Shown here in pieces: positions 1 through 64,000 of a stretch of DNA of 64,000 nucleotides. The notes beneath the pieces were generated by a model that had not been told where the DNA came from, ran no database searches, and saw nothing but the letters and a program-made list of their open reading frames with translations. A program made the translations under genes and the position numbers. Location of the stretch: assembly GCA_035998445.1 (NCBI GenBank), contig DASYHQ010000014.1, positions 1 through 64,000 on the forward strand, read 5' to 3'. Numbering within the stretch: the first letter of the stretch is position 1; every line of letters starts with the position of its first letter. This stretch comes from Tepidisphaeraceae bacterium. Its GTDB lineage: Bacteria > Planctomycetota > Phycisphaerae > Tepidisphaerales > Tepidisphaeraceae.

Positions 1-180
1 CGCCGTGGAGCCGATGTTGACGGTCTGGCCGCTGGTGACGGTGAGATCGCCGGTGGACCCGTCGCCGAACAGCGGGTGCCCGCCGCGCAGCAGGTCAGCA
101 TCCAACCCGCTACCGGCCCCATCGACGGTTAGCAGTTGGGCGAGGATGCCGCGGGCGTATTGTCGTGCTGCTTTAAGCAT
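1..180 (-). CDS. Phage tail/structural protein, N-terminal part only
   Basis: Sixty codons are inside the window and the frame is open to base 1, so the gene continues leftwards. The ATG at 180 follows AGGAATAG at good spacing. The N-terminus is a short basic helix (MLKAARQYARG) followed by a Gly/Thr-rich stretch with LFGDGSTGDLTV. From family knowledge, such GDGS-x-GDLTV segments are frequent near the start of phage tail or fibre proteins. It is the most downstream gene of the visible minus-strand operon, fitting a late structural role. The assignment rests on this short motif and position only. Confidence 0.5.
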   Translation of the reverse strand, partial: MLKAARQYARGILAQLLTVDGAGSGLDADLLRGGHPLFGDGSTGDLTVTSGQTVNIGSTA

Positions 181-248
181 GCTCTATTCCTAACCCGTCC
201 CGTCCCGACGCCCCTACTTGACGACCTTCGCCTTGGGGTCGATCGCCC

Positions 249-1685
249 CTACTTGTTGTTCCGGTAGACGATGTTGCTGTCGCGCAGGAACTTCGCGAAG
301 TCGTTCGTGTACCAGTCCGGCCGGGCGACCTTCGTTGTGCTGTCGATGCCCGATGCCCACGTCCAGTTGCCGCCGTCGTTGTTCTCGAAAGTGATGTCGC
401 GCAGGTAGACCGGCACGAACTTCTGCACGCGCGTGCCGTTCTCAGTCACCCAATAGCCGTAAGTGCGCGGCCGGCCACCGGACTGGATCATGTTGCGGAT
501 CTCCGCGTACGCGCCGGCGTTCTGCCGGTTGCCGCGGATCGTCACCCCCGAGCTTTCCTCAATGCTGACGGTCGGGGCCTTCGTGAAGCCCTCGAAGGTG
601 TTGCCCTCGATGACCGAGCCGTCGCCGGGGTTCAGTTCGACGCAGACGCCCATCGCGTCAAACGAATGCTTGGCCGGCTTGATGTTGCGGAACGTGTTGC
701 CGGTGACGTTGAACTTGCGGTTGTTAATGTCGAACCAGATCGCCTGACCGCGACCGTTCTCGAACGTGCAGCCCGTGAAGACGGTCCCGCTCGTGCGGGT
801 GATCTTCATGATGCCGATGCCCGACTGATCGCCCTCGGCCTTGATGTTCCAGCCGTCGAACGTGCAGCCGTCGAACACGGGGCCGACGACGGTCTTGTCA
901 CCATCGTCGCCGCTGCCCCCGCCCAGGAACGCCGAACCAGCCGTGTTGCGAATCGTGCAGTCGATGAACGTCGGGCGATTGACGTTGTCCCAGCTCACCG
1001 GCGTGCCGGCGTGCCAGTCCTCCAGCGTCACGTTGCGCAGGCTGGCGTTGTCGCCGGCCATGATGACCGTCGTCTTGAGCCGCGCGTGCTCGGCGCGGAA
1101 GTTGAAGATCCGCCCGCCGTAGATCGCCGCACCCGCGTTGACGCGGATCAGCCCGATCGCCTTCGCCCCTTTACCGTCGAACGTGCTGCCGGTCAGATCG
1201 AGCGTCACGCCATCGGGGACGGTGAAGCCCTTGGTGAGCGCGCCGGGCGCTACAGTGACCGTCTGGCCAGGCTTGGCGGCGTCTAACGCCTTTTGGATGT
1301 CACCGCCCACGGAGACGTTGTAGACCTTGGCGGCGGGGCCAGGTGTGGGCTTGGGCGCGGGCTTGGGTGCCGGGATTGGGCTGCCCTTCACCTCGACCCA
1401 GGCGTTGCCGTCGCGCTTCCACCAGCGGTTATAGGCGGTCTGGTAGAGCGTGTCGCCGATGTACGCCAGGGCGTCGACGTTGCCGGTGCCGTTGTCCACC
1501 ACACCATCGCAGGCGATCTTTCGGTCGACGATCGTCCAGACCCGGCCGTCCTTATCGCGGATGGCGTCCGCCACGGGCACGACGGTGCCCACGCTGGCGG
1601 GCGGCGCTGCCTCAGACGGCGCGGGCACGCACGCGCAGAGGGACAGGACGATCGTCAGGGCCGATAGGAGGTTCAGTCGTCTCAT
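249..1685 (-). CDS. Lipoprotein with right-handed parallel beta-helix fold
   Basis: A 478-residue protein. The frame is open further upstream, but the ATG at 1685 overlaps the TGA of the preceding gene by 4 bp and is followed at once by a lipoprotein signal (MRRLNLLSALTIVLSLCAC), so this start is chosen. After the signal there is a small domain with W/Y residues, a Pro/Lys-rich linker, then many short repeating turns rich in N, G and T (for example GVTLDLTGSTF, GNTFRNI, GNTFEGF) typical of pectate-lyase-like beta helices. Such folds serve as tailspikes or polysaccharide-binding proteins. A lipid anchor is odd for a virion protein, so surface display on the lysogen is possible. Substrate unknown. 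Confidence 0.75.
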   Translation of the reverse strand: MRRLNLLSALTIVLSLCACVPAPSEAAPPASVGTVVPVADAIRDKDGRVWTIVDRKIACDGVVDNGTGNVDALAYIGDTLYQTAYNRWWKRDGNAWVEVKGSPIPAPKPAPKPTPGPAAKVYNVSVGGDIQKALDAAKPGQTVTVAPGALTKGFTVPDGVTLDLTGSTFDGKGAKAIGLIRVNAGAAIYGGRIFNFRAEHARLKTTVIMAGDNASLRNVTLEDWHAGTPVSWDNVNRPTFIDCTIRNTAGSAFLGGGSGDDGDKTVVGPVFDGCTFDGWNIKAEGDQSGIGIMKITRTSGTVFTGCTFENGRGQAIWFDINNRKFNVTGNTFRNIKPAKHSFDAMGVCVELNPGDGSVIEGNTFEGFTKAPTVSIEESSGVTIRGNRQNAGAYAEIRNMIQSGGRPRTYGYWVTENGTRVQKFVPVYLRDITFENNDGGNWTWASGIDSTTKVARPDWYTNDFAKFLRDSNIVYRNNK

Positions 1686-2152
1686 TGGTTCAGTTGCTCC
1701 GCGGGAAGGGGCGGCGGCGATGCGACGTGCGGCGTCGGTGGCCGTTCGCGTTTGCGCTTCCGCCGGCTCTTCAGGTCCTTGATCTGCGTCTGCAGATCTT
1801 CGGCAATTACCTTCCAGCCGTTCCGCTCGTTGCGCAGGCGGTTGTTCTCGGCGACGAGGCGCCCGTTGCTCTGCGTTAGCGTGCCGTTCTCGGCCAGCAG
1901 GCGGTCCCGGTCGGCCTCGACGTGCTGGATCCGCACCTTCAACCCGCCGACCTCGCCCGCCAGCTCGAGCAGGCGGGCGTTCAGCTGGTCCATTGAGACC
2001 TGGTCGGACCGCCGCTTGAACTTCAGCCACCCGAAGAAATATGGCGAGACCACGCCGACGGCACCGCCAGCGCCAAGCGCTGCAATCAGCGCCATCCAGC
2101 CATTGGCTGGGGCAGGATCGGCCTGGGCGACGAGGGTCGGATTGAGGATCAT
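1682..2152 (-). CDS. Single-pass membrane protein with long coiled coil (spanin-like candidate)
   Basis: A 156-residue protein. Residues ~18-42 form a hydrophobic, Gly/Ala-rich membrane segment ending in a WLKFKRR stop-transfer. Residues ~50-125 are a heptad-rich coiled coil (LLELAGEVGGLKVRIQHVE and onward), followed by a basic patch and a Pro-rich tail. Start and stop overlap its neighbours by 4 bp each. Membrane segment plus coiled coil, next to other small membrane proteins late in the operon, resembles i-spanin (Rz-like) architecture, but no sequence homology is recognised and a tail-chaperone or membrane-scaffold role is equally open. Confidence 0.6.
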   Translation of the reverse strand: MILNPTLVAQADPAPANGWMALIAALGAGGAVGVVSPYFFGWLKFKRRSDQVSMDQLNARLLELAGEVGGLKVRIQHVEADRDRLLAENGTLTQSNGRLVAENNRLRNERNGWKVIAEDLQTQIKDLKSRRKRKRERPPTPHVASPPPLPAEQLNQ

Positions 2153-2322
2153 CGGAGCTTACCGGCTGCCCGAAGGCGGTCTTTGATGCCTTGACGCTTT
2201 TCCCGCTGGGCCGCGTGGACGGACTCCACTTCCTCAGCGGTGGGCGGACGCTGTTCCCGACGCGCCTGTTCCAACAGTTCCATCGCCAGTGCCAACGCCG
2301 CCGCGAGTACCGCTTGTGTCAT
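2149..2322 (-). CDS. Small helical protein, unknown function
   Basis: A 57-residue gene (MTQAVLAAALALAMELLEQ...). The ATG at 2322 follows AAGGACACGAGCC, and its TGA overlaps the next ATG by 4 bp, the usual coupling in this operon. It overlaps the 3' end of the upstream gene by 89 bp in another frame, much more than other gene pairs here, and that upstream gene's overlapping tail is a low-complexity Gly/Thr/Ser stretch. The protein is an amphipathic helix with a hydrophobic N-terminus and a charged Arg/Glu/Lys remainder. Rz/Rz1-like overlapping arrangements come to mind, but there is no lipobox. Confidence 0.6.
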   Translation of the reverse strand: MTQAVLAAALALAMELLEQARREQRPPTAEEVESVHAAQREKRQGIKDRLRAAGKLR

Positions 2323-2875
2323 GGCTCGTGTCCTTGTCCGTTTGGTTCTTCAGCCGGATCAGCCGCTTGATGCCGTCGGTGACCGCGTCGATCGCCAGGT
2401 CGAACTTCTGCTCGGCCGCGTCGGTGACCGCCGCGTCGTCGAGCTGTTTCACCTTCACCAGGTAATCGGCCGCCGCCTGCGCCGCGTCCAAGCCCGCCTC
2501 GACGACGTCGCAGAACTGGTCGAACGTCGACAACTGGTCGGCGTCGATCGCGCCGGCGTCGTAGAGCGAGGTCACTACATCCATCGTCGCGATGTAGGTC
2601 TTGCGCAGCTGCATCACCTTACGCTGCGGCTGGACGGCGCAACCGGCGAGGATCACCGTCGCCAGCAACAGCGCGACGGCGGTACCGGCCGACGGCGGGC
2701 CACCCTGTTTCGACTTCGCCCACACCAGGAGCGCGGTCAGCGTCATGAAGGCGTGGCCCCCGGCCGTCGCGTACAGCTGCGCGTCCTCATCAGTGAACGA
2801 GGTGCCCATCGCGTAACAGACGATCGCGGCGACACCGACGACGATGGCGATAAAATGCTTCTTGAGGGCGTCCAT
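2234..2875 (-). CDS. Holin-like membrane protein with internal lipobox-like segment
   Basis: A 213-residue protein starting at an ATG behind AGGAG. Hydrophobic segments lie at residues ~8-26, ~40-55 and ~66-80; the third ends in LLLATVILAGC, which is exactly a lipobox, although it is far from the N-terminus. A helical soluble domain (~85-170) follows, and then a Gly/Thr/Ser-rich tail that overlaps the next gene. The first two segments look like a small holin and the remainder like a separate lipoprotein, so this may be a fusion, or there may be a second internal start near residue 57. No enzymatic domain is visible. Confidence 0.65.
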   Translation of the reverse strand: MDALKKHFIAIVVGVAAIVCYAMGTSFTDEDAQLYATAGGHAFMTLTALLVWAKSKQGGPPSAGTAVALLLATVILAGCAVQPQRKVMQLRKTYIATMDVVTSLYDAGAIDADQLSTFDQFCDVVEAGLDAAQAAADYLVKVKQLDDAAVTDAAEQKFDLAIDAVTDGIKRLIRLKNQTDKDTSHDTSGTRGGVGTGDGTVGTGASGTASAHR

Positions 2876-2887
2876 GGGCAGGCTCTC

Positions 2888-3001
2888 CTAAATGCGGGTG
2901 TCGCCGTCGCCGTCGTCGTTGCAGAGCTCCATGAGCTCCATCGCGATCAACACGATCGCGGCAAGAGCGGCATCGGTAATGCGTCGGGCGAGGGCGAACA
3001 T
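2888..3001 (-). CDS. Possible 37-residue membrane peptide
   Basis: MFALARRITDAALAAIVLI is followed by an acidic tail; one potential membrane helix. The frame is open up to 3088, but the upstream residues (starting MQRRNADPTQ) overlap the preceding zinc-ribbon gene and look non-coding. No clear Shine-Dalgarno precedes either start. It is retained because it fills the gap between two coupled genes and resembles the small membrane proteins next door. Confidence 0.4.
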   Translation of the reverse strand: MFALARRITDAALAAIVLIAMELMELCNDDGDGDTRI

Positions 3002-3068
3002 GGTGTAAGGTGCGTCGCCGGTGCTACCGACGACGTGGCCCGCGTGCGCGTCGCGGGGTTGGGTTGGG

Positions 3069-3302
3069 TCAGCGTTCCGCCGCTGCATCTAGGGCGGCGC
3101 CGTGGCGTACGTACCGCCGCCAAGCGTGAGCGCCGCAACGGGGGCACTTCGGGCGCCGCGCGAACGTTGCGATTGGGTCGGGAGGCTCGAAGCCACAGAA
3201 GTGGCAATCGACGACGTGCGTCGTGACGCCGCCAGACCGTCGGTCGGGCTCGTACGTCGGGTAGATTGCGACGGCCGCAAAACGATCGGTGGCAATCGAC
3301 AT
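3069..3302 (-). CDS. Zinc-ribbon protein, 77 residues
   Basis: Two Cys pairs (CHFCGF near residue 33 and CPRCGAHAWRR near residue 53) form a rubredoxin/zinc-ribbon knuckle pair preceded by a short Asp/Arg-rich N-terminus. The ATG lies just past the TAA of the upstream gene, so translation is probably coupled. Short zinc-ribbon proteins are common in phage operons as transcription or nuclease accessories; nothing shows which here. Confidence 0.6.
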   Translation of the reverse strand: MSIATDRFAAVAIYPTYEPDRRSGGVTTHVVDCHFCGFEPPDPIATFARRPKCPRCGAHAWRRYVRHGAALDAAAER

Positions 3303-3304
3303 CG

Positions 3305-3568
3305 TTAAAGATCTCGCCGCGGTTGCAGCATTTCACGAAGGAGGGCCCCGTCCTGCTGCCGACAGCCGATGTTCAGCGATTCGCTGTGGCCGAAGGCGTC
3401 CACGTGCAATTCGCCCGACGGCAGAGATGACGTTGTGCAGAACCCGGCGGACGCCACCGGTAGGTTAAAAGCGGCCGCGACCCGCGCGTGCCTCACGTGA
3501 GCCGGGAAGATCACCGGCACTTCGAGCCGGCCGTCCTCCAGCGTGACGTATTTCGCAGTTTCAAGCAT
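3305..3568 (-). CDS. Conserved-looking small phage protein, unknown function
   Basis: An 87-residue protein starting MLETAKYVTLEDGRLEVPVI. The frame is open to 3619, but the ATG at 3568 sits 2 bp after the stop of the upstream winged-helix-like gene and gives a sensible N-terminus. Mixed alpha/beta composition with one H-rich and one GHSES stretch; no known motif recognised. Confidence 0.6.
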   Translation of the reverse strand: MLETAKYVTLEDGRLEVPVIFPAHVRHARVAAAFNLPVASAGFCTTSSLPSGELHVDAFGHSESLNIGCRQQDGALLREMLQPRRDL

Positions 3569-3570
3569 GG

Positions 3571-3831
3571 TCAGTCCCCGTACGCGCGGTCGTAGTACGC
3601 CTCTGCCGCGTCCCGGCACCGCGTCCAGCCGGTCACCTGCACTCGCACCATTCCAGGTCGGGTCGCGATTAAGTAGCCCGCCCGTTGGAGGATCTCGACC
3701 AGCTGCACTACGCGATACTCACTCGCGTCCATGGCCATCGCGAGGCGGGCGACGGGTTGATCGGCGCGAGACAGGAGCGTTAGGAGTTGCAGGGCGCGGT
3801 CGGATACGGGGAGCGGAGGCGGGCGGTTCAT
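3571..3831 (-). CDS. Winged-helix DNA-binding-like protein
   Basis: An 86-residue protein. Residues ~8-60 (ALQLLTLLSRADQPVARLA..., YRVVQLVEILQRAGYL, RPGMVRVQVTGWTR) match the layout of a MarR/IclR-like winged helix: helix, helix-turn-helix with 'ASEYRVVQLVEIL' as recognition helix, then a beta wing ending in T-G-W-T/R. It is transcribed just ahead of small unknown genes and behind an HTH gene, suggesting a regulator. The match is structural pattern only. Confidence 0.5.
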   Translation of the reverse strand: MNRPPPLPVSDRALQLLTLLSRADQPVARLAMAMDASEYRVVQLVEILQRAGYLIATRPGMVRVQVTGWTRCRDAAEAYYDRAYGD

Positions 3832-3843
3832 CGGACGGTACAG

Positions 3844-4125
3844 CTAGTTACTGGCAATGAGCCTGCGGATGATCGACGCGTCACCGCCCGCTTCGGCGCA
3901 CGCCAGCTCGATCGCTTTCATGCGGCGCTTGTACTCACCTCGCAGCTTGCAGGCCCACTCGCGGGTGACGTTCAGCGCCCGGCCGATCTCGGCGTCGTCT
4001 TTACCCTGCTCGCGCAGGTTGACGGCCAGCTTCATCATCCGGGTCGGCCAGAGGAAATCTTCGTTGGCGTCACATGGCTTGATCCTCGGTCCAGTCATAA
4101 ATGCGGGTATGGTGCTCAATGACAT
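3844..4125 (-). CDS. Helix-turn-helix protein (regulator or small-terminase-like)
   Basis: A 93-residue protein with a clear helix-turn-helix at residues ~33-62 (LREQGKDDAEIGRALNVTRE), followed by a basic helix (ACKLRGEYKRRMK). The first gene after a 12-bp-arm palindrome, which could be its operator. HTH domains of this type occur in phage regulators and in small terminase subunits; no terminase large subunit is in view, so the role is undecided. An alternative start is Met10. Confidence 0.6.
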   Translation of the reverse strand: MSLSTIPAFMTGPRIKPCDANEDFLWPTRMMKLAVNLREQGKDDAEIGRALNVTREWACKLRGEYKRRMKAIELACAEAGGDASIIRRLIASN

Positions 4126-4144
4126 GGCGGTTCAACCCTTAACG

Positions 4145-4174
4145 GCGGATGTGAACTAGGCAGTTCACATCCGC
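4145..4174. promoter_or_regulatory. Perfect 12-bp-arm palindrome, candidate operator or hairpin
   Basis: Arms GCGGATGTGAAC and GTTCACATCCGC surround a 6-base centre (TAGGCA). It lies in the 131-bp gap between the HTH gene and the 274-residue gene. A related imperfect half (GTGAAC then CAGTTAC) recurs at 4253-4267, across the stop codon of the upstream gene. No T-run follows on either strand, so an operator is favoured over an intrinsic terminator. Confidence 0.55.
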
Positions 4175-4256
4175 AGGCCCTGATTCGTCGTCGTCGCCCA
4201 CAAGTGCAGCGATTTCCGTGCGATACGGAACTCCGCAGAAAACGTGCGCGTGTGAA

Positions 4257-5081
4257 CTACCAGTTACCATCCAGCGGTTTCGCCCCCGCCTCGGCGATGC
4301 GGTTGATCACGTCGGCGCTGGGGCTGCCCGGATGCGGGTAGAAGCACGCCTCCTTGATGCCCTGCCCGTCGATCAGATCCTCTAACGCGACCGCGGTGGG
4401 CGGGGTCCACCGTCGGTGGGGCATGCCTGCCATCGGCTCGGCGTCGACCGCCGTCCCAGTCGCATGCTCGATGCCGCTCCGTACCCCGTACCGACCCAAG
4501 ACGAGACGCTGGGCACCGCGGCGACGGGGTTTGCCGCCCTGCGGTTCCACCCATGCCGCCGGCACCTCGAATTGATCCTGTAGCGATTGGCGGCCGGGCC
4601 CCACGCGCACCTGTGGCCCCTCGACTTGAATCCGCTCGTTGTGGATCCCGTTGGGCACGGCGGCGGTCGCGCGCACGCGCACCAGGACGCCGCCGCCCGG
4701 GCGCCGGGCACGTGACGCGGGCGACACCCTCAACTTGGCGGTCGGCACCTTCCGGCCGGCGTCATCGTAAAACAGCGGTAGGTCCTGACCGGTGGTGCGC
4801 CAGACCTCTACCCATCCGCCGCCAGCCGCTAATTGCGTGATGCGACTTTCCTCCGACGCCAGGGCGTCGAGCCGTTGACGGCAGATCGTGATGCCCAGCG
4901 CGGCCTGTACCTCGCTGCGGTTGAGCCAGGCTTCCCGTACCGCTGGCGGACACCGGCGGATGACGGTGCGCCATTCTTCGCGGAGCGCTGCGCTGACCTG
5001 ATGGGAAGGGTCGTCAGTCGCAGTACTGCCCACGCCATCCAGACGCGCAACAACAGCCGCGCCCGTTCGTGCGGTACTCAT
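4257..5081 (-). CDS. Hypothetical phage protein, 274 residues
   Basis: ATG at 5081 with GAGGA upstream; a GTG three bases earlier is an alternative. The first half is helical (LREEWRTVIRRCPPAVREAW, VQAALGITICRQRLDALASE), and the second half is rich in Arg, Gly and Pro with beta character (LVRVRATAAVPNGI, PQVRVGPGRQS). Nothing is recognised. It is the first gene of the leftward unit opposite the divergent ribbon-helix-helix gene, so it could be controlled by it. Confidence 0.65.
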   Translation of the reverse strand: MSTARTGAAVVARLDGVGSTATDDPSHQVSAALREEWRTVIRRCPPAVREAWLNRSEVQAALGITICRQRLDALASEESRITQLAAGGGWVEVWRTTGQDLPLFYDDAGRKVPTAKLRVSPASRARRPGGGVLVRVRATAAVPNGIHNERIQVEGPQVRVGPGRQSLQDQFEVPAAWVEPQGGKPRRRGAQRLVLGRYGVRSGIEHATGTAVDAEPMAGMPHRRWTPPTAVALEDLIDGQGIKEACFYPHPGSPSADVINRIAEAGAKPLDGNW

Positions 5082-5172
5082 CACGTTATCCTCAATCGAC
5101 TACAGAAAGGGGGGAGCCCGGTTGCTTGGGAGTATGACATAAGAACCGCACGCAACCAGTGATCCGTGTTGC

Positions 5173-5178
5173 TATACT
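5173..5178 (+). promoter_or_regulatory. Putative -10 box of a leaderless promoter
   Basis: TATACT lies 7 bases before the ATG at 5185, so transcription would begin at or next to the start codon. There is no good -35 match at the right distance and no Shine-Dalgarno, consistent with a leaderless mRNA. Confidence 0.45.
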
Positions 5179-5184
5179 TGCTTT

Positions 5185-5400
5185 ATGGACCCAGGACGGC
5201 CCTTAGAAGGGACCACGCAGGCCCCGCCCGAGCCCCAAGAGCTGAAGCTGAAGTGGGCGAAGGTTAAGGTCGACGTGCCGCTGACCACGAAGATGGAGTT
5301 GCGCATGATCGCCAAGGAACTGGGGATCAGGAACGCGACCGAGGTCTATCGGATGGCTTTCGCTGACTTCATCCGCAACCACCGGGCGCGAGGCCGGTGA
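5185..5400 (+). CDS. Ribbon-helix-helix (Arc/CopG-like) DNA-binding protein, candidate lysogeny regulator
   Basis: A 71-residue protein and the only plus-strand gene recognised in the prophage. A Pro/Glu-rich N-terminus is followed by VKVDVPLTTKMELRMIAKEL, giving the beta strand plus first helix of a ribbon-helix-helix fold, then a turn (GIRNATE) and second helix (VYRMAFADFIRNH). It is transcribed divergently from the leftward operon through a 100-bp intergenic region, the usual layout for a phage repressor or anti-repressor. A GC-rich hairpin follows 28 bp after the stop. Function inferred from fold and position. Confidence 0.6.
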   Translation: MDPGRPLEGTTQAPPEPQELKLKWAKVKVDVPLTTKMELRMIAKELGIRNATEVYRMAFADFIRNHRARGR

Positions 5401-5427
5401 AGATGGCCCGCAATTACTAAAGTAAGC

Positions 5428-5456
5428 GGCCCGGCTCGGGGGCAACCGGCCGGGCC
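5428..5456 (+). terminator. GC-rich hairpin after the ribbon-helix-helix gene
   Basis: Arms GGCCCGGC and GCCGGGCC with a 13-base loop. No T-run follows, so it would be a non-canonical terminator. The rest of the gap up to 5627 contains a C9-C10 homopolymer near 5595-5604 and no convincing gene. Confidence 0.4.
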
Positions 5457-5627
5457 AGAGTCACACCACATTCCTCGGAGCGTGACACTGACATGGTGCG
5501 TACTGTGGCCATTTTTAGCAACCGCTGACTGGTTCGCTTTCCTAAACTACGGCGGCTACGCTTTGAATGCCGACGGTGATCCCGCAGCAAGGTTCCCCCC
5601 CCCCTCCTTCTGCACCCGTCGGTATTT

Positions 5628-5903
5628 TTATGCGCCGCGGCCGCTGCCTAACTCCTCATTTTTCGCCGTGAACAGTAGCTCGCGGCGAACCAAGTCGCTC
5701 GTTTCGAACGGCAGTCCGCCGATCTGCGGCCAGTACCGGCCGTCCTCGAGGTGGCTGGGCGAACCCGGTGGCATCACGGCGCTGATTGTTGCCCGCTTGG
5801 TACGGCGCGTGTTCAGATCGTGCGTGAGTTGGACGTCGTCAGAGAAGACCATGCTCGGCCCGGTGACCGGGTGGTCATGACGAAAGGACAGACTGTTCAT
5901 CAT
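5628..5903 (-). CDS. Hypothetical phage protein, 91 residues
   Basis: The frame is open to 5915, but the ATG at 5903 has GGAG six bases upstream and is preferred. The product begins MMNSLSFRHDH and contains a Pro/Gly-rich middle (SAVMPPGSPSHLEDG). No known domain. It is the last gene of the leftward unit that begins at csrA before the 227-bp gap opposite the ribbon-helix-helix gene. Confidence 0.55.
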   Translation of the reverse strand: MMNSLSFRHDHPVTGPSMVFSDDVQLTHDLNTRRTKRATISAVMPPGSPSHLEDGRYWPQIGGLPFETSDLVRRELLFTAKNEELGSGRGA

Positions 5904-5935
5904 CGGAAGCTCCATTTGAAAAAGAGTGAGCAGGG

Positions 5936-7081
5936 CTACACACGCCGCGCAGCGGGATCGACCAACCGCACGTTGCAGAGCCGGAAATACGTCTCCTCAT
6001 CCGGCGCCGGCACGCGGGCCATCGACAATCCGTCCTGCTTCCGGCAACCCGGGCAGACGCCCGCGCGGTCGCGGCCGTTGATGAACTTCGGCGTATCGCT
6101 CGTCGGCCAGTCCTCGGGCGCGATGAAGATCAGCCCGCCCTCGCCGTCAAACCGGCCGGTCCAGCCGCACAGCGAACAACTCATCTTCGTCTTGTCCCAG
6201 ACGTGCCCCTCGCGGTTCACGTAGCCGTTGTACTGGAGCTTCAGCACGAGCATCTTGCTGTACTCGCCCGGGCCGGTTCGGATCGCAAGCACGCTGCCGA
6301 AGTTGTCGGCGTCGGCCGCGAAGATATCATGGTTGAAGTCGCGGAAGTCGGCGCCGCGGTGAATCTCGCCCCATCGTGGGGCGACGCGGTCGACGCCATC
6401 CTTGCCGTGGCTGGTGTACAGGTGCTTGCTGACGCGGTCGGCCTTCACCATCGCGTCGAGCTGGTACCAGAGCAGGTTGACGCGCACGGTGGCGGCGAAC
6501 AGTGAATCGCCGTCGGGCACGTCGCCGAACCGTGGGATCACGACGTGCTCGACGTCCTTGGCCCCGCCCGGTGAGCGGCGGCGCACGCTGCCGGCGATCT
6601 CCCACCGCTCGTAGCAGGCGGGCGGGAACAGTTCGCGGAAGGCCTCGCCGTCGGCCAAGGCCTGCTGCCACGGGCGGCGGCCGTCCGGCAGCTTGTCATC
6701 CTGAGGTACTCCGAAGGATCTCACGCGCTGGTGAGGGGGTTTCTGGTACGAGCGTGGGATCGATGGCGACACCGGCCGCTGCGGGCCGCGCTCGGGATCG
6801 CGGGCCAGCGTCACCTCGCCCGTCTCCTTGTCGATCTGCTCGACCATGCGGACGTCCGGGATGAAGTTCGCGTTCAAGGCCTTTAGCGCGCGATCGACGG
6901 CCTGCTCGTACCCTTCGCCAAGTCCGTTGTAGAGCGAGTTTCGGTGAGGCTTGGGCAGCCGATGATAGCACTGCCCGCAGAACGTCTGCCGCGGCATCTT
7001 GCGTTTCCCGCACGCCGGGCAGACAGATCCACGGAGGCTGGCGACCAGGTCGCGCGGGGTCGGTTGACTGATAGTCTGCAT
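5936..7081 (-). CDS. PolX-like nucleotidyltransferase with zinc ribbons
   Basis: A 381-residue protein. The ATG at 7081 follows AGGAAAGGAAG; the longer frame upstream overlaps the preceding gene. Order: N-terminal zinc ribbon (CPACGKRKMPRQTFCGQC), a linker, then residues ~160-200 with EIAGSVRRRSPGGAKDVEHV, matching the G-S-x-R-R...D-x-D/E signature of the DNA polymerase beta nucleotidyltransferase fold (here D-V-E). Later F-x-x-D-I-F and N-F-G-S-V-L...G fit the rest of the fold. C-terminal CSLCGWTG and CPGCRK form more zinc knuckles. The activity may be templated or template-free nucleotide addition. The linker carries a fragment of a dispersed genomic repeat (6694-6723). Confidence 0.6.
   Translation of the reverse strand: MQTISQPTPRDLVASLRGSVCPACGKRKMPRQTFCGQCYHRLPKPHRNSLYNGLGEGYEQAVDRALKALNANFIPDVRMVEQIDKETGEVTLARDPERGPQRPVSPSIPRSYQKPPHQRVRSFGVPQDDKLPDGRRPWQQALADGEAFRELFPPACYERWEIAGSVRRRSPGGAKDVEHVVIPRFGDVPDGDSLFAATVRVNLLWYQLDAMVKADRVSKHLYTSHGKDGVDRVAPRWGEIHRGADFRDFNHDIFAADADNFGSVLAIRTGPGEYSKMLVLKLQYNGYVNREGHVWDKTKMSCSLCGWTGRFDGEGGLIFIAPEDWPTSDTPKFINGRDRAGVCPGCRKQDGLSMARVPAPDEETYFRLCNVRLVDPAARRV
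6694..6723. repeat. Fragment of a dispersed palindromic repeat inside a phage gene
   Basis: TGTCATCCTGAGG followed by CGAAGGATCTCA matches half of the widespread 'GTCATCC-CGA/GAGATCCCTCGG' repeat whose full two-armed form occurs at 43298-43401 in this window. Here it is read in frame, giving the peptide RSFGVPQDDK. Confidence 0.6.
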
Positions 7082-7083
7082 GT

Positions 7084-7347
7084 CTACTTCCTTTCCTGAT
7101 ACTGATGAAGCCACCACACCAGGTCGCCGCCGCCGAACTCGATCACCTGGTCTTCGCTCACGCTGGCCCAGTCCGACGTCTTTCGTGCCACGCCAAGTCC
7201 GGGGCGACCACCGATGTTGAGCGACCAGTGCCCACCGATGGGAACCTGGCTGAACGGCACGAGCGACATCGGCGGCAAGGCGATCCCGCCAACGCTCCCC
7301 AAGGCGGGCAGCGTCGGGACCGCCGTCGTGGGTTCTTGCCGTTCCAT
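7084..7347 (-). CDS. Hypothetical phage protein, 87 residues
   Basis: ATG at 7347 overlaps the stop of the DnaC-like gene (TGATG); its own stop is 2 bp before the nucleotidyltransferase start. The N-terminal half is rich in Pro, Gly and Val (LPALGSVGGIALPPMSLVPF), and the C-terminal half is acidic and ends WWLHQYQERK. No motif recognised. Confidence 0.6.
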   Translation of the reverse strand: MERQEPTTAVPTLPALGSVGGIALPPMSLVPFSQVPIGGHWSLNIGGRPGLGVARKTSDWASVSEDQVIEFGGGDLVWWLHQYQERK

Positions 7348-8240
7348 CACCGCACCTCCACGAGCCGCCCGCGCAGGCTCGGCCAGTCACAGACGATCAC
7401 GCCGCCGCCGTCGCACATCCGGTCCGCCACGCGCGCATCCAATGCCGCGTAAACTTCGTCGGCGTCGGCGTGGTTGCTGATGATCACCGTCGCGCCGCCC
7501 GCGTCGTACCGCTTGTCCAGTAGGCGAAACAACTCCATCTCTTCGTTCTCGGTGTTGTTGCGGGCCTGCCACTCGTCGATCACCAGCAGCGCGAACCGCA
7601 CGTGCTCACGCTCAAATCGGGCCGTCGCCTGCGTGTCGTCGCTCCGCCAGGTCCGCCGAAGCTGGTCGATGAAGTCTTTCGTCTTCACGTATTTCGCCGA
7701 CCGGCCAGCGTCGCAGAAGGCGTTGATCAGCCCGCACGTCATGTGCGTCTTACCGTCGCCGATCTCCCCGCAGAGCACGTACAGCCCGGGATTGGCCAGT
7801 GCGTTGGCCAGTCGACGGGCCGCAGATGCGTACCGTTCCAGCGCATCGGCCGGGATGCGTGAGAAGTCTTCCACGCGGGCAGTTCGGAACTTGTCTGGCA
7901 CGCTCTTTCGCCGGTGGCAGGCGCCGACGGCCTCCGCCCGCGCCAGCTCGTCGGCCCGGCGCTGCTGGGCGGCGACCGTTTCGGCGTCGACCGTGCGGAA
8001 ACCCAAGAAGACCCGTTGCGCCGTCGCGGCAAGCGTGGCGGCGCCGGTTTCGCGACGATGCTCCGCGCTGTGCCGTGCTCGCTCCGCCGACCTCACGATC
8101 ACGTCGTTCGCCTCAGCTTCGCTCATTCGCTCAACTGACGGCCTTCTCGAGGGGATCAGGGACAAGGGGGAGGGGCCGACGTGCCCCTCTGAACGCGGCG
8201 TTTGCCCCGCCGCTGGGGCCTGTGGGCTTAGGTTGTCCAT
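7347..8240 (-). CDS. DnaC-type helicase loader ATPase
   Basis: A 297-residue AAA+ protein. Walker A is GEIGDGKTH (~residue 158), Walker B FALLVIDEWQ (~221), sensor I VIISNHADAD (~255) and a candidate arginine finger is RVADRM (~272). The N-terminal ~110 residues are helical with a Cys/His pair, corresponding to the helicase-interacting region. The family loads the replicative helicase onto DNA. It follows directly after the replication initiator, with which it overlaps by 110 bp, a classic phage replication module. Ends with an overlap into the next gene. Confidence 0.85.
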   Translation of the reverse strand: MDNLSPQAPAAGQTPRSEGHVGPSPLSLIPSRRPSVERMSEAEANDVIVRSAERARHSAEHRRETGAATLAATAQRVFLGFRTVDAETVAAQQRRADELARAEAVGACHRRKSVPDKFRTARVEDFSRIPADALERYASAARRLANALANPGLYVLCGEIGDGKTHMTCGLINAFCDAGRSAKYVKTKDFIDQLRRTWRSDDTQATARFEREHVRFALLVIDEWQARNNTENEEMELFRLLDKRYDAGGATVIISNHADADEVYAALDARVADRMCDGGGVIVCDWPSLRGRLVEVR

Positions 8241-9084
8241 GGCGTTTGCTCCTCAGTTCGTTGGCGGCCGGCGTCGCCAACGCCCGCACGCGGTACTTGT
8301 TGAAGTTCGACACCAGCAGCCCGATCGGGTGGCGCCGTTCGAAGACGAACGGATCGTCGTCGCTGATGTAGTCGTCGATCACCCGCTGGGCGGCCGACAG
8401 GTCGCCCACGACGGCCGACAGGATCCACTGGACGTGCTTGCCGTCCTTTGGCCCATTGAACGTGTACGACAGCCCGTAGCGGCCGCGCCACGCCTCGCAG
8501 AAGTGGCGGATCAGGGCATGGTGGTCCCCGCTCGGTTCCCGTCGCACGGTCGCCTTCTTCGCCGCTGCCCCACCGCCGGCGGCGGCAGCCGTCAAGTCCG
8601 CGCCAGCGGACTTACCCTTCTGCTCCTGTTCCCGCTCCTGCTCCTGCTCTTGGTTTGCCATAGCTATCTGCATAGCTATCGAGAAGTCGCGGCGGCAATG
8701 CTCGGGCATGTACCGGTCGTTCTTCCCAAACTCAGTTAGCAACGAGCTTTGCGGGAGGTCGTGCAGGTCTTCCAAGCATCCTTTGAGGTGCTTTGGGTTC
8801 TCGGGCGGGTTGTACTTCCACCAGGTCGGCAGGTAGAGCACCCGCCGCCTCGAGTCGTACTTCCACGCCAACCTATGGCAGACGTTTCCGAAAGCTTTGT
8901 CATAGCTATCGCTGTCGAGGCCCGTCTCTTCCGCGGCTTTTGCGGTCGAGAATCGGAACAGCCCGCAGCGGTTGCTCTGCGCCGTGATCGTGTAAAGGGC
9001 CACGAGCTTCTCGATCGACGAAAGCTCGGCGAACGCCTCGTCCGTCCAGATGCGGGGATCGATCTTTCTGTACTTCGCTGCCAT
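8131..9084 (-). CDS. Phage replication initiator (DnaD/winged-helix type)
   Basis: A 317-residue protein. A GTG at 9114 is possible, but ATG 9084 has GAGGAG at ideal spacing. The N-terminal domain (YRKIDPRIWTDEAF, EKLVALYTITAQSNRCGLF) is the winged-helix block found in phage replication proteins. A Glu/Gln/Lys repeat (EQEQEREQEQ) and an Ala/Gly linker lead to a C-terminal DnaD-like helical region (WRGRYGLSYTFNGPKDGKHV) for loader or helicase contact. It overlaps the dnaC-like gene by 110 bp. Replication origins are often inside such genes; no iterons were recognised. Confidence 0.75.
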   Translation of the reverse strand: MAAKYRKIDPRIWTDEAFAELSSIEKLVALYTITAQSNRCGLFRFSTAKAAEETGLDSDSYDKAFGNVCHRLAWKYDSRRRVLYLPTWWKYNPPENPKHLKGCLEDLHDLPQSSLLTEFGKNDRYMPEHCRRDFSIAMQIAMANQEQEQEREQEQKGKSAGADLTAAAAGGGAAAKKATVRREPSGDHHALIRHFCEAWRGRYGLSYTFNGPKDGKHVQWILSAVVGDLSAAQRVIDDYISDDDPFVFERRHPIGLLVSNFNKYRVRALATPAANELRSKRHGQPKPTGPSGGANAAFRGARRPLPLVPDPLEKAVS

Positions 9085-9117
9085 GCCCGTCTCCTCTTTG
9101 CCCCGCGAGTTCACTCC

Positions 9118-9327
9118 TCAGCCGTTGCCGCGGCTGGTCCGTTCGCGCGCCTGCGCCTCGGTGTTCACCTCCGTCAGCAGATCCATCGCCTGTTCCAGCC
9201 GATACACCGCTAACCCGATGCGACGTCGTTCGTCCTTGGTCGGGTCGAACGAATCGCGGTAGCGCTTTATGGCCCGCATGGAACGGCTCACGTTCCCCAG
9301 CGTTCGGCCAAATTGATCCTGCCTCAT
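9118..9327 (-). CDS. Small helical phage protein
   Basis: A 69-residue, highly charged helical protein (MRQDQFGRTLGNVSRSMRAI...). The stop lies 4 bp before the possible GTG start of the replication initiator. No motif recognised. Confidence 0.55.
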   Translation of the reverse strand: MRQDQFGRTLGNVSRSMRAIKRYRDSFDPTKDERRRIGLAVYRLEQAMDLLTEVNTEAQARERTSRGNG

Positions 9328-9338
9328 GTGATTGCCCT

Positions 9339-9545
9339 CTACCTGGACGCCATCGCGCCGCAGATCGCGTACAGCCGATCCTCGTTCACGTCAGGCGGCA
9401 GCGGTGCCGCCGTCACCGTGGCCGGTGGCGGCGCCGGCGGCGGCATCCCCGGTAGCCACCGCTCCAACTCGTAAATCGCCACGTCGCTCAGCGGGTAGTG
9501 CCCGCGGAACCGTTCGCCCGCCAAGTGTTCGCCGTACCTCGTCAT
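9339..9545 (-). CDS. Small Pro-rich phage protein
   Basis: A 68-residue protein. ATG at 9545 has AAGGAA eight bases upstream, better than the earlier in-frame start. N-terminus MTRYGEHLAGERFRGHYPL, Pro/Ala-rich middle, C-terminal NEDRLYAICGAM. Nothing recognised. The 113-bp gap upstream of it (9546-9658) holds no clear gene. Confidence 0.5.
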   Translation of the reverse strand: MTRYGEHLAGERFRGHYPLSDVAIYELERWLPGMPPPAPPPATVTAAPLPPDVNEDRLYAICGAMASR

Positions 9546-9658
9546 CACGTTCCTTTCCGCCGGCACCTCGGCCGGCCTCGTCGTCGTCGTTCGCGCGACC
9601 GCCTGTCGCGCTGCCTATCGGCACACCTGCGCCAAACGGTTGAGCGGCGTGCCGTCGC

Positions 9659-9847
9659 TCAGCGGCTGGGGCCAGCCATCCGCGGTTTCGCCAAGTGCGT
9701 CTTCAGTTCATTCCACGCCAGGTTGAAAGCATCCGCCTTCTCCTGTGCGCCGTTGCGGGCTGATTCGACGTGCGCCACCACGACGCGCCGCGCAGCCCGC
9801 TCGATCGCAGTCAGCCGAGCGTGTTCCTGTGCTGTCAGTTGCACCAT
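9659..9847 (-). CDS. Small helical phage protein
   Basis: A 62-residue protein starting MVQLTAQEHARLTAIERAAR behind AAGGAG; the start overlaps the TAA of the preceding gene (TAATG). Entirely helical, with alternating charged and small residues. The frame is open upstream, but the extra residues overlap the ASCH gene. Confidence 0.6.
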   Translation of the reverse strand: MVQLTAQEHARLTAIERAARRVVVAHVESARNGAQEKADAFNLAWNELKTHLAKPRMAGPSR

Positions 9848-10260
9848 TACGCGACACTCCTTCTCTGCTTCGACCTCACCAACTCGAACCGGATCGCCCA
9901 AGCCCGCTGCACCGGCTTCCGCGCGTGCAGCTCGTGCCAGATGCGCAGGTAATCGGCCCGCTCGTCGAAACCCTCCCGATCGACAAACGCATCGTCGACC
10001 GTCAGGGGGTTGAGGATCTCGGTCAGCCCGATGCACCGGATACGCCCCACCGCCTTGTGGCACCGCTCCGGCTGCACCGCGTACTCACCCCCAATGCGCC
10101 AGCGAACGCGCCCAGCGGCCGTGACGACGCGTTGGGTCGCCAGCAGCACGCTGCCCTCGGTATCCCGGTCGCTCGTCAGGTAGTCGCCGGGGTACGCCAG
10201 GCGAAGCGTCTGCGTCTTGCGACGGCTCAGCACGAGCGGATAGGTCCTTTGGAAGATCAT
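9847..10260 (-). CDS. ASCH/PUA-like domain protein
   Basis: A 137-residue protein; the ATG at 10260 overlaps the upstream TGA by 4 bp. The start MIFQRTYPLVLSRRKTQTLR and the core WRIGGEYAVQPERCHKAVGRIRCIGL fit the ASCH beta-barrel: an N-terminal 'K-x-x-T-R' helix, a basic strand and a G-x-I-R/V strand. The C-terminus has the usual helix (FDERADYLRIWHELH) before a final strand. ASCH proteins bind nucleic acids or modified nucleosides, some cleaving N4-acylcytidine. One of two ASCH-like genes in this prophage. Confidence 0.6.
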   Translation of the reverse strand: MIFQRTYPLVLSRRKTQTLRLAYPGDYLTSDRDTEGSVLLATQRVVTAAGRVRWRIGGEYAVQPERCHKAVGRIRCIGLTEILNPLTVDDAFVDREGFDERADYLRIWHELHARKPVQRAWAIRFELVRSKQRRSVA

Positions 10261-11243
10261 GCCACCCCCTTCGCCGCGGCGACCGCCGCCGGCCGATTGA
10301 GGATCAGGACCTCGTTGACCTTCTTGTTGCCCTGGTTGCGCCCGGCCAGCCGGTACCAACGCCACTCGCCACTGGCCAGCTCGGCATTCGCTGGGCCCTC
10401 GGGATAGATATCGCGGATCAGGGAGTGATCGCCGAAGCGGACGATGACGGCCGTGTGCTCGAACTTTGCGAGCTCGACGGCCGCGAGCCGCTGCATTTGA
10501 TCCGTGAACTTGTGGACGTAGGTGCCGCCGGCGTCTGGCCAGGGCAGGTCAACGTAGAGGCAGCGTCGCTCGGGCTTCTTGCCGGCAGCACGCTTCTCGC
10601 CCTCTTTTCGGTCGGCGACGAGCGCCCGCGCGATGAACTCAAAAAAGTCCATCCGGACGAACTGCGTCCCCTGCAGGGCGCGGCCCCATGCGCGGAGCGT
10701 GCGCCAGGCCGACTGGTACCGGACGACCGAGTCGCCGCCGCTCGCGTTCCAACGTACAGGCAGGCCGCCGTCGAACTCGCCGTCGGTACCGCTGTTGGCG
10801 CTGCGCCCCATCCACGCCGTGACGAAGAAGTCGACGGCCCAGTCGAGGTCGGGGAACCAATCACCCCGCGCGGCATCGGCACCCGGCGAACCGAACAGCC
10901 CCTCTTCGCCCTTCGTGAAGAACCGCTCCATGTCGCGGCAATGACCCTGTGCATCGGCAAGCGTCTCTTCGGCAAAGGGAAGCTTGCGGACGCGCCGGCG
11001 TAGCTCGCGGTTCAGGGCCGGGTCCGCGACGACGTTTAAGTAGTTGATCAGGTGCCGGTGCACATCGGCCGCCATGACCGTTCGGGCATTGAAGTGCGGC
11101 AGCTCGCACGCGCCGCCCACGCAGGTGATGCCGAGCCAGTCGAGCTTGCCTACCAGCCGGCCGGGTACGTGCGCATTGGTGCGGTTCGACCCATACCAAG
11201 GGATAGCAGCCGTGACGTCCATCTCGGGGGCAACTGTGCTCAT
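10257..11243 (-). CDS. D12-class (Dam-like) adenine DNA methyltransferase
   Basis: A 328-residue protein, ATG at 11243 overlapping the upstream stop. The order fits D12 alpha-class enzymes: N-terminal AIPWYGSNR in the place of the F-x-G-x-G SAM loop, a long target-recognition middle containing FFVTAWMGR and GTQFVRMDFFEFI, then the catalytic strand CLYVDLPWP (DPPY replaced by DLPW) and a downstream TYVHKFTDQMQRLA. The aspartate and aromatic are retained, the double proline is not. It is likely to modify phage DNA against host restriction. Activity uncertain because of the altered motif. Confidence 0.7.
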   Translation of the reverse strand: MSTVAPEMDVTAAIPWYGSNRTNAHVPGRLVGKLDWLGITCVGGACELPHFNARTVMAADVHRHLINYLNVVADPALNRELRRRVRKLPFAEETLADAQGHCRDMERFFTKGEEGLFGSPGADAARGDWFPDLDWAVDFFVTAWMGRSANSGTDGEFDGGLPVRWNASGGDSVVRYQSAWRTLRAWGRALQGTQFVRMDFFEFIARALVADRKEGEKRAAGKKPERRCLYVDLPWPDAGGTYVHKFTDQMQRLAAVELAKFEHTAVIVRFGDHSLIRDIYPEGPANAELASGEWRWYRLAGRNQGNKKVNEVLILNRPAAVAAAKGVA

Positions 11244-11686
11244 GCCGGCACCGCCTTTCGCAAACGAGCTCGTCGAATCAACGAGCAGAGAATGATCATT
11301 TCCACCGTGCGCGGCGGGTCGGCGTGGAACGTTGCCACCTTCACCACCGAAGTGATCCGACCGTCGCATTCGAGCAACCCCCAGTCATCAGGGACTTCTG
11401 TGGGTTCAAGTAGCCCGGGCGGCGTAAGAAAGAACCGATAGTTTCCGCACTGGTACCCTTCGAGCCGCCGATGCCACTTCTTTCGATCGCGCAGGAAGTC
11501 TCCTCGGCTGGTTTTGCACTCGATCAACGTGGAGTGTCGCCCGCAGCGCCACCCGATCGCGTCGGGAATGCACGGCGCGCTTGTGTAGAGTTCCGTCGCT
11601 ACAATGGAACACCCAGCCACCTGCTTCAGATAGCGTGCAGCGTGCAGCACCAAGGCATCGTGCGTGACTGTGGCGGTAGTCTTCAT
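11240..11686 (-). CDS. PD-(D/E)XK nuclease-like protein (MmcB-type)
   Basis: A 148-residue protein. CIPDAIGW...STLIECKTSRGDF gives the P-D-(n)-E-x-K core of a restriction-endonuclease-like fold, followed by RDRKKWHRRLEGYQCGNYRFFL. This is the arrangement of MmcB-family and other phage repair nucleases. Overlaps both neighbouring methylase genes by 4 bp. Probable role in recombination or repair, or as the nuclease partner of the adjoining methylases; the sequence alone does not decide. Confidence 0.7.
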   Translation of the reverse strand: MKTTATVTHDALVLHAARYLKQVAGCSIVATELYTSAPCIPDAIGWRCGRHSTLIECKTSRGDFLRDRKKWHRRLEGYQCGNYRFFLTPPGLLEPTEVPDDWGLLECDGRITSVVKVATFHADPPRTVEMIILCSLIRRARLRKAVPA

Positions 11687-12909
11687 GCCGGCACCGCTGC
11701 CCTTTCCCGCTCGACTAGGACCGTGCTGAGGTCCGCCAGCGACATTTGCCCGCCGTTGTCATCCGTCGGCCGAGTGCGGGCCCGCTCGACGTTCTTGATC
11801 GCGTTGGCGTGGTAGCTTTCCTTCAGCTCGAAGCCGACGGCGCTGCGGTTCAGTTCCACGCACACCGCCGCGGTGCTGCCGACGCCCATGAACGGGTCGA
11901 GCACCGTCACGTCGGGCTGCAGGTCGATCGGGTTGCTGTACAGCAGCACGCAACGGCGGATGACCTCGAGTTGCAGCGGACAGACGTGCTTTTCCTCGTC
12001 GGCCTCCTTCAGCTTGCGCTTCTGCGCTTGCGAGCGGGCGCCGTCGATGATGTCGAACTCGTCGATGTCGCCCCACACGCCCGACGCCCACTTGATCCAG
12101 TCGTCTGCGCTGAGCCAGCCGGTCTTGTTGCCGGCGTCGACGTCGCGTGCCCACTTTCGCAGGTACTCGGCGTACGCCATCGGGTCGCGCCGGCCCTCGG
12201 CCTGGTAGAAGGCCTCGCGGCGCGTCGGCTTGGCGTGGGGCTTGTAGACCAGCGGCCGCACGGGGACGGCCGCCTCGCCCGGCTTGTGGAACACGAGCAC
12301 GTAATCGTTTGGCGCCATCGCCCAGTTGTTGCTGTCGCGGCTGTGGCCGGTCTTGAACTGCAGCGAGTGCAGCGACAGCCGCTGGGCCATCGCCTGCGGA
12401 TCCTTCGGGATGATGAACTCCGCCGGCAGCGGCGCACCGAGCCGCCACCGCAGCACGGCTGTCAGCGTCTTCGGATCGTCGCCGTAGGCGCAGATCAGGT
12501 CCGTCAGCTCGTCGGCCGTCACGGCTTCGTCGACGGCCGGGTGGGCGACGTCGGCGTGGAACGTGAAGCCGCCGGCACGGAACAGGTCGATGATCGCCCC
12601 GCGGAAGTCGCGGCGGCCGGCGAAGCCGTGTTGGTTCTTGTAGGCCAGCAGCTGCTGGATGTGGATGCAGACGTTGCAGCCGGGTGCCGTCACCCGGAAC
12701 AGCTCCCCGATCACGAACCGCATGTTGAGCGCGAACCGCCCGCCGCGGATGTCGATCGTCGAGCCGTTGTTACCGACGTCCTCGAGCTTGCCGCTGTAGG
12801 TGAAGAGTTCCTCGAAGGGGATGCTCGTGACGGTCAGGTGGACCGATTCGTCGGCGAGTTTGTCGCGCATGCCGGCGATGCAATCGAGGTTGTAGATGTC
12901 TACGTTCAT
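11683..12909 (-). CDS. Beta-class N4/N6 DNA methyltransferase with TSIPF motif
   Basis: A 408-residue protein. N-terminal MNVDIYNLDCIAGM and TVTSIPFEELFTY give motif IV, with TSIPF instead of the usual TSPPY. C-terminal VLDPFMGVGSTAAVCVELN is motif I, followed by SAVGFELKESYH. Between them lies an enlarged recognition region with DSNNWAMAPNDYVLVF. The family transfers a methyl group from SAM to adenine N6 or cytosine N4. The order (motif IV before motif I) is beta class. The proline-to-isoleucine change in the catalytic motif is unusual and may affect activity. Confidence 0.85.
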   Translation of the reverse strand: MNVDIYNLDCIAGMRDKLADESVHLTVTSIPFEELFTYSGKLEDVGNNGSTIDIRGGRFALNMRFVIGELFRVTAPGCNVCIHIQQLLAYKNQHGFAGRRDFRGAIIDLFRAGGFTFHADVAHPAVDEAVTADELTDLICAYGDDPKTLTAVLRWRLGAPLPAEFIIPKDPQAMAQRLSLHSLQFKTGHSRDSNNWAMAPNDYVLVFHKPGEAAVPVRPLVYKPHAKPTRREAFYQAEGRRDPMAYAEYLRKWARDVDAGNKTGWLSADDWIKWASGVWGDIDEFDIIDGARSQAQKRKLKEADEEKHVCPLQLEVIRRCVLLYSNPIDLQPDVTVLDPFMGVGSTAAVCVELNRSAVGFELKESYHANAIKNVERARTRPTDDNGGQMSLADLSTVLVERERAAVPA

Positions 12910-12937
12910 TAAGTTCTACCTTCGTGATGGGGGTGTA

Positions 12938-13138
12938 TCAGCGTCCCCGCTGGTTTCGTGTTGATTCAAAGCAGGCTTCGAGAGCGTCGAGCGGGGTTTC
13001 GCCCTTGAACTCTTCCCAGGTATTTCCGTCGTCGGGGGAGTACTTCACGAGCCAACCATCGACGACGTAGCTGATCTCCACGTCCTCGTGTAGCTGGATG
13101 TCGCGCATCATGGCCGCATTCAGTTGGTCTCGGTCCAC
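12938..13138 (-). CDS. Small phage protein, 66 residues
   Basis: The GTG at 13138 has GAGGAAGG upstream; an ATG at 13111 is an alternative. The product contains LHEDVEISYVVDGWLVKYSP and WEEFKGETPLDALEACF, a compact beta-beta-alpha layout. No family recognised. Confidence 0.55.
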   Translation of the reverse strand: MDRDQLNAAMMRDIQLHEDVEISYVVDGWLVKYSPDDGNTWEEFKGETPLDALEACFESTRNQRGR

Positions 13139-13155
13139 CGTGCACCAACCCTTCC

Positions 13156-13599
13156 TCAAACAACGACGCCCATGAGATCGCCCAACGATGAGCCGGGAGT
13201 TGGGCGCCAGACGCCGCCCTCGAAATACCACGCTAAGACCATCTGCTGATCGCCGTTCGGGAACGCGCCGAGCCGCTTGTAGAAGTAGCTCCGCAGCAAG
13301 AGGAACCGCGCGCGTGCGACCTTCATTTCGTCCGACGTGAACCATTGCCAGGTCTGCGCCCGGGGATTCGTGACGTAGTAGCGCAGGCCGTCCTTGCGCG
13401 GCTTGATCGGCTCGGGAATCAGGCGATGGTTGAACAACATCGCTTCGACGTCCTTCGTGCCGACGTACTCAGCCACCACGGGTGAGTGGGCAACGGACAG
13501 GTCGACGCACTTCGCCGCGTCCTCCACCTTGCAACCGTCGATGATCTCCTCGCCGCGCTCCTCGATTACTCGCTTGTTCAATGCGTCAAAGAAGTTCAT
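13156..13599 (-). CDS. Hypothetical phage protein, 147 residues
   Basis: Starts MNFFDALNKRVIEERGEE, overlapping the helicase stop by 4 bp. Alpha/beta composition with a YYVTNPRAQTWQWFT strand pair and an Arg-rich helix (KVARARFLLLRSYFYKR). No known motif. Position suggests an accessory of the helicase or of the methylases. Confidence 0.6.
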   Translation of the reverse strand: MNFFDALNKRVIEERGEEIIDGCKVEDAAKCVDLSVAHSPVVAEYVGTKDVEAMLFNHRLIPEPIKPRKDGLRYYVTNPRAQTWQWFTSDEMKVARARFLLLRSYFYKRLGAFPNGDQQMVLAWYFEGGVWRPTPGSSLGDLMGVVV

Positions 13600-15500
13600 G
13601 CCGCACGCTCCTTCCCGCCAACGAGCTGCGCCCGGGCGTCAACGTAAAGTGACTCCATCTCTTCGATCGCCTCCTCGTGCTGGTTGTCCTTGCGCACGAG
13701 CGTGTCGAACATCTGTCCTTCCAGTTCGGCGATGACCGGGATGTGCACGCGCACGCGGAACAGCTGCCCGTGGCGGTAAGCCCGCCGCACGGCCTGGTAG
13801 AACGTCTCGTAGCTGAACGTGAAGCCGTAGAAGAACATCGACGTGCACTGCTGCAGGTTCTGCCCGTAGCCGATCATGCTGCCGCGGCTGATCAGCACGT
13901 CGAGTTCGCCCGCGCGGAACCGCCTGAGCAGGTCGGGCCGCAGCCGCTTTTCGGTCGCGCCGGTGATCGTCCCGATCGAGACGGCCCGGCCGGCCCGCGC
14001 GCGTCCGAACGCCTTCACCAACTCCTGCTGCAGGATCTCCGTCTCGGCGTCGAACACCGTCCACACCAGCACGCGGTGCCCAGCCAACGCCTCCTTGACG
14101 ATCATCTCGGCGACCATGCGCGGCTTGTGCGAATCGATGAGCCGCACTGGCTTGCCGGCGACGATGCAGGTGTCGCCAGCAGGCACGACGAGCGGCTTCA
14201 ATCGAGCCGCGACCTTACGTGGCCGTGCGGTGGTGCTGTCGGCGGCCGGGTCGGCCTCAGCCGGGATCAGGTCCGCCGGCACATCGCCGGTCGGCTCATC
14301 CTTGGCCGAGTCGCCCGCCTTCCGGGCGTCGCTGTCCTTCAGGTAGACGAAGCCCTTGGCCGCCTGGGACAGTTTGGTGGCGGCGATCGCGTTCAGCTCG
14401 CCGGCGAACATCGTCCCGACGTTGGCGGCGGCGACGTTGCGCGGGTCGGCGTTGTAATCCATGACCAGCTGCCGCTGCTCGGCCGTGATCGGGATCGCGT
14501 GATGGATGTATTCCGGCTCAGGCGGTGGCGACCAGTTCTTGCGCCAACCGAATTTCTTGGGGTCGCGCACGTAGATCGACCAACTGGCCATCCAGGCGAA
14601 GAACGCGGCCCGGGCGTGCGTCTTGATCGTCCAGCGGTGCGTCTTCGGGTCGCGCGTGAAGTACGTCCAGATGATCTGCTGCGCGGCGTCGGCGATGCTC
14701 TCGGCCCGCATCCGCTCGAGGAACGACGCCTGCGACGCGAACTCCATCAGCTCGTTGGGCGCCGGCGTGGCCGTCAGCGACAGCTTGTACGCGATGCCCT
14801 TGGCCGACTTGATCAGCGCCCACTTCTGCTTGCCGCCGCCCGTCTTCAGCCGGCTCGACTCGTCGAGCGCGATGCCCGCCAGGGACCGCAGCTCGCTGAC
14901 GACCTGATCGGCCTCGGACGTATGGTTGAACTTCTCATAGTTGGCGACGGCGATCGCCGCACCGGTCGCGACGCCGTCGATGCAGCCGGTCGCGCACCAC
15001 TCCTTGAGGTGCGCACGCGTGTCGATCCGGACGATCGGCAGGCCTTGCCCATAGAACTTGCCGGCCTCCTCGATCCACTGGCCGACGATCTCGTTGAGCG
15101 TGACGATCAGCACGCGGCCGCCGCCCGACAGGTGCGAGACCTGGCGGGCCCATTCCAGGCCGACCGCGGTCTTGCCCAGGCCGCAGTCGCTCCAGCAGGC
15201 GAACCGCTTGGCGTCCAGTCCCATCGTGACGATGGCGGGCTGATCGTCGAAGTCGGCCGTGAAGTGCGCCGGCCACGGCAGGCGGCCCAGGTTCAGGTCC
15301 GGCACCTCGACGCCGAGCATCGACGCGAACCTCGCGGGCGCGGTGATGCCGGTGGCGAGCCCGTCATCGTCCAGAACGATCTCGTATTCCGGCAGCCGCT
15401 TGACCGACTTGAACAGGTCGTAGGCGGGAGCGGCCGCGAAGTCGGAGAAGAGGACCTTCAGGCGGTCGCCCTCGAATTGAATAGGTGGTGCAGTGATCAT
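13596..15500 (-). CDS. SNF2-family DNA helicase/translocase
   Basis: A 634-residue protein; the ATG at 15500 overlaps the RuvC-like stop. Walker A CGLGKTAVGLEWA (~residue 105), motif Ia VLIVTLNEIVGQW, motif II GIALDESS (DESS instead of DEAH), motif III LSLTATPAPNELMEF, then a C-terminal helicase domain with GTITGATEKRL, ISRGSMIGYGQNLQQC and QAVRRAYRHGQ (motifs IV-VI). Such phage SNF2 proteins are thought to act in replication or recombination. It sits between the resolvase and the methylases. Confidence 0.9.
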   Translation of the reverse strand: MITAPPIQFEGDRLKVLFSDFAAAPAYDLFKSVKRLPEYEIVLDDDGLATGITAPARFASMLGVEVPDLNLGRLPWPAHFTADFDDQPAIVTMGLDAKRFACWSDCGLGKTAVGLEWARQVSHLSGGGRVLIVTLNEIVGQWIEEAGKFYGQGLPIVRIDTRAHLKEWCATGCIDGVATGAAIAVANYEKFNHTSEADQVVSELRSLAGIALDESSRLKTGGGKQKWALIKSAKGIAYKLSLTATPAPNELMEFASQASFLERMRAESIADAAQQIIWTYFTRDPKTHRWTIKTHARAAFFAWMASWSIYVRDPKKFGWRKNWSPPPEPEYIHHAIPITAEQRQLVMDYNADPRNVAAANVGTMFAGELNAIAATKLSQAAKGFVYLKDSDARKAGDSAKDEPTGDVPADLIPAEADPAADSTTARPRKVAARLKPLVVPAGDTCIVAGKPVRLIDSHKPRMVAEMIVKEALAGHRVLVWTVFDAETEILQQELVKAFGRARAGRAVSIGTITGATEKRLRPDLLRRFRAGELDVLISRGSMIGYGQNLQQCTSMFFYGFTFSYETFYQAVRRAYRHGQLFRVRVHIPVIAELEGQMFDTLVRKDNQHEEAIEEMESLYVDARAQLVGGKERAA

Positions 15501-16012
15501 AGTTGTTGCCTCGCTATCTGAAATCCCGCGACGAACCACCACCGGCCCAAGCTGATCGCGTCGCTCACGTCCATGCCGCTGTCGGAGACGGGGTCGTAAC
15601 GCGCCCCGAACTCGGCGATCACCCAATGCTGCCGCGTCGACTTGTGCGTCCGCCGCGTCCACACGTTTTCGAGCACCGCGTGCGTCTCGATGCCGGTCGC
15701 CTCGCACGCGCCGAGGATCCAGCCGACGGCCTTCCCGTAGACGGCCAGGCCCGCGCCGTTGGCCCCCTTCTCACGCGTGCGCCGCGCAACCTTGCCGCTC
15801 GTGTCCTCGACGACGATCAGCCGCGGCTGTTTCTCGCCGATCAGGGCCAGCAGGTCCGCCGACATGGCACGGATGCGGTCATTTGCCGGATCGTCCGCGC
15901 GATTCGGCTTCAGCAGGCCCGCCTCCAGCAGCGTGCGGGCATCGCGCATGAGCGCGTATCCGGTCCGCGAGCTGGACGGGTCGAGTGCGAGGATGGGCCG
16001 TATGTCGTTCAT
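15497..16012 (-). CDS. RuvC-like Holliday-junction resolvase
   Basis: A 171-residue protein from the ATG at 16012 (start shared with the TGA of the J-domain gene). N-terminal ILALDPSSSRTGYAL provides the first catalytic Asp, LIVVEDTSGK the Glu, and DVSDAISLGRWW the final Asp pair of the RuvC/RNase-H fold. The length matches RuvC. It would resolve four-way junctions during phage replication or packaging. Coupled to the SNF2 helicase downstream. Confidence 0.85.
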   Translation of the reverse strand: MNDIRPILALDPSSSRTGYALMRDARTLLEAGLLKPNRADDPANDRIRAMSADLLALIGEKQPRLIVVEDTSGKVARRTREKGANGAGLAVYGKAVGWILGACEATGIETHAVLENVWTRRTHKSTRQHWVIAEFGARYDPVSDSGMDVSDAISLGRWWFVAGFQIARQQL

Positions 16013-16671
16013 CAGATTCCGTGATGCTGATCCAGCAGGGATTTCGCGCCCTGCAGCTTTGCCCACTGTTCAGGGTCGCCGCTACGATCCGGATGAGACT
16101 TAAACGCGACGTCGCGGTAGACCATTCGGTACGAGTCGGCAGAGGTGAGGACTTGGGACCATGGCGGGCCACCCTTGCCAAACGAATCCGCTAGCCAGCG
16201 TGCCGCCTCATCGACGGTCAGGATCGACTCGTGTGACGGGCCCGGGGGCGGCAGTGCCTTGAAGCCCAGGTACTGCTCGCTGTTCTGCGTGACGCTGTAC
16301 CGGTCGATGCGACGCAGATCCTCGAGCGCGATCGTGATCGCCCGCAGGTTGCTCTCCCACTTCGTGAAGCGGTCGGCCGGGAACGACAGCGGCACGCGGA
16401 TGCGCTGGCCCACCTTGTTCTTGACGCCCTTCACGAACGACAGGATCACGCCCGGGTGTTCGGCGATCGCGTCGGCGTACGGCAGGCCGTCGCGCCGGAA
16501 GTGCGGCATCGCCAGCTGCACGACGGCCGACTCGGCGTTCACCATCCGCAGCTCGCGGTTCAACTGCTGCAGCGTGTCGCTGAAGCTGCTCTTGAACGGC
16601 GCGGCGATCCGCTCGCTGCGCGACCGCAGCTGCCCCGGCCACGCCTTGATTGGTCCATATGCGATTTCCAC
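16012..16671 (-). CDS. J-domain co-chaperone-like phage protein
   Basis: A 219-residue protein. The C-terminal ~60 residues (YRMVYRDVAFKSHPDRSGDP) carry helix II, the HPD tripeptide and helix III of a DnaJ J-domain. The N-terminal ~150 residues form a separate domain containing VVQLAMPHFRRDGLPYAD, GVILSF and IALEDLRRIDRYSVT. Homologues with the same layout are, as I recall, annotated in actinobacterial phages as DnaJ-like. The J-domain implies stimulation of a host Hsp70, perhaps to remodel a replication or resolvase complex; it is directly coupled to ruvC. Confidence 0.7.
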   Translation of the reverse strand: MEIAYGPIKAWPGQLRSRSERIAAPFKSSFSDTLQQLNRELRMVNAESAVVQLAMPHFRRDGLPYADAIAEHPGVILSFVKGVKNKVGQRIRVPLSFPADRFTKWESNLRAITIALEDLRRIDRYSVTQNSEQYLGFKALPPPGPSHESILTVDEAARWLADSFGKGGPPWSQVLTSADSYRMVYRDVAFKSHPDRSGDPEQWAKLQGAKSLLDQHHGI

Positions 16672-16689
16672 CTGATTGCTCCTTCTCTG

Positions 16690-17013
16690 TCACCGTGCTA
16701 GGTACTGAGCGAACTTCTCACCGCGCAGCAGCGCTGCGGTGCTTTGGGACAGGCGATTCAGCCCGTCCGCTCCGTCTTTCCCGAACTCCTGTCGAATCGC
16801 GTCTAGTGTCCGTTCCAAATCAGCCTCCGCCGCCGCGCCAGCCTCGCCGTCCAACGCGGAGAACAGCGACATCAGTCCGACCTCTGCGAAGTTCACGAGG
16901 CAGACCAACTCCATCTGCGACACTTCGACCTTCGCACCGATGTTGGCCACAACCGTCTGCTGGCCCTCCATCGCCGCGGTCATGGCGAGCTGCATGCGTT
17001 TCTTGGGCGTCAT
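16690..17013 (-). CDS. Helical phage protein, 107 residues
   Basis: Starts MTPKKRMQLAMTAAMEGQQT at 17013, overlapping the upstream TGA. Fully helical, acidic C-terminal half (LERTLDAIRQEFGKDGADGL). The frame is open upstream, but the extension is Arg-rich and overlaps the previous gene. Function unknown. Confidence 0.6.
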   Translation of the reverse strand: MTPKKRMQLAMTAAMEGQQTVVANIGAKVEVSQMELVCLVNFAEVGLMSLFSALDGEAGAAAEADLERTLDAIRQEFGKDGADGLNRLSQSTAALLRGEKFAQYLAR

Positions 17014-17300
17014 GGCGTCGGGATCTCCTCGAGCGTGACATCGATCTTCAGCCTCGCCGTCGCGAGATAACTCGTGCGTTTGCCTGCGGCGTCCTCGACG
17101 CACAGGTGGTAGACGAGGAAGTCCGTGCCAGCGTCGTCGAACGTTGGCTGGCCACCGTCCGCTGCGACCATGCCAGGTACGACCAGTTCAGCTGCCTCCT
17201 CTGGCGTACGACAGCCGAGCACTTCCTCTAGCGCCCTTGCGCTCATGTCGACCGGACCTTCGCCGGCGTGCAGGATCGGCCTAACCTTGAATTCCTTCAC
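17010..17300 (-). CDS. Hypothetical phage protein, 96 residues
   Basis: GTG start at 17300 behind AAAGGAGGG, overlapping the TGA of the zinc-ribbon gene (GTGA). Sequence VKEFKVRPILHAGEGPVDMS, then an alpha segment and three beta strands (DFLVYHLCVED, TSYLATARLKIDV). No family recognised. Confidence 0.65.
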   Translation of the reverse strand: MKEFKVRPILHAGEGPVDMSARALEEVLGCRTPEEAAELVVPGMVAADGGQPTFDDAGTDFLVYHLCVEDAAGKRTSYLATARLKIDVTLEEIPTP

Positions 17301-17521
17301 TTGCCACCCTCCTTTGCCGCGCGGCTCATCTCGACCAGCTCGGCCGCGTCGATGTAGCGCCCGCTGTCCCGGTCGAACATGATGTCGCCGCTGCCGATGT
17401 TCGATCCCGGGCCGCTGCGTAGCCCGCCCGTGCCGACGCCGCCGCACGTGACGCAGTTGTCACCGTTGTCGCGCACGCCGTAGCCGCCGCAGTGCGGGCA
17501 CTCTCTGAACTCGATGTTCAT
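17297..17521 (-). CDS. DnaJ-type zinc-finger protein, 74 residues
   Basis: ECPHCGGYGVRDNGDNCVTC followed by GGVG is the CxxCGGxG pair of DnaJ-like zinc fingers. The C-terminal half is acidic and helical (YIDAAELVEMSRAAK). ATG at 17521 chosen because GAGGGAG lies just upstream; a GTG at 17533 is possible. Two genes before the J-domain protein, so it may act with it. Confidence 0.65.
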   Translation of the reverse strand: MNIEFRECPHCGGYGVRDNGDNCVTCGGVGTGGLRSGPGSNIGSGDIMFDRDSGRYIDAAELVEMSRAAKEGGK

Positions 17522-17529
17522 TGGCTCCC

Positions 17530-17967
17530 TCACCGCACGTCGAAGTAGTCGAGCAGTTCATCCCATGACGTGCAGAGCCGGTCGCACATCAGGTACATCA
17601 GATCTGGCTCGATCGGGTCGGGTTCTAGCACGACCGTCTTCTTGCCGGCACCGACCGCCCAGCCGAGCTCCAGGTGAGCGCTACGCCCGCATGGCAGCAC
17701 CAACACGCAGACGTCGCAGGCCCGCAGCGCGTCCATGTCCGACTTAAAGCCGGCCTGCGCGATCGGATGCGCGAGCATCTGCCGATGCTGCTCAGGCGTG
17801 ACGGGCCCGCCCATCTGCCAATCGGGATCAATCTGCTTCCACGAGAAGCCCGTGTTGCCGGGCGCCGGGCGCTTGAAGTCGTAGACCTCATGACCCGCAG
17901 CTCGCAACCCGGCCACTACTGCCGGCTGCATCAAATTTCGCCACGATGACGCGACATAAACTTTCAT
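17530..17967 (-). CDS. Nucleoside 2-deoxyribosyltransferase-like protein
   Basis: A 145-residue Rossmann-like protein. MKVYVASSWRN at the N-terminus and LVLPCGRSAHLELGWAVGAG in the second half match the (deoxy)nucleoside deoxyribosyltransferase superfamily, where S-x-x-E/H-L-E-x-G carries the catalytic Glu (ELGWA). ATG at 17967 behind AGGAGG. In phages such enzymes salvage or remake nucleotides for modified DNA. Located at the edge of the modification block. Confidence 0.7.
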   Translation of the reverse strand: MKVYVASSWRNLMQPAVVAGLRAAGHEVYDFKRPAPGNTGFSWKQIDPDWQMGGPVTPEQHRQMLAHPIAQAGFKSDMDALRACDVCVLVLPCGRSAHLELGWAVGAGKKTVVLEPDPIEPDLMYLMCDRLCTSWDELLDYFDVR

Positions 17968-18000
17968 GACTTTCCTCCTTCAGTTGGACGTTCCGTTCGT

Positions 18001-18528
18001 TCATTGCCCCGCCACCGGCTGCTGCTTCAGCCAATCCCGACAGCTCCAGCCGGTGATGCGCCGGAACTTGCAGTTCATCCCGCCGGACATCGTCCCCAGC
18101 GCGTCGGCCGCCCTGCTGACGACGCGATGCTCCAGCAGCGCCGCCTTGGCGCGCTTTACCCATTCCTCGTCGCTGATCTTCTCGGCGGCCGGTGCGCGGT
18201 CCGCCGCGCTCGACGGCGTGTCGGGCATCGCCTGCAGCCGCATGGGGTTGATGGGCATCCCGTCACCGGCGCGGCGGAATGGGCGAGCTTCGTCTAGGCC
18301 GCGCGGCTGGCCCATCGGTGGCGGAACGGATGGCCCGACGATCGGCGGTTGCATGGAGGTCGCGGGCTTGGGAGCCGTTCGAACGGCCCGACGCACCGGC
18401 GCCTTGCGAGGAACGCGGGCCGCCGGCCGCTCCGGCTGGGGCGCGGCCGATGCCGGGCTGCTAAGGCGCTCGTCGAGCAGCGCGACGAAATCGGCGTTCT
18501 GGATGTAACGGACGTTGGAAAACGTCAC
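18001..18528 (-). CDS. Hypothetical phage protein with C-terminal helical domain
   Basis: A 175-residue protein, GTG start overlapping the ASCH stop (GTGA). The N-terminal 110 residues are Pro/Arg/Ala-rich and probably disordered; the C-terminal ~60 (EEWVKRAKAALLEHRVVSRA, then MNCKFRRITGWSCRDWL) looks like a small HTH-type fold. Could be a DNA-binding regulator. No firm match. Confidence 0.6.
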   Translation of the reverse strand: MTFSNVRYIQNADFVALLDERLSSPASAAPQPERPAARVPRKAPVRRAVRTAPKPATSMQPPIVGPSVPPPMGQPRGLDEARPFRRAGDGMPINPMRLQAMPDTPSSAADRAPAAEKISDEEWVKRAKAALLEHRVVSRAADALGTMSGGMNCKFRRITGWSCRDWLKQQPVAGQ

Positions 18529-19022
18529 AGCGAGCCTCCCTTCAGCAGGTCATCGGGCACATCGAAGAACCCCTGGGCGCCGCGGAAGGGAACCGGTTTC
18601 GGCAGCGCGACGATTTCCGTGAGGATCCAAGCGAATCGGCCGGGGGTGTAGTCGCCGAACGACAGCTCTGGCTCGGCCGGCGGAAGCGTCACGCTGCGCT
18701 GCGCGTCGCCACCGATGCGGTAGTACTGAGAACCCGCGTCGACCGGGAAGACGTCGGCGAGGTAGCAGGTCCCGACGACGACACCGACCGGCATCGAAAG
18801 GGTCATGCGCTCCGCGTTGATGTCGAGATGGCCCGATCGCTCCAGCGCTTCACGAATCGGCCCAGGTTCGACGCACAGGTCGCTCAGTTCTCGCGGCCAC
18901 CTTTTTGCCGCGTGGATCGCTAGCCGTCCGCGGTAATGCGTCGACCAGCTGCGGGTCTCGATGCGCTTTGCGCCGACGGCGATCAGGGTCGCCCATGGTT
19001 GCCAGAGTGAAATAGCCTTCAT
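18525..19022 (-). CDS. ASCH-domain protein
   Basis: A 165-residue protein. MKAISLWQPWATLIAVGAKR followed by IETRSW is the hallmark N-terminus of ASCH proteins, and YRGRLAIHAAK, VVGTCYLADVF and GRFAWILTEI complete the beta barrel. ASCH/YTH-like barrels bind RNA or modified nucleosides. It is coupled by overlap to the Mom-like gene, suggesting a part in making or recognising a modified base. Confidence 0.85.
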   Translation of the reverse strand: MKAISLWQPWATLIAVGAKRIETRSWSTHYRGRLAIHAAKRWPRELSDLCVEPGPIREALERSGHLDINAERMTLSMPVGVVVGTCYLADVFPVDAGSQYYRIGGDAQRSVTLPPAEPELSFGDYTPGRFAWILTEIVALPKPVPFRGAQGFFDVPDDLLKGGSL

Positions 19023-20023
19023 GCCGCCCTCCTTTGGAGCTTCGGGTAGTCGCGCGACGGCGGCAGGTGCTTGCGCATCCGCCGGTCGATCGCGAACGCA
19101 TACTTGTGGTTGCCCGGGTGGCGCTGAAGGCGGGTCAGCCGAGCGACCTCACCACCAACGCGGATCGGGCAACGGACGGCCCAATCGACGCCGCCGATGC
19201 CGATCAGCTTGCGGGCTACCGACTCCCATCCGCGGTGGTGGCTCTTCAACTTCGCGATTGCGCGATCGGACAGGACTGTGGCATCAGGGAGCAGCCGCAG
19301 GTTGCGGGCGGTGCCGCGGCCGAGGTAGATAGCGTTGCTGGCCTGGTAGATCGTCCCGACGTGCCCGCCGAAGACGGTCCGGCCGTCGGCGGTCGTGCGG
19401 GCCTGGTCGTCGCTGAACGACACGACACCGGCGATGCCCTGACGCTTCAGCAGCTCGAAACACCGCGCGAGGAACCACGTCTCGCCGTTGCCGGGCACGC
19501 GGTCGAGCAGGACGAACCGGCCCAGTTCCGTCGCCGCCAGCGCGTCGCACGGGAAGACGTTCGTCAGCGTGGCGTTGTTGCAGGGGACGCTGAAGACGGC
19601 GACGCCGACGAGCCGCCGGTCATCGACTGAATCAGTTCGTTCCTTGCCTCGGTTGTCAGCAGTTCGGACCAAGGGATTTTCCAGTCGGAGATCACCCGCA
19701 ACGCGGCGGACAGCGTGTTGCGTGCAGCTTTTAGCTTTTGCTCGGGCGATCCCTCGTAATTGATGTGCAGTTCGCCGCTCGTCTTCCCTGTGCGGTCCAC
19801 CTTCGACACGAACTGGACCAGTTTGCGATTCTTGACCATTCCCGACCTCATAAAGCCCGTACCTGAACCGTGCTGCCGGGAACGTCCCGGCGTAGTGATG
19901 CTGCAGGACGAACGCCTTGGCCGTCGTGTCGTCCGCGATCGTCGCCACCTCGTACCGCCGCGGGTCGATGACCTCGCCGGCGGGCCGGTAGCTGTCTCGC
20001 TTGTGGTGCCAACGCTGGTTCAC
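19019..20023 (-). CDS. Mom-like DNA-modification protein with central insert
   Basis: A 334-residue protein, GTG start overlapping the upstream TGA. Residues 1-60 (YEVATIADDTTAKAFVLQHH, then YAGTFPAARFRYGLY) and 137-334 (LVGVAVFSVPCNNATLTNVF, ELGRFVLLDRVPGNGETWFL, GHVGTIYQASNAIYLGRG) match the GNAT-related Mom family of phage Mu, which adds a carbamoylmethyl-type group to adenine in phage DNA. Residues ~61-136 are a basic, low-complexity stretch not expected in the family; the same DNA encodes a better-looking peptide in the +1 frame (19564-19839). Probably functional only if the insert is tolerated. Confidence 0.65.
   Translation of the reverse strand: MNQRWHHKRDSYRPAGEVIDPRRYEVATIADDTTAKAFVLQHHYAGTFPAARFRYGLYEVGNGQESQTGPVRVEGGPHREDERRTAHQLRGIARAKAKSCTQHAVRRVAGDLRLENPLVRTADNRGKERTDSVDDRRLVGVAVFSVPCNNATLTNVFPCDALAATELGRFVLLDRVPGNGETWFLARCFELLKRQGIAGVVSFSDDQARTTADGRTVFGGHVGTIYQASNAIYLGRGTARNLRLLPDATVLSDRAIAKLKSHHRGWESVARKLIGIGGVDWAVRCPIRVGGEVARLTRLQRHPGNHKYAFAIDRRMRKHLPPSRDYPKLQRRAA
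19564..19839 (-). CDS. Small ORF nested in +1 frame inside the Mom-like gene
   Basis: A 91-residue ORF starting MVKNRKLVQFVSKVDRTGKT behind GAGGTCGGGA; an earlier in-frame ATG at 19851 is possible. Its first ~72 residues have a natural composition (ELHINYEGSPEQKLKAARNT, LRVISDWKIPWSELL), whereas the Mom frame over the same bases is Arg/Gly-rich filler. The last ~19 residues overlap conserved Mom codons and look non-natural. Codons are less GC-rich than in neighbouring genes. No family recognised. Whether it is translated is inference. Confidence 0.5.
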   Translation of the reverse strand: MVKNRKLVQFVSKVDRTGKTSGELHINYEGSPEQKLKAARNTLSAALRVISDWKIPWSELLTTEARNELIQSMTGGSSASPSSASPATTPR

Positions 20024-20334
20024 TTGGCACCTCCGGCCGTCGCTTCAGGCGCGATCTCGCTGGCGTGCACAAGGTGGCCCGAACCATCGTCGAGCTTGCC
20101 GTATATGACCTCGTCATCGATGGGCAGGCCGGCGAACGCCGATCGCATCGCGTACATCAGACAGGCCGGGTTGCCGTCGCAAAGCTTCCATGAGCGGCCG
20201 GCGACGTTGGTCCACCAGTCCTCGACGCGGAGCTTCTTGCCATCCAAAAGGCGGTCGACCGTGTCCGGTTTGCCGGCGATCTGCAGATCTACGGTTCGTC
20301 CCGCGAGCGGGTGACGTTGACGTTGTTGGTTCAA
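20020..20334 (-). CDS. Hypothetical phage protein, 104 residues
   Basis: A TTG start at 20334 (MNQQRQRHPLAGRTVDLQIA) overlaps the TGA of the PAPS-reductase-like gene, with GGGGGTG upstream; no better start is visible. Contains VEDWWTNVAGRSWKLCDGNP and CLMYAMR. Strand-rich; the W/Y-rich core suggests a small barrel. It is coupled on both sides to modification genes and so may be an accessory to them. Confidence 0.6.
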   Translation of the reverse strand: MNQQRQRHPLAGRTVDLQIAGKPDTVDRLLDGKKLRVEDWWTNVAGRSWKLCDGNPACLMYAMRSAFAGLPIDDEVIYGKLDDGSGHLVHASEIAPEATAGGAK

Positions 20335-21101
20335 GCTGCACCCCCTGCCAGCACGCGGAGCGGCACGCGCGATTGGTGCATCGTGTAGCCTGTCCGTTCC
20401 TCGACCTCGACGTAGCGGGCAAACAGCTGGGGGTTATGTCGGGCCGCGTTCGCCAGGTCGTTGCGCGAGCCCATGATGCAGAACATGCACGACAGGCGTT
20501 CGTTGCCCGCGGCGTAGGCCCAATGGGGCTGCTCGCCGGCCGCCTTGATCGACGCGAACACCTCGTTGCGCGACATGTCGTGGATCGGCAACCATTCCCA
20601 CCAATCTCGACCGGCCACTGAATTTCGCTCGCTGCGACGCAAGGGCTGGATCTTCGCCCGCTTCGGCGACTCCTGGGCACGGATGCCCATGCACGTGACG
20701 ACGCGGCTCAAACCGCGGGCGGCCAGCAGCCGGCGGATCTCCCGCTCGATCGGGCCGCGTTTCAGGTCACTGGTACACTGGCGGTTGGCGGCCGACGGCC
20801 AGCAGGGCGAGTTGGGGCCCGGCCGTACCGTGAACCGGTGCTCGACCATCTGGAAGAACGTCTTGACGGCCGTGGCGACCATGAACGGCATCCCCTCGCG
20901 CTCGGCGCCCGCGCGGGCATGCTCCAACGCGCCCGGCCACTCGACGTCGCCAAGGCTGGCGTGGATCACGACTTTCTGCTCGGCGGGGACAATGTCGCGG
21001 AGCGCCAGGCGCATCGCTTGGCTGTCCTTGCCGCCGCTGTCGTTCAGGACGAACAGAGCGCCGCCGTCGATCATCTCACGGATGGTGGGTGGAACGTTCA
21101 C
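20331..21101 (-). CDS. PAPS-reductase/DndC-like protein
   Basis: A 256-residue protein, GTG start overlapping the methyltransferase stop. FVLNDSGGKDSQAMRLALRD is the PP-loop (SGGKDS) of the adenine-nucleotide alpha-hydrolase/PAPS-reductase family; RQCTSDLKRGPIEREIRRLL, GIRAQESPKRAK and the Cys pair CMFCIMGS follow in the family order. Such phage proteins resemble DndC, which works in DNA phosphorothioation, or sulfur/thio nucleoside chemistry. With Mom-like, ASCH and methylase neighbours a role in DNA modification is likely; the substrate is unknown. Confidence 0.8.
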   Translation of the reverse strand: MNVPPTIREMIDGGALFVLNDSGGKDSQAMRLALRDIVPAEQKVVIHASLGDVEWPGALEHARAGAEREGMPFMVATAVKTFFQMVEHRFTVRPGPNSPCWPSAANRQCTSDLKRGPIEREIRRLLAARGLSRVVTCMGIRAQESPKRAKIQPLRRSERNSVAGRDWWEWLPIHDMSRNEVFASIKAAGEQPHWAYAAGNERLSCMFCIMGSRNDLANAARHNPQLFARYVEVEERTGYTMHQSRVPLRVLAGGAA

Positions 21102-23773
21102 GCCGTCACCGCCCCTCGGTAGTTTTCCAGCACGCCCTGCGCGACCACATTGGCGTAGGCGATCGCCTCCATGACCTGCCGGCAGACGCTGTTACCGATC
21201 AGCTTCACCTGGTCAGCCTTCTTGACCCACGTGCCGTCCACCGTGCGATCGATCACGTAGTCGTCGGCGAAGCCCTGCGCCCGCGCCAACTCGCGGGGGC
21301 GCAGCATGCGCATCGCAATGTCGGTGATGACGTGCAGCGCGCCGTCGAACGCGAGCATCAACAGTGCGAAGCGCTTGCCGGCCTGATCGGTGACCCACAT
21401 CAGGTGCTTGTCGACCTTCTTGCCCAGCAGCTTGCGGGCCCAATTCGCGACCTGCTTCGCCCGTGCCAGCGACTTGGCGCTGAAGATCCAATGGGGAGTC
21501 GACTCGACCGACACCGCGGCGAAACGATCTTGGCTGACGACGGTCGGCATCGGGTCGCCGGGCGTGTGCCCCGTCTTGCCCGAGCCTTCGCCGTAGTAGG
21601 CGGCTAGGTAGACGACGGCCGCGGCGCCGTGCTGGCCGCCGCTGGTGATCGTCTTGGCGGGCTTCGCCGGGTCGCCCTCGCCCCCGCAGGTGTTCGACGT
21701 GTACATGTGCGTCAGGTAGGCAACGACCGCCCCCATGGCGTGGGCGGCGCCCGCATCGCGCGACGAGTTGCCGCCGGCCGTGATCGTGTCCATCGGGTCG
21801 CCCGCGCCGGTCCCGGGCGACTTGCCGCGGAACTTCACCAGGTGCGCCGCGAGGATCGAGTTGTGATCGACGCCAGTGACCGTCCCAAGCGGCTCGCCCG
21901 CCGCTTGGCCGACGACGCCCGTGTAATGCTTGTTGAGCGCTACGGCGACGAGGTTCTTGTCGCCGTAGCTGGTGACCGTCTTCAGCGGCGCCTCGGCCGA
22001 GTCAAAGTATCGGCCGCGCCCGGTCGTCTTCGTGTTCGCCGAGCTGGTGATGTACGGCGCGACTTTGGCAGCGACGAGCGACTTGCGATCGTCGGCGGTG
22101 ACGGTGTTGAACGGAACGTCGATCGCCTTGGGCTTGCCCGAGTAGGCGGGGCCGCCTGCGCCGATCGAGAACGGCGCGACCTCCGCGGCGACGACGCCAT
22201 AGCGGTTTTGCGTGTCGAGCGTGTTCAGGGGCTGGTCGGGGCTAAGCCCGCGCACCTCGTCGCCCTTGGCGCCGTGGTAGGTGGACAGGTGGACCGCAAC
22301 CGCTCCCCGTGCGTCACGCGCACCGGTGACGGTGCTGAGCGGGTCCCGAACGTCGGCCGTCCGATGGCCCGCGCCGCCGTGGTTGAACGTGCCGGTGTAG
22401 GCGGCCAGTTCGACGTCGACCGCAGCGTGCTTGCCACCCTTGGGACCAGCGGTGACCGTCGACAGCGGGTCGGTGGCGGGTCGGCCGGCTGCCGACGAAT
22501 TCCACCCGTAGTTCTCGATGTTGAGGATGAACGGCTTGGCGGCGTCGAGCACCCACTTAAGCAGCCCGCCGGCAAGGCGGTTCTGCGTCATGGGCCGCAG
22601 CGGGCGCTGTGGGATGCCGACGCGGTCGTGCTTCGGACGCGACTTGTTGATCTCCCGCGACCAACGACGGGCCTCGGCCCGAGTGGCGAAGATGCTCAAC
22701 ATCGGCTGCGACCAGTCGATGCACTCGGCGGCGGCGTGAAAGGGCTTCAGTCGCGGGTGACCCGCCGTAGCTCCCGGAACTTCTTCTCGATCGTTCGCTT
22801 TTCCCTGGCCTTCAGTTCGCGATCCATGTCGAAGCTGAGGATTTCGACGCCGTCGGGCCGGCGTTGCACCGCCCGCGGGGATTTCTTGTAACGGATCGTG
22901 GTCGCTTCGACCTTCGTTCCGTCCGTCAATATGAATGTCGCCGAATCGAGACGCTCGAACATCTTCTTTACCATGTGTTGCCTCCGGCCAAATGATCGGC
23001 TTGCCATCGCACCGTGCGATGACCTTCAGCCGCTTACGGGTTGTCGGCGTGCCGTAGTCGCACGCCCGCAGGTCATCGTGCTCGACCACATAGCCGAGTG
23101 CTTCCAGTTCCGCCTTCCAGCGGTTGAACTCCGTGCCCCGCCGCGCGGGGTCGGGCATCAGGTGCGCCTCGACCGACCAGCCGGACGATTCCCATTCGGC
23201 GACGAAGCTGGCGGCCTCTGCGGAATCCAGCTTCGGCCCGGGGATCGTCGCGACCGGCCGCTCAGTCCCGGCGCGGCGGCGGATCCACGCCCAGCGGCGC
23301 CCGAGCCGCTTGTGCATCAGCGGGCCCCACTCCTTGAACTCCTCGACGTTCTCGAGGGTGATCACGTCGGGGCGGCGCTTGGCGGCCCATACGAGCACGA
23401 CGTCGGCCAGCGCCCGGATGTGCTTGCGCTTGGGCATCCCGCCCTTGGCCTTGGAGAAGTCGGTGCAGTCGGGACTGGCGTGCAGGTAGGCGATCTCCCG
23501 GCCGGGCAGGACATCGTCGGGGTCGACCTCCCACACGTCGGCGTGCAGGTGCTCGGTCATCGGGTGGTTCAGTTCGTGAACCTTGACGGCCGTCTCCCAA
23601 TGGTTCACGCACAGGTCGACGAACTTGTCCCGGTACCCGCCGCGGACGTAGGCGTCCTCAATGCCGATGCACGCGCCGCCTAAACCGGCGAACAGCACGA
23701 CGGTGGCGCGACCGAAAAGGCCGGGCAGGCGGTCGGCACGAGCGGAGAACGTTTGTAGGGGTGCTGCCGTCAT
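21098..23773 (-). CDS. Giant C5-cytosine DNA methyltransferase-like protein with nine repeats and an insert
   Basis: An 891-residue protein. Motif I LFAGLGGACIG (~27-37), motif IV ASPDCTDFSKAKGG with the catalytic Cys near 103, motif VI LENVEEF (~140), motif VIII DYGTPTTRKRLKVIA, and C-terminal LRPRELARAQGF and LIGNSVC (IX/X). Between them are about nine copies of a repeat built on D-P-(L/M)-x-T-(V/I)-T plus a V-A-x-(Y/F) strand, an unusually long recognition region. Residues just after WPEATHG and before LKPFHAAAECIDW form basic filler over a nested +1 ORF (22747-22974). The ancestral function is cytosine-C5 methylation of phage DNA. Confidence 0.8.
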   Translation of the reverse strand: MTAAPLQTFSARADRLPGLFGRATVVLFAGLGGACIGIEDAYVRGGYRDKFVDLCVNHWETAVKVHELNHPMTEHLHADVWEVDPDDVLPGREIAYLHASPDCTDFSKAKGGMPKRKHIRALADVVLVWAAKRRPDVITLENVEEFKEWGPLMHKRLGRRWAWIRRRAGTERPVATIPGPKLDSAEAASFVAEWESSGWSVEAHLMPDPARRGTEFNRWKAELEALGYVVEHDDLRACDYGTPTTRKRLKVIARCDGKPIIWPEATHGKEDVRASRFGDIHIDGRNEGRSDHDPLQEIPAGGATPARRRRNPQLRHGSRTEGQGKANDREEVPGATAGHPRLKPFHAAAECIDWSQPMLSIFATRAEARRWSREINKSRPKHDRVGIPQRPLRPMTQNRLAGGLLKWVLDAAKPFILNIENYGWNSSAAGRPATDPLSTVTAGPKGGKHAAVDVELAAYTGTFNHGGAGHRTADVRDPLSTVTGARDARGAVAVHLSTYHGAKGDEVRGLSPDQPLNTLDTQNRYGVVAAEVAPFSIGAGGPAYSGKPKAIDVPFNTVTADDRKSLVAAKVAPYITSSANTKTTGRGRYFDSAEAPLKTVTSYGDKNLVAVALNKHYTGVVGQAAGEPLGTVTGVDHNSILAAHLVKFRGKSPGTGAGDPMDTITAGGNSSRDAGAAHAMGAVVAYLTHMYTSNTCGGEGDPAKPAKTITSGGQHGAAAVVYLAAYYGEGSGKTGHTPGDPMPTVVSQDRFAAVSVESTPHWIFSAKSLARAKQVANWARKLLGKKVDKHLMWVTDQAGKRFALLMLAFDGALHVITDIAMRMLRPRELARAQGFADDYVIDRTVDGTWVKKADQVKLIGNSVCRQVMEAIAYANVVAQGVLENYRGAVTA
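22747..22974 (-). CDS. Small ORF nested in +1 frame inside the C5-methyltransferase gene
   Basis: A 75-residue ORF (MVKKMFERLDSATFILTDGT...RELRRVTRD). The conserved WPEATHG codons of the host gene (CCG GAG GCA ACA CAT GG) create GGAG, a six-base spacer and the ATG; the stop is TGA inside CTGAAG, exactly where the conserved LKPF block of the methyltransferase resumes. The +1 product has a natural beta-beta-alpha composition with a Lys/Arg/Glu helix, and its codons are visibly less GC-rich than the flanks. No family is recognised. Confidence 0.55.
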   Translation of the reverse strand: MVKKMFERLDSATFILTDGTKVEATTIRYKKSPRAVQRRPDGVEILSFDMDRELKAREKRTIEKKFRELRRVTRD

Positions 23774-23775
23774 GA

Positions 23776-24135
23776 TTAGTTGACCCCCGGCTCGTTGGTG
23801 CGCTTCCGGATCGGCTCCATGGGGAACGGGGCAACGACGTAGGAGCCCGACGACAGCAGATCGGACAGCGACGCTTGGGCGGCCGACGCGTCGATCGTCA
23901 GCTTAAATGCTGGCTTGGGTGGGACGGGGCGCCACCGGCCCCGCCACGCGATGCGCAGTTGGACCATGGGCAACACGCCGAGCACGAAGCTCCGTACGGT
24001 CGCCTCGGCGCAGTGGCCCGGCCCGCTGCCGAAGTGGTTGCACTTGTGGACTGTGTCGCGGGACAGCGGCAAGACGCCGATCCACCAGTCGGAGGCATAG
24101 AAGAACGGCTTGACGGTGAGACGGTTAGTCTTCAC
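23776..24135 (-). CDS. Hypothetical phage protein, 119 residues
   Basis: GTG start overlapping the csrA stop (GTGA). Sequence [39 protein letters not shown] and [17 protein letters not shown]; Cys/His residues could bind a metal. C-terminal ~40 residues are mixed. No family recognised. Second gene of the leftward operon. Confidence 0.6.
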
Positions 24136-24386
24136 TTTCCACCCCCTGCCGCCGGGCCAGTCAGGGTTGTCACAACACCGGACGCGACGATCTCGCCCGG
24201 CTTCACTTGGGCGGCAGCCCGGTTCTCCCGGCGGATGGCGTCGTAAACTTCCTTGCGGTGGACGGTGATGTCCTTTGGGGCGTTGATGCCCAGGCGGACC
24301 TTGTCCCCGCGGATGTCGACCACGGTGACCTCGATGTCGTTCCCGATCATGATGGTTTCATCGCGCTGGCGCGAAAGTACGAGCAC
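24132..24386 (-). CDS. csrA: CsrA-family RNA-binding regulator, first gene of the prophage operon
   Basis: An 84-residue protein. GTG start at 24386 behind [26 protein letters not shown] is the near-invariant CsrA N-terminus, and [20 protein letters not shown] follows in order. The C-terminus is extended by ~25 Val/Gly/Ala-rich residues compared with typical 60-65-residue CsrA. CsrA dimers bind GGA-containing hairpins in mRNA leaders and block ribosomes or change stability. The stop overlaps the next phage gene, tying it to the prophage operon rather than to the host. It may reprogram host translation or tune phage genes. Confidence 0.9.
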
Positions 24387-24522
24387 GGCGGCCTCCTTGC
24401 AGTGGGTGAAAACGGAGGCGCGGCACCCCCGTGGCGTGCGACCCTCGGCGGAATTCGCCGGAGGGACACCTAACAGAATGGCTTGTTTTTTCAGGCTTAA
24501 ACCGTAAAACGAGGGGACCACG

Positions 24523-24545
24523 AAAGGTTGTCGCCGACAACCTTT
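24523..24545. promoter_or_regulatory. 23-bp perfect palindrome upstream of csrA, candidate operator
   Basis: Arms AAAGGTTGTCG and CGACAACCTTT about a single central base. It lies 137 bp upstream of the csrA start and next to the attachment region, in the place expected for the early-operon promoter. A repressor operator, or an arm site for the integrase, would explain it. No clear -35/-10 pair could be assigned nearby. Confidence 0.5.
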
Positions 24546-24607
24546 GCGTACGTCGTTAAGGGTTTGAGCGGGAGTTAAGAAACGCGTTTTTCGCGTCTCT
24601 TCGCGGA

Positions 24608-24676
<69 letters not shown>

Positions 24677-24869
24677 GAACGGTGCTTCGCGATTAACTTT
24701 CTCTCTCGACACTGCGGTTCCCGCGGGGAACGATCTTCGGGGGGTCGTTCGGCGGTGTTCTCGCACATGGTAACACGAAACGTCGAACTGGCATACTCGT
24801 GCGCGATGCTGTTTGGCCGTTGCGTGCCGACGCGGGAGCGAGATTGCGGGTCGCTTCGCTTGGGCCGTC

Positions 24870-26309
24870 CTATTGTGGGCGTTCTGGAATTTGTTCAGTC
24901 GCGGAAATGGCCCCGGCGGGCATTTCCAAAACGGTACCTTGATCAGGGCTGAGGCGGGCGCGGTACTCGTCCAGTCGATCGGCAACCAGGCCGCGGTGGA
25001 TCAGATCACGCTCGGAAAGTTCGCCGAGGTCGCCAACGTTAGCCAGGTGCGCCGCCAGCGCGGCTCGCATCCGTTCGAGCGTAGGCCGGTGGGATGGGTC
25101 GGTGGCGAGGTTGTGCACCATCTCTGGGTCCTGGCGAACGTCGTACAGTTCCTCAGCGGGCTTGCGGGGCGCCATCCAAGCGGCCGTGGGGCCGGTTAGT
25201 TGGCCCGCGGCGTGCAGCCGGCGGACGTCGCGCGTGGTCAACTGTCGCTCCATGTATTCCAGGTGCTGCGCGTACGGCAGGTGAGGGAAGTCGTTGCGAA
25301 CGTAGTGGAAGTCGACGTCTCGGCAGGCGCGAACGCGGTCGAACCCTTCATCCATCCGATCACGACCGGCAAACGCAAAAGATCGCGGCGGCACCGGCTG
25401 ATCGCCGCTTGCGCCGAGCCTGGGGTGGCCTTGATAGTGCGACGGCGCGGGCACGCCGGCCATTGCAAGGATGGTCGGTGCAATGTCGACCGTACTGATG
25501 ACGTCGTTGCGAACCGTGCCGGCCGCCGCCCCACCGGGCAGGCGCACGATCAACGGCACGTGCAAGCCACCGGCGTAGCACCAGCGCTTCTCGCGCACGA
25601 GGCCGCGGCCGTGGTCGGCGAGGTAGATCACCACGGTGTTGTCGCGGTACGGCGAGGCATCAAGGGCCGCCAGCGTCTGGCCCACCTGTGCGTCCTGAAT
25701 CGCCAGCGCGTCGAGGTATCGCGCGATGTCGCCGCGAACGCTTGGGGTATCGGGCAGGTACGCAGGGACGCGCACGGTCGCCGGATCGGTCGCGCGGCCG
25801 CCGGGCAGGAGGTGCGCGTTCGCCTCGCGCTGCTTCCACATCCCCCAATGCTGCGGGTCGCGGTCGGGCGCGGCCCACATGGTGCTCTCGTGCGTCACAT
25901 CATAGTTGCGGTACAGCAGGAACGGCCGCCCCGCCGGCAGCCGGCCGTGCCGGAGGTCGTCGGTCCAATCCACGCTCGCGCCGGTGAAGTCGGACGGCGG
26001 GGTAAAGTTGAAGTCGGTCTTCGTCCACCAGTTCACGTAGTAGCCAGCGTCGCGCAGTTCCTGCGTGAACAGCCGCGGTGGCGCGAGCAGCGTCGACCGC
26101 ATGTGATGCGTGCCGATCGACCACGGATAGCAACCGGTAATCAGGGAGGACCGCGCGGGTGCACAGACCGGCGTGGTCGAGGTCATCGCGTCGAACCGAA
26201 TGCCATTGGCGGCGAGCCCATCGAGGTGAGGCGTGCGCCCTTCGCCCCCGTAACAGCCGTGGTGAACGCCGGTGTCCTCGCCCACAAGTAGTAGGAAGTT
26301 GAACGGCAT
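24870..26309 (-). CDS. Type I sulfatase family protein
   Basis: A 479-residue protein starting MPFNFLLLVGEDTGVHHGCY; the frame is open to 26420, but neither start has a clear Shine-Dalgarno. CAPARSSLITG near residue 49 is the C-x-P-x-R sulfatase signature, in which the Cys is converted to formylglycine; GED near the N-terminus and LADHGRGLVREKRW provide metal-binding residues. The C-terminal part has the usual EELYDVRQDPEMVHNLA. No signal peptide is seen on the chosen start. Sulfatases hydrolyse sulfate esters of polysaccharides and are abundant in planctomycetes. Confidence 0.85.
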   Translation of the reverse strand: MPFNFLLLVGEDTGVHHGCYGGEGRTPHLDGLAANGIRFDAMTSTTPVCAPARSSLITGCYPWSIGTHHMRSTLLAPPRLFTQELRDAGYYVNWWTKTDFNFTPPSDFTGASVDWTDDLRHGRLPAGRPFLLYRNYDVTHESTMWAAPDRDPQHWGMWKQREANAHLLPGGRATDPATVRVPAYLPDTPSVRGDIARYLDALAIQDAQVGQTLAALDASPYRDNTVVIYLADHGRGLVREKRWCYAGGLHVPLIVRLPGGAAAGTVRNDVISTVDIAPTILAMAGVPAPSHYQGHPRLGASGDQPVPPRSFAFAGRDRMDEGFDRVRACRDVDFHYVRNDFPHLPYAQHLEYMERQLTTRDVRRLHAAGQLTGPTAAWMAPRKPAEELYDVRQDPEMVHNLATDPSHRPTLERMRAALAAHLANVGDLGELSERDLIHRGLVADRLDEYRARLSPDQGTVLEMPAGAISATEQIPERPQ

Positions 26310-26644
26310 GTGGTCAGCGATCTTCAACAGGTTGACGCGGTCTTGCAAGACCGCGGCTTCGTCAGTTGCCACCGTGCGGTGGCGCGCCCGCGTCAAAACG
26401 AAACCGACCCACGCAGCCATCGCGTGGGGCGGTCACAACAGATCAGGTGCGGCGTGACGCACGGCCGCGCTGCTTGTTCGTGGCCTTCCTGAAGGGCTTC
26501 TGCGCCATCTTCCTCGACGGCACAGTTTGACCGCTATCGTTGTGGCGAACGCCGCTGTACCATTTGCGATTGCAGGAGATCGGCACGGGGGCAGTTCTCG
26601 GCCGATTCACTCTTGGAATCACATCTCGCACAGGGGTAATCGCA

Positions 26645-28735
26645 ATGGGCAAGACACCACAGGTGGCGGCGACGGGGTTGGTCGCATTGGTTTGTCTGCT
26701 TGCGGTCGCCTGGATCTTCACGCGCGCTCCCGGACTGGCCGACGGTACACCGGCCGCGCAGCCGTCTCCAAACCGCCAGCAACGTGTAGCTGCCAGCAGC
26801 GCAACGACCGGCGTGGTGTACCAGACCGACCTAGCCAACCAAAAGCGGGAAGGCTGGTCGACCTGGCGCACGGAGAAGACGCCAAGCGGCCGACCGTTCA
26901 TCGGGCAGTTCAACAACGAATCGGTGCGGCTGGGGGTCCACTCGCTGCCGGCGCACGAGGTGTTGCGCGTCTCGTTGACGCTGTACGTCATCAACACCTG
27001 GGATGGCATAGGTCGGATCAGCGCCGCCGGTGGCCCGTGCGGCCCGGATTTCTTCCACATCGATGTCGTCGGTGGCCCGACGCTGCTCCGCACCACCTTC
27101 AGCATGCTGCCCGACACCGGCAACTTCGCGGCCGACGGCAAGCTGCAGGGATACCCGTGGCCCATTCCAGGCCGGACGAACCGGGGCGGCACGGGCGCGT
27201 CGGAGGTGAACAAGTTGGGGTACATCTTCGACTACGCTTACGCGGGCGCGTTGCCTCAGGACGCCGTCTACCCGATGACCTTCACGTTCGCCCACGACCA
27301 GCCCGAGGTCGAGCTGCAACTGACGGCCTTCGGCCTGCAAGGCATTGATGACGAAGGGTGGGGTATCAGCGACCTGAAAATCGAGGCGCTGCGTCCGCAC
27401 GACCTGTCCCCACCGGCGGACGATCAGCTCGAACAACTCTGGGCACGCCTGACCGGTGACGACGCTGTGGCGTCGCGCGACGCATTTGAGCGATTGGTCC
27501 TGGCTGGCGACAGCGCCGTGGGACTGGTGGAGCGGAAGATCAGCAGCTTCGGCGTGAACGCCGACAGCCTGCGGCAGAAGATCGCCCAGGGCTCGCTGGC
27601 CTTGGCCAACGACGTCGAACTGCTCGCCGCGGGCCCGGCGGTGGAGCCGATGTTGAAGCAGCAGTTTGCCGACCGGCCACAGGTGCTGCACGCGATCTTG
27701 CGCGAGATCGAGACGCGCCCGATCGAGTCCTCCGCCGCCCGTCGCGCCGCTGCCGGCGCGCGGCTGCTGCAGATGATCGACTCCCCCACTGCCCGCGCGT
27801 TGCACGAGCGCCTGCTGCTGGCGCCCCCACCGCCCCCTCCCTCGCCCGGCACGCCCGAGTACGACGCCGAGTGGCGCACGCGCTTCACCGCCGCCTACGG
27901 CTTATCACCGCAGCAGACGCTGCGCTACGTTCCTCGGCCGTACCCGCCCGAACGGGAGAGGTGGTACTTGGAGAAGCACGCCGCGCGCAGGACAGCCACC
28001 GGCGAGCAGCCCCGGCCGATCACGATGCCCGAGGATCAATATCAGTTCGTCATCCGCACGGATGGCGACACCCCGGCCCAGACGGCATGGGTATCGCTGG
28101 AGAGCACGCGCGAGCATACGCGTGAACGAGCCGCCGTCCCCAAGCGCGGCCTGCGTCCGATCCTGCAGTCGCTATGGCTGACCGACGGCATCTACGCCAA
28201 GGGCCCCGACGTGCTCGTGGGCCTCGAGTTCGACGATGTCGCCCTCGACGGTGACTGGGTCATCCGCAAGGCCGCCGAGCAAGACGAGGCGCTGTCGGAC
28301 CTGGAGATGATCCTGGCGGACCAACTCGGGCGCAACATCATCTTCGAGCGGCGCAAGGTCGAGCGCGACGTGATCGTCGCCCGCGGCAACTACGCGTTCA
28401 CCAAGCTGTGGGCCGACCAGCCCGACGACGTCGTGCTGGTGTCGCAAGGCGCGTCGCACGACCCCAACAGCCACATCTGGGAACGACGCCGCGGCGAGTT
28501 CCTGAAGCAGGTGGGCATCCGCTGTGGCGTGCCGTTCATCGACGAAAGCCGTGGCGGTGGTGGCATCATCAAGTTCCGCTTCGACCCCTCGGTGGTCGTC
28601 CGCCGCGTCGCGGGCCGAACCGCGCTGGACGATGCCACCCTGAACGCGATGCTGGAGAACCTGTCGAAGCAGACCGGCCTCACCTTCACGCGCGAGAGGC
28701 GCGCGATCGACGCCTGGGTGGCCTTCGAGCAATAG
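26645..28735 (+). CDS. Membrane-anchored protein of unknown function, 696 residues
   Basis: The ATG at 26645 follows AGGGG at good spacing; the longer frame upstream is unlikely. An N-terminal anchor (LVALVCLLAVAWIF, residues ~12-25) precedes a Ser/Ala linker, then a beta-rich region (LRVSLTLYVINTWDGIG, YPMTFTFAHDQPEVEL), a helical segment (~250-380), a Pro-rich hinge and a C-terminal alpha/beta region. The layout of a structural-like beta domain plus helical repeats suggests a periplasmic binding or scaffolding protein. No family recognised. It lies upstream of hemL on the same strand. Confidence 0.65.
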   Translation: MGKTPQVAATGLVALVCLLAVAWIFTRAPGLADGTPAAQPSPNRQQRVAASSATTGVVYQTDLANQKREGWSTWRTEKTPSGRPFIGQFNNESVRLGVHSLPAHEVLRVSLTLYVINTWDGIGRISAAGGPCGPDFFHIDVVGGPTLLRTTFSMLPDTGNFAADGKLQGYPWPIPGRTNRGGTGASEVNKLGYIFDYAYAGALPQDAVYPMTFTFAHDQPEVELQLTAFGLQGIDDEGWGISDLKIEALRPHDLSPPADDQLEQLWARLTGDDAVASRDAFERLVLAGDSAVGLVERKISSFGVNADSLRQKIAQGSLALANDVELLAAGPAVEPMLKQQFADRPQVLHAILREIETRPIESSAARRAAAGARLLQMIDSPTARALHERLLLAPPPPPPSPGTPEYDAEWRTRFTAAYGLSPQQTLRYVPRPYPPERERWYLEKHAARRTATGEQPRPITMPEDQYQFVIRTDGDTPAQTAWVSLESTREHTRERAAVPKRGLRPILQSLWLTDGIYAKGPDVLVGLEFDDVALDGDWVIRKAAEQDEALSDLEMILADQLGRNIIFERRKVERDVIVARGNYAFTKLWADQPDDVVLVSQGASHDPNSHIWERRRGEFLKQVGIRCGVPFIDESRGGGGIIKFRFDPSVVVRRVAGRTALDDATLNAMLENLSKQTGLTFTRERRAIDAWVAFEQ

Positions 28736-28803
28736 TGGATCGACCCGCACGCGGCGCCCGGCTTTTGATTATCCCCCGTCCGCTCCCTAAGATCCCGCCG
28801 ATC

Positions 28804-30117
28804 ATGGCGAAACGATCGATCGACAATTCCACGGCAGCGTTCGCTCGGGCGCAGAACGTGATGCCCGGCGGGGTCAGTTCCCCCGTTCGGGCGTTCAAGG
28901 CGGTGGGTGGCACGCCGTTGTTCATTCGCGAGGCCAAGGGCTGTCGTGTGACGGACATCGACGGCAACAGCTACATCGACTACGTCGGCAGTTACGGCCC
29001 CGCGATCGTCGGGCACGCCAACGATCGCGTGGTGGCGGCGCTCAGCAAGGCGATCGGCCGCGGCACGAGCTACGGCGCGCCGACCGAGCACGAGACCAAC
29101 CTCGCCAGCAAGATCATCAGCGCCTTGCCCGCCGTCGAGATGGTGCGATTCGTCAACAGCGGCACCGAGGCCGCCATGAGCGCCATTCGTCTGGCGCGTG
29201 CTGCCACCAACCGCGAGCTGGTCATCAAGTGCATCGGCAACTATCACGGCCACGTCGACGGTTTACTAGTGGAAGCCGGTAGTGGCGCGCTCACGCTGGG
29301 CCACCCCAGCAGCCCCGGCGTGCCAAAGGCGACGGCCGCTGCGACCGTCTCCGTGCCTTACAACGATCTGCCCGCTGCCCGCGCCGCCTTTGAAAAATAC
29401 CCGGGACAGATCGCCTGCTTCGCCGTCGAACCGATCGCTGGCAACATGGGCGTCGTGCCGCCGGCCGAAGGCTATCTGCAGGGCCTGCGCGAACTGTGCG
29501 ACACGCACGGCTCGCTTCTCTTAGTCGACGAAGTGATGACCGGTTTCCGCGTCGCTTGGGGCGGCGCGCAGACGCGCTTCGACATCCGCCCCGACCTCAC
29601 CATGCTCGGCAAAGTCATCGGCGGCGGCCTGCCCTGCGCCGCCTACGCGGGTCCGCGCAAACTGATGGAACAACTCAGCCCCGTCGGCAGCGTCTACCAG
29701 GCCGGCACGCTCAGCGGCAACCCGCTCGCCATGGCCGCCGGCCTCGCCACGCTCGACGAACTGGCCGAGCCCGGCACCTACGACCGATTAGAAACCTGCA
29801 GCGCCACCCTCGCCACCGGCCTCACCGACGCCGCCTCTGCCGCCGGCGTCCCGATCACCATCAACCGCGTCGGCTCGATGATCGGCCTGTTCTTCACGCA
29901 GGAACCCAACCAACCGATCGCCAACTTCGCCGCCGCCACAGGCTGCTCGTCGTCGCGCTACGCCACGTTCTTCCACGCCATGCTCGACAACGGCGTCTAC
30001 CTCGCCCCCGGCATGTACGAAGCCCTCTTCGTCGGCACCGCCCACACCGACCGCGACATCGACCAAACGATCGAAGCCGCCAAGGCGGCGTTTGCGGCGG
30101 TGGCAGTAGACAAGTGA
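28804..30117 (+). CDS. hemL: Glutamate-1-semialdehyde 2,1-aminomutase
   Basis: A 437-residue PLP enzyme. The start ATG opens MAKRSIDNSTAAFARAQNVM, followed by PGGVSSPVRAF, the characteristic HemL N-terminus. FVNSGTEAAMSAIRLARA and VDEVMTGFRVA (PLP-binding Asp) and MLGKVIGGGLP (Schiff-base Lys) are in place. It converts glutamate-1-semialdehyde to 5-aminolevulinate in the C5 haem pathway. A palindrome GTGAGCTCAC spans the stop, and a strong hairpin follows 15 bp later. A diverged copy of the 3' end lies at 31646-31714. Confidence 0.95.
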   Translation: MAKRSIDNSTAAFARAQNVMPGGVSSPVRAFKAVGGTPLFIREAKGCRVTDIDGNSYIDYVGSYGPAIVGHANDRVVAALSKAIGRGTSYGAPTEHETNLASKIISALPAVEMVRFVNSGTEAAMSAIRLARAATNRELVIKCIGNYHGHVDGLLVEAGSGALTLGHPSSPGVPKATAAATVSVPYNDLPAARAAFEKYPGQIACFAVEPIAGNMGVVPPAEGYLQGLRELCDTHGSLLLVDEVMTGFRVAWGGAQTRFDIRPDLTMLGKVIGGGLPCAAYAGPRKLMEQLSPVGSVYQAGTLSGNPLAMAAGLATLDELAEPGTYDRLETCSATLATGLTDAASAAGVPITINRVGSMIGLFFTQEPNQPIANFAAATGCSSSRYATFFHAMLDNGVYLAPGMYEALFVGTAHTDRDIDQTIEAAKAAFAAVAVDK

Positions 30118-30131
30118 GCTCACACATTCTG

Positions 30132-30180
30132 ATGCGTTCCCTCCACATTCAGGTACATTCCTGTTGTGGAGGGAACGCAT
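30132..30180. promoter_or_regulatory. Strong 16-bp hairpin masking a Shine-Dalgarno
   Basis: Perfect arms ATGCGTTCCCTCCACA and TGTGGAGGGAACGCAT enclose a 17-base loop that holds a further 4-bp CAGG/CCTG stem. The right arm contains the GGAGGG ribosome-binding site of the lipoprotein gene and ends directly at its ATG (30181), so folding would block translation; read as DNA it is also a perfect inverted repeat. There is no T-run, so a terminator is less likely. Confidence 0.65.
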
Positions 30181-31551
30181 ATGCGGCTAGCGGGCATCGT
30201 CACAGTTCTTGGCGTACTTATCGGGTGTCAGCCGTCGCACCGGACGAAAGCGGCCGACCCGCTGCAACCGGAGGGGCAGCGAGCCGCCACGACACGGCCT
30301 GCCTCGGCGCATGATGAGGCGATCACACTTGATCTCGATGTATCGCTAGACGCACGCCAGTCGGTCGTGTGGTGTGCGACGGCACAGATTGCATGGGCGG
30401 AACTTGGCCAGCGCTTCGGTGGCGCCGCATCACTCGACCCAATTCACTCCAACGCCCTGCGCGATGCGGCCGACGACGCGACCTCCTTAGCGATGAACCA
30501 ATTTCCACGAGAGTGGGTGGACCAGCGCAAGATCGTCGCCGAGGCGGGCGAGTTCACGCAGCCATGGCTGTCGGAGGTGCGGGCAATGGTTCGCGAGAAG
30601 TTCGGCGATGACTTCGAAACACCGCTGCTCGACCAACTGGAGGCAAGCGAAACGCCGACCGACATCGCGACCTATTCGGCCTTGCACGTTCTCGCCCCTT
30701 TCAAGCATGTCTTCCCGACACGCGAAACCACTTTCGGTGTAGGCGGCGATCCGAACCACGCTTCAAACGGAGGAATGGAAACGTCGCCGATCTACCATGG
30801 GTTCGGCATCCGTCGTACGTCGTCACCTGAAGGTCCGGAACTAGCGTTGGCAGCGGCACAGGTGATCATCCATTGGTACACGCCGCCCAAGCGTTTGCTA
30901 GAGGTCATAGGGATGAGTGAAGGCGAACCGATGGAGGATGCCGCCGCCGACGAGGTTGGCTATCTGGTTGAGCTGAAGTCGACGACGTCGCGCGAACACT
31001 TGCTCCTCGCGCGGCTCGGAGAACCAAAGTCGCTCCGGGCAGCCATAGCGAACGCGATGCGCCGCTTTCGAAATCCGAACACGCGTTCGGTAAATCAAGC
31101 AAACGTATTAGAGCAAATCTCGCGAGAGGGCCGGTCGATCGAGGAATCGATTGCGTTGATGCAGAACCTCGATCTGGCGGACCGGTTGGGGCCTTTCGAT
31201 GAGTTCCTCGCGCCGCTACTGACCATCGACGCAGTGCGGCAGTATCCGAGCTTGCTCGGCCGCGATTTTCGCTCGCCCGAAGCACTGCGGCGATACCGGC
31301 TGGCTATGGCGGGTCAGTCCATCCGCTTCAGCCTCAACGAGAAGGGCGCGTCGTTGGAATCCGAGGCCGCACTTGGAGGACTCTTCGGGGGTGGCACCAG
31401 AATCTTCGACTTCTCCAATCCATTCCTCGTCATGCTCGTTCACGACGACGCACCCTGGCCCTACTTCGCCGCTTGGGTGGGCGACGACACATTTCTCATG
31501 CTCGCTCCGCCAGAAAAGCAGCCCGACGCAACCGAGGATCCGGACTTGTAA
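30181..31551 (+). CDS. Lipoprotein of unknown function, 456 residues
   Basis: ATG at 30181 directly after the hairpin, with GGAGGG in its right arm. Signal MRLAGIVTVLGVLIGCQPSH has lipobox L-I-G-C. The mature protein is acidic and mostly helical, with DEAITLDLDVSLDARQSVVW, REKFGDDFETPLLDQLE, VGYLVELKSTTSREHLL and ISREGRSIEESIALMQ. No enzymatic motif. It lies between hemL and a diverged copy of the hemL 3' end, so it may have arrived as an insertion. Confidence 0.7.
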   Translation: MRLAGIVTVLGVLIGCQPSHRTKAADPLQPEGQRAATTRPASAHDEAITLDLDVSLDARQSVVWCATAQIAWAELGQRFGGAASLDPIHSNALRDAADDATSLAMNQFPREWVDQRKIVAEAGEFTQPWLSEVRAMVREKFGDDFETPLLDQLEASETPTDIATYSALHVLAPFKHVFPTRETTFGVGGDPNHASNGGMETSPIYHGFGIRRTSSPEGPELALAAAQVIIHWYTPPKRLLEVIGMSEGEPMEDAAADEVGYLVELKSTTSREHLLLARLGEPKSLRAAIANAMRRFRNPNTRSVNQANVLEQISREGRSIEESIALMQNLDLADRLGPFDEFLAPLLTIDAVRQYPSLLGRDFRSPEALRRYRLAMAGQSIRFSLNEKGASLESEAALGGLFGGGTRIFDFSNPFLVMLVHDDAPWPYFAAWVGDDTFLMLAPPEKQPDATEDPDL

Positions 31552-31645
31552 TAGCAACACGCGTTACGACTTGGCTTCCTATTTCCCCTGCAGCAGCTAA
31601 GGCCCAAGCATTCCATACAGCGCGATCGTGCCGACCAAGAGTAGA

Positions 31646-31714
31646 GCCCACGCGAACCGCGATATCGTCCAGACCATCGAAGCGGCGAAGTCGGCGTTTG
31701 CTGTGGTGAAGTAG
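31646..31714 (+). pseudogene. Diverged copy of the hemL 3' end
   Basis: Translated, the segment reads AHANRDIVQTIEAAKSAFAV followed by VK and a stop, against AHTDRDIDQTIEAAKAAFAA at the end of hemL; the DNA match is strong over about 60 bases. No similar upstream part is present. Only the last ~22 codons survive. Confidence 0.7.
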
Positions 31715-31755
31715 CACTAGCAGAATTGGCACTGCGGACGCTGGGCGAGCCACGA

Positions 31756-32301
31756 CTACATGAAGTCCCCATCCGTAACGCCGGACTCTTGCGGATGCAT
31801 CCGCAGCGCGTAGATCCAGTACGACACGGCAACCGGCTGCCCACCGGCCAGCTTCACGAGCGTGTTCAACTGCCCTCTGTGATAACCGCTGTGATCGATC
31901 ATGTGAGAAATAGTGTCACCGAGCGGCAGGACAAGGTCGTGCCCGCGCCGGGAGAATCGGATCGGCCGGTCAAGTTCCACTGGCGCGAGACCCGCGAGAT
32001 ATCCTCCCAACGCGGTATGGACAGCCGGCCAAAAGCGCTCGATTGCCGTTAAGTCCGGACACGTCTCCGCCGAGTGGTCCGGCAGGCCCGATGCAGCGCC
32101 CCACGCCCTCAACCAACTCGCCTGCCCACTCATCATGTGCAGAAGCATCCGGTGAACCGATTTATGCGAGATCGCTTGCTCCCGGTGATACGCTGCGTCA
32201 TCCGGCACGCTTCGCGCGGCCAGCAATTGCCGCTCGTCCGCCCATCGAATGAACTGCCAAGCCGTAGCGAAGGACGAGATTGTGTTCGACATCTGATTCA
32301 T
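31756..32301 (-). CDS. DinB-family protein
   Basis: A 181-residue helical protein. The four-helix-bundle metal ligands typical of DinB/YfiT are present: His near 46-52 (SHKSVHRMLLHMM) and the pair in MIDHSGYHRGQLNTLVKLAG. The start overlaps the stop of the upstream DUF2339 gene (ATGA), so they are co-transcribed. DinB-like proteins are metal-dependent thiol or glutathione/bacillithiol-linked enzymes with varied roles; the substrate is unknown. Confidence 0.85.
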   Translation of the reverse strand: MNQMSNTISSFATAWQFIRWADERQLLAARSVPDDAAYHREQAISHKSVHRMLLHMMSGQASWLRAWGAASGLPDHSAETCPDLTAIERFWPAVHTALGGYLAGLAPVELDRPIRFSRRGHDLVLPLGDTISHMIDHSGYHRGQLNTLVKLAGGQPVAVSYWIYALRMHPQESGVTDGDFM

Positions 32302-35300
32302 TCTCCTTCCGACCCCTCACGCGTCGGCAGGCTCGCAGATACGTCCCCCTCCCCCTCCAACAGCTTCGGCCCCAGCTTACCGTACAGCACGCTCGTGCCG
32401 AGCAGCAGCAGGCCCAGGCCGAAGAACGACAGGATGCGATAGCCCGTCCCCACTTCGCCGAGGTCGACGAAGAAAACTTTCAACAGCGTGACGGCGAACA
32501 GGCCCAGGCCCACGTAGCGCAGCGCCGCGGTGCGCCACTGGAAACCGGCGGCGACCGAGGCGATGGCGAAGGCGGCCCAGAAGATGCTGGTCGCGACGCC
32601 GCGCGCCCGGGCGGGTGACGCGAACGCGGCGCCGAACGGGCCGTTGAAGAGCCGGCCGATCTCGATCGTGCCCCACAGCAGCGCGATGGCCACGCCGGCC
32701 AGCAGCGTCAACAGCGCCGCGGGCCGCAGGCGGCTTTGCGGGGGCTGGCAACGTTGCGTGAGCATGGTCGACATCGCCAGCAGCGCCATCACGGCGATGG
32801 CCGTCACGCCTTGCATGTTCAGGGCAGCGGTCACGCTGGGCTGACGCAAGAAGACGTAGAAGACGAGCACGTCGATCAGGATGAACTTCGCCGCCAGCAG
32901 GGTCGACGCGACCGCGAGCCAGCCGGACAGGCGCACCGGGCGCTCGCGCTCGGCCGGGTTCACGCGCATCACGAGCACGGCCGCAGCGATGGTGCACAGC
33001 GTCCACCACGTCGTCCAGAGCATTTGGCGCAGCTGCCAGTCGGGCCACGCCCCACCGCCATGCACCGCAACGTAGCTGTCGATCTGAATCGTGCCGGCCC
33101 AGCCGACGACGACGCCTGCGATGATCAACAACATGTGGCCCAGCGAGCGTTGCGCCGCTGCGCCGATCCAGCGCACCAATAGCATCGCCACGACGAGAAC
33201 GGTCGCCGTGAAGAGTTCGGCGTTGACCAGTCCCGCGACGCGGCCGTTGCTGTTGTTGAATCGGAAGGAAAGCGTGTCGTACAGCATGTACTTCATTGCC
33301 AGCACCGCCATCGCCCCCACCAGCACGGGCACCGCAGGGGTGCTGCGCTGTTGCGCGCGGCTGGCGAGCGTGATGATCAACCGGCACACCACCACCGCGG
33401 CCGTCCAGAGCATCGTCAGGCCCAACAACGTCAACTGCATCGGCGGGCGGGCGAGCGTCACGCCGCTGGCCACCTGGCTGGCGACCGCGCGATGCACCTC
33501 GACGCTCAAACCCAGCGTCAGCAGGCCGACGATCGTCATCACCGACACCTCGAGCAACCGCCCGGCGGGGTCGACATCGCCCATCTGCTGCAGCGTTTCC
33601 AGCAGCGCACGACGGCGGATCCACACGACGGCCGCCAGCGAAGCCACGATGATCACGCCAACGCCCATCAACGGGTTGAAGAACGGGTCGTACCCCGCGG
33701 CCGCGCCCGACGACGCGACACCGTTCGCCAGCATGTCCACGACCGCCCACTTCGCCGTCGCGATCGCCAGCACCGCCAAGCCGTTGAACGCCAGGTGCAG
33801 CCGCCGAGCCAGTGGGTCGGCCGCGGTCAGCAGCCACGCGAACGCGACGAGCGCCAGCGTAGCCATCAATCCCGGCAGCGACGCGATGGCGGCCGCGGTG
33901 AAAGTGAGCGTCGCCACGCCCGCTATCCCTCGGGCGGCGTAGGTCACGTCTGCCCGTTCCGCATCGCTTACGCGAATCATCAGCACGCGTGCGACGACGT
34001 ACCCCACGATCGCCAGCCCCGCCGCCATCAGGCCGACTTCCGGCACGGGCTGGCCGGCGATGGTCTGCATCACGAGGTCGCGCTGCGACATCGCCCACGC
34101 CGCCAGGTAGCCGATCGACAGCACCCAGACCGCCGGCGAGAAGAACCGCGCCACGCGCGAGCCCGTCACCGCCGCGATGCCCCCGAAGGCGATCGCCAGC
34201 ACCGCCCACGCCAGCGACAGCGCCATGCCGCCCAGCGCCACCGGCGCCGCAGCCGCCACGAGCGCCGCCGCCTGCACGCTGTAGGACAGGCTCAACTGCC
34301 GCATCGCGTCCTGCTGCCGACCGGTCAGCAATCGCAGTCCCATCGCGCCGGCGGCCAGCGCCAGCATCCAAGTGGCGCGCGTTGTGCCGGTGTCGTCTGC
34401 GAAGATCGCCAACCCCGCCGCCGCCAGCGCTGCCGTCACGATCATGCTGAACGCCAGCCCACTTGCCGCTTCGGCGCGGTGCCGCGTTGCGCCCGACGGC
34501 CCATCCGTCGTCGTCAATCGCTTCGGCCAGTTCGAGTAGATCAGTTCCGCCTGAAACAACGCCGCGAACAGGATGCTGAAGAACAGCTGCTGCCCGGGCG
34601 TGCCTAAGCCGCTCAGGATCGCCGGCGTCATCCAGAGCGCCGTGGTCGCCAGCGACAGGCCGCGCAGCGTCCACCACTTCGGCTCGCGCCCCAGCGCCGC
34701 CAGAATCAGCGCCACGCCCTGCAGCGCGACGAGGTACGAGAACAACGGCAGCGCCGCTGCCGTGCCGCTGCCCAGCACGATCGGCGCCACGTGGCCGCCC
34801 AGGATCGACAGCACCGCGATCGACACGAACCCGCCGCGCAGCGCGATGGCCGCGCCAATTAACGTCGACAGCGCCATCAGCACCAGCGCCATCGATTGTT
34901 CGTACAGTTGGAAGTACCCGTGCCCCGCGTAGCTGACGACGAACAGCATCGCCACGCCCGCCCCGAACAGCCCCACCGCCGACAGCTTGTTCACCCGCCG
35001 ATAGACGACCTCGCCCGCCCCCAGCAGCGCGAACCCGCCCAGGTACAACATCACCAGCCGCGCGCCCGGCGGCACGATCGCGAACATCCCCTGCTCGTAG
35101 GCGAACTTCAGCCCCATGGCCGCCCCGATCGCCATCACGATCGCGCCCGCCCACCCGGCCCACTTCAGGCCCACCGTGCGCTCGAACGCCGTCTGCCGCA
35201 CCGGCGCCGGCCGCTCGGGCTGCGCGTATCCCACCTGCGGTGCGCCGCGCGACGTCAGCATCGCCTCGACCGCTGTTTCGTTCGCCACCGGCCGGTGGAT

Positions 35301-35678
35301 AGCCACCTGCGCATCGGGCAGCGTCAGGTTCGCGGGCGCATCGTGGTCTATAATCAGTTGGGCCATCGGCGATTCGATCGGCTCCACCGCCATCGGCTCT
35401 GCGATCGGCCGCTCGATGACCACCCGTCGCGGCGGCCGCAGGTGCCCGAACTCGTCCATCTCCTCGACCTCAACCACCCTCCGCCCCGCCGCCGCCTCGC
35501 TGACGGCCAGGGGCACCGGCGCGGGCGCGGCGGTCGCCTCGGGCATGCTCGCCTCGATCGCCGGCACCGCCTCAGGTGACGCCGGTTCTTCCGTCTCGGG
35601 CAGTTCCACCCACCGCTCCACGCGCGTGAGCCGCTGCTCGATGTGTTCCAGCCGCTCGTCGATCGTCTGCTGCGACAT
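32298..35678 (-). CDS. DUF2339-family polytopic membrane protein
   Basis: A 1126-residue protein from the ATG at 35678; the longer frame upstream is excluded because a good promoter lies inside it. The N-terminal ~170 residues are soluble (coiled coil RLEHIEQRLTRVERWVELPE and an acidic Pro-rich stretch); the rest carries more than twenty hydrophobic segments with short loops. This is the layout of DUF2339 proteins, which are widespread membrane proteins of unknown function, common in planctomycetes. Forms an operon with dinB. Confidence 0.8.
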   Translation of the reverse strand: MSQQTIDERLEHIEQRLTRVERWVELPETEEPASPEAVPAIEASMPEATAAPAPVPLAVSEAAAGRRVVEVEEMDEFGHLRPPRRVVIERPIAEPMAVEPIESPMAQLIIDHDAPANLTLPDAQVAIHRPVANETAVEAMLTSRGAPQVGYAQPERPAPVRQTAFERTVGLKWAGWAGAIVMAIGAAMGLKFAYEQGMFAIVPPGARLVMLYLGGFALLGAGEVVYRRVNKLSAVGLFGAGVAMLFVVSYAGHGYFQLYEQSMALVLMALSTLIGAAIALRGGFVSIAVLSILGGHVAPIVLGSGTAAALPLFSYLVALQGVALILAALGREPKWWTLRGLSLATTALWMTPAILSGLGTPGQQLFFSILFAALFQAELIYSNWPKRLTTTDGPSGATRHRAEAASGLAFSMIVTAALAAAGLAIFADDTGTTRATWMLALAAGAMGLRLLTGRQQDAMRQLSLSYSVQAAALVAAAAPVALGGMALSLAWAVLAIAFGGIAAVTGSRVARFFSPAVWVLSIGYLAAWAMSQRDLVMQTIAGQPVPEVGLMAAGLAIVGYVVARVLMIRVSDAERADVTYAARGIAGVATLTFTAAAIASLPGLMATLALVAFAWLLTAADPLARRLHLAFNGLAVLAIATAKWAVVDMLANGVASSGAAAGYDPFFNPLMGVGVIIVASLAAVVWIRRRALLETLQQMGDVDPAGRLLEVSVMTIVGLLTLGLSVEVHRAVASQVASGVTLARPPMQLTLLGLTMLWTAAVVVCRLIITLASRAQQRSTPAVPVLVGAMAVLAMKYMLYDTLSFRFNNSNGRVAGLVNAELFTATVLVVAMLLVRWIGAAAQRSLGHMLLIIAGVVVGWAGTIQIDSYVAVHGGGAWPDWQLRQMLWTTWWTLCTIAAAVLVMRVNPAERERPVRLSGWLAVASTLLAAKFILIDVLVFYVFLRQPSVTAALNMQGVTAIAVMALLAMSTMLTQRCQPPQSRLRPAALLTLLAGVAIALLWGTIEIGRLFNGPFGAAFASPARARGVATSIFWAAFAIASVAAGFQWRTAALRYVGLGLFAVTLLKVFFVDLGEVGTGYRILSFFGLGLLLLGTSVLYGKLGPKLLEGEGDVSASLPTREGSEGE

Positions 35679-35788
35679 AATCCCGCCTGCCTTCCCGCCC
35701 GTCGGGCGCTCCGAACATCGCGATCGGACGCGTGCATCCAATGCACGCCCACCCGCCTCGCCACCCACCTTGTGCCCCGGCGGGCTTA

Positions 35789-35816
35789 CTATTACACTGA
35801 TTGTTAGCAAATGCAA
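35789..35816 (-). promoter_or_regulatory. Putative sigma70-type promoter of the DUF2339-dinB operon
   Basis: On the minus strand TTGCAT, a 16-base spacer and TAATAG precede the ATG at 35678 by about 110 bases. Confidence 0.5.
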
Positions 35817-36340
35817 ACTTTTTTATGACCAACAGGGGAATGAGCGTGCACGGGCGGCCTGTTGTTCTTACCGGACGCACCCGCCATTACGGCCGTGCGA
35901 TCGCTCCCCGAGATCGGCCTCCACACCGCTCCACCGCCCGCTCGACCGCACGTCAGTTAAAACCCACCGCCACCCACCGCCGCTCCTTCCCGTCGCGCGC
36001 CAAGCTCACTTTTGTGTTCCTTTCGCTGGTTTAATGGGACGTGCGGCCAACCCGCCAGCACGAAACGGCACCCGGCGAGAACACGCCGCGTCCTGCCGCG
36101 CGCGCGACGCCAAGCGGCGAGAACACGGCACTAAGCGGCGCGCGCTCGCCGATGATCAGCAAAACCTTCTTCCTATCGGACCAGAAGCAGCCGCGGCCCG
36201 GCCGGGTGCGACGCCGCGTTACGCCCGGCCGTGTCGTCCACGGCCGAATCAAACGCACGGCGTGTCGCGTACCAAACCGTGGCACCCCGCGGTAGCATTG
36301 CAGCGAGGGATTCGAGCATACCACTTACGAGGATTCAGCC
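35817..36340. other. Intergenic region without a recognised gene
   Basis: 524 bp between the divergent DUF2339 and EEP genes. It begins with a T-rich block (near 35820) and has a GGCGAGAACACG motif repeated at about 36076 and 36117. Open frames are short and Arg/Pro-rich; no ribosome-binding site with a plausible product was found. Confidence 0.5.
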
Positions 36341-37231
36341 ATGATCGTCTCGAAATCCAGACGTTTCCCGTTCGTGCCGGCAATCGTCGCGATATTGCTG
36401 TTCGTCGCCGAGGGCGTGGCTTGGGGACAGGGGTTTGCCGTGACGGACTCGCCGGCGCTGGCGGCGGGGGCGAATCTGCGGGTGATGTCGTACAACATCC
36501 TGTCGGAAGAGTGGAACGCCAAGACGCCCATCGACGGCCGGCAGGATTCGGTGTCGCAGACGATCCGGCACTTCGCGCCCGACGTGGTCGGCCTGCAGGA
36601 AGTGTCGGTCAAGTGGTACGGCGTGCTGCCCGGCCTGCTGTTGCCGAAGTACGAGATGGTGCAGACGACGAACTCGAAGGGCGAATCGAACTACACCGGC
36701 ATGGCCTACCACACCGAGAAGGTAAAGCTGCTCGACAGCGGCACGGAGCTGTACAGCGTGGGGGCCGGCGGCACGAAGATCCGCCTGGTGACGTGGGGCT
36801 ATTACGAGAAGCTCGACAACGGCGCCAAGTTCGTCGTGATGAACACCCACTGGTGCATTCGCGAACCGAACCGCCTCGTGCACGCGCAGGAGATGGCCGA
36901 CCTGTTCGCGAAGTTGCGGGAGAAGTACAACTGCCCCGTCGTCACCGTCGGCGACCACAACGCCGACCAGAACGATCAGGAGTACAAGGACTTCGCCAGC
37001 AAGACCGGCATGAAGAACGCCCGGGTGAATGCCGAGAAGAAGAACCGCGACTTCCGCACCGCCCACTCGCTCGGCAAGAAGCCCCGCCCGCTGCCCGACT
37101 CCGCGATCGATCAGATTTTCTACACCGATGAGCTCACCTGTCTGTTTTACAACGTGCTGATCGACCAAGTGATCCTCGACGCGTCCGACCATTGCCCGAT
37201 CTACGCCGACTTCAAGCTGGAACAACGCTGA
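36341..37231 (+). CDS. Secreted endonuclease/exonuclease/phosphatase (EEP) family protein
   Basis: A 296-residue protein. ATG at 36341 with GAGGA upstream and a signal peptide (FVPAIVAILLFVAEGVAWGQ). EEP motifs in order: RVMSYNILSEE, DVVGLQEVS, FVVMNTHW, VVTVGDHNADQND and the C-terminal SDHCPIYADF. The family includes metal-dependent DNases and phosphodiesterases; secretion suggests a nutrient-scavenging or extracellular phosphatase/nuclease role. Confidence 0.85.
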   Translation: MIVSKSRRFPFVPAIVAILLFVAEGVAWGQGFAVTDSPALAAGANLRVMSYNILSEEWNAKTPIDGRQDSVSQTIRHFAPDVVGLQEVSVKWYGVLPGLLLPKYEMVQTTNSKGESNYTGMAYHTEKVKLLDSGTELYSVGAGGTKIRLVTWGYYEKLDNGAKFVVMNTHWCIREPNRLVHAQEMADLFAKLREKYNCPVVTVGDHNADQNDQEYKDFASKTGMKNARVNAEKKNRDFRTAHSLGKKPRPLPDSAIDQIFYTDELTCLFYNVLIDQVILDASDHCPIYADFKLEQR

Positions 37232-37273
37232 GGAGATTAGCGGGTTTACACGAGTGACGGGACACGGTGCACG

Positions 37274-37783
37274 ATGGAACCGACGGGCGCGAACGAGATG
37301 GTCTTGCGGCTGGCGACGGAGTCTGACTGGGCGGTCGTGCGGGCGGTGCGGCTGGAGGCGTTGCGGGAGGAGCCGGGGGTGTTCGGGAGCAGTCTGGCGC
37401 GCGAGGTCGCGTACGATGAGGCGAAGTGGCGAACGTGGGCGGCCGGGCCGGCGGGGGCGACGTTCCTGCTGGCCGATGGCGCGGACGTGGTGGGACTGAC
37501 GGGCGTGATCGTGGAGGCCGACGACCCGACGACGGCCCGCTGCGTGGCGAGCTACATCCGCCGCGCGTATCGCGGGCGGGGGCTGTCGGGGCGGTTCTAC
37601 GAGGTTCGCATCGCTTGGGCCCGCGCCCGCGGGTGCGTCAGGATCGTGACGGGCCATCGCCTGTCGAACGCGGCATCGATGCGGGCCAACCAACCCTTCG
37701 GCTTCACCGAAACCCACCGCGCCCCCCACCGCTGGCCGGACGGCGTGGAGGAGGCGGTGGTGCTGTATGAGCTGCGGTTGTGA
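37274..37783 (+). CDS. GNAT-family N-acetyltransferase
   Basis: A 169-residue protein. IRRAYRGRGLSGRFYEVRI contains the acetyl-CoA-binding R-G-x-G-x-S loop, and the preceding strand ADVVGLTGVIVEADD and C-terminal ANQPFGFTETHRAPH fit the family fold. Substrate unknown. It lies 42 bp after the EEP gene and may be co-transcribed. Confidence 0.85.
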   Translation: MEPTGANEMVLRLATESDWAVVRAVRLEALREEPGVFGSSLAREVAYDEAKWRTWAAGPAGATFLLADGADVVGLTGVIVEADDPTTARCVASYIRRAYRGRGLSGRFYEVRIAWARARGCVRIVTGHRLSNAASMRANQPFGFTETHRAPHRWPDGVEEAVVLYELRL

Positions 37784-38047
37784 GGGGGAGACAGACACGG
37801 GCGGCGTACCGCGGGTGGCGCCCGACCGATGCCGAGCCGTCCGCCCCGTTCCCGCCCCACCGCGCAAGAATTGCTTTACTTGGTGATAAAATGTGGTAAG
37901 ACTTGCCGAACAAGTCGATCGTCGGGGTCGTTTAGAAGACACAGGGCTGTAAGGTCTTGATCCTGATGAGAAATCGACTGTCGCGGCCGGGGCTGGTCGC
38001 GATTGGGGATATTTAAACGCCGATTAAACGCACACGGAGGTGCTTTC
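37784..38047. other. Leader region of the SH3b gene
   Basis: 264 bp. A 7-base inverted pair AGTCGAT/ATCGACT is split across about 55 bases (near 37913 and 37974), which could form a long-range stem in the leader. A Shine-Dalgarno GGAGG precedes the ATG at 38048. A clear sigma70 promoter could not be assigned. Confidence 0.4.
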
Positions 38048-39463
38048 ATGGCTGCTCGCCACCTGTTTACGCTCGCCTTGGGTCTTGCCGTTTCCGCTGC
38101 GCTGCCTGTTGTGCCCGTGATGGCACAGGACGCGCCCCTGCCGGAGGTGGCCAACAGCAAGTTCAACTTTGCTGGCACCATTAACGCCAATTCGGTCTAC
38201 GTGCGTTCCGGCCCGGCCGAGAACTATTACGCGACGGCCAAGCTCGACACCGGCGCGAACGTGACGGTGGTGGGCATCAAGTTCGACTGGCTGAAGATCG
38301 TGCCGCCGGAGGGCAGCTACTCGTACGTGGCCAAGCAGTACGTGAAGAAGACCGGCGAGGGCCGGGGCGTCGTCGAACGCAGCGCGCTGAACGTGCGGGC
38401 GGGATCGACGCTGAACGAGCTGAAGACGACGGTGCAGACGCAGCTGGACGAGGGGACGGACGTCAAGATCCTCGGCGAGAAGGACGAGTACTGGAAGATC
38501 GCCCCGCCGGCCGGCACCTATTTGTACGTGAAGAAGGAGTACGTGACGCCCGGCAAGCCGTTGCCCGCGGCGAACGTGCCTGCGGTGACAGACGCGGCGC
38601 CGGTGATGGAGACGCCGGTGATCAGCGAGCCGATCAAGCCGGCCCCCGTTGCCGAGAAGAAGCCGGACGCGGAGAAGCCTGCGGAAGTGGCGAAGACGGA
38701 AGAGCCGAAAGCCGGGCCCACTGAAGTGAGCACCACCGTCACCGAGACGACGGAAGTGGCGGCGGCGCCGACGACGGCGCCCGCGGCGACGCAGCCAGCG
38801 GAGATGTCGGCCGAGGCGCCGAGCACGCAGCCGGCGAAGCTGAGCGCGGCGGCGGAGTTCGACAAGCTGGAAGGCGAGTTCGCCACCTTCAGCCGTCAGC
38901 CGATCCTGGAGCAACCGCTCGCCGACGCGGTGGCCCGTTATGAAGCGCTGGCGGCCGACCGCGAGTTGGCCGAGTCGATGCGTCGCGTGGTGGACGTTCG
39001 CCTGGCGACGCTGCGGACGCGCCTGGAAGCCCACAACGAGTTCGTGGCCGTGAAGGCCTCGCAGGACGCCGCCCGCGAGCGTCGGGTTGCGATGGAGGCC
39101 GAGAAGGCCGAGTTGCAGGAGCGCATCGAGAAGAGCAAGGTGACGATCTACACGGCCGTCGGCACGCTGCGGACCAGCAGCCTGCAGGTCGGGCCGTCGG
39201 TGCTGTACCGGTTGACCGATCCGTCCACCGGCCGCACGCTGGTCTACCTGCGTTCGAGCGACGCCACCTACGCCACGATGATCGGCCAGTTCATCGGCGT
39301 GCAGGGCAACGTGGAGGTGGACAGCACCACGAGCCTGAAGTACATCAGCCCCACGGCCACCAAGATCGTGAACCCGTCCGACGTGGGCGGCAGCGTGACG
39401 GCCCAGATGATCCCACAGAGCATCCTGCAGGGTTCGGGGACGGCCAACGTGGGCCAGCAGTAG
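38048..39463 (+). CDS. Secreted SH3b-domain protein
   Basis: A 471-residue protein with a signal peptide (LFTLALGLAVSAALPVVPVM) after GGAGG. Two bacterial SH3 domains follow: ~43-100 (NSVYVRSGPAENYYATAKLD, PPEGSYSYVAKQYV) and ~112-165 (ALNVRAGSTLN, PPAGTYLYVKKEYV). A Pro/Ala/Thr/Glu-rich linker, a helical region (~275-370) and a C-terminal beta domain (LRTSSLQVGPSVLYRLTDPS) complete it. SH3b domains bind cell-wall or glycan ligands, so envelope attachment is likely. A strong terminator follows. Confidence 0.8.
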   Translation: MAARHLFTLALGLAVSAALPVVPVMAQDAPLPEVANSKFNFAGTINANSVYVRSGPAENYYATAKLDTGANVTVVGIKFDWLKIVPPEGSYSYVAKQYVKKTGEGRGVVERSALNVRAGSTLNELKTTVQTQLDEGTDVKILGEKDEYWKIAPPAGTYLYVKKEYVTPGKPLPAANVPAVTDAAPVMETPVISEPIKPAPVAEKKPDAEKPAEVAKTEEPKAGPTEVSTTVTETTEVAAAPTTAPAATQPAEMSAEAPSTQPAKLSAAAEFDKLEGEFATFSRQPILEQPLADAVARYEALAADRELAESMRRVVDVRLATLRTRLEAHNEFVAVKASQDAARERRVAMEAEKAELQERIEKSKVTIYTAVGTLRTSSLQVGPSVLYRLTDPSTGRTLVYLRSSDATYATMIGQFIGVQGNVEVDSTTSLKYISPTATKIVNPSDVGGSVTAQMIPQSILQGSGTANVGQQ

Positions 39464-39496
39464 GATTCTTTTGATGTATTTGGTTTGATCTACCCG

Positions 39497-39527
39497 AAGG
39501 GCAGGCTCTCGCGAGCCTGCCCTTTTT
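39497..39527 (+). terminator. Intrinsic terminator of the SH3b gene
   Basis: Arms AAGGGCAGGCTC and GAGCCTGCCCTT with a 4-base loop, followed by a T-tract (TTTTT). Confidence 0.9.
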
Positions 39528-39589
39528 GCGTTAGTACACGTCGGAAATCCTAAGTCGTGGGCCTGCACCGGTGCGGCAGGACGTGCGCC

Positions 39590-39664
39590 GTAGGGGCAGG
39601 CCTCCGTGCCTGCCTTCTTTCTTTCGCCAGACGGAAGAGGGCAGGCACGGAGGCCTGCCCCTAC
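39590..39664. repeat. Long perfect inverted repeat
   Basis: 25-bp perfect arms (GTAGGGGCAGGCCTCCGTGC...) about a 25-base centre. The sequence type is a dispersed palindrome common between genes in such genomes. No ORF uses it. The rest of the 39464-39773 gap is the terminator and a short leader. Confidence 0.8.
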
Positions 39665-39773
39665 GTGCCAACCGCACGGGTAGACACGGGCGGGCGAGCC
39701 GCAGGTGTCCAATAATCGCTCCCGCTCAACACCTGCAGCGATCTGGCCGATGGTGTGGAATAGGGAGCGTGCC

Positions 39774-40034
39774 ATGAACCAGTTCAACCCGATCATCGGC
39801 GGCATTCTGATCAGCCAGCAGCAGGCCACACGGCAGGCGGCCGACAAGGTGAGCCAGGTGAAGCGCGCGCAAGTAATGGCCAAGAACATCGCCGCCACCA
39901 GCGATCGGTTTGAGCCGCAGGTCGAAAGCACCGAGCAGCTGGATCGTTCGCACGACGACAACCAGAAGAAGCAGCGGCAGAACCGCAAGAAGCGCAAGGA
40001 CGACAAGCAGCCGCACATCGATGTGACCGGGTAG
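39774..40034 (+). CDS. Small highly charged protein of unknown function
   Basis: An 86-residue protein starting MNQFNPIIGGILISQQQATR; ATG at 39774 with GGGAG upstream. The N-terminal 20 residues are amphipathic, the remainder is a Lys/Arg/Gln/Asp-rich disordered tail (RSHDDNQKKQRQNRKKRKD). No family is recognised. Confidence 0.55.
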   Translation: MNQFNPIIGGILISQQQATRQAADKVSQVKRAQVMAKNIAATSDRFEPQVESTEQLDRSHDDNQKKQRQNRKKRKDDKQPHIDVTG

Positions 40035-40051
40035 ACCGCGCGCCAGAAGTT

Positions 40052-40211
40052 GTAGTGGCGACGCCTGCGTCGCGGTGTGGCGCAGCCGCAATCTCGTACC
40101 ACGGGCGGGCCGTCCATCTCTTCCAACGGAAATGACGAACACTGGCGGGCCGCCCGTGGTACGGGCCATCTCGATGCTGCGCATCGACCGCGACGCGGGC
40201 GTCGCCACTAC
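40052..40211. repeat. Nested palindromic element, family 1
   Basis: Outer arms GTAGTGGCGACGCCTGCGTC and the complementary GACGCGGGCGTCGCCACTAC (two mismatches) flank an inner pair built on CGTACCACGGGCGGGCC and GGCGGGCCGCCCGTGGTACG. The same outer module recurs at 41340-41446. It lies upstream of the BamD-like gene. Confidence 0.8.
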
Positions 40212-40278
40212 AGGTTTTGCGCCAATCCTTCGCCTCGCGTCCCTTGTGACCCCGTCGCCAGCCACTACAATTCGCGGC

Positions 40279-41301
40279 GTGCGTATTCGATCTCTCCTGC
40301 TCGTCGCCGCGCTCGCCACCACCAGCCCTTTGAGGGCCGATGAGCCGCGCCAAGTGTGGGAGTTCCGCAACGGGGGCTGGACGGCGGCCGAGGTGCCATC
40401 GACCCAGCCCGAAACCGACCCCACGCTCGATCGCGTCGATGCCCTGCTCGATCGCGGCCAGCATCGCGACGCGCGCAAGCTCGCGCTGGAATGGGAGAAG
40501 GCCAACCGCACCTCGCCGCTGCGCGATCGCGTGCTGCATCAGATCGCCCGAGCCTACTTCGACTACGGCGACCGCACGCGGGCGTTCTTCCATATCGACG
40601 AGTTGATGGACACCTACCCGCAGAGCCGGTTCTTCTACCCCTCGCTCGAGCTGCAGTACCGCATCGCTGAAGCGTATCTGGACGGCTACAAACAGCGGTT
40701 CCTGAAGATCCCGTTGATTCGCGTGGACGGTGACGCGATCGAGATGATGTACCGCATCCAACAGCGGTCGCCCGGTTCGCCACTGGCGGAGAAGGCGCTG
40801 CTGCGGACGGCCGACTACTACTTCGCCAGCGCCGACTACGACCTGGCCGCCGACGCGTACGCGGCGTATGCGCGTAACTACCCCCGCAGCCCCGTCGTGC
40901 CGCGCGTGCGGCTGCGGGCGGCGTACTCGTCGCTGGCGCAGTTCCGCGGGTTGCGCTACGATGCGACGCCCCTGACCGACGCGCGCACGCAGTTCCTGTC
41001 GCTCATCGATGACTACCCGCAGATGGCGGCCGAGGAGAACCTGCGCGATGTCGTGGCGCGCATCGACACGACCTTCGCCCGCAAGGGCAACGTGACGGCC
41101 GACTTCTACCGCCGCATTGGCGCCGAGCAGGGCGCGGCCTACACGTACACGTACGTGCTGACGACCTACCCCGACACGCCCGAGGCCGACGATGCGGCTG
41201 CCGGCCTGCAGGCCGTGCTGCCTGCCGACAGCGGCGCGACGCCCCCCGCCCCACCGCCCGATCGTCCCGCGATCCCATCACCGCCGGAGGTGATGCGGTG
41301 A
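40279..41301 (+). CDS. BamD/YfiO-like outer-membrane assembly protein
   Basis: A 340-residue protein; GTG at 40279 begins a secretion signal (MRIRSLLLVAALATTSPLRA) and is preferred to the longer frame through the upstream repeat. A Cys-less signal is unusual for BamD, which is a lipoprotein. The rest is a series of TPR-like helices (LALEWEKANRTSPLRDRVLH, IARAYFDYGDRTRAFFHIDE, ADYYFASADYDLAADAYAAY) ending in a Pro/Ala tail. The TPR length and the following LptE-like gene support an outer-membrane protein-assembly role. The GTGA overlap couples the two. Confidence 0.65.
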   Translation: MRIRSLLLVAALATTSPLRADEPRQVWEFRNGGWTAAEVPSTQPETDPTLDRVDALLDRGQHRDARKLALEWEKANRTSPLRDRVLHQIARAYFDYGDRTRAFFHIDELMDTYPQSRFFYPSLELQYRIAEAYLDGYKQRFLKIPLIRVDGDAIEMMYRIQQRSPGSPLAEKALLRTADYYFASADYDLAADAYAAYARNYPRSPVVPRVRLRAAYSSLAQFRGLRYDATPLTDARTQFLSLIDDYPQMAAEENLRDVVARIDTTFARKGNVTADFYRRIGAEQGAAYTYTYVLTTYPDTPEADDAAAGLQAVLPADSGATPPAPPPDRPAIPSPPEVMR

Positions 41302-41984
41302 AGTTACGGTTTACGCCAAGGCGTGCACTGGCATTGACGACCGTAGTGGCGACGCCTGCGTCGCGGTCGATGCGCAGCATCGAGACGGTCCTAAGCAATT
41401 CCATTGCGGCTGCGCCGCACCGAGACGCAGGCGTCGCCACTACGGTCTTGAGAGCCGCATTGGTCGCAATCCTCTTGCTGGCCGTCGCCGGTTGCGGTTA
41501 TAGCGCCGGCGTATCGAACGCGGGCGCTGGCGAATCGTCGTCGGAAGGCTATCAGTGGAAGTCGCTCTACCGGCCGGGCATCAACACCATCGCGATCAGC
41601 GTCTTCACGTCGCGCGAGTTTCGGCGGTACGACGAGATTCGATTCACGCACGCGGTCGCCAAGCAGATCGAAGCGTACACCCCGTACAAACTGGCCTCGC
41701 GCGACGTGGCCGACTCGGTGCTGGAAGGACAGATCCGCTTCATCAGACAGCCGGTGCTCAGCTCGTCCGCCAACGGCGGCGTGCCGAACGAGCAGTTGTA
41801 CGAGATGGGGGTCGACTTCACGTGGAAGGACTTGCGCACCGGCAAGATCATCGCGTCGCGCACCGTCTTCGATCAGACGACCGCCTACTACCCCACCCTT
41901 GGCGAAAGCTCCTTCGTCGGCGCCCAAACCGCCGCCGAGCGATTGGCGCTGGCGGTGGTGCAGCAGTTGGAAGCGGATTGGTGA
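41298..41984 (+). CDS. LptE-like LPS-assembly lipoprotein with repeat inside the signal peptide
   Basis: A 228-residue protein. GTG at 41298 has GGAGGT six bases upstream and overlaps the preceding stop. The N-terminus reads MKLRFTPRRALALTT, then 36 residues encoded by a palindromic repeat, then the hydrophobic core LRAALVAILLLAVAGCGYSA with lipobox AGC. The mature part (LYRPGINTIAISVFTSREFR, RFTHAVAKQIEAYTPY, SVLEGQIRFIRQPV) has the LptE pattern: helps LptD place lipopolysaccharide at the outer membrane. A TTG at 41449 is a weaker start that would avoid the repeat. Confidence 0.75.
   Translation: MKLRFTPRRALALTTVVATPASRSMRSIETVLSNSIAAAPHRDAGVATTVLRAALVAILLLAVAGCGYSAGVSNAGAGESSSEGYQWKSLYRPGINTIAISVFTSREFRRYDEIRFTHAVAKQIEAYTPYKLASRDVADSVLEGQIRFIRQPVLSSSANGGVPNEQLYEMGVDFTWKDLRTGKIIASRTVFDQTTAYYPTLGESSFVGAQTAAERLALAVVQQLEADW
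41340..41446. repeat. Palindromic element, family 1, translated inside the LptE-like gene
   Basis: 23-bp perfect arms starting ACCGTAGTGGCGACGCC and ending GGCGTCGCCACTACGGT. Same family as 40052-40211. It lies wholly within the open frame and keeps it open. Confidence 0.85.
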
Positions 41985-41992
41985 TGGTCGGG

Positions 41993-42208
41993 CCCCTCCG
42001 GTCCCTCTCCCGGTACTCCGGGAGAGGCTAGGTGAGGGTGATCCTAGACAGCGGACCGCCCACGAATGGGCACGAAGCAGCACGAATAAGAAAGACATGT
42101 TACCGATTCCCCTTCGTGATCCTTCGTGCCCATTCATAGGCGGTCCGAGGTTTGGAATCACCCGCACCTAGCCTCTCCCAGGAGTACATGGGAGAGGGAC
42201 CGGAGGGT
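41993..42208. repeat. Nested palindromic element, family 2
   Basis: Outer arms begin CCTCCGGTCCCTCTCCC and end GGGAGAGGGACCGGAGG; an inner pair GCGGACCGCCCACGAATGGG / CCCATTCATAGGCGGTCCG nests inside. The outer module recurs at 61127-61248. It fills the gap between the LptE-like gene and the next gene. Confidence 0.85.
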
Positions 42209-42252
42209 GATTCGCACAGCACCAGCAAAACTCGCGAGAAGGACCGCGCAAC

Positions 42253-43275
42253 ATGACCGACCGCAAACTCAAATGGGGCATTCTCGGCACCGGCAACATC
42301 GCACGGCAGTTCGCTGCGGGCGTGAACGCGTCGCGCCGCGGGGCGCTGGCCGTCGTGGGATCACGAACGCAGGAAGCGGCCCAGTCGTTCGCCGCGGCGC
42401 AGAAGGTGGCGACGGCGGTGGGATCGTACGAAGCGGTGCTGTCGCGCGACGATGTGGATGCCCTCTACGTGTCGCTGCCGAACTCGATGCACAAGGAGTG
42501 GACGCTGCGCGCCTTGGCCGCCGGCAAGCACGTGCTGTGCGAGAAGCCGTTCGCGTTGAACACCGCCGATACCGAAGAGATGTTTGACGCCGCCGAGCGC
42601 GCGGGACGGGTGCTCGTGGAAGCGTTCATGTACCGCTCGCACCCGCTCACGCACGCGGTGATGAAGACGATCCAGTCGGGCGAGATCGGCGAGGTTCGCC
42701 TGATCCGCACCAGCTTCTGCTACCGCACCACCAAGATCGACGGCAACGTGCGCTTCGCCCCGACGCTGGGTGGCGGCGTACTGATGGACGTCGGGTGCTA
42801 CTGCATCAGCCTGGCCCGCCACATCTGCGGCGCCGAACCGGTCGCCGTCCACGCGTTCGGACACAAGCACGCCAGCGGCGTCGATGATCAGGTGGCCGGC
42901 AGTTTGATCTTCCCCGGTGGCGTGATGTCGACGTTCACCTGTTCCATGATCGCCCAGGCCGACAACACCGCCTCCATTTGCGGCAGCGAGGGGTACATCG
43001 AAATCCCCGTCCCCTGGAAGCCACCGACCGTGAAGGCAAAGTACGTCGTGGGTCATGGCATTCCACCGAAGCAGGACCAGCCGGCAAAGGTGGCGAGCGT
43101 GCAACCGCGGCAAACGTTCGAGGTGGACGCAGGCGGTGAACTGTACGGGTTGGAAGCCGACGATTTCGCCGCGACTGTGTTCGATGGCAAGCCGCCAACG
43201 GTCAGCCGCGCGGACACGGTCGGGAACATGCGCGTGATCGACGAGATGCGGCGGCAGATTGGGATTCAGTTCTAG
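42253..43275 (+). CDS. Gfo/Idh/MocA-family oxidoreductase
   Basis: A 340-residue protein. N-terminal WGILGTGNIARQFAAGV is the NAD(P)-binding GxGxxA loop; AGKHVLCEKPFALN carries the family's EKP motif, and GVLMDVGCYCISLARHICGA the substrate-binding D..C...H region. The family oxidises or reduces sugars and inositols. ATG behind AAGGA. Substrate unknown. Confidence 0.9.
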   Translation: MTDRKLKWGILGTGNIARQFAAGVNASRRGALAVVGSRTQEAAQSFAAAQKVATAVGSYEAVLSRDDVDALYVSLPNSMHKEWTLRALAAGKHVLCEKPFALNTADTEEMFDAAERAGRVLVEAFMYRSHPLTHAVMKTIQSGEIGEVRLIRTSFCYRTTKIDGNVRFAPTLGGGVLMDVGCYCISLARHICGAEPVAVHAFGHKHASGVDDQVAGSLIFPGGVMSTFTCSMIAQADNTASICGSEGYIEIPVPWKPPTVKAKYVVGHGIPPKQDQPAKVASVQPRQTFEVDAGGELYGLEADDFAATVFDGKPPTVSRADTVGNMRVIDEMRRQIGIQF

Positions 43276-43297
43276 CGGCAAGACGTAGCGCCCGTGT

Positions 43298-43401
43298 TGT
43301 CATCCCGAAGGGAGCGGTAGCGACCTGAGGGATCTCCCACCGGCGTCAATCGTTTGTCATTCGAGATCCCTCGGGTCGCTACCGCTCCCCTCGGGATGAC
43401 A
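43298..43401. repeat. Palindromic element, family 3
   Basis: Arms TGTCATCCCGAAGGGAGCGG... and ...CCGCTCCCCTCGGGATGACA with an inner GATCTC/GAGATC pair. A half-copy lies within the phage nucleotidyltransferase gene (6694-6723). Confidence 0.85.
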
Positions 43402-43508
43402 GCTTGAGCATTGCGCGGGGATTTCTTCCGCTAGCCTTAGGCTCCGCTCATGAGGGGGACAACTGTCACGCCTTCGAGAGACGGACCTTCTCGCCTACAA
43501 TCCTCCCC

Positions 43509-44159
43509 ATGAAAGTCCTGATGCACACCGGCGGTATGGCGGTCACCAATTGTTTCTTGGTGGCCGACGAGAACACGAAGCAGGCCGTCCTGTTCGACGC
43601 GCCGGACCACACGGTCGCCCCGCTACTCGATGAAGTGGCGAAGAACGGCTGGGACCTGATCGGCCTCTGGCTGACGCACGGCCACTTCGATCACGTCGCC
43701 GATCATGCGCTGGTGACGGAACGCTTTCCCACTGCGAAGGTACTCATCCATCCACTAGACGAACCGAAACTGCTGCGGCCCGGCGCCAGTTTCTTCACAC
43801 TGCCGTTCGAGATCGCGGCGCGCAAGGCGGATGGGTACGTGGAGGACGGGCAGGAACTGGCGATCGGGGCGATCGCGGTGCGGGTGATGTTTACGCCGGG
43901 GCATGCGCCCGGACACGTCTCGTACTACCTGCCGGCAGAGAATTTGCTGATCGGCGGTGACCTCATCATCGGTGGCGCCGTCGGCCGGACGGATTTGCCC
44001 GATTCGAACTTCGCCGACCTGGTGAAGTCGGTCGGCCGCGTGATGGCGCTGCCACCAGACACGCGCCTGATGCCGGGTCATGGCGAGCCCGCGACGCTGG
44101 CCGAGGAACGGCAGACCAATGACTACGTCAACATGCTGCTGGAGCGTGGAGCGCCGTAA
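43509..44159 (+). CDS. Metallo-beta-lactamase-fold hydrolase (glyoxalase II-like)
   Basis: A 216-residue protein from the ATG at 43509; the longer frame upstream crosses repeats. LWLTHGHFDHVADH is the H-x-H-x-D-H zinc motif; TPGHAPGHVSYYL, GGDLIIGGAVGRTDLP and LMPGHGEPATL supply the later ligands. The pattern fits the glyoxalase II/persulfide dioxygenase branch. Substrate not deducible. Confidence 0.85.
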   Translation: MKVLMHTGGMAVTNCFLVADENTKQAVLFDAPDHTVAPLLDEVAKNGWDLIGLWLTHGHFDHVADHALVTERFPTAKVLIHPLDEPKLLRPGASFFTLPFEIAARKADGYVEDGQELAIGAIAVRVMFTPGHAPGHVSYYLPAENLLIGGDLIIGGAVGRTDLPDSNFADLVKSVGRVMALPPDTRLMPGHGEPATLAEERQTNDYVNMLLERGAP

Positions 44160-44190
44160 GGGGAAGAAACATTTGTCGCTACCGCTACGA

Positions 44191-44329
44191 CCGTGGCGTG
44201 GGCGTCTCGCCCATGCTTGTGGATTGGAACGAGGAACATCATTTTGGGCTAGTTGCTTCGGCCGCGCAGTACGAGCAAATGAAACGGTCCGGCATAACCA
44301 CACGCATGGGCGAGACGCCCATGCCACGG
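44191..44329. repeat. Palindromic element, family 4
   Basis: Arms CCGTGGCGTGGGCGTCTCGC and GCGAGACGCCCATGCCACGG (one mismatch) about an AT-richer centre. It ends 2 bp before the stop codon of the FtsB-like gene. Confidence 0.8.
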
Positions 44330-44331
44330 TA

Positions 44332-45405
44332 TTAAGCGTTGCCGCGCCCCTTCACCGGCGTGCCGCCCATGATTAAACCCGTCGCGATCAGCAGCAGTCC
44401 CAAGCCGCTGGCGAACAGGCCGTGGCGCGGGTGCAGGAAGATCTGCGCCAGCCGACCGCTGCGAGATTGGTACGGCGGCAGCGGTTCGGGTGGCACGACG
44501 GCGGTCAGCAGGAAGGGGCTCATCTCGTCCTTCGTCGACCGCTTCAGATCGAGCACGGCGGTGCCTTGGCGGTATTGGTTCAGCTGACGTTGGGCCAGGC
44601 GCTCGGCCATGTTGGGGTCGCGCGCAATGTGGCGTAGGAACTGTTCGTTCACTTCCACTTGGCGCGTGACCGATTCGAAGTCGCGATCGAGCATTTCCCG
44701 TTCCCAAGCCAGTCGGCGGTTGGCGTCGGTCTGAGGGATGATGAGGCTGCAGGCGACGATCGCCAGCCCGCCGCAAAGCGTGGGGATGGTCCACCACCCA
44801 CCGCGCGACGCGACCGCCGCCGGCACGACGGCGATCGCCGGCGCTTGGGCAACCTTCATCACGCTGGCGGGCTCAATTTGCGGGTCGCTCAGGCTTGGAA
44901 ATCGTTCGATGCCGCCGGCGTGCGATGCAGTTGCCTCGGCCGCGGCCAGTTCCTCTTCATCGGCGGTAGCTTCGGCGTCGTCGGTTGAGTCTTCGACCGA
45001 CTGTCCGCTCTGGAAGTTCACCGCCGGCGTCAGCAACGCTTCGGGGGCGGCGATCAGTGGCTTGGCGATCTCCGACGCATCGGTGCTCGCCTGCGGCGCA
45101 TCATCGGTCTCGATCGACGCCCACGGCGTGGCATCGACGTCGGCGGCCGTCAGGGTCGCGCGGTCGTCGGCCTCTTCGTCTTCCTCGTCCTCGGCCAGCG
45201 CCTGATCGGCTTCCTCGGCCTCGTCGTCGTCAGTCGCGTCGTCCTCATCCGATTCCTCGGACTCGTCCGACTCATCGATCTCATCGTCCTCGTCGGTGGC
45301 CTCTACGTCGGCCGCGTCTAACTCGTCGGGCGCGATGGCCTCGGCGAGGTTTTGGTTCTCGGTTTCGTCCAGTTCGTTCGCGTCGCTTGCGCCGTCCTTG
45401 GCCAT
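44332..45405 (-). CDS. FtsB/DivIC-like septum protein with acidic N-terminus
   Basis: A 357-residue protein. Residues ~1-145 are extremely acidic (Asp/Glu-rich) and cytoplasmic; a membrane segment WWTIPTLCGGLAIVACSLII (~203-222) is followed by a coiled coil (RRLAWEREMLDRDFESVTRQ) and IARDPNMAERLAQRQLNQYR, QGTAVL, which matches the DP-x(3)-E-x-L/I-A-R...G conserved block after the coil of FtsB/DivIC. A second membrane segment (GLGLLLIATGLIMGG) is unusual. It lies just downstream of eno on the same strand, as ftsB does in many bacteria. Confidence 0.6.
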   Translation of the reverse strand: MAKDGASDANELDETENQNLAEAIAPDELDAADVEATDEDDEIDESDESEESDEDDATDDDEAEEADQALAEDEEDEEADDRATLTAADVDATPWASIETDDAPQASTDASEIAKPLIAAPEALLTPAVNFQSGQSVEDSTDDAEATADEEELAAAEATASHAGGIERFPSLSDPQIEPASVMKVAQAPAIAVVPAAVASRGGWWTIPTLCGGLAIVACSLIIPQTDANRRLAWEREMLDRDFESVTRQVEVNEQFLRHIARDPNMAERLAQRQLNQYRQGTAVLDLKRSTKDEMSPFLLTAVVPPEPLPPYQSRSGRLAQIFLHPRHGLFASGLGLLLIATGLIMGGTPVKGRGNA

Positions 45406-45440
45406 CGCGTCTCCTGTTGCTCGCTGGACGTGGAAACGAA

Positions 45441-45483
45441 GACGCGAAGGGAAGAATCAGGTGGCTGGTCTTCCCTTCGCGTC
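45441..45483. repeat. 15-bp inverted repeat before the FtsB-like gene
   Basis: Arms GACGCGAAGGGAAGA and TCTTCCCTTCGCGTC with a 13-base loop, in the eno-ftsB-like gap. It is another dispersed-type palindrome, without a T-run. Confidence 0.75.
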
Positions 45484-45501
45484 CGGTCCGTGTCCTTTGA
45501 G

Positions 45502-45526
45502 AAAAAGACGGTGGGCAAGCCCACCG
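45502..45526 (-). terminator. Intrinsic terminator of eno
   Basis: On the minus strand arms CGGTGGG and CCCACCG (loop CTTG) are followed by TCTTTTT. It separates eno from the FtsB-like gene. Confidence 0.85.
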
Positions 45527-45530
45527 CTAT

Positions 45531-46892
<1,362 letters not shown>

Positions 46893-46936
46893 TTAGACTG
46901 TCAACGGTAGGCGGGCCCGGCCGTAACTGTAATCGC

Positions 46937-48703
46937 ATGCCGAACTTGTTCATCCAGATTCCCTCCGCCCACAACGTGAAGATCGTCCCCGCCGAGGGGC
47001 GGCCGCTCGGCGTGGGGCGCCTGAAGGACAACAACGTCGTGTTGAACGACGACCAGGTCAGCCGCTACCACTGCGTGATCGAAAAGCGCGGCCCCGGCTT
47101 GTTCGTGCGCGACCTCAAGTCGCGCAACGGCACGTTCGTGAACGGCGAGCGCGTCAGCACCGACCTGAAGCTGCTGCTGGCCGGCGACGTCCTTCGCGTG
47201 GGTGCCGCGGTGCTCTGGATCTTGGACGAGGACAGCGACGCCCCGCCGGAGGACGTCGAGGCGCTGAGCGAGGACGACATCGTCGAGGACTCCATCACCG
47301 TCGACGAGGCGATGGCCAACGATTTGCTGTCGCTCGACGACGTCGTCGACGACCAGGGCCCCCTTCTGGTCGGTCAGTTCACAACCGATTCGGTCGGCAC
47401 GCTCACCGAGATCGTCAACGCGCTGCCCGAGCCACGGCTGAGCCATACGATGGTTGCGCTCATCAATGCCCGGCGGCAGGTCGTGCACCCCACCGGCCCG
47501 TCCCGCGGGCAAGGTCGCACCGATGCGGTCGAGACGTTGCGCCTCGTGCTGCTCATCTGCCTGCGCAACCGCGCGACCGATATCCATCTGGAACCGAAAC
47601 AGGGCCAGTACCAGATCCGCATCCGCGTCGACGGCGTGATGGTCGAACTGGTCCGCATCGACGAAGCCCTGGGCGTACGGCTGGCGGCGCTGGTGAAGAT
47701 CCTGAGCGACATCGATATCGCCCAGCGCAACACCGTGCAGGAAGGCCACTTCTCGGCCCAGGTGCCCACCGTCAAGGGCAGCAGGTTGCTGTCGGCGCCG
47801 CACCACGTCGATTACCGCGTGAGCTTCGCGCCGGCGATGCACGGGCAGAAACTGGTCGTCCGCATTCTGGACACCACCAACGCCCCGCTGCGCCTTCCTG
47901 ACCTTCAGATGCCGTCGGACATGGAATCGGTGCTGGCCAAGGCCATCCAGCGCGAGGCGGGCATGGTGCTGGTCTGTGGGCCGACCGGGTCGGGCAAGAC
48001 GACGTCGCTTTACGCGCTAATGCGCAGCATCGACACCTCGGCGTTGAACGTCGTTACGATCGAGGACCCGATCGAAATCGAACTACCGTCGGTCACGCAG
48101 ATCCCGGTCGATGAAGCCAACGGCAAGAGCTTCAGCGTCCTGCTGCGTTCGCTGTTGCGCCAAGACCCGGACGTGATGCTCGTCGGTGAGGTGCGCGACC
48201 CCGAAACCGCCCGCATCGCCATGCAGGCCGCCATCACGGGTCACCTGGTCTTTTCAACCGTACACACGAAGGACAGCGTCGGTTCGATCTTCCGCCTGCT
48301 GGATCTGGGCGTCGAACCGTACCTGGTCGCGCAAAAAGCGCTGCACGTCGTGCTGTCGCAACGACTTGCGCGACAGCTCTGCCCGCATTGCAAGGTCGCG
48401 GCCCGCCCGGACGAGGCGCAGTACAAGGCGCTGGCGGATACGGTCGGGTCGGTCCAGCAGGTCTACGAGCCGCGCGGTTGCCTGAAGTGCCTGAACACCG
48501 GGTTTGCCGGTCGGCTGGCGTTCTTCGAGCTGCTGGTGGTCACCGATAAGCTGCGCGATTTGATCTTGAAGAAGCCCGGTTTGGAAGAAATTTACCAACT
48601 GCTCAGCGAGAGCGGGTTCCGCCGGCTGTCGCACAACGGGTACGAACTGGTGGCGTCGGGGCTGGCGTCGTTTGACGAAATCGAGCGGGCTGCTACCTTA
48701 TAG
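46937..48703 (+). CDS. FHA-domain-fused GspE/PilB-type secretion ATPase
   Basis: A 588-residue protein. An N-terminal FHA domain (LGVGRLKDNNVVLNDDQVSR, then YHCVIE and SRNGTFVNGERV) is followed by an acidic linker and a type II/IV assembly ATPase: Walker A GPTGSGKTTSLYAL, Asp box TIEDPIEIELPSVTQ, Walker B DPDVMLVGEVRDPETA and His box ITGHLVFSTVHTKD. C-terminal zinc pairs CPHC and CLKC are retained. It would power type II secretion or type IV pilus assembly, with the FHA domain reading phosphothreonine signals. Confidence 0.92.
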   Translation: MPNLFIQIPSAHNVKIVPAEGRPLGVGRLKDNNVVLNDDQVSRYHCVIEKRGPGLFVRDLKSRNGTFVNGERVSTDLKLLLAGDVLRVGAAVLWILDEDSDAPPEDVEALSEDDIVEDSITVDEAMANDLLSLDDVVDDQGPLLVGQFTTDSVGTLTEIVNALPEPRLSHTMVALINARRQVVHPTGPSRGQGRTDAVETLRLVLLICLRNRATDIHLEPKQGQYQIRIRVDGVMVELVRIDEALGVRLAALVKILSDIDIAQRNTVQEGHFSAQVPTVKGSRLLSAPHHVDYRVSFAPAMHGQKLVVRILDTTNAPLRLPDLQMPSDMESVLAKAIQREAGMVLVCGPTGSGKTTSLYALMRSIDTSALNVVTIEDPIEIELPSVTQIPVDEANGKSFSVLLRSLLRQDPDVMLVGEVRDPETARIAMQAAITGHLVFSTVHTKDSVGSIFRLLDLGVEPYLVAQKALHVVLSQRLARQLCPHCKVAARPDEAQYKALADTVGSVQQVYEPRGCLKCLNTGFAGRLAFFELLVVTDKLRDLILKKPGLEEIYQLLSESGFRRLSHNGYELVASGLASFDEIERAATL

Positions 48704-48774
48704 ATACCTGACAACGGGGAAAGCCGGTTGGCGTCGTAGGGGTTCCCACGTCCATCCGGGGGAGTCGAATTAAC

Positions 48775-51066
48775 ATGGTCGTATTTTGTTGGAATTGTGG
48801 GAAGCGTTTCGATGCGCCCGAGTCACTGGTTGGCAAGCGCGTGAAGTGTCGCGCCTGCGGCGAGGTCTTCGCCGTTGTGCAGAACGCCGATCAGTCGGAC
48901 GACGCGCCGGACATGACGGCGGACGCCCTTGAGGGTCTCGCGGCCCCCGCCGCGCCGCGCGGCCTTACCGGTGCCCGCGCCGGTCGGCCAGTGCCGCAAG
49001 CGCCGGCAAACCCGTTCGACATGAGCGACGACGGCTTCGACGCCGACGACGCCAACCTGCGCGCCCCCCGCCCCAACACCCTGCCCGCCTACGCCGGCGC
49101 CGCACCGATCGATCGCTTCCTCCCGATCCTGCTCGTGCTGCTCAGCCTCGGCTGGACCTGTGCCGAGGCGATGAACGGCAATGAGATGGGGTTGATGTGG
49201 GTCTCGGGGCTGCGCCTGGGCCTCTTCTGGCTGCTGTACGCAATTGTTGTCTGGCCGCTCGTGCGCCTCGGTGGGTTGAAGGGCAACGACAAGGCCAACG
49301 TCGAACCGCCCGAGAGCAACACGTGGCGCGTCTTCGCGGCCTTTTCGTTCCCCACGGCGCTGGCGTACATCCTCTGGTCGATCAACGGTGGCATCGGCAC
49401 GTTCATCTCCGGACTGGCCGTCGGCACGGCGATCGGGCTGGCGGTGCATTTCATCCTGCAACGACTGACGCCCAACGAGGGCATCAAGGCGCTGCCCATC
49501 GTGGGCGGTTGGTACGTTGGCGCGGTGGTGGCGGGCACGATGTTCTTCATCGGTCTGAACTTCGCGACGCAGACCGTCATGACCGCTGCGGAAAACGCCC
49601 ACGAGTACGCGACCAGCCCCTTGGGTCAGTACATGCCTTGGAGCCCGCCACCCGCCCGGACCGATCCGCGGGAATTGGCCCTGCGTTCAACGCCGCCAAC
49701 TAACCCCAACTCGCGTGCCAGCACGCGCAGCACCGAGGCAGGCGTTCCCGCATCGACCGATGCACAGCCGGCCCCCGTCGCTCCGCCAGACGGCACCACC
49801 GTCGGCGGGGCTATCGCCGCGCCGGTGCCTGCGACGCAACCGGTCGCCTCGGCGAACGCGGTGCCGGTACAGAGCGATCCGCCGGTCAACGCTGAACCCA
49901 AACCGCGCGATGGCCTGTTCGGCGGCACGTCCGACGCCGACCCCATGGCCGACCTGAACGCCAGCGTCGACGCCAACACGCGCACCGTTCCCGGTGTGCC
50001 GGTCCCGCAGGTGAAGTCGCCGCTGGTGGAGTCATCGCAACCGTTGGCGGACATGGGCAACTTCGACAGCGCCCGCTTTCCGCAATTGCCGAGCCGTCAC
50101 GTCCTGGTCATGCACCACGTGGGCCTCGAGCGCGACGACCTGGAGATCTGGGACGTCGTGGACACCAAGAAGGTCGGCGACGCCACCTTCCGCAGGGAAG
50201 CAGGGATGGATCCCGGTTACGCCTTGTCGCCGTCGGGCAAGACGTTGGTTCGGCTGGCGAACTTCCCGTCGCTGTCGATGCACGTGTGGTCGGTGGACGA
50301 ACAGCGGGTGACCCGCGTGATCCCGCTCCCCCCGGTTCTCGGCACGCCGTACACGGTCGGATTCTCCGAAGACAACCTCGTCTGGATCATGTGGGAGTCG
50401 GCCGGGTTGTACGGCCTGCAGAGTTGGGACATCACCACCGGCCAGCGCTTACGGCAACTGAACCTCATCGACTACGTGGCCGGCCCGAACAACTTCGCGA
50501 TCAGCGCCGACGGCAAGACCGCGGCGTTCCTGCGCACCAACCGCAGCGAACAGGCCGAGCTGTCGCTCATGAACCTGAAGACGGGCATCGTCACCCGCCG
50601 GCTGCTGTTGGCCGGCATGAACCTGAACCCGGAGGCCAAGCCGACGGGCGTCGCGTTCTCTACTGATGGCACGAAGGTCGGGCTCGTGCTGGAGCATGGC
50701 GCGCAGGGCGTGCTGTTCGTCTGGAACGTGGCCGACGCCAAGCCCACCGGCCAATACATCCTGCCCGACCGCGAGGTGCTGCCCGCCGGCGTGCGCGGTC
50801 GGCCGGCGAACCAGTTGCAGTGGTTGCCCGACGGCGCGACCGTACTGTTCGGCGGCACGACGCTGATCGACGCCACCAGTGGCCGCATTCACGGCAATCT
50901 GGAAATGGGTAACCCCAGCGCCCAGCGCATGATCGACGCCGACACGCTTCTGCTGGCGCTGCCCGACCCCAAAGGTGCCAACCAGTTCGTCGGGAATCGC
51001 GCTGGAGCGCAGGTTCCCCTGCAAATGCACCGCGTAAAGCTGAAGCTGCCCACGAAGACGCCGTAG
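48775..51066 (+). CDS. MJ0042 zinc-ribbon membrane protein with C-terminal beta-propeller-like region
   Basis: A 763-residue protein. FCWNCGKRFDAPESLVGKRV followed by CRACGEVF is the MJ0042 zinc ribbon. About six hydrophobic segments follow (~110-260), then a Pro/Ala/Thr linker and a C-terminal region with SPSGKTLVRLANFPSLSMHV, AISADGKTAAFLR and GVAFSTDGTKVGLVL, typical of WD40/PQQ-like propeller blades. MJ0042 membrane proteins are abundant in planctomycetes; their function is unclear. GGGGAG precedes the ATG. Confidence 0.75.
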   Translation: MVVFCWNCGKRFDAPESLVGKRVKCRACGEVFAVVQNADQSDDAPDMTADALEGLAAPAAPRGLTGARAGRPVPQAPANPFDMSDDGFDADDANLRAPRPNTLPAYAGAAPIDRFLPILLVLLSLGWTCAEAMNGNEMGLMWVSGLRLGLFWLLYAIVVWPLVRLGGLKGNDKANVEPPESNTWRVFAAFSFPTALAYILWSINGGIGTFISGLAVGTAIGLAVHFILQRLTPNEGIKALPIVGGWYVGAVVAGTMFFIGLNFATQTVMTAAENAHEYATSPLGQYMPWSPPPARTDPRELALRSTPPTNPNSRASTRSTEAGVPASTDAQPAPVAPPDGTTVGGAIAAPVPATQPVASANAVPVQSDPPVNAEPKPRDGLFGGTSDADPMADLNASVDANTRTVPGVPVPQVKSPLVESSQPLADMGNFDSARFPQLPSRHVLVMHHVGLERDDLEIWDVVDTKKVGDATFRREAGMDPGYALSPSGKTLVRLANFPSLSMHVWSVDEQRVTRVIPLPPVLGTPYTVGFSEDNLVWIMWESAGLYGLQSWDITTGQRLRQLNLIDYVAGPNNFAISADGKTAAFLRTNRSEQAELSLMNLKTGIVTRRLLLAGMNLNPEAKPTGVAFSTDGTKVGLVLEHGAQGVLFVWNVADAKPTGQYILPDREVLPAGVRGRPANQLQWLPDGATVLFGGTTLIDATSGRIHGNLEMGNPSAQRMIDADTLLLALPDPKGANQFVGNRAGAQVPLQMHRVKLKLPTKTP

Positions 51067-51215
51067 TCGAGTATTGGCAGAAGCGGTTGCAAGGATCCTG
51101 CTTTTTCGCCGCAGCAGCGCAGTTCCGCGATTGTCCGTCAAGCAGGACCGCAGAGCTACGCTCCTGCGGCGTAAACGGGGCTCGAAAGAACCGTTTCTGA
51201 ACCTACCTCCTTGTT

Positions 51216-51593
51216 ATGCAAACCGTCCGCTTCGCCATCCTGCACCACACCGGCGTCGTGGAGCCGCACTACGACATCCTGATCGAAGCCACGCCCGGCA
51301 GTGCCGCCCTGCGCACCTGGCGGTCAACCGCTTGGCCGCTCGTGAAGCCGACCGACCTCGTCCCCCTGCCCGACCATCGCAGCGCCTACCTGACTCACGA
51401 AGGCCCAGTCAGCGGCAACCGCGGCCACGTGACCCGCGTCGCCGGTGGCGAATGCGTCGTCACCATGTCCGATGAATCCCAACTGCTCGTTCGCCTGCCC
51501 GACGGCAGCGCGATCAACCTGATCCAGATCGAACCGACCCACTGGAAGGGCCTTCCGCTGCCTGCAACACCGTCCGCGAGCGCTCGAAGTTGA
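51216..51593 (+). CDS. LigD 3'-phosphoesterase-like domain protein
   Basis: A 125-residue protein. FAILHHTG...PHYDILIEATPGSAALRTW and DHRSAYLTHEGPVSGNRGHV fit the pattern of LigD 3'-phosphoesterase-type domains in stand-alone form, with H/D residues that can bind a metal. Such proteins are annotated as 'DNA polymerase ligase N-terminal domain'. A role in trimming 3' ends during end joining is known for LigD; it is not shown for stand-alone versions. Confidence 0.6.
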   Translation: MQTVRFAILHHTGVVEPHYDILIEATPGSAALRTWRSTAWPLVKPTDLVPLPDHRSAYLTHEGPVSGNRGHVTRVAGGECVVTMSDESQLLVRLPDGSAINLIQIEPTHWKGLPLPATPSASARS

Positions 51594-51648
51594 GACGTGG
51601 GAACGCGCACGGTCATGCTGCGGCGTTCGCGTACACAGAGGAAAGGAA

Positions 51649-51670
51649 ACTGGCCGCTGAAGCGGCGAGT
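51649..51670. repeat. Short palindrome, family 5 (second copy at 54675-54696)
   Basis: ACTGGCCGCT, GA, AGCGGCGAGT. The copy at 54675-54696, beyond rnr, is perfect (ACTGGCCGCT, TC, AGCGGCCAGT). The two copies flank the tRNA-Ser/rnr region. Confidence 0.6.
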
Positions 51671-51699
51671 CCGGCCGGCAGGATGCGCGACCATTCGGT

Positions 51700-51729
51700 T
51701 TGCGGGCGACCGGGCTAACGGGCTATACT
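51700..51729 (+). promoter_or_regulatory. Promoter of tRNA-Ser
   Basis: TTGCGG, an 18-base spacer and TATACT; transcription would start a few bases before the tRNA. Confidence 0.6.
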
Positions 51730-51744
51730 CAAGCCCCGCTCCCC

Positions 51745-51832
51745 GGAGGAGTGGCAGAGTGGTCGATTGCGCCAGTCTTGAAAACTGGTGGGCCTGAATA
51801 AGGTCCCCTGGGTTCGAATCCCAGCTCCTCCG
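51745..51832 (+). tRNA. tRNA-Ser (UGA)
   Basis: 88 nt. Acceptor GGAGGAG pairs with CTCCTCC, discriminator G. The anticodon stem CCAGT/ACTGG closes loop CTTGAAA (UGA). A long variable arm (GGGCCTGAATAAGGTCCC) and T-loop GGGTTCGAATCCC identify a class II serine tRNA. CCA is not encoded. Confidence 0.95.
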
Positions 51833-51873
51833 TTATCGCATTCGCTGATTCCCGGACGCACACTTCGGAAAAC

Positions 51874-51914
51874 AAAAAGGCCGCCTTGGCAGTGACGCCA
51901 AGGCGGCCTCTTTT
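51874..51914. terminator. Bidirectional intrinsic terminator between tRNA-Ser and rnr
   Basis: Arms AGGCCGCCTTGGC and GCCAAGGCGGCCT, 6-base loop, with an A-run before and a T-run after, so it can serve both converging genes. Confidence 0.9.
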
Positions 51915-51981
51915 GTACTCGTAATCGCTGCTCGCTATGGGCGAACAGGAACGGCCGAGGTAACTGAGTGCCTCACTGGTT

Positions 51982-54600
51982 TTAGCCGCGACCACCGCGA
52001 CGTTTGCCGCGTTGGTTGCGATTTTCACCGCCGCCACCGCCACTGCTCTTGGGCTCGGCCTTGCCACCGCCACCACTACGACGGTTGCCACCGCCGCTGG
52101 AACTGCCGGCACTACCCGAGCGCCCGCCGCCCGAGCGTTCTCCGCTGGACGGTCCACCACCACTCGGTCGTCCACCACCCCCGCCCGAGCGACTACCGCC
52201 ACCACCGGAACGACCGCCACCCGATCGTCCACCGCCGCCGCCACTTGGGTGGCCACCGCCACCGCCACCGCCACCGCCTGAGCGTCCACCACCCCCGCCC
52301 GATCGACCGCCACCACTGCCACCACGCCCACCGCCACCGCGGGCGTTGCCGCCCTTCCTGCCGGGTTTAGCTTGGGGAACGGATTCCTGGTGGCCGCTCT
52401 TGGCGATCACCTTGGTGATCTGCAGGTCCAGTTCGCGGCGGGCGACGTCGACGCGGGCGATGCGCGCGATGCACGTGTCGCCGATGCCGATCTTCTTGCC
52501 CGTGCGTTGGCCGCGGATGAAGCCGCCGCGCTCATCGACGTCCCACCAGTCGTCCATCAGGTTTTCGTAGCGGATCAACCCGTCGATCAGGTACTTGCGC
52601 AGCTGGACGAAGATGCCGAAGTTGGTGATGCCGGTGATGACGCCGTCGAACTCCTCGCCGATGTGCTTCGTCATCAGTTCAAGCACCTTCACCTGCCGCA
52701 GCTCGCGCTCGGCGGCCTCGGCCTGGCGTTCGGTGAAGCTGATGTGCTTGCCCAGGTCGACGAGGTCGCCGAACGAGGGGGCGTCCTTCATCACGATCTT
52801 CTTCTTGCGCGTGCCCTTGGCCGTGTTGCGGTTGGCGAAGTACAGGTCGAGCAGGCGGTGGATCGTCAGGTCGGCGTAGCGACGGATCGGGCTGGTGAAG
52901 TGCCCGTACTGCTCGCTGGCCAGCGCGAAGTGACCGATCGGCTTCGGTGAATATTCGGCCCGCGTGAGGCTCTTCAGGATCGCGAGGTTGATCGCGAACC
53001 CTTCCGGGCGGCCCTTCACCTGTTCCAGCAGGTTCTGGATCGCCTTGCGATCGAGTTCCTTGGGCAGCTTGAAGCCGGCCACCTGCACGAACTGGCGCAA
53101 ACGGTCGTTGTTCTGCATTTCCGGTGCCGGGTGCGTGCGGCGCAGGAACGGCACGCCGAGCGAGTTCAGCAATCTCGCGACGGCCTCGTTGGCCTCGACC
53201 ATGAACATCTCGATCAGCGTGTGCGTGAAGGCGTCGTCCTCCTCCACCGCGTCGATGACCTTGCCGTCCTCGTCCAGCACCAGGTTGATGTCGGGCAGGT
53301 CCAGCACGATCTGCCCCTGCGCCCGGCGGCGGGCCTGCAGACGTTTGGCCAGGTCGTTCATGTCGTGGACGAGATCGATCACCGCATCGTCGTAGTCGCT
53401 GAGCTTACGGTCGCCGTCCGGGTGCGGGATGACGGCCTTCTGGTCGATGATCGCCTGCGCCTCGATGTACCGTAGGCGCAGGTTCGAGTGGATGATCGTG
53501 TTGGCGAACTTCGTGCGGATCGGCTTGGCGTTTTCGTCGTAGGTGATGAACGCGCTCTTGCACAGGCGCGGCACGCCCTCCTGCAGGCTGCAAACACCGT
53601 TGGACAGAATCTCGGGCAGCATCGGGATGACGTGGCCGGGAAAGTAACAGCTGTTGCCACGCTTGCGGGCTTCCTCGTCCAGCGCGGTGCCGATCGGCAC
53701 GAAGTGCGAGACGTCGGCGATGTGAACGCCCAGCTCCCAGTTGCCGTCGGGCAGCTGGCGAAGGCTGATCGCGTCGTCGTAGTCCTTGGCATCCGGCGGG
53801 TCGATCGTGCAGACGATCTGGTCGGTGATGTCCAGCCGATGCTCGCGTTCTGAATCGGGGTCAAACGTGTCGAGCGCCTCGCGCGCCTGGGCCTTCACCT
53901 CGTCGGGGAAGTCGCCGGGCAGGTTGTATTGGACGATGACGCTCTTAAGGTCCACGTCCTTCTCGCCCGCCTCGCCGAGCACGTCGGTGATGACGCCCTG
54001 GGCGGGCGCGTTCTGGTCGGGATAAGTGGTGAGCTCGACGACGACCTTCGTGCCCACGCGAATGTGCCGGCTGGCGGCGTCGGGGGTCAGGATGGGCTCG
54101 GTGATCATGTTCCCGTCCGGGAAGACGACCCACGTGGTCCCCTGCTTTTGCAGCGAGCCGACGAACTTCTTCTGCGTGCGGGTGACGATCTCGGAGATGC
54201 GCCCGCTGAAGATCGCCTTACCGTCGCGGTTGCCCCGGCTGGTGATCGTGGCGCGCACGACGTCGCCGGTGATCGCGCCACCGTTGCTGCCCTCGGGGAT
54301 GAACAGGTCTTCATGGCCCGACGGGTCGGTCGGCACGACGAAGCCGAACCCGCGCTTGTTGTGGCGGTACGACCCGGTGACCTCGTTGACGCTCGTGGTC
54401 TGCATCGGCAGCAGGATCGAGCCGCGCACGCCCTTCACCACGCGTCCCATGTGCATCAGCTCACGCAGCGCTTCCCGGAACGCGGGCATCTGGTCTTTGT
54501 CGCTGACGTTCATCGCCTTGGCGAGGCTGCGCTCGGCCTGGGGCTTGTAACCCTGGGTGCCAAGCTTGGCGAGAATTTCGGATTTCAGTTGTTCGGACAT
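51982..54600 (-). CDS. rnr: Ribonuclease R with Gly/Ser/Arg-rich tail
   Basis: An 872-residue protein. An N-terminal winged helix and cold-shock domains are followed by the RNB nuclease domain with DPPDAKDYDDAISLRQLPDG, in which the Asp residues bind catalytic Mg2+, and an S1 domain near the end (GEEFDGVITGITNFGIFVQL). The last ~130 residues are almost only Gly, Ser, Arg and Lys (RSGGGGG, GGRGGSGGGRS). The enzyme degrades structured RNA 3' to 5'. The tail is longer and more repetitive than the usual basic end of RNase R. Confidence 0.95.
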   Translation of the reverse strand: MSEQLKSEILAKLGTQGYKPQAERSLAKAMNVSDKDQMPAFREALRELMHMGRVVKGVRGSILLPMQTTSVNEVTGSYRHNKRGFGFVVPTDPSGHEDLFIPEGSNGGAITGDVVRATITSRGNRDGKAIFSGRISEIVTRTQKKFVGSLQKQGTTWVVFPDGNMITEPILTPDAASRHIRVGTKVVVELTTYPDQNAPAQGVITDVLGEAGEKDVDLKSVIVQYNLPGDFPDEVKAQAREALDTFDPDSEREHRLDITDQIVCTIDPPDAKDYDDAISLRQLPDGNWELGVHIADVSHFVPIGTALDEEARKRGNSCYFPGHVIPMLPEILSNGVCSLQEGVPRLCKSAFITYDENAKPIRTKFANTIIHSNLRLRYIEAQAIIDQKAVIPHPDGDRKLSDYDDAVIDLVHDMNDLAKRLQARRRAQGQIVLDLPDINLVLDEDGKVIDAVEEDDAFTHTLIEMFMVEANEAVARLLNSLGVPFLRRTHPAPEMQNNDRLRQFVQVAGFKLPKELDRKAIQNLLEQVKGRPEGFAINLAILKSLTRAEYSPKPIGHFALASEQYGHFTSPIRRYADLTIHRLLDLYFANRNTAKGTRKKKIVMKDAPSFGDLVDLGKHISFTERQAEAAERELRQVKVLELMTKHIGEEFDGVITGITNFGIFVQLRKYLIDGLIRYENLMDDWWDVDERGGFIRGQRTGKKIGIGDTCIARIARVDVARRELDLQITKVIAKSGHQESVPQAKPGRKGGNARGGGGRGGSGGGRSGGGGGRSGGGGGGGGGHPSGGGGGRSGGGRSGGGGSRSGGGGGRPSGGGPSSGERSGGGRSGSAGSSSGGGNRRSGGGGKAEPKSSGGGGGENRNQRGKRRGGRG

Positions 54601-54992
54601 GGTTGTGTTAATTCGAATGCTTTCGATTGTGTGGCGTCATCGTGCGCCCTGGGCCCCATCCCTTACGTCACCGGACTGGCCGCTTCAGCGGCCAGTATTC
54701 TCGAAGGTCCGGGCGATTCTGTCACGCCACATGGTTCCGGTAAACGCTTTAAAATGCGGATGAATCGGCAATCGGTGGGTCGGGACGAAAACCCACGTGC
54801 GAGAATCGACGGCAGAGCAAGCGGGTGTGACGAACGCGCGTAACTGGCTCCAATTCCTCCCCGATGATATGCCAGCCACGCCACAAAGCCAAGCGGCGTG
54901 CCCACGCGCAGGCGCGCCGCGAGCGTCGGACGCCAGTCCAAGGCACGGCAGATCGCCTGCTGGGGAAACGTTTTCGGATGAGCTGGCGATAA
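54601..54992. other. Intergenic region, no gene seen
   Basis: 392 bp between rnr and the PEP-CTERM gene. It contains the perfect palindrome copy at 54675-54696 (family 5). Open frames are short and Arg/Pro-rich. Confidence 0.5.
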
Positions 54993-55769
54993 TCAAAGCG
55001 CCCGTCGGCGACGCCCGCCGAGCAGCGCGACCGCCGACAGGCCGATGATCGCAAGCGCCGTCGGCTCGGGCACGAGCGTGCCTATCTGGACCGCAAAGTT
55101 GTCGAAGTACGCGTCACCGAAGCTGGTCGAGTAGCCGTTGCCGCGCGCGCCGAACGAGACGAGCAGGCTGTCGGCGTTCCAATCGCCTTTCACGACATCG
55201 TCGAGAATCGCTACTTCCGTTGGGTTCCCATTGACGAAGGTGCCGAAGATCAACGCGTCGTTCGCCGCGACATACACGACGGCGAACTGGCCCGTGTTAG
55301 GCAGGGTGAGATCAAAGCCGCGGGGCGTGGGATCATCATTCGTACGACTGACGACGACGGTCGAGGTCGTCCCGAGGCCACTATAGCCGTAACCGATTGC
55401 CGCCGAATTGAACCCCGTCTCGTCGGTTCCGACACCGAACACCAACCCAAGCCCGCCACCGGGGGTGTCCAGCGTCGCCGCGGTGAAGATGTAGTCGATC
55501 GTGATCGCGAAGTCGGTCGCCGTCGACAGGCGGAAGCCTTGGGGACCGTCGCTGAGGTAGATCGCGTCGAAGTTCGGGCTATCCGGCGCGTTCGCCAGCA
55601 CGTTCAACCGTCCGGAAGTTTCTGATACTGCTAGCGACGGGTCGTCGGCCACTTCAGACCACTGCGGCCCACGCACGTTGTCGTCAAAGTTATCGACGTA
55701 AACGGCCGCCTGTGCCGCGCAGGGTACGAGAGAAAACGCAACGGCCGCGATGGTCAGGACGATCTTCAA
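54993..55769 (-). CDS. PEP-CTERM sorting-domain protein
   Basis: A 258-residue secreted protein. TTG start with GGAGAG upstream, followed by signal IVLTIAAVAFSLVPCAAQAA. The body is beta-rich (VYVDNFDDNVRGPQWSEVAD, FAITIDYIFTA, GLGLVFGVG), like a concanavalin-type lectin domain. The C-terminus VPEPTALAIIGLSAVALLGG followed by RRRR is a PEP-CTERM tail, cut by exosortase and used to anchor proteins in the envelope or exopolysaccharide layer. Confidence 0.85.
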   Translation of the reverse strand: MKIVLTIAAVAFSLVPCAAQAAVYVDNFDDNVRGPQWSEVADDPSLAVSETSGRLNVLANAPDSPNFDAIYLSDGPQGFRLSTATDFAITIDYIFTAATLDTPGGGLGLVFGVGTDETGFNSAAIGYGYSGLGTTSTVVVSRTNDDPTPRGFDLTLPNTGQFAVVYVAANDALIFGTFVNGNPTEVAILDDVVKGDWNADSLLVSFGARGNGYSTSFGDAYFDNFAVQIGTLVPEPTALAIIGLSAVALLGGRRRRAL

Positions 55770-55943
55770 GCGGGCTCTCCAGTTAAGTGGTCATAGATGT
55801 ACCGGGTTCCGGCGACGAAGCAAGTTAAGATTTGCCGCGACGCCTGTGGCGGTGCCGTGCGACGTGCAGGGGCAGGCGAACTGCGCCTTTGGTGTGGGTG
55901 GTAACGAGTGAGATGGGTTGTGACCAGCAGCCGGCCAACGGAC

Positions 55944-56014
55944 GTGGCACGGGTTTTCAACCCGTGTCCTGCATAGGGTGAATGCCAAAAACACGGGTTG
56001 AAAACCCGTACCAC
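55944..56014. repeat. Palindromic element, family 6
   Basis: Arms GTGGCACGGGTTTTCAACCC and GGGTTGAAAACCCGTACCAC (one mismatch). It lies in the 326-bp gap between the PEP-CTERM and NIL-domain genes; the rest of that gap shows nothing else. Confidence 0.8.
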
Positions 56015-56095
56015 AGTTCGACAGCAGTGCACGTCGCTTGTTTGAAACAGCTTCTAAGCCACGAAAGGCGTTAGGACCGCCGCGACAGATCTCAC

Positions 56096-56347
56096 TCACC
56101 CCTCGACCACGCTCTTCTCGATCGGTTCGACGGTGACGCCGCGCGAGCGCAGGAAGGCGATGGCGTCGGTGACGTCCTGCTCGTCGCCGGTCAGCAGGAC
56201 GGCCATGATGCCGATCTCGTTCTGCACGCTGGCCTGCCTTATGTCAAACGACACGTCGGGGAACTTGCGGCTCATCTCCCAGATGATCGGCTGCTCGACC
56301 TGCTTCCGCGACGGGAACGTGAACCAGCAGCGTTTGGCGGTGTTCAT
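56096..56347 (-). CDS. NIL-domain protein
   Basis: An 83-residue protein from the ATG at 56347 (an ATG at 56359 is possible, with a G-run upstream). FTFPSRKQVEQPIIWEMSRK, ASVQNEIGIMAVLLTGDEQD and LRSRGVTVEPI match the NIL domain found at the end of methionine ABC-transporter ATPases and in NIL-ferredoxins linked to homocysteine synthesis. The stand-alone form is about the length of one domain. Not adjacent to, but in the same region as, the riboswitch-controlled methionine-type genes. Confidence 0.75.
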   Translation of the reverse strand: MNTAKRCWFTFPSRKQVEQPIIWEMSRKFPDVSFDIRQASVQNEIGIMAVLLTGDEQDVTDAIAFLRSRGVTVEPIEKSVVEG

Positions 56348-56408
56348 ACGGCCGATCATAGATCGCCCCCCCGCGGGGTCAATCGATCGCCCCGCCTCGC
56401 CCCCGTTC

Positions 56409-57548
56409 TTACGGCAGCTGGACCGGCTCCCATTCACAGCAGATCAGCAGCCGGATCGTGAAGACCATGACCACCGCCCGCTTGCCATCCAACGCCCCCT
56501 TGCCCGCCAGCGACCTGAGGATGTTCGGTGCTTTGCCACCGTAGATGGCCGACGACTCCACCTTCAAGCCCAGTTCATTCATGATGAGTTGGGAGATTGA
56601 CGCGCCCTCCTCCACGAACTGCGCCGCGAAGCTGTCGCCGATGACGAGGACGGGGGCCTCATTGCCCGGCAAAAGCGGCGCGTCGGCATCGATCAACTGA
56701 AGGTGGCGTTCCTGAACGGTACCCGCAGCGGGGTCGCCATCGATGACGTAGTGCGCCAGATCACCCGTTCGCCGGTGCGGCACCCACCGCGTCGCAAACG
56801 TGTCGGCCGGCGGCAGGTTCGGGTCGGCCGTCTGCAGTTCAGAGGCGATCCGGCTCGCCGCGAGACGCATGGCCGCCTGCGACCAGTGCGTCTCCTGGGC
56901 AAAGTAGACGGGCTCGGTCGCCTTCAGTTGCCAGAGCGCATCGGTGAGGTCCAGCACGTTCACCCCACCGTCCCGCAGCGACTGAATCCAGCGCCCGTGG
57001 TCGACGTTCAGGTTCGGCCCCTTCGCGAGGTCGTACGCCGGGTCGACCATTTCCGGATAGATTGACGCCTTTGCCGGCACGGGCACGATTAGCAGTTGAA
57101 TGCCGCGCGCGCGCAACTGGCGCGACAGGTCCGCCATGGCGTCGGCGGCCCGAATGCCGCGATCGAGCCGCGCGTTCAGAAAGCCCGCCGACCGCGTGAC
57201 GTGATAGTCGACACCGTTAAAGACAAAGTTGCCGACGCCCTCCCGCGTCTCCGGACTCTCGACGCGCAACTGCTTGACCGGTACCCCGTTCACCAGCGCC
57301 CGCGCCGCCACCGCCGGCAGGAAGCGCACGTTCGTGTCTTCCTCAAGCGCCCGTGGGACGCGCGCGATCGGTTCGTCGCGCCACATGCCGCGCCATCGCG
57401 CGGCATCGGCCTGGTCTACGCCGTACAGCAGATGAAACGTCCCGGGCACGAACAGCAACGGTAGCAGGCAACCGACCATGACGACGGGCAACCATCGCAT
57501 CGCACGGCGGCGGGCGTGCTTCGAGCTAGCTGGTGAGATGCTTCGCAT
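56409..57548 (-). CDS. AlgJ/AlgX-like SGNH-hydrolase protein of polysaccharide O-acetylation
   Basis: A 379-residue protein. A membrane segment near the N-terminus (MRWLPVVMVGCLLPLLFVPG) precedes a SGNH-type domain: VLVIGDSFAAQF carries the nucleophile Ser (G-D-S), and QETHWSQAAMRLAASRI matches the T-H-W-S motif. The family acetylates exopolysaccharides such as alginate in the periplasm. It is 26 bp downstream of the MBOAT gene and evidently works with it. Confidence 0.8.
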   Translation of the reverse strand: MRSISPASSKHARRRAMRWLPVVMVGCLLPLLFVPGTFHLLYGVDQADAARWRGMWRDEPIARVPRALEEDTNVRFLPAVAARALVNGVPVKQLRVESPETREGVGNFVFNGVDYHVTRSAGFLNARLDRGIRAADAMADLSRQLRARGIQLLIVPVPAKASIYPEMVDPAYDLAKGPNLNVDHGRWIQSLRDGGVNVLDLTDALWQLKATEPVYFAQETHWSQAAMRLAASRIASELQTADPNLPPADTFATRWVPHRRTGDLAHYVIDGDPAAGTVQERHLQLIDADAPLLPGNEAPVLVIGDSFAAQFVEEGASISQLIMNELGLKVESSAIYGGKAPNILRSLAGKGALDGKRAVVMVFTIRLLICCEWEPVQLP

Positions 57549-57574
57549 GATGGTGTTCGGCCCCCGAGATGACC

Positions 57575-59131
57575 CTAAAACTGGAAGTACAGGAACGGCG
57601 TCGACGACCGCACGGCCAGCACGACGATCGACACGCAAAACAAGCCTATTGCAACCGCGCATCGCGGCAGCGTCAATCGTCGCGAGACGCGCCAGGCCTC
57701 AACCCCGCCGAACGAGATCAACGCTGCTGCGACCATCGCGAGGGTGACGGGCAGCGTGAACAGTTCGCTCAGAGCGCCCGTAGGCGACGTCTGCGAGAAC
57801 GGCACCAGCATGCTCTCCAACCGGCTGATGGCCATCCAGACATCGCCGGCCCGGAAGAACACCCACCCCACGCAAACGCCCAGGAACGTCGCGACCGTGC
57901 GGACGACCACCAACCCGCGCCGCGGTGGCCGGGCCGCGCCGGTGGCGCGTTCGATCGCGAGCCACGTGCCGTGGAACGCGCCCCAGAGGATGAACGTCAT
58001 GCCCGCCCCGTGCCACAGTCCACCGATGAGCATCGTCAGCAGCAGGTTGACGTACGTGCGATACTCGCCCCTGCGGTTGCCGCCGAGCGAGATGTAGATG
58101 TAATCGCGCAGCCAGCGGGATAGCGTCATGTGCCAGCGACGCCAGAAGTCGGTGATGCTGGTCGCGCGGTACGGCGAATCAAAGTTGCGCGGGAACCGGA
58201 AGCCGAACATCATCGCCAGCCCCATCGCCATGTCGGTGTAGCCGGAGAAGTCGAAGTAGATCTGAAACGCGAACGCGATGGCCGCGTACCACGCGTGGTG
58301 CCAGCTGATCAGACCGGCCTCGAACGCCACGTCGACCGAAGGCCCGATCGTGTCGGCGATCAGCACCTTCTTGGCTAGCCCCAGCGACATCAGCACCGCC
58401 CCCTTGGCGAACCGCGTCAACCCCAGCCGCGGGCGATGCAGTTGATCTTCCAGTTCCTGATAGCGAATGATCGGCCCCGCCACCAGGTGCGGGAACTGCG
58501 ACAGGTAGCAGGCAAACGCGACGAAGGCCCTTAGCTCCACGCGCAAGCGAGAGAGCAACGAGAGGCGCACCGGCGACAACGCCATTTCGCTTGCGCGTCC
58601 GCGATGCGCAGCGTCGGCACGCACTGCCTGCCGTCGCTCCCGCTCCTCATCCAGAAACCGCCCCACCGCCGGCCTGGCGTGCCCGCGGTAAATGTCGACG
58701 ACGTAGCTGATCGATTCAAACGTGTAGAACGAGATGCCCGCCGGCAGCACGACCGCCAGTATGGTCCAGCCGGTGATGCCCCACAGGTCCAACGTGGCGT
58801 TCAGCATCTCCTGCGCGAAGCCGGCGTACTTGAACCAGACGAGCAACCCGATGCTGCTGGTCAGCGACATCACCAGCGCCACTCGCCGCACCCCCGGCGA
58901 CGGCCCCTCCGCCCGCCGCGACCACGCGCCACCGATCACGTTGCCCATGCAGTAGTCAAACACCGCCGTCCAGAGCAGCAGCAGGACGAAGCGCGGGTCG
59001 CTCCAGGCGTAAAACGCGAAACTGAGCAACGTCAGGACGAGAATCCGCCCACCGCCGCGCGGCGAGGCGAAGTACAACAGCAGCGCCGCGGGCAGGAAGA
59101 AGAAAAGGAAGAGGATCGAGCTGAAGACCAT
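57575..59131 (-). CDS. MBOAT-family O-acetyltransferase (AlgI-like)
   Basis: A 518-residue protein with ~12 hydrophobic segments. The family hallmark GGLWHGAGMTFILWG supplies the catalytic His; FFLPAALLLYFASP and TYVNLLLTMLI fit AlgI. It moves acyl groups across the membrane for the AlgJ-like partner. An insertion of about 50 residues follows DIYRGHARPAVGRFL and before AFACYLSQFPHLVAGPI; it overlaps a palindromic repeat (58540-58597) and is basic and low in hydrophobicity. Confidence 0.9.
   Translation of the reverse strand: MVFSSILFLFFFLPAALLLYFASPRGGGRILVLTLLSFAFYAWSDPRFVLLLLWTAVFDYCMGNVIGGAWSRRAEGPSPGVRRVALVMSLTSSIGLLVWFKYAGFAQEMLNATLDLWGITGWTILAVVLPAGISFYTFESISYVVDIYRGHARPAVGRFLDEERERRQAVRADAAHRGRASEMALSPVRLSLLSRLRVELRAFVAFACYLSQFPHLVAGPIIRYQELEDQLHRPRLGLTRFAKGAVLMSLGLAKKVLIADTIGPSVDVAFEAGLISWHHAWYAAIAFAFQIYFDFSGYTDMAMGLAMMFGFRFPRNFDSPYRATSITDFWRRWHMTLSRWLRDYIYISLGGNRRGEYRTYVNLLLTMLIGGLWHGAGMTFILWGAFHGTWLAIERATGAARPPRRGLVVVRTVATFLGVCVGWVFFRAGDVWMAISRLESMLVPFSQTSPTGALSELFTLPVTLAMVAAALISFGGVEAWRVSRRLTLPRCAVAIGLFCVSIVVLAVRSSTPFLYFQF
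58540..58597. repeat. Palindromic repeat within the MBOAT gene
   Basis: Arms CGCGCAAGCGA and TCGCTTGCGCG about a 36-base centre. It is translated in frame as part of an insertion not expected in the AlgI family. Confidence 0.65.
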
Positions 59132-59157
59132 GCGTTCCGCAATGCACGGCGGTCAAA

Positions 59158-59745
59158 CTACCGGGCTTCAGCAAACGAGACGCCCTCGTACACGTCGGAC
59201 AGCGACAGCGTCACGCCTGGGCCGGGAACAACGACCGAAGCCGTGAGGCCCGTCGCGATGGTCGACTGCCACGTCGCGTCGCTGCGGATGAAGATCTCGA
59301 TCTTGGGTTGATGCTGCCATACGAGGGCATAAGCCACCAGCGAATCGATCTGCCGATAATGGTCCGCCTTCGTGCCGCGGTCGTAACGTTCGGTGGTCGG
59401 TGAGAGGACCTCGAACAGCACGGTGGGATTGACCGCGGTCGTTAGATCGGGATCTTCCGGGTCGAACTCGACGGGTTTGCAGTAGATGCTGACGTCCGGG
59501 TACGTGCGCAAACCGGTCCTCAGAATCGCAACCCGCAGGTTGGAATCCTGAACACGGCATGGCCCCTTACGCACGGCGTTCCACAACGTGGCACTCAGGT
59601 TTGTGATGATCAGGCTGTGGCCCGACGTCCCGCCTGACATGTCGTAGATCTCGCCCTCGTAGTAGTCGCTTTTGTACGCCGCGTCGTGTTCGAGCCGGTA
59701 GTACTCGGCTGGCGTAAATCGCTTTCTTACGAGTGGCAGTCCCAT
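59158..59745 (-). CDS. Uma2-family (DUF820) nuclease-like protein
   Basis: A 195-residue protein. YEGEIYDMSGGTSGHSLIIT, YPDVSIYCKP, LFEVLSPTTERYDRGTKADH and YRQIDSLVAYALV are the P-D...E-V-L-S-P-x-T landmarks of Uma2 proteins, a PD-(D/E)XK-like fold common in cyanobacteria and planctomycetes. Biological role largely unknown. ATG at 59745 chosen; a TTG two codons earlier is possible. Confidence 0.9.
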   Translation of the reverse strand: MGLPLVRKRFTPAEYYRLEHDAAYKSDYYEGEIYDMSGGTSGHSLIITNLSATLWNAVRKGPCRVQDSNLRVAILRTGLRTYPDVSIYCKPVEFDPEDPDLTTAVNPTVLFEVLSPTTERYDRGTKADHYRQIDSLVAYALVWQHQPKIEIFIRSDATWQSTIATGLTASVVVPGPGVTLSLSDVYEGVSFAEAR

Positions 59746-59829
59746 GTCCAAAGGGTAACGATGCGCAACGCGCCTGGCAATTCACCCAATAATCGGCGGA
59801 TCGAACCGCAGCAACGCGTCAGCTCCCAA

Positions 59830-60105
59830 TCACCCGCCCGCGATCGCCGGGACGATGCTGATCTCGTCGCCTTCCTTCACCGGCGTGTCGAGGTTCTGCA
59901 TGAAGCGGATATCCTCCTCGTTCACGTAGATGTTGACGAAGCGGTTGAGCTGCGTCGGGCCCTTGAACAGGCGGGTCTCGATGCCGCTGGCCTTGGTCTT
60001 CAGGTCGTTCAGCACTTCACCGACGTTGGCGCCGTCGGCCTGTACGGCGTCGGCGCCGTTCGTGTACGTGCGTAGGGGGGAGGGGATGCGAACCTTGATG
60101 CTCAT
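59830..60105 (-). CDS. MoaD/ThiS-family sulfur-carrier protein
   Basis: A 91-residue ubiquitin-fold protein starting at ATG 60105. KVRIPSPLRTYTNGADAVQA, VGEVLNDLKTKASGIETRLF, VNIYVNEEDIRF and VKEGDEISIVPAIAGG end in the diglycine used for thiocarboxylation. Such carriers deliver sulfur for molybdopterin, thiamin, cysteine (CysO) or, in some bacteria, homocysteine. It is on the same strand and downstream of the riboswitch-controlled threonine-synthase-like gene, separated by one secreted-protein gene. Confidence 0.9.
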   Translation of the reverse strand: MSIKVRIPSPLRTYTNGADAVQADGANVGEVLNDLKTKASGIETRLFKGPTQLNRFVNIYVNEEDIRFMQNLDTPVKEGDEISIVPAIAGG

Positions 60106-60115
60106 ACCGGTTACC

Positions 60116-61093
60116 TTATCTGCCCTTCTTATCGGAATTGTCCGCAGCGCCACCCACGGGGCTGACGCGCATCGCTTCGAGAATCTCATCGAGTTGCAGC
60201 CGGCTGGGCTGCGTGTAGCTGAACCGTAGATACCGGTTGCCGCGACCCGTCTCAACGGCGACAGCATACTCGACCGGTTGCGCTTTGCGAAGACGCTCGA
60301 CCGCATCGGCGACCTGCAGCTTCTGCCGCGGCTGCTTCACGTTCATTGCCCAGCTCGAGGTGACCTGCTGCACCGCGCTCAACTGATCCGAACCCGCATC
60401 GGGGTCGGCGGCGCGGTACCGGTCGGCGGCATCGGCCAGGCCGGCGATGATCAGGTCCGATGACGGGGCGGCCTTCAGCAGCAGCGCGTCGCGGAACGCG
60501 TAGATCGGCACGTTGTACGCCGTCCACTTCACGATCGCGTCGTCGAACTGCGCCTTGGCCACGGCATCGGGCAAGCTGCGGTCCTGCACCATTCGGTTCA
60601 CCACCTTGCGGTTGTTGAACTCCGTGGCGATGCGCGTCATGGGTCGTGGCGCGCCGCGATAAATCGCGAGGACCTTCTCTGCCAGCTTTTCATCGTCAAT
60701 CGTGCCCGGGATCGCCGACAGCAACTGCCAGCGGACGTAGGCGTCCTGCGCCGGGTCCTTGGCAACGGGTTTGGCGATGGCGCCCAGCACCTTCTCGGGC
60801 GTGAGCGCCGCTGGGGGTTGGCCCTCGAAGAAGTCGGCATCGGTGCGCAGCGACCCACCCTTTCTCGCCATGTCATACTCGGCCGACAGCTTGGCGACCG
60901 CGTCGGTGATCAACGCGTCGGCGGGGTCGGCCGCGGGCTTCTTCGGCTTCACCGGCGGGGCCTTCGGAGGCTTCGCCGTGGCCGCGGGTGGCTCGGTCTT
61001 AGGCGCAGTCGCATCATCGGCCGCGTGCGCCATCAGTGGCCACGACAGCACGACGGCCAGCAGCACCGCAGCGGAAGGACGTTTTTGTCGCAT
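60116..61093 (-). CDS. Secreted protein of unknown function, 325 residues
   Basis: ATG at 61093 behind AAAAGGGGA. Signal peptide AAVLLAVVLSWPLMAHA, then a Pro/Lys/Ala linker (~30-60) and a helical domain with ALITDAVAKLSAEYDMARKG, YVRWQLLSAIPGTIDDEKLA and ADAVERLRKAQPVEYAVAVE. No family recognised. It lies between the threonine-synthase-like and MoaD-like genes on the same strand; a family 2 repeat separates it from the former. Confidence 0.6.
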   Translation of the reverse strand: MRQKRPSAAVLLAVVLSWPLMAHAADDATAPKTEPPAATAKPPKAPPVKPKKPAADPADALITDAVAKLSAEYDMARKGGSLRTDADFFEGQPPAALTPEKVLGAIAKPVAKDPAQDAYVRWQLLSAIPGTIDDEKLAEKVLAIYRGAPRPMTRIATEFNNRKVVNRMVQDRSLPDAVAKAQFDDAIVKWTAYNVPIYAFRDALLLKAAPSSDLIIAGLADAADRYRAADPDAGSDQLSAVQQVTSSWAMNVKQPRQKLQVADAVERLRKAQPVEYAVAVETGRGNRYLRFSYTQPSRLQLDEILEAMRVSPVGGAADNSDKKGR

Positions 61094-61126
61094 AACGATC
61101 CCCTTTTCGATGGTGACGATCTTACT

Positions 61127-61248
61127 CCGGTCCCTCTCCCATGTACTCATGGGAGGCTTAGCGAGGGTGATTTTGAGCTGCTCGCGTCGCCTGCAGTACG
61201 AAATCACCCTCACCTGACCTCTCCCGGAGTACCGGGAGAGGGACCGGA
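61127..61248. repeat. Palindromic element, family 2 (second copy)
   Basis: Arms starting CCGGTCCCTCTCCC and ending GGGAGAGGGACCGG, with a GAGGGTGATTT / AAATCACCCTC pair inside. Same family as 41993-42208 without its inner module. Confidence 0.85.
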
Positions 61249-61302
61249 TCACATGCGACGGCTTTCCGCGTTCTTGGCGTACTTGGCGGTTCAAAATCTT
61301 CG

Positions 61303-62553
61303 TTACACCAGCGCCGGCTCGCGCACGCCATTCGCTTCCAGCAGCCCGTCAAACTCGCTCAGCTTCGGCTCGATCACCACCGGATACGGCAAATCGTCGG
61401 CGACCACCTCCAGCGTCTTCAGGCCGTTGCCGGTGATGCTGACGACGATGCTCTCGTCGCGCGGGATGCGCCCCTGCTGGATCAGCTTGATCGCCGCCGC
61501 CAGCGTGGTGCCACCGGCCGGTTCGGTCCAGATGCCTTCGGTCTTGGCCAGCAGCTTGATCGCGTCGACGATCTCGCGGTCGGTCGCGCTCTCACCCCAG
61601 CCACCGCTGTCGCGCACCACGTTGGCGGCGTAGTAACCGTCGGCGGGGTTGCCGATCGCGATGCTCTTGGCGATCGTGTTGGGCTTTTGCGGCTCGATGA
61701 TGTCGCTGCCCTTCTTGATCGCCGTCACCACCGGGTTGCAACCGGCCGCCTGCGCACTGTAAATCTTCGGCTTGTTGTCTTCGACGATGCCCAGCGTGAT
61801 GAACTCCTGATACGCCTTGTAGATCTTGGGCAAAATCGTCCCACCGGCCGTCGGCACGACGGTGTGCTGCGGCAGTTGCCAGCCGAACTGCTCGGCAATC
61901 TCGAAGCCGTAGGTCTTGGCCCCTTCGGTGTAGTAGGGACGCAGGTTCACGTTCACGATCGCCCAGCCGTACTTGTCGGCAATCTCGGTACACAGGCGGT
62001 TCACGTCGTCGTAGTTGCCCTTAATGCGGACCATGGTCGGCCCGAAGATCAGGCTGCCCAGCACCTTCCCCTGTTCCAAATCGTGGGGGATCATCACGTA
62101 GCACTTCAGCCCCGCCTGCGCCGCGTGGGCGGCGGTGCTGTTGGCGAGGTTGCCCGTGCTGGCGCACCCCACCGTGTCAAACCCGAACTCGACCGCCTTG
62201 CTGATGGCGACCGACACCACGCGCTCCTTGTACGAGTACGTAGGATAGTTGCAGGAATCGTCCTTGATCCAGAGGTTGCTGCAACCCAGTTCCGTCGCCA
62301 GGCGGTCGGCCCGCTTCAACGGCGTGAAGCCGGAGTGGAACCCGGTCACCGGCCGATCGACCGGCAGCAGGTCCTTGTATCGCCAGAGGCTTTTCGGGCC
62401 GGCGGTGATCGACTCGCGCGTCACCTTGCCGCGCATGGCGTCGTAGTCGTACTCGACCTCGTACGGGCCGAAACACTGCTCGCACACGTGGACCGGCGAC
62501 ACCGCAACGCGGTGGCCGCACTCCTTGCACTTCAATCCGAGAACGTAGCTCAT
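61303..62553 (-). CDS. Threonine-synthase-like PLP enzyme under SAM riboswitch control
   Basis: A 416-residue fold-type II PLP enzyme. An N-terminal zinc ribbon (CKECGHRVAVSPVHVCEQC) is followed by IKDDSCNYPTYSYKERVVSV with the PLP-binding Lys; classical ThrC has S-F-K-D-R-G here. GCASTGNLANSTAAHAAQAG and TAGGTILPKIYKAYQEF follow. Relatives in actinobacteria sit beside MoaD/ThiS genes. Given the upstream SAM-I riboswitch and the downstream carrier, I favour an O-phosphohomoserine-dependent, sulfur-carrier-linked homocysteine synthase over threonine synthase. AAGGACAGGAC precedes the ATG. Confidence 0.75.
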   Translation of the reverse strand: MSYVLGLKCKECGHRVAVSPVHVCEQCFGPYEVEYDYDAMRGKVTRESITAGPKSLWRYKDLLPVDRPVTGFHSGFTPLKRADRLATELGCSNLWIKDDSCNYPTYSYKERVVSVAISKAVEFGFDTVGCASTGNLANSTAAHAAQAGLKCYVMIPHDLEQGKVLGSLIFGPTMVRIKGNYDDVNRLCTEIADKYGWAIVNVNLRPYYTEGAKTYGFEIAEQFGWQLPQHTVVPTAGGTILPKIYKAYQEFITLGIVEDNKPKIYSAQAAGCNPVVTAIKKGSDIIEPQKPNTIAKSIAIGNPADGYYAANVVRDSGGWGESATDREIVDAIKLLAKTEGIWTEPAGGTTLAAAIKLIQQGRIPRDESIVVSITGNGLKTLEVVADDLPYPVVIEPKLSEFDGLLEANGVREPALV

Positions 62554-62662
62554 TGCTGTCCTGTCCTTTGTCCGTCGTCAGTTGTCCGTGGTGGATGAAG
62601 GTGGGGATGGCGACGGACGTTCGTTTCGCTGACGGCCCGCGGTCAACAGACCGAGGAACCTC

Positions 62663-62702
62663 GCAAAACGAAACGAGCCTCTTCCCGAATAAGAAGAGGC
62701 TC
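62663..62702 (-). terminator. Attenuator terminator of the SAM riboswitch
   Basis: On the minus strand, GAGCCTCTTC, loop TTATTCGG, GAAGAGGCTC, then GTTTCGTTTT. The left arm and loop (CTTCTTAT) can pair with ATAAGAAG of the riboswitch P1 3' strand, giving a mutually exclusive antiterminator. Confidence 0.85.
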
Positions 62703-62725
62703 CATGCGGGCGCGAATGCCCGAGC

Positions 62726-62871
62726 GTCTTCTTATCTGCCCGGCGATCGTGTCCCCAAAAATTTCGGGGATCGCATCGCAGGCGGGAGTTAGCACCTATC
62801 CCGCGATCTCTCGCACGGACGGTTGCTGTGGCGTCGTCGGGCCCAACCCTCGACCACTCTGGATAAGAGCG
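62726..62871 (-). promoter_or_regulatory. SAM-I (S-box) riboswitch
   Basis: On the minus strand the order is: P1 strand CTCTTATC, then CCAGAGTGGTCGAGGG (kink-turn and core), GGCCCGACGACGCC, CAGCAACC, a variable hairpin, AGGTGCTAACTCCCGCC, another hairpin with an ATTTTT loop, then CAGATAAGAAG closing P1. These match the SAM-I consensus block for block. Binding of S-adenosylmethionine stabilises P1, freeing the downstream terminator, so high SAM turns the gene off. Confidence 0.93.
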
Positions 62872-62895
62872 AATATTCAGTTGTCGTACGCCCCG

Positions 62896-62923
62896 ATTCT
62901 ACGTCGCCGGCCGCGAGTGTCAA
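62896..62923 (-). promoter_or_regulatory. Promoter of the riboswitch transcript
   Basis: On the minus strand TTGACA, 16-base spacer, TAGAAT: close to sigma70 consensus. Transcription would start about 17-20 bases before the riboswitch. Confidence 0.8.
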
Positions 62924-63043
62924 TTCCATTCCCGGCAATCGGCCTCAGCCATTGGAGGTGGACGAGGACGTCAAAATGAATGTAACTGCCGATCAAATTA
63001 GTCGTTGCTGTAATGGCGCGGGTAACGCATACTTCCCTAACAT

Positions 63044-63487
63044 ATGGTTGCGTTCGCACCAATCGACGAGCCTCAGCCCCGCCCCACGCGTGTCCTGCTT
63101 TGCGATGACGCGCCGGTCGAGCGGCTGGCGCTGGCGCATTTACTGCGCCGCGAAGGCTTCGAGGTCGACGAGGCCGGTGACGGTGAGTCGGCCATCCAGC
63201 AACTGAAGCATCGCCAGATCGACGCCGTCCTGCTCGACCTGAACATGCCCGACGTCGACGGCTTCGGTGTGCTGAGCTACGTGCAGGAACACCGCCGCTC
63301 GCTGCCGGTCATCCTGCTCAGCGGCATGCCGCTCGACAGCATCCAACACAAGATTCACCTGTTGCCCGACCGCGCGCTTCCGCCGCTGCTATTGAAGCCG
63401 ATCGACCCCGACCAACTGCTCGGCATTCTCGATCTGCAACTCAACGGCGAACTGCCCGCCGCCGGACCGGAAGGCGATTCCGTCTAG
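63044..63487 (+). CDS. Response-regulator receiver-domain protein
   Basis: A 147-residue single-domain protein. RVLLCDDAPVERLALAHLLR supplies the acidic pair, DAVLLDLNMPDVDGFGVL the phosphoacceptor Asp, VILLSGMP the Thr/Ser switch (here Ser) and LLLKPIDPDQ the conserved Lys. No output domain, so it probably passes phosphate or a signal to a partner. It is divergent from the riboswitch transcript. Confidence 0.9.
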   Translation: MVAFAPIDEPQPRPTRVLLCDDAPVERLALAHLLRREGFEVDEAGDGESAIQQLKHRQIDAVLLDLNMPDVDGFGVLSYVQEHRRSLPVILLSGMPLDSIQHKIHLLPDRALPPLLLKPIDPDQLLGILDLQLNGELPAAGPEGDSV

Positions 63488-64000
63488 CCGCCATCGCTTC
63501 GCGCTGTTCGCTCTTCTCTCTTCTGTAGGACAGGCATTCCTGCCTGTTTCTCCCCCGGCATTTCTCCCCGTATTCCTCCGACTCTCTTTTGTGGCACAGG
63601 CATTCTTGCCTGTGTCTCTTCTGTCATTTCTTCTCTTGGTGGGACGCACATTCTTGTTTGTCTCTCTTTGCGCAAGCCTCGCGCTTCCACCAACAAAGAA
63701 GAGACGCGAAGACGCGAAGCCGCGAAGCAATCGCGAAGAGATGTCGCAACCTGCCGCCACGACGGCGGTATGGGTAAGGCAAAACGCAAATCCGTGCACC
63801 ATTATGCACCATTTTGCACCATCGGTTGATGGCAATGGATTCCGGCCCCGTCCTCCGCACCGCCTATTCAATTATCAAAGAACGCGCTATCCATCTCTAC
63901 GCCCGCGCTGCGCATTTCACATCGAATCGGCGCAACATCCTCGCTCTCCTTCGCGCCTTCTTCGCGCCTTCGCGTCTCTTCCTCCACCAAAACACCCACG
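63488..64000. other. Gene-poor end of the window with decaying repeats
   Basis: 513 bp. Three degenerate copies of a short palindrome (CAGGCATTCCTGCCTG-like) lie at about 63530, 63597 and 63645. Near 63702 and 63947 GCGAAGACGCGAAG-type motifs repeat on both strands. No convincing gene. Confidence 0.6.

Follow-up and report, generated by a model that had tools for sequence, protein, structure and literature searches.

In the window, that is, the whole stretch of 64,000 nucleotides from a Tepidisphaeraceae bacterium that was analysed, the gene of a phage-type C5-cytosine DNA methyltransferase contains a second, much smaller open reading frame (ORF) in the +1 frame relative to the 891-aa methyltransferase ORF. 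We consider it likely that this is a small phage gene placed out of frame in a loop of the enzyme just after the R-x-R motif, that its Shine-Dalgarno sequence and ATG would come from the conserved W-P-E-x-T-H-G codons of the host gene and its stop from the L-K codons, and that the slot has been reused, related methyltransferases carrying other small ORFs there. The anatomy of the arrangement, the homologues in which the site is empty and its recurrence elsewhere with mostly different sequences are plain observations. An earlier sequence-only reading had seen here a gene inserted inside a gene; as far as the comparison of sequences can tell, that reading is supported, and it is extended here to six further loci. 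The features concerned are collected in Table 1.

Table 1. Features of the methyltransferase locus (positions are those of the window)
Feature	Position	Strand	Basis
Host gene, phage-type C5-cytosine DNA methyltransferase, 891 aa	21098..23773	minus	PF00145 and phrog_116
Nested +1 ORF, ATG and 74 further codons (75) and TGA	22747..22974	minus	reading frame analysis; GC by codon position; codon usage
GGAGG, Shine-Dalgarno-like, from host codons P-E-A, 6 nt 5' of the nested ATG	22981..22985	minus	sequence; compared with empty sites
CTGAAG, host L-K codons holding the +1 stop TGA (22749-22747)	22745..22750	minus	sequence
Insert as translated in the host frame: basic loop of low complexity without internal stop	22751..22969	minus	translation; model pLDDT <50
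PAPS-reductase-like gene downstream of the methyltransferase, 4-nt overlap	20331..21101	minus	PF01507 E 5.4e-8; phrog_424 E 1.5e-35

The host gene is a member of the phage C5-cytosine methyltransferases: PF00145 matches with an E-value of 2.8e-23 and 83.3 bits against a curated cut-off of 22 (Pfam), phrog_116 matches with an E-value of 7.7e-72 (PHROGs), and 246 phage records match the protein in a tblastn search. Its translation contains SPDC, ENV, RxR and GNSV, invariant or nearly so in the alignment of homologues, which we take to be the catalytic and cofactor motifs. No intein family was found among its Pfam matches, and the insert measures only about 225 nt. Other genes of the neighbourhood lie on the minus strand as well. 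A Mom-like DNA-modification protein is encoded at 19019-20023 (PF25680, E 1.4e-18; phrog_1384, E 2.5e-24), in the run of genes to which the methyltransferase belongs. At 18525-19022 lies a member of phrog_3193 (E 1.5e-37), a family of unknown function, which presumably resembles an ASCH-domain protein. A short way upstream of the methyltransferase lies an ORF (24132-24521) whose C-terminal half, we assume, resembles CsrA.

Reading of the minus strand confirmed that the nested ORF occupies the place and frame claimed for it. Its ATG, starting at 22974, straddles two codons of T-H-G, with two bases from the end of CAT and one from the beginning of GGT: the host message TGG CCG GAG GCA ACA CAT GGT encodes W-P-E-A-T-H-G, and shifted by one base it reads GGAGG, six bases, ATG. 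The sequence-only reading was therefore right that these host codons supply both the Shine-Dalgarno sequence and the start, and only slightly off in counting a six-base spacer from GGAG, from which the distance is 7 nt (6 nt from GGAGG). Its placing of the stop inside the L-K codons also stood. The insert is less GC-rich than its flanks, as had been noted (57-59% against 69-70%), and the nested ORF has GC contents of 0.56/0.41/0.78 at codon positions 1/2/3, a coding signature. The codons of the insert had been said to look natural only in the +1 frame; using codon usage trained on neighbouring long ORFs, this frame was found to be the best of six (0.273, z 5.6), and the description of the host frame as basic filler was borne out by a basic, low-complexity translation that is open throughout. 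The codon usage is strong evidence that the ORF is more than chance. That the +1 frame is open counts for little when taken by itself (P ~0.07 by shuffling), and for both frames to be open together P is ~0.002. Folded alone by AlphaFold2 from a single sequence, the nested protein gave a weak model with four strands and one helix (mean pLDDT 62.8), while in the model of the methyltransferase the pLDDT is below 50 at residues 272-337. This contrast between a floppy host-frame loop and a better-modelled nested protein is only suggestive, because much of the repeat region of the methyltransferase model also falls below 50.

To establish the length of the loop across the family, 231 homologues obtained by three similarity searches and pattern scans were compared. 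The loop, taken from WPxxTH to the AAExIDW block, was measurable in 212; the 19 proteins without a match to the regular expression were dropped, and 15 of these are visibly short. The window loop has 80 residues, whereas 203 of the 212 measured loops have at most 23, the commonest length being 18. The nine longer ones belong to the window, to five further loci with a nested ORF (G352, G555, L215, L237 and L250) and to L226, L180 and L062. As the measured loops include loci picked by pattern, these counts are not population frequencies. When the branch of the window was targeted in another scan, 73 further loci were obtained, with 66 measurable loops; the long ones are those of L364 (the contig of L237), L369 (the contig of L215) and L317 (32 aa). 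The site is empty in G650, the next nearest relative after G352 and G555. The alignment at WPExTHG...LKPxxxAAECIDW that the sequence-only reading had proposed as a check thus finds the insert absent from most homologues; that reading would have been refuted had all of them carried the stretch with conservation in the host frame, which is not the case. An in-frame, new target-recognition domain was rejected as an explanation of the long loops, the host-frame translations being unlike each other and unlike family sequences.

A +1 ORF starting at this ATG was found at seven loci: the window, G352, G555, L215, L223, L237 and L250. G352 and G555, prophages in congeneric genomes of the window's class, were found by protein similarity regardless of frame; the others come from viral contigs, L237 and L250 with a pattern requiring GGAG and ATG, and L215 and L223 with a pattern requiring ATG; the scan giving L237 and L250 comprised 82 contigs, mostly methyltransferases with short loops. 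In G352 (78 codons) and G555 (67 codons), GGAG precedes the ORF, whose start codon is the ATG of T-H/Y-G and whose end lies in TTAAAA, at L-K; the cargo ranges from 36 to 104 codons across the set. The stop lies at L-K (L-T in L250) in four of the seven cases, namely the window, G352, G555 and L250, that of L215 comes 11 codons earlier, and in L223 and L237 the ORF continues past this point in host sequence. An intact L215 methyltransferase was found in L369, and the G555 gene is identical to the viral contig L256 over 2,325 nt. Integrase genes are found near G352 and G555, a RecT-like annealase near G555, and a member of phrog_424 about 1 kb downstream of the G555 methyltransferase. In two viral contigs that are identical here, L223 and L228, most of the methyltransferase has been lost and WPEVTHG, the small ORF and AAEVIDW remain, which fits the expectation that it is the small gene that is being retained. 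The remnant around the small ORF reads WPEVTHG...AAEVIDWSDLGTSIFEQ.

Codon position 2 is the GC minimum of the +1 frame in all seven nested loci (and in L226). Scored by codon usage, the nested frame ranks first among all six in the window and G352, and first among those free of stops in G555, L215 and L250; a reverse frame outscores it in L223 and L237, as does the host frame in L223. The host frame contains no stop in any of the seven inserts, against one to three stops in the third frame. When the nested ORFs were shuffled synonymously, the probability of an open host frame was 0.35 for the window, 0.011 for G352, 0.005 for G555, 0.75 for L215, 0.50 for L223, 0.50 for L237 and 0.004 for L250, and the product of these values, L226 included, was 1.2e-8. 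The signal comes from G352, G555 and L250, not from the window. The open host frame is thus an observation made on the set; for the window's own gene pair we have a coding-like +1 frame and no close relatives of the insert.

The host codons preceding the nested ATG were compared with those of a further 208 sites carrying the motif, in whose selection no GGAG or ATG pattern had been used. The x of WPExTHG is proline in 162 of the 208 and Ala, Val or Lys in all seven nested cases (not proline in 7/7 against 46/208, p 4e-5). A Shine-Dalgarno match of at least 5 nt was found in five of the seven, reaching 8 nt, GGAGGTGA, in L223 and L250, against 8 of the 208 (p 7e-6), and no comparison site combines such a match with an ATG. 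In this comparison the sites were taken by motif, the sequences are related, and L237 and L250 had been preselected for GGAG and ATG; among the five nested cases not chosen for GGAG, three have a match of at least 5 nt. We count the tuned ribosome-binding codons among the observations in the limited sense that, without expression data, the codons of the host gene give the impression of having been tuned to bind ribosomes for the nested ORF. An excess of CAT at T-H of the empty sites, tried as a sign of selection, proved weak (66/154 against 53 expected).

Judged from the alignment of G352 and G555, the divergence between these two genes sets in at the start codon and is over at the stop codon: 54 of 60 nt are identical up to and including the ATG and 57 of 60 from the stop onward, whereas the inserts themselves are barely above shuffled sequence as DNA (z 2.3) and marginal as proteins (z 3.4). 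Because the relatives of the G352 protein, when compared with the G555 protein, proved dissimilar to it, we read the two cargoes as different genes, which may be remote relatives. Pairwise comparison of the seven nested proteins revealed no clear relationship, L223 and L237 being marginal (z 3.1). The G352 cargo is a member of the family of WP_011831595.1 (Methylibium plasmid) and WEV89219.1 (Synechococcus phage MinM2). It has 43% identity to the former (E 9e-7) and 39% to a cyanophage protein (E 3e-6), with matches in three cyanophage records; it begins near the start of these free-standing relatives and shares with them G-E-x-I-P-x-x-E-P-V-F-I-x-R-A-x-D. That one cargo has free-standing homologues is observed, and these homologues are the firmest evidence that inserts of this kind are genes. 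Apart from one weak partial match (E 0.003), the G352 protein was not found in 343 genomes of the phylum, and it had no match in the viral contigs; for the nested proteins of G555, L223, L237 and L250 nothing was found in phages. The 75-residue protein of the window finds only itself in its own genome, only 2 records at E 0.5 in phages and none in plasmids. Among 387 genomes of the class, 16 matches besides itself were obtained at E ≤0.1, the best at 0.0115 and none significant, and no significant match was found in Pfam or PHROGs, nor any at E 0.001 or better with Foldseek on the low-confidence model. Unlike the G352 cargo, it is not a detectable member of the WP_011831595.1/WEV89219.1 family (hhalign probability 0.12%).

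The same methyltransferase site also takes material that is not a gene (L226, L222/L224 and L180). L226 was first counted as nested and then excluded, as it holds an inverted repeat and no coding signal (z 0.4); the repeat, at 6396-6519 of that contig, has 24-nt arms, 92% complementary and 76 nt apart, and the L226 methyltransferase also lacks its N-terminal part. In L222 (10753-10945) and L224 (57-249) an in-frame tandem duplication, not a nested ORF, repeats the AAExIDW block, and L180 has a longer host-frame loop. L225 is an assembly joint with N and not a case; L227, L229 and L230 were set aside as irrelevant. In a quick tree the two branches with nested ORFs group together with a support of only 51, and parsimony requires two changes in one tree and three in another, so that the question of one or two origins is left unresolved by the available trees.

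It could be argued from these cases that the loop tolerates any DNA and that the +1 ORF arose by accident, GC-rich sequence happening to follow a chance ATG. The repeat, the duplication and the L180 loop do show that it accepts other material, +1 ORFs of up to 139 codons are found at some empty sites, and an open +1 frame in the window insert has a P of only ~0.07 by shuffling. We nevertheless regard such an accident as decidedly unlikely in view of the codon usage of the window's +1 frame, the fact that the G352 cargo has genuine homologues, the tuning of the ribosome-binding codons and the confinement of the G352/G555 change to the stretch from start to stop. It is also unlikely, if not to be dismissed, that the small gene was never captured and instead grew by expansion of the mini-ORF that an empty site may contain between its ATG and the next +1 stop. 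Mini-ORFs of 4-13 codons are present in 30 of the 62 ATG-bearing sites, and the window protein has no detectable homologue; against such de novo overprinting stand the existence of the G352 cargo family as separate genes elsewhere and the GC content of the window insert, which is unlike that of its flanks. In overprinted nested phage genes, for example in phiX174, the new frame arises by substitutions within an existing coding sequence (PMC8227390). Two proteins from one DNA stretch in different frames are common to both situations, but here the stretch has been inserted and, for one relative (G352), comes from a known gene family.

Two further explanations keep the insertion and change its reading or its nature. 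The small ORF might be reached by +1 frameshifting, giving a truncated methyltransferase with a new tail in place of an internal start, and it is true that the host frame enters the site and that a Shine-Dalgarno-like sequence lies upstream. Stimulators of +1 shifts, however, generally lie at a shorter distance from the site of the shift, the spacer of 6 nt is suitable for initiation, the small ORF of L223/L228 persists with most of the methyltransferase gone and the G352 protein starts near the start of its free-standing relatives; consequently, we find frameshifting very improbable. We give still less credence to a selfish homing element with an endonuclease hidden out of frame, of the type of the ShiLan domain and the Pacc40 gp60 insertion in mycobacteriophage methylases. 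These out-of-frame insertions are reported to encode HNH-type endonucleases of 160-195 aa, to be associated with homing and to have no detectable ribosome-binding site (PMC11855218, PMC9957025), the ShiLan ORF starting at a GTG 18 bp inside the insertion (PMC11855218). The overall anatomy is the same: a phage DNA methylase gene contains an additional ORF in a different frame while its own frame is not interrupted, and the host-frame product of the insert is predicted there to be disordered (PMC11855218). The window locus shares with the ShiLan type this out-of-frame ORF and the uninterrupted host frame. The cargo of the present set differs, however, in having 36-104 codons and mostly different sequences at one site, with no HNH match and no endonuclease found in the nested cargo in Pfam and PHROGs at E-values up to 10, and host codons here supply the Shine-Dalgarno sequence and the ATG and, in four cases, the stop. 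The host genes also belong to different families, ShiLan gp65 being an N6/N4 methylase (PF01555, N6_N4_Mtase) and ours a C5 methylase, and the two proteins gave no significant alignment (best E 2.2). We found no report of exchangeable small genes at this methyltransferase site in the literature, where subscription papers were mostly outside our coverage.

If, as we prefer, a small gene has been placed out of frame in the methyltransferase loop, ribosomes translating the methyltransferase would pass through the open host frame of the insert and produce an enzyme with a floppy extra loop, and other ribosomes would enter the message at the internal site and produce the small protein. The translation of both products and the activity of the methyltransferase with the insert are inferred, as is the exchange of cargo, which would probably proceed via recombination at the gene ends, a process that a phage annealase would help. 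From its place among DNA-modification genes, the 75-residue protein may be inferred to have an accessory early-phage role at most. We see the case as evenly balanced for the broader proposal that WPExTHG...LK doubles as an expression cassette, its +1 frame providing ribosome-binding site, start and stop, into which phages can insert small genes, and exchange them, with the methyltransferase left intact. On this proposal two branches of the family would have made repeated use of the slot for unrelated cargo, the shift of x from proline to Ala, Val or Lys sharpening the ribosome-binding site.

Out-of-frame genes in phage methylases have been known as hidden endonucleases whose translation was unexplained; the present set offers a case with a recognisable translation signal, lying in codons of the host protein itself, and with cargo that varies at a fixed site. 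This spot of the methyltransferase may be a ready-made slot for extra genes. If this is true, phages would have a testable route to gain small genes without disturbing gene order, annotation would be missing small genes inside conserved enzymes, and a protein sequence would have been adjusted to serve the ribosome-binding site of a second gene.

Follow-up and report, generated by a model that had tools for sequence, protein, structure and literature searches.

A probable SAM-riboswitch-controlled MetM/MetO-type homocysteine cassette in a planctomycete, and the frequent association of MetM/MetO with a NIL-domain protein

In this study, we report a locus of a Tepidisphaeraceae bacterium (assembly GCA_035998445.1) that is predicted, with high probability, to be a homocysteine cassette of the MetM/MetO type; this planctomycete very probably makes homocysteine, from which methionine is formed, by means of a threonine-synthase look-alike and a sulfur carrier, under repression by SAM. 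The window analysed was a stretch of 64,000 nucleotides (contig DASYHQ010000014.1, positions 1 to 64,000). Its cassette is a member of the MetM/MetO kind already described, since the architecture matches that of the Nonomuraea locus and that of Streptomyces albulus MetM/MetO, as given in PMC12172450. New here are the breadth of the family, which covers at least ten phyla and extends beyond the actinomycetes and cyanobacteria of that paper, the NIL-domain protein that often accompanies MetM/MetO as a third partner, and the presence of MetM orthologues with carriers in Aquificota, a group with a homocysteine route described as unknown in 2018. The first-pass annotation of this DNA had proposed a candidate sulfur-carrier homocysteine pathway, a proposal which the genome context supports. 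On the minus strand the order is promoter, aptamer, terminator, ThrC-like gene, signal-peptide ORF and ThiS-family carrier; the features, with a nearby NIL-domain gene, are as follows.

62896..62923, minus strand: sigma-70-like promoter TTGACA-16-TAGAAT, 11 of 12 matches (1 found, 0.2 expected in shuffles)
62729..62869, minus strand: SAM-I (S-box) riboswitch aptamer (RF00162, 69.4 bits against a gathering score of 44.4, E 3.9e-14)
62675..62736, minus strand: expression platform, antiterminator 62736-62727 with 62697-62688 and a competing terminator hairpin with T-rich tail
61303..62553, minus strand: metM-like gene, ThrC-related fold-type II PLP enzyme, 416 aa (TIGR00260 276 bits, PALP 230 bits)
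60116..61090, minus strand: 324-aa signal-peptide ORF between metM and metO, no Pfam match
59830..60105, minus strand: metO-like ThiS-family sulfur carrier, 91 aa, C-terminal Gly-Gly (AIAGG)
56096..56347, minus strand: small NIL-domain protein, 83 aa (PF09383, E 4.3e-14)

The promoter, SAM-I riboswitch and attenuator that the first-pass annotation had placed upstream of the ThrC-like gene are all present. The aptamer scored above the gathering threshold, is followed by an expression platform, and was the sole RF00162 match in the whole genome. The P1 3' strand GATAAGAAGA (62736-62727) pairs either with the P1 5' strand or with the terminator 5' strand TCTTCTTATT, and the latter, antiterminator form was the minimum-energy fold of the leader. 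The terminator, GAGCCTCTTCTTATTCGGGAAGAGGCTC + GTTTCGTTTT (62702-62675, minus strand), was weak by itself in the scan, where 0.5 such hits are expected by chance. Judging from the pairing, P1, antiterminator and terminator would be mutually exclusive and act as the usual SAM-I off-switch: at low SAM the antiterminator would form in the leader and the operon would be transcribed, and at high SAM P1 would form, the terminator would fold and transcription would end. SAM-I riboswitches are found on methionine genes. One lay upstream of metM in all 19 relatives fetched, with similar terminator hairpins in about 12, and they were also found at metM loci of Binatota, deltaproteobacterial groups, Acidobacteria, Mariprofundaceae and Omnitrophota.

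The gene behind this leader is ThrC-like, as had been claimed, and its product exceeded the TIGR00260 thrC cut-off (276 vs 167). The protein has an N-terminal zinc ribbon (C9, C12, C24, C27) and a PLP lysine, K109, inside S-Y-K-E-R. The replacement of S-F-K-D-R-G by this motif had been noticed earlier; the motif does surround K109, but it is no hallmark of the family. The 90 aligned members of the clade comprised 45 with SFKDRV, 30 with SYKDRV and 15 with SYKERV, which rules out SYKER as a family signature and makes it a local variant of the clade-wide S-[FY]-K-[DE]-R-V; K109 was kept in all 90. A quick tree, from which two rows in wrong reading frames (L037 and L043) were left out, split the MetM clade from ThrC and haloarchaeal 'ThrC' with 99% SH-aLRT, the Nonomuraea protein falling inside the clade on a long branch. 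The window protein, with its PLP lysine, belongs to the clade of the actinobacterial SAM-riboswitch-controlled form and, despite exceeding the TIGR00260 cut-off, neither groups with ThrC nor has the ThrC substrate-loop residues. Residues V112, V113, L136, N203, R205, Y208, D305, G306 and T380 were 98-100% conserved among the 90 members and differ from the aligned ThrC rows; MetM has the loop N-[LI]-R-P-[YF]-Y where ThrC has N-P-[FY]-R. Y208 is aligned with a ThrC arginine (NPHR in 1UIM) which we take to contact the substrate phosphate, and which serves as a lead rather than a test. An AlphaFold model of MetM (pLDDT 68, from a 12-sequence alignment) was too weak for use. The metM-like product is predicted to be an O-phosphohomoserine-dependent homocysteine synthase.

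The thrC score would also suit a second threonine synthase or a threonine deaminase, with the SAM riboswitch only balancing the flux of O-phosphohomoserine between threonine and methionine. A cyanobacterial case points the same way: a homologue from Microcystis, which shares 51.6% identity with S. albulus MetM and is encoded beside a metO-like gene, acted in vitro as a threonine synthase and as a threonine deaminase, its MetM activity being unclear (PMC12172450), and function is therefore not to be presumed for every member. The distinct pocket-loop residues of MetM speak against this explanation, as does the rest of the genome. The assembly (5.84 Mb, 95.5% complete) encodes five PALP proteins, namely the MetM-like enzyme, ThrC, TrpB, CysK and a CysM-like protein. 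The separate true thrC, which had been proposed as a check on the pathway, is on contig C59, carries GSFKDNG and would be the source of threonine. The classical homocysteine genes metA, metX, metY and metZ had been proposed for the same check. MetA/HTS was not found in the 95.5% complete assembly, the best MetX match in it was a fragment (19.6 of 500 bits), and it held no full-length protein of the MetB/MetC/MetY/MetZ family (PF01053), the best match being a fragment of 36.7 bits. Hence a separate threonine synthase occurs with no classical homocysteine route found in the 95.5% complete assembly, and not, as in the outcome that the first-pass annotation had named as contrary to its reading, a sole ThrC with an intact MetX/MetY route.

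The distribution of the gene among relatives bears on the same question. It was present in 20 of 41 related genomes (its own included) at an identity of at least 72%, and 19 of these 20 had a separate ThrC-like match. A full-length Cys_Met_Meta_PP enzyme was absent from 15 of the 20 genomes with metM and from none of the 21 without it (Fisher p 2.4e-7, which is only a guide as the genomes are related); five relatives with metM retain the enzyme. Two alternative homocysteine routes would be expected to replace each other in this way. A second threonine synthase or deaminase is accordingly very improbable: it would have to coexist with a separate ThrC, stand under a riboswitch class that belongs to methionine genes, keep a conserved carrier partner, and be complementary to MetB/C/Y/Z in a way that leaves 15 genomes otherwise without a homocysteine route.

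The diglycine-ending carrier that had been described downstream on the same strand is a ThiS-family protein, encoded 1.2 kb downstream of metM; it is not directly beside the enzyme gene, as the 324-aa ORF lies between, ending 10 nt from the start of the carrier. Weak homologues of this ORF occupy the same position in four relatives, and it is perhaps a passenger. Cotranscription of metM and metO is uncertain, because a repeat element and the unrelated ORF separate the two genes. The carrier was found within the short flank in 15 of the 19 relatives fetched. It is distinct from the MoaD (L011), the ThiS (L012) and a third carrier (L013) of the genome. Of these three other ThiS-family proteins, one has a MoaE-like gene as its neighbour and another a ThiG-like gene (translations read by eye), and these two carriers, because of those neighbours, have roles of their own.

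The remaining parts of the predicted pathway lie on other contigs. The homoserine dehydrogenase gene of contig C5 precedes one for an ApgM-family protein that exceeds the TIGR02535 'proposed homoserine kinase' cut-off, a pair that could plausibly supply O-phosphohomoserine. Contig C33 encodes a ThiF/MoeB-type E1, CysM, a JAMM protease, CysK, CysC and CysH, with no carrier in the cluster. The Gly-Gly end of MetO would be adenylated and thiocarboxylated, probably by the C33 E1. By homology to Streptomyces MetM/MetO, MetM would bind the O-phosphohomoserine formed by the two C5 proteins, eliminate its phosphate via a PLP aldimine and form homocysteine by adding the sulfur of MetO-COSH in place of water.

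A scan of genome contigs returned more than 580 MetM relatives, the best 80 of which came from Planctomycetota, Binatota, deltaproteobacterial groups, Acidobacteria, Nitrospirota, Aquificota, Omnitrophota, Poribacteria, Armatimonadota, Elusimicrobia, Actinomycetota and archaea. Among these best 80, the carrier was found downstream at 55 of the 76 loci whose downstream flank reached at least 500 nt, and an adjacent carrier was missing at the other 21, for example in Acidobacteria, Poribacteria and some Aquificaceae. No carrier or NIL match lay upstream or antisense in the stretches read around metM. Several metM-metO clusters of other phyla also hold E1, CysM or JAMM genes, and this links the carrier to the synthesis of cysteine as well as that of homocysteine. 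A further explanation has MetM making homocysteine from O-phosphohomoserine and free sulfide, with the carrier serving another enzyme such as the C33 CysM. It would account for the loci without an adjacent carrier and for a C33 E1-CysM-JAMM cluster that has no carrier of its own and might use MetO. We nevertheless consider it unlikely, given the carrier beside metM at those 55 of 76 loci across many phyla, its complete absence from upstream and antisense positions in the stretches read, and the fact that sharing of MetO with CysM fits the MetM/MetO reading too.

The NIL-domain protein, which had been pointed out as suggestive, was recognised by its profile. Its gene is 3.5 kb from the carrier here, with a Uma2 gene and two genes that are MBOAT/AlgI- and AlgJ-like by eye in between, and adjoins metO in several relatives. 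Among the best 80 of the more than 580 relatives, a NIL-domain protein was encoded at 31 of the 67 loci with at least 2000 nt downstream, and never without the carrier. A NIL match on L030 was discounted, being only 35 aa long, on the opposite strand and at the edge of the locus. The NIL-domain proteins are 81% to 30% identical across phyla, and among PDB entries the NIL profile matches the regulatory, C-terminal domain of MetN, a methionine importer. The protein is a candidate third component of the route and could be a methionine- or homocysteine-sensing partner; that it binds one of these and exerts feedback is a guess. NIL-ferredoxin proteins act in the DUF39 route (PMC5764234), and its neighbourhood might suggest that homocysteine is made here via aspartate-semialdehyde (DUF39/HcyBio + NIL-ferredoxin), with the NIL protein as a component. 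To this we give almost no credence, as HcyBio (PF01837, DUF39) was found neither in the window's genome nor in 28 of the 29 other metM-carrying genomes searched, and the NIL protein, at 83 aa, is without the ferredoxin part.

The MetM/MetO reading may extend to a long-standing gap. Price et al. (2018, PMC5764234) listed Aquifex aeolicus, Pyrolobus fumarii and Acidimicrobium ferrooxidans as having none of the homocysteine routes known at that time. Among the best 80 of the more than 580 relatives, MetM occurred in 11 Aquificota assemblies, one of them labelled Aquifex aeolicus, with the carrier adjoining it in six of the 11. Cys_Met_Meta_PP gave no match at E 1e-30 in any of the 11, and DUF39 was absent from the nine Aquificota assemblies tested. 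MetM is the obvious candidate for the Aquifex homocysteine gap, subject to assay and to the content of Hasebe et al., and the Aquificota question has become testable by one enzyme assay. A partial literature search turned up no paper in which MetM is connected with Aquificota or with NIL proteins. The wider proposal, to which we would give slightly less than an even chance, is that MetM/MetO is an ancient and widely distributed route that fills the Aquifex gap, often includes a NIL protein as a methionine-sensing feedback subunit, and has E1, CysM and JAMM in common with the carrier-dependent synthesis of cysteine. Annotation pipelines label these genes threonine synthase, so that a genome relying on them may be mistaken for that of a methionine auxotroph.

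The S. albulus MetM/MetO route, reportedly described by Hasebe et al. in 2024 (Appl Environ Microbiol 90:e01247-24), is said to use O-phosphohomoserine in an organism with no classical homocysteine genes. It pairs a ThrC homologue with a carrier and has a SAM riboswitch (Hasebe et al. 2024, per PMC12172450). The window has the same elements, namely a ThrC homologue, a ThiS-type carrier downstream ending in Gly-Gly and an upstream SAM riboswitch, in a genome where no classical homocysteine genes were found; it differs in being planctomycete DNA with an ORF between the two genes. The Nonomuraea gerenzanensis locus is ordered riboswitch, metM, metO, and its MetM and the window protein share 49.5% identity; the Nonomuraea locus has no NIL protein, whereas the window locus has an associated one. 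ThrC (TIGR00260; PDB 2ZSJ, 1UIM) shares the fold family and PLP lysine with MetM, which forms a separate clade with an altered loop. The Wolinella protein-thiocarboxylate methionine route (HcyS/HcyF/HcyD with MetY) also has a thiocarboxylated ubiquitin-like carrier as sulfur donor, but its MetY (Cys_Met_Meta_PP) enzyme has no full-length PF01053 counterpart here. The DUF39/NIL-ferredoxin route is set apart by its HcyBio protein, absent from the window's genome. The mycobacterial CysO-CysM-Mec+ cysteine route employs an E1, a CysM-type PLP enzyme and a JAMM protease, all three of which are encoded on C33 in a cluster that differs in having no carrier, and MetO may be shared with this cysteine cluster.

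Homoserine-branch and sulfur-carrier genes lying elsewhere in the window's own genome (G000) include the following.

Contig C5 (L128:6504-9122): homoserine dehydrogenase, then an ApgM-family protein scored against TIGR02535
Contig C33 (L002:354-2863): E1-CysM-JAMM cluster, with CysK, CysC and CysH alongside
Contig C45, 62497-62754 (L013): third MoaD-like carrier, C-terminal Gly-Gly

The ApgM-family protein, encoded 3' of homoserine dehydrogenase, exceeded the TIGR02535 'proposed homoserine kinase' cut-off and is, by sequence, a testable candidate for a non-canonical ThrB. The C33 cluster, of the type for carrier-dependent cysteine synthesis, has no carrier gene of its own. No recognisable Moco or thiamine genes were found beside the C45 carrier in the stretch read.

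Two features were located around metM and its carrier gene.

Window 59158-59751: Uma2-family putative endonuclease (PF05685), separating the carrier from the NIL gene
Window 61128-61245, with another copy at about 42000: element of inverted-repeat type whose ends read GGTCCCTCTCCCGGTACTC, in the gap between metM and the next ORF

For the second copy the chance expectation is 0.04 matches. The element looks like a dispersed repeat, since translated pieces resembling it are present on other contigs of the genome. Short runs, e.g. ACAGGCATTCCTGCCTGT/ACAGGCATTCTTGCCTGT, are also repeated at 63510-63700, 3' of a response-regulator gene, and probably represent a further dispersed repeat family.

Besides ThrC, a few related genomes carry remoter MetM paralogues.

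G021:C21:53-1252, G013:C1:5710755-5711864 and L034: distant paralogues, 33-35% identical

The L034 paralogue, the one placed in the tree, fell outside the MetM clade and close to haloarchaeal 'ThrC'.
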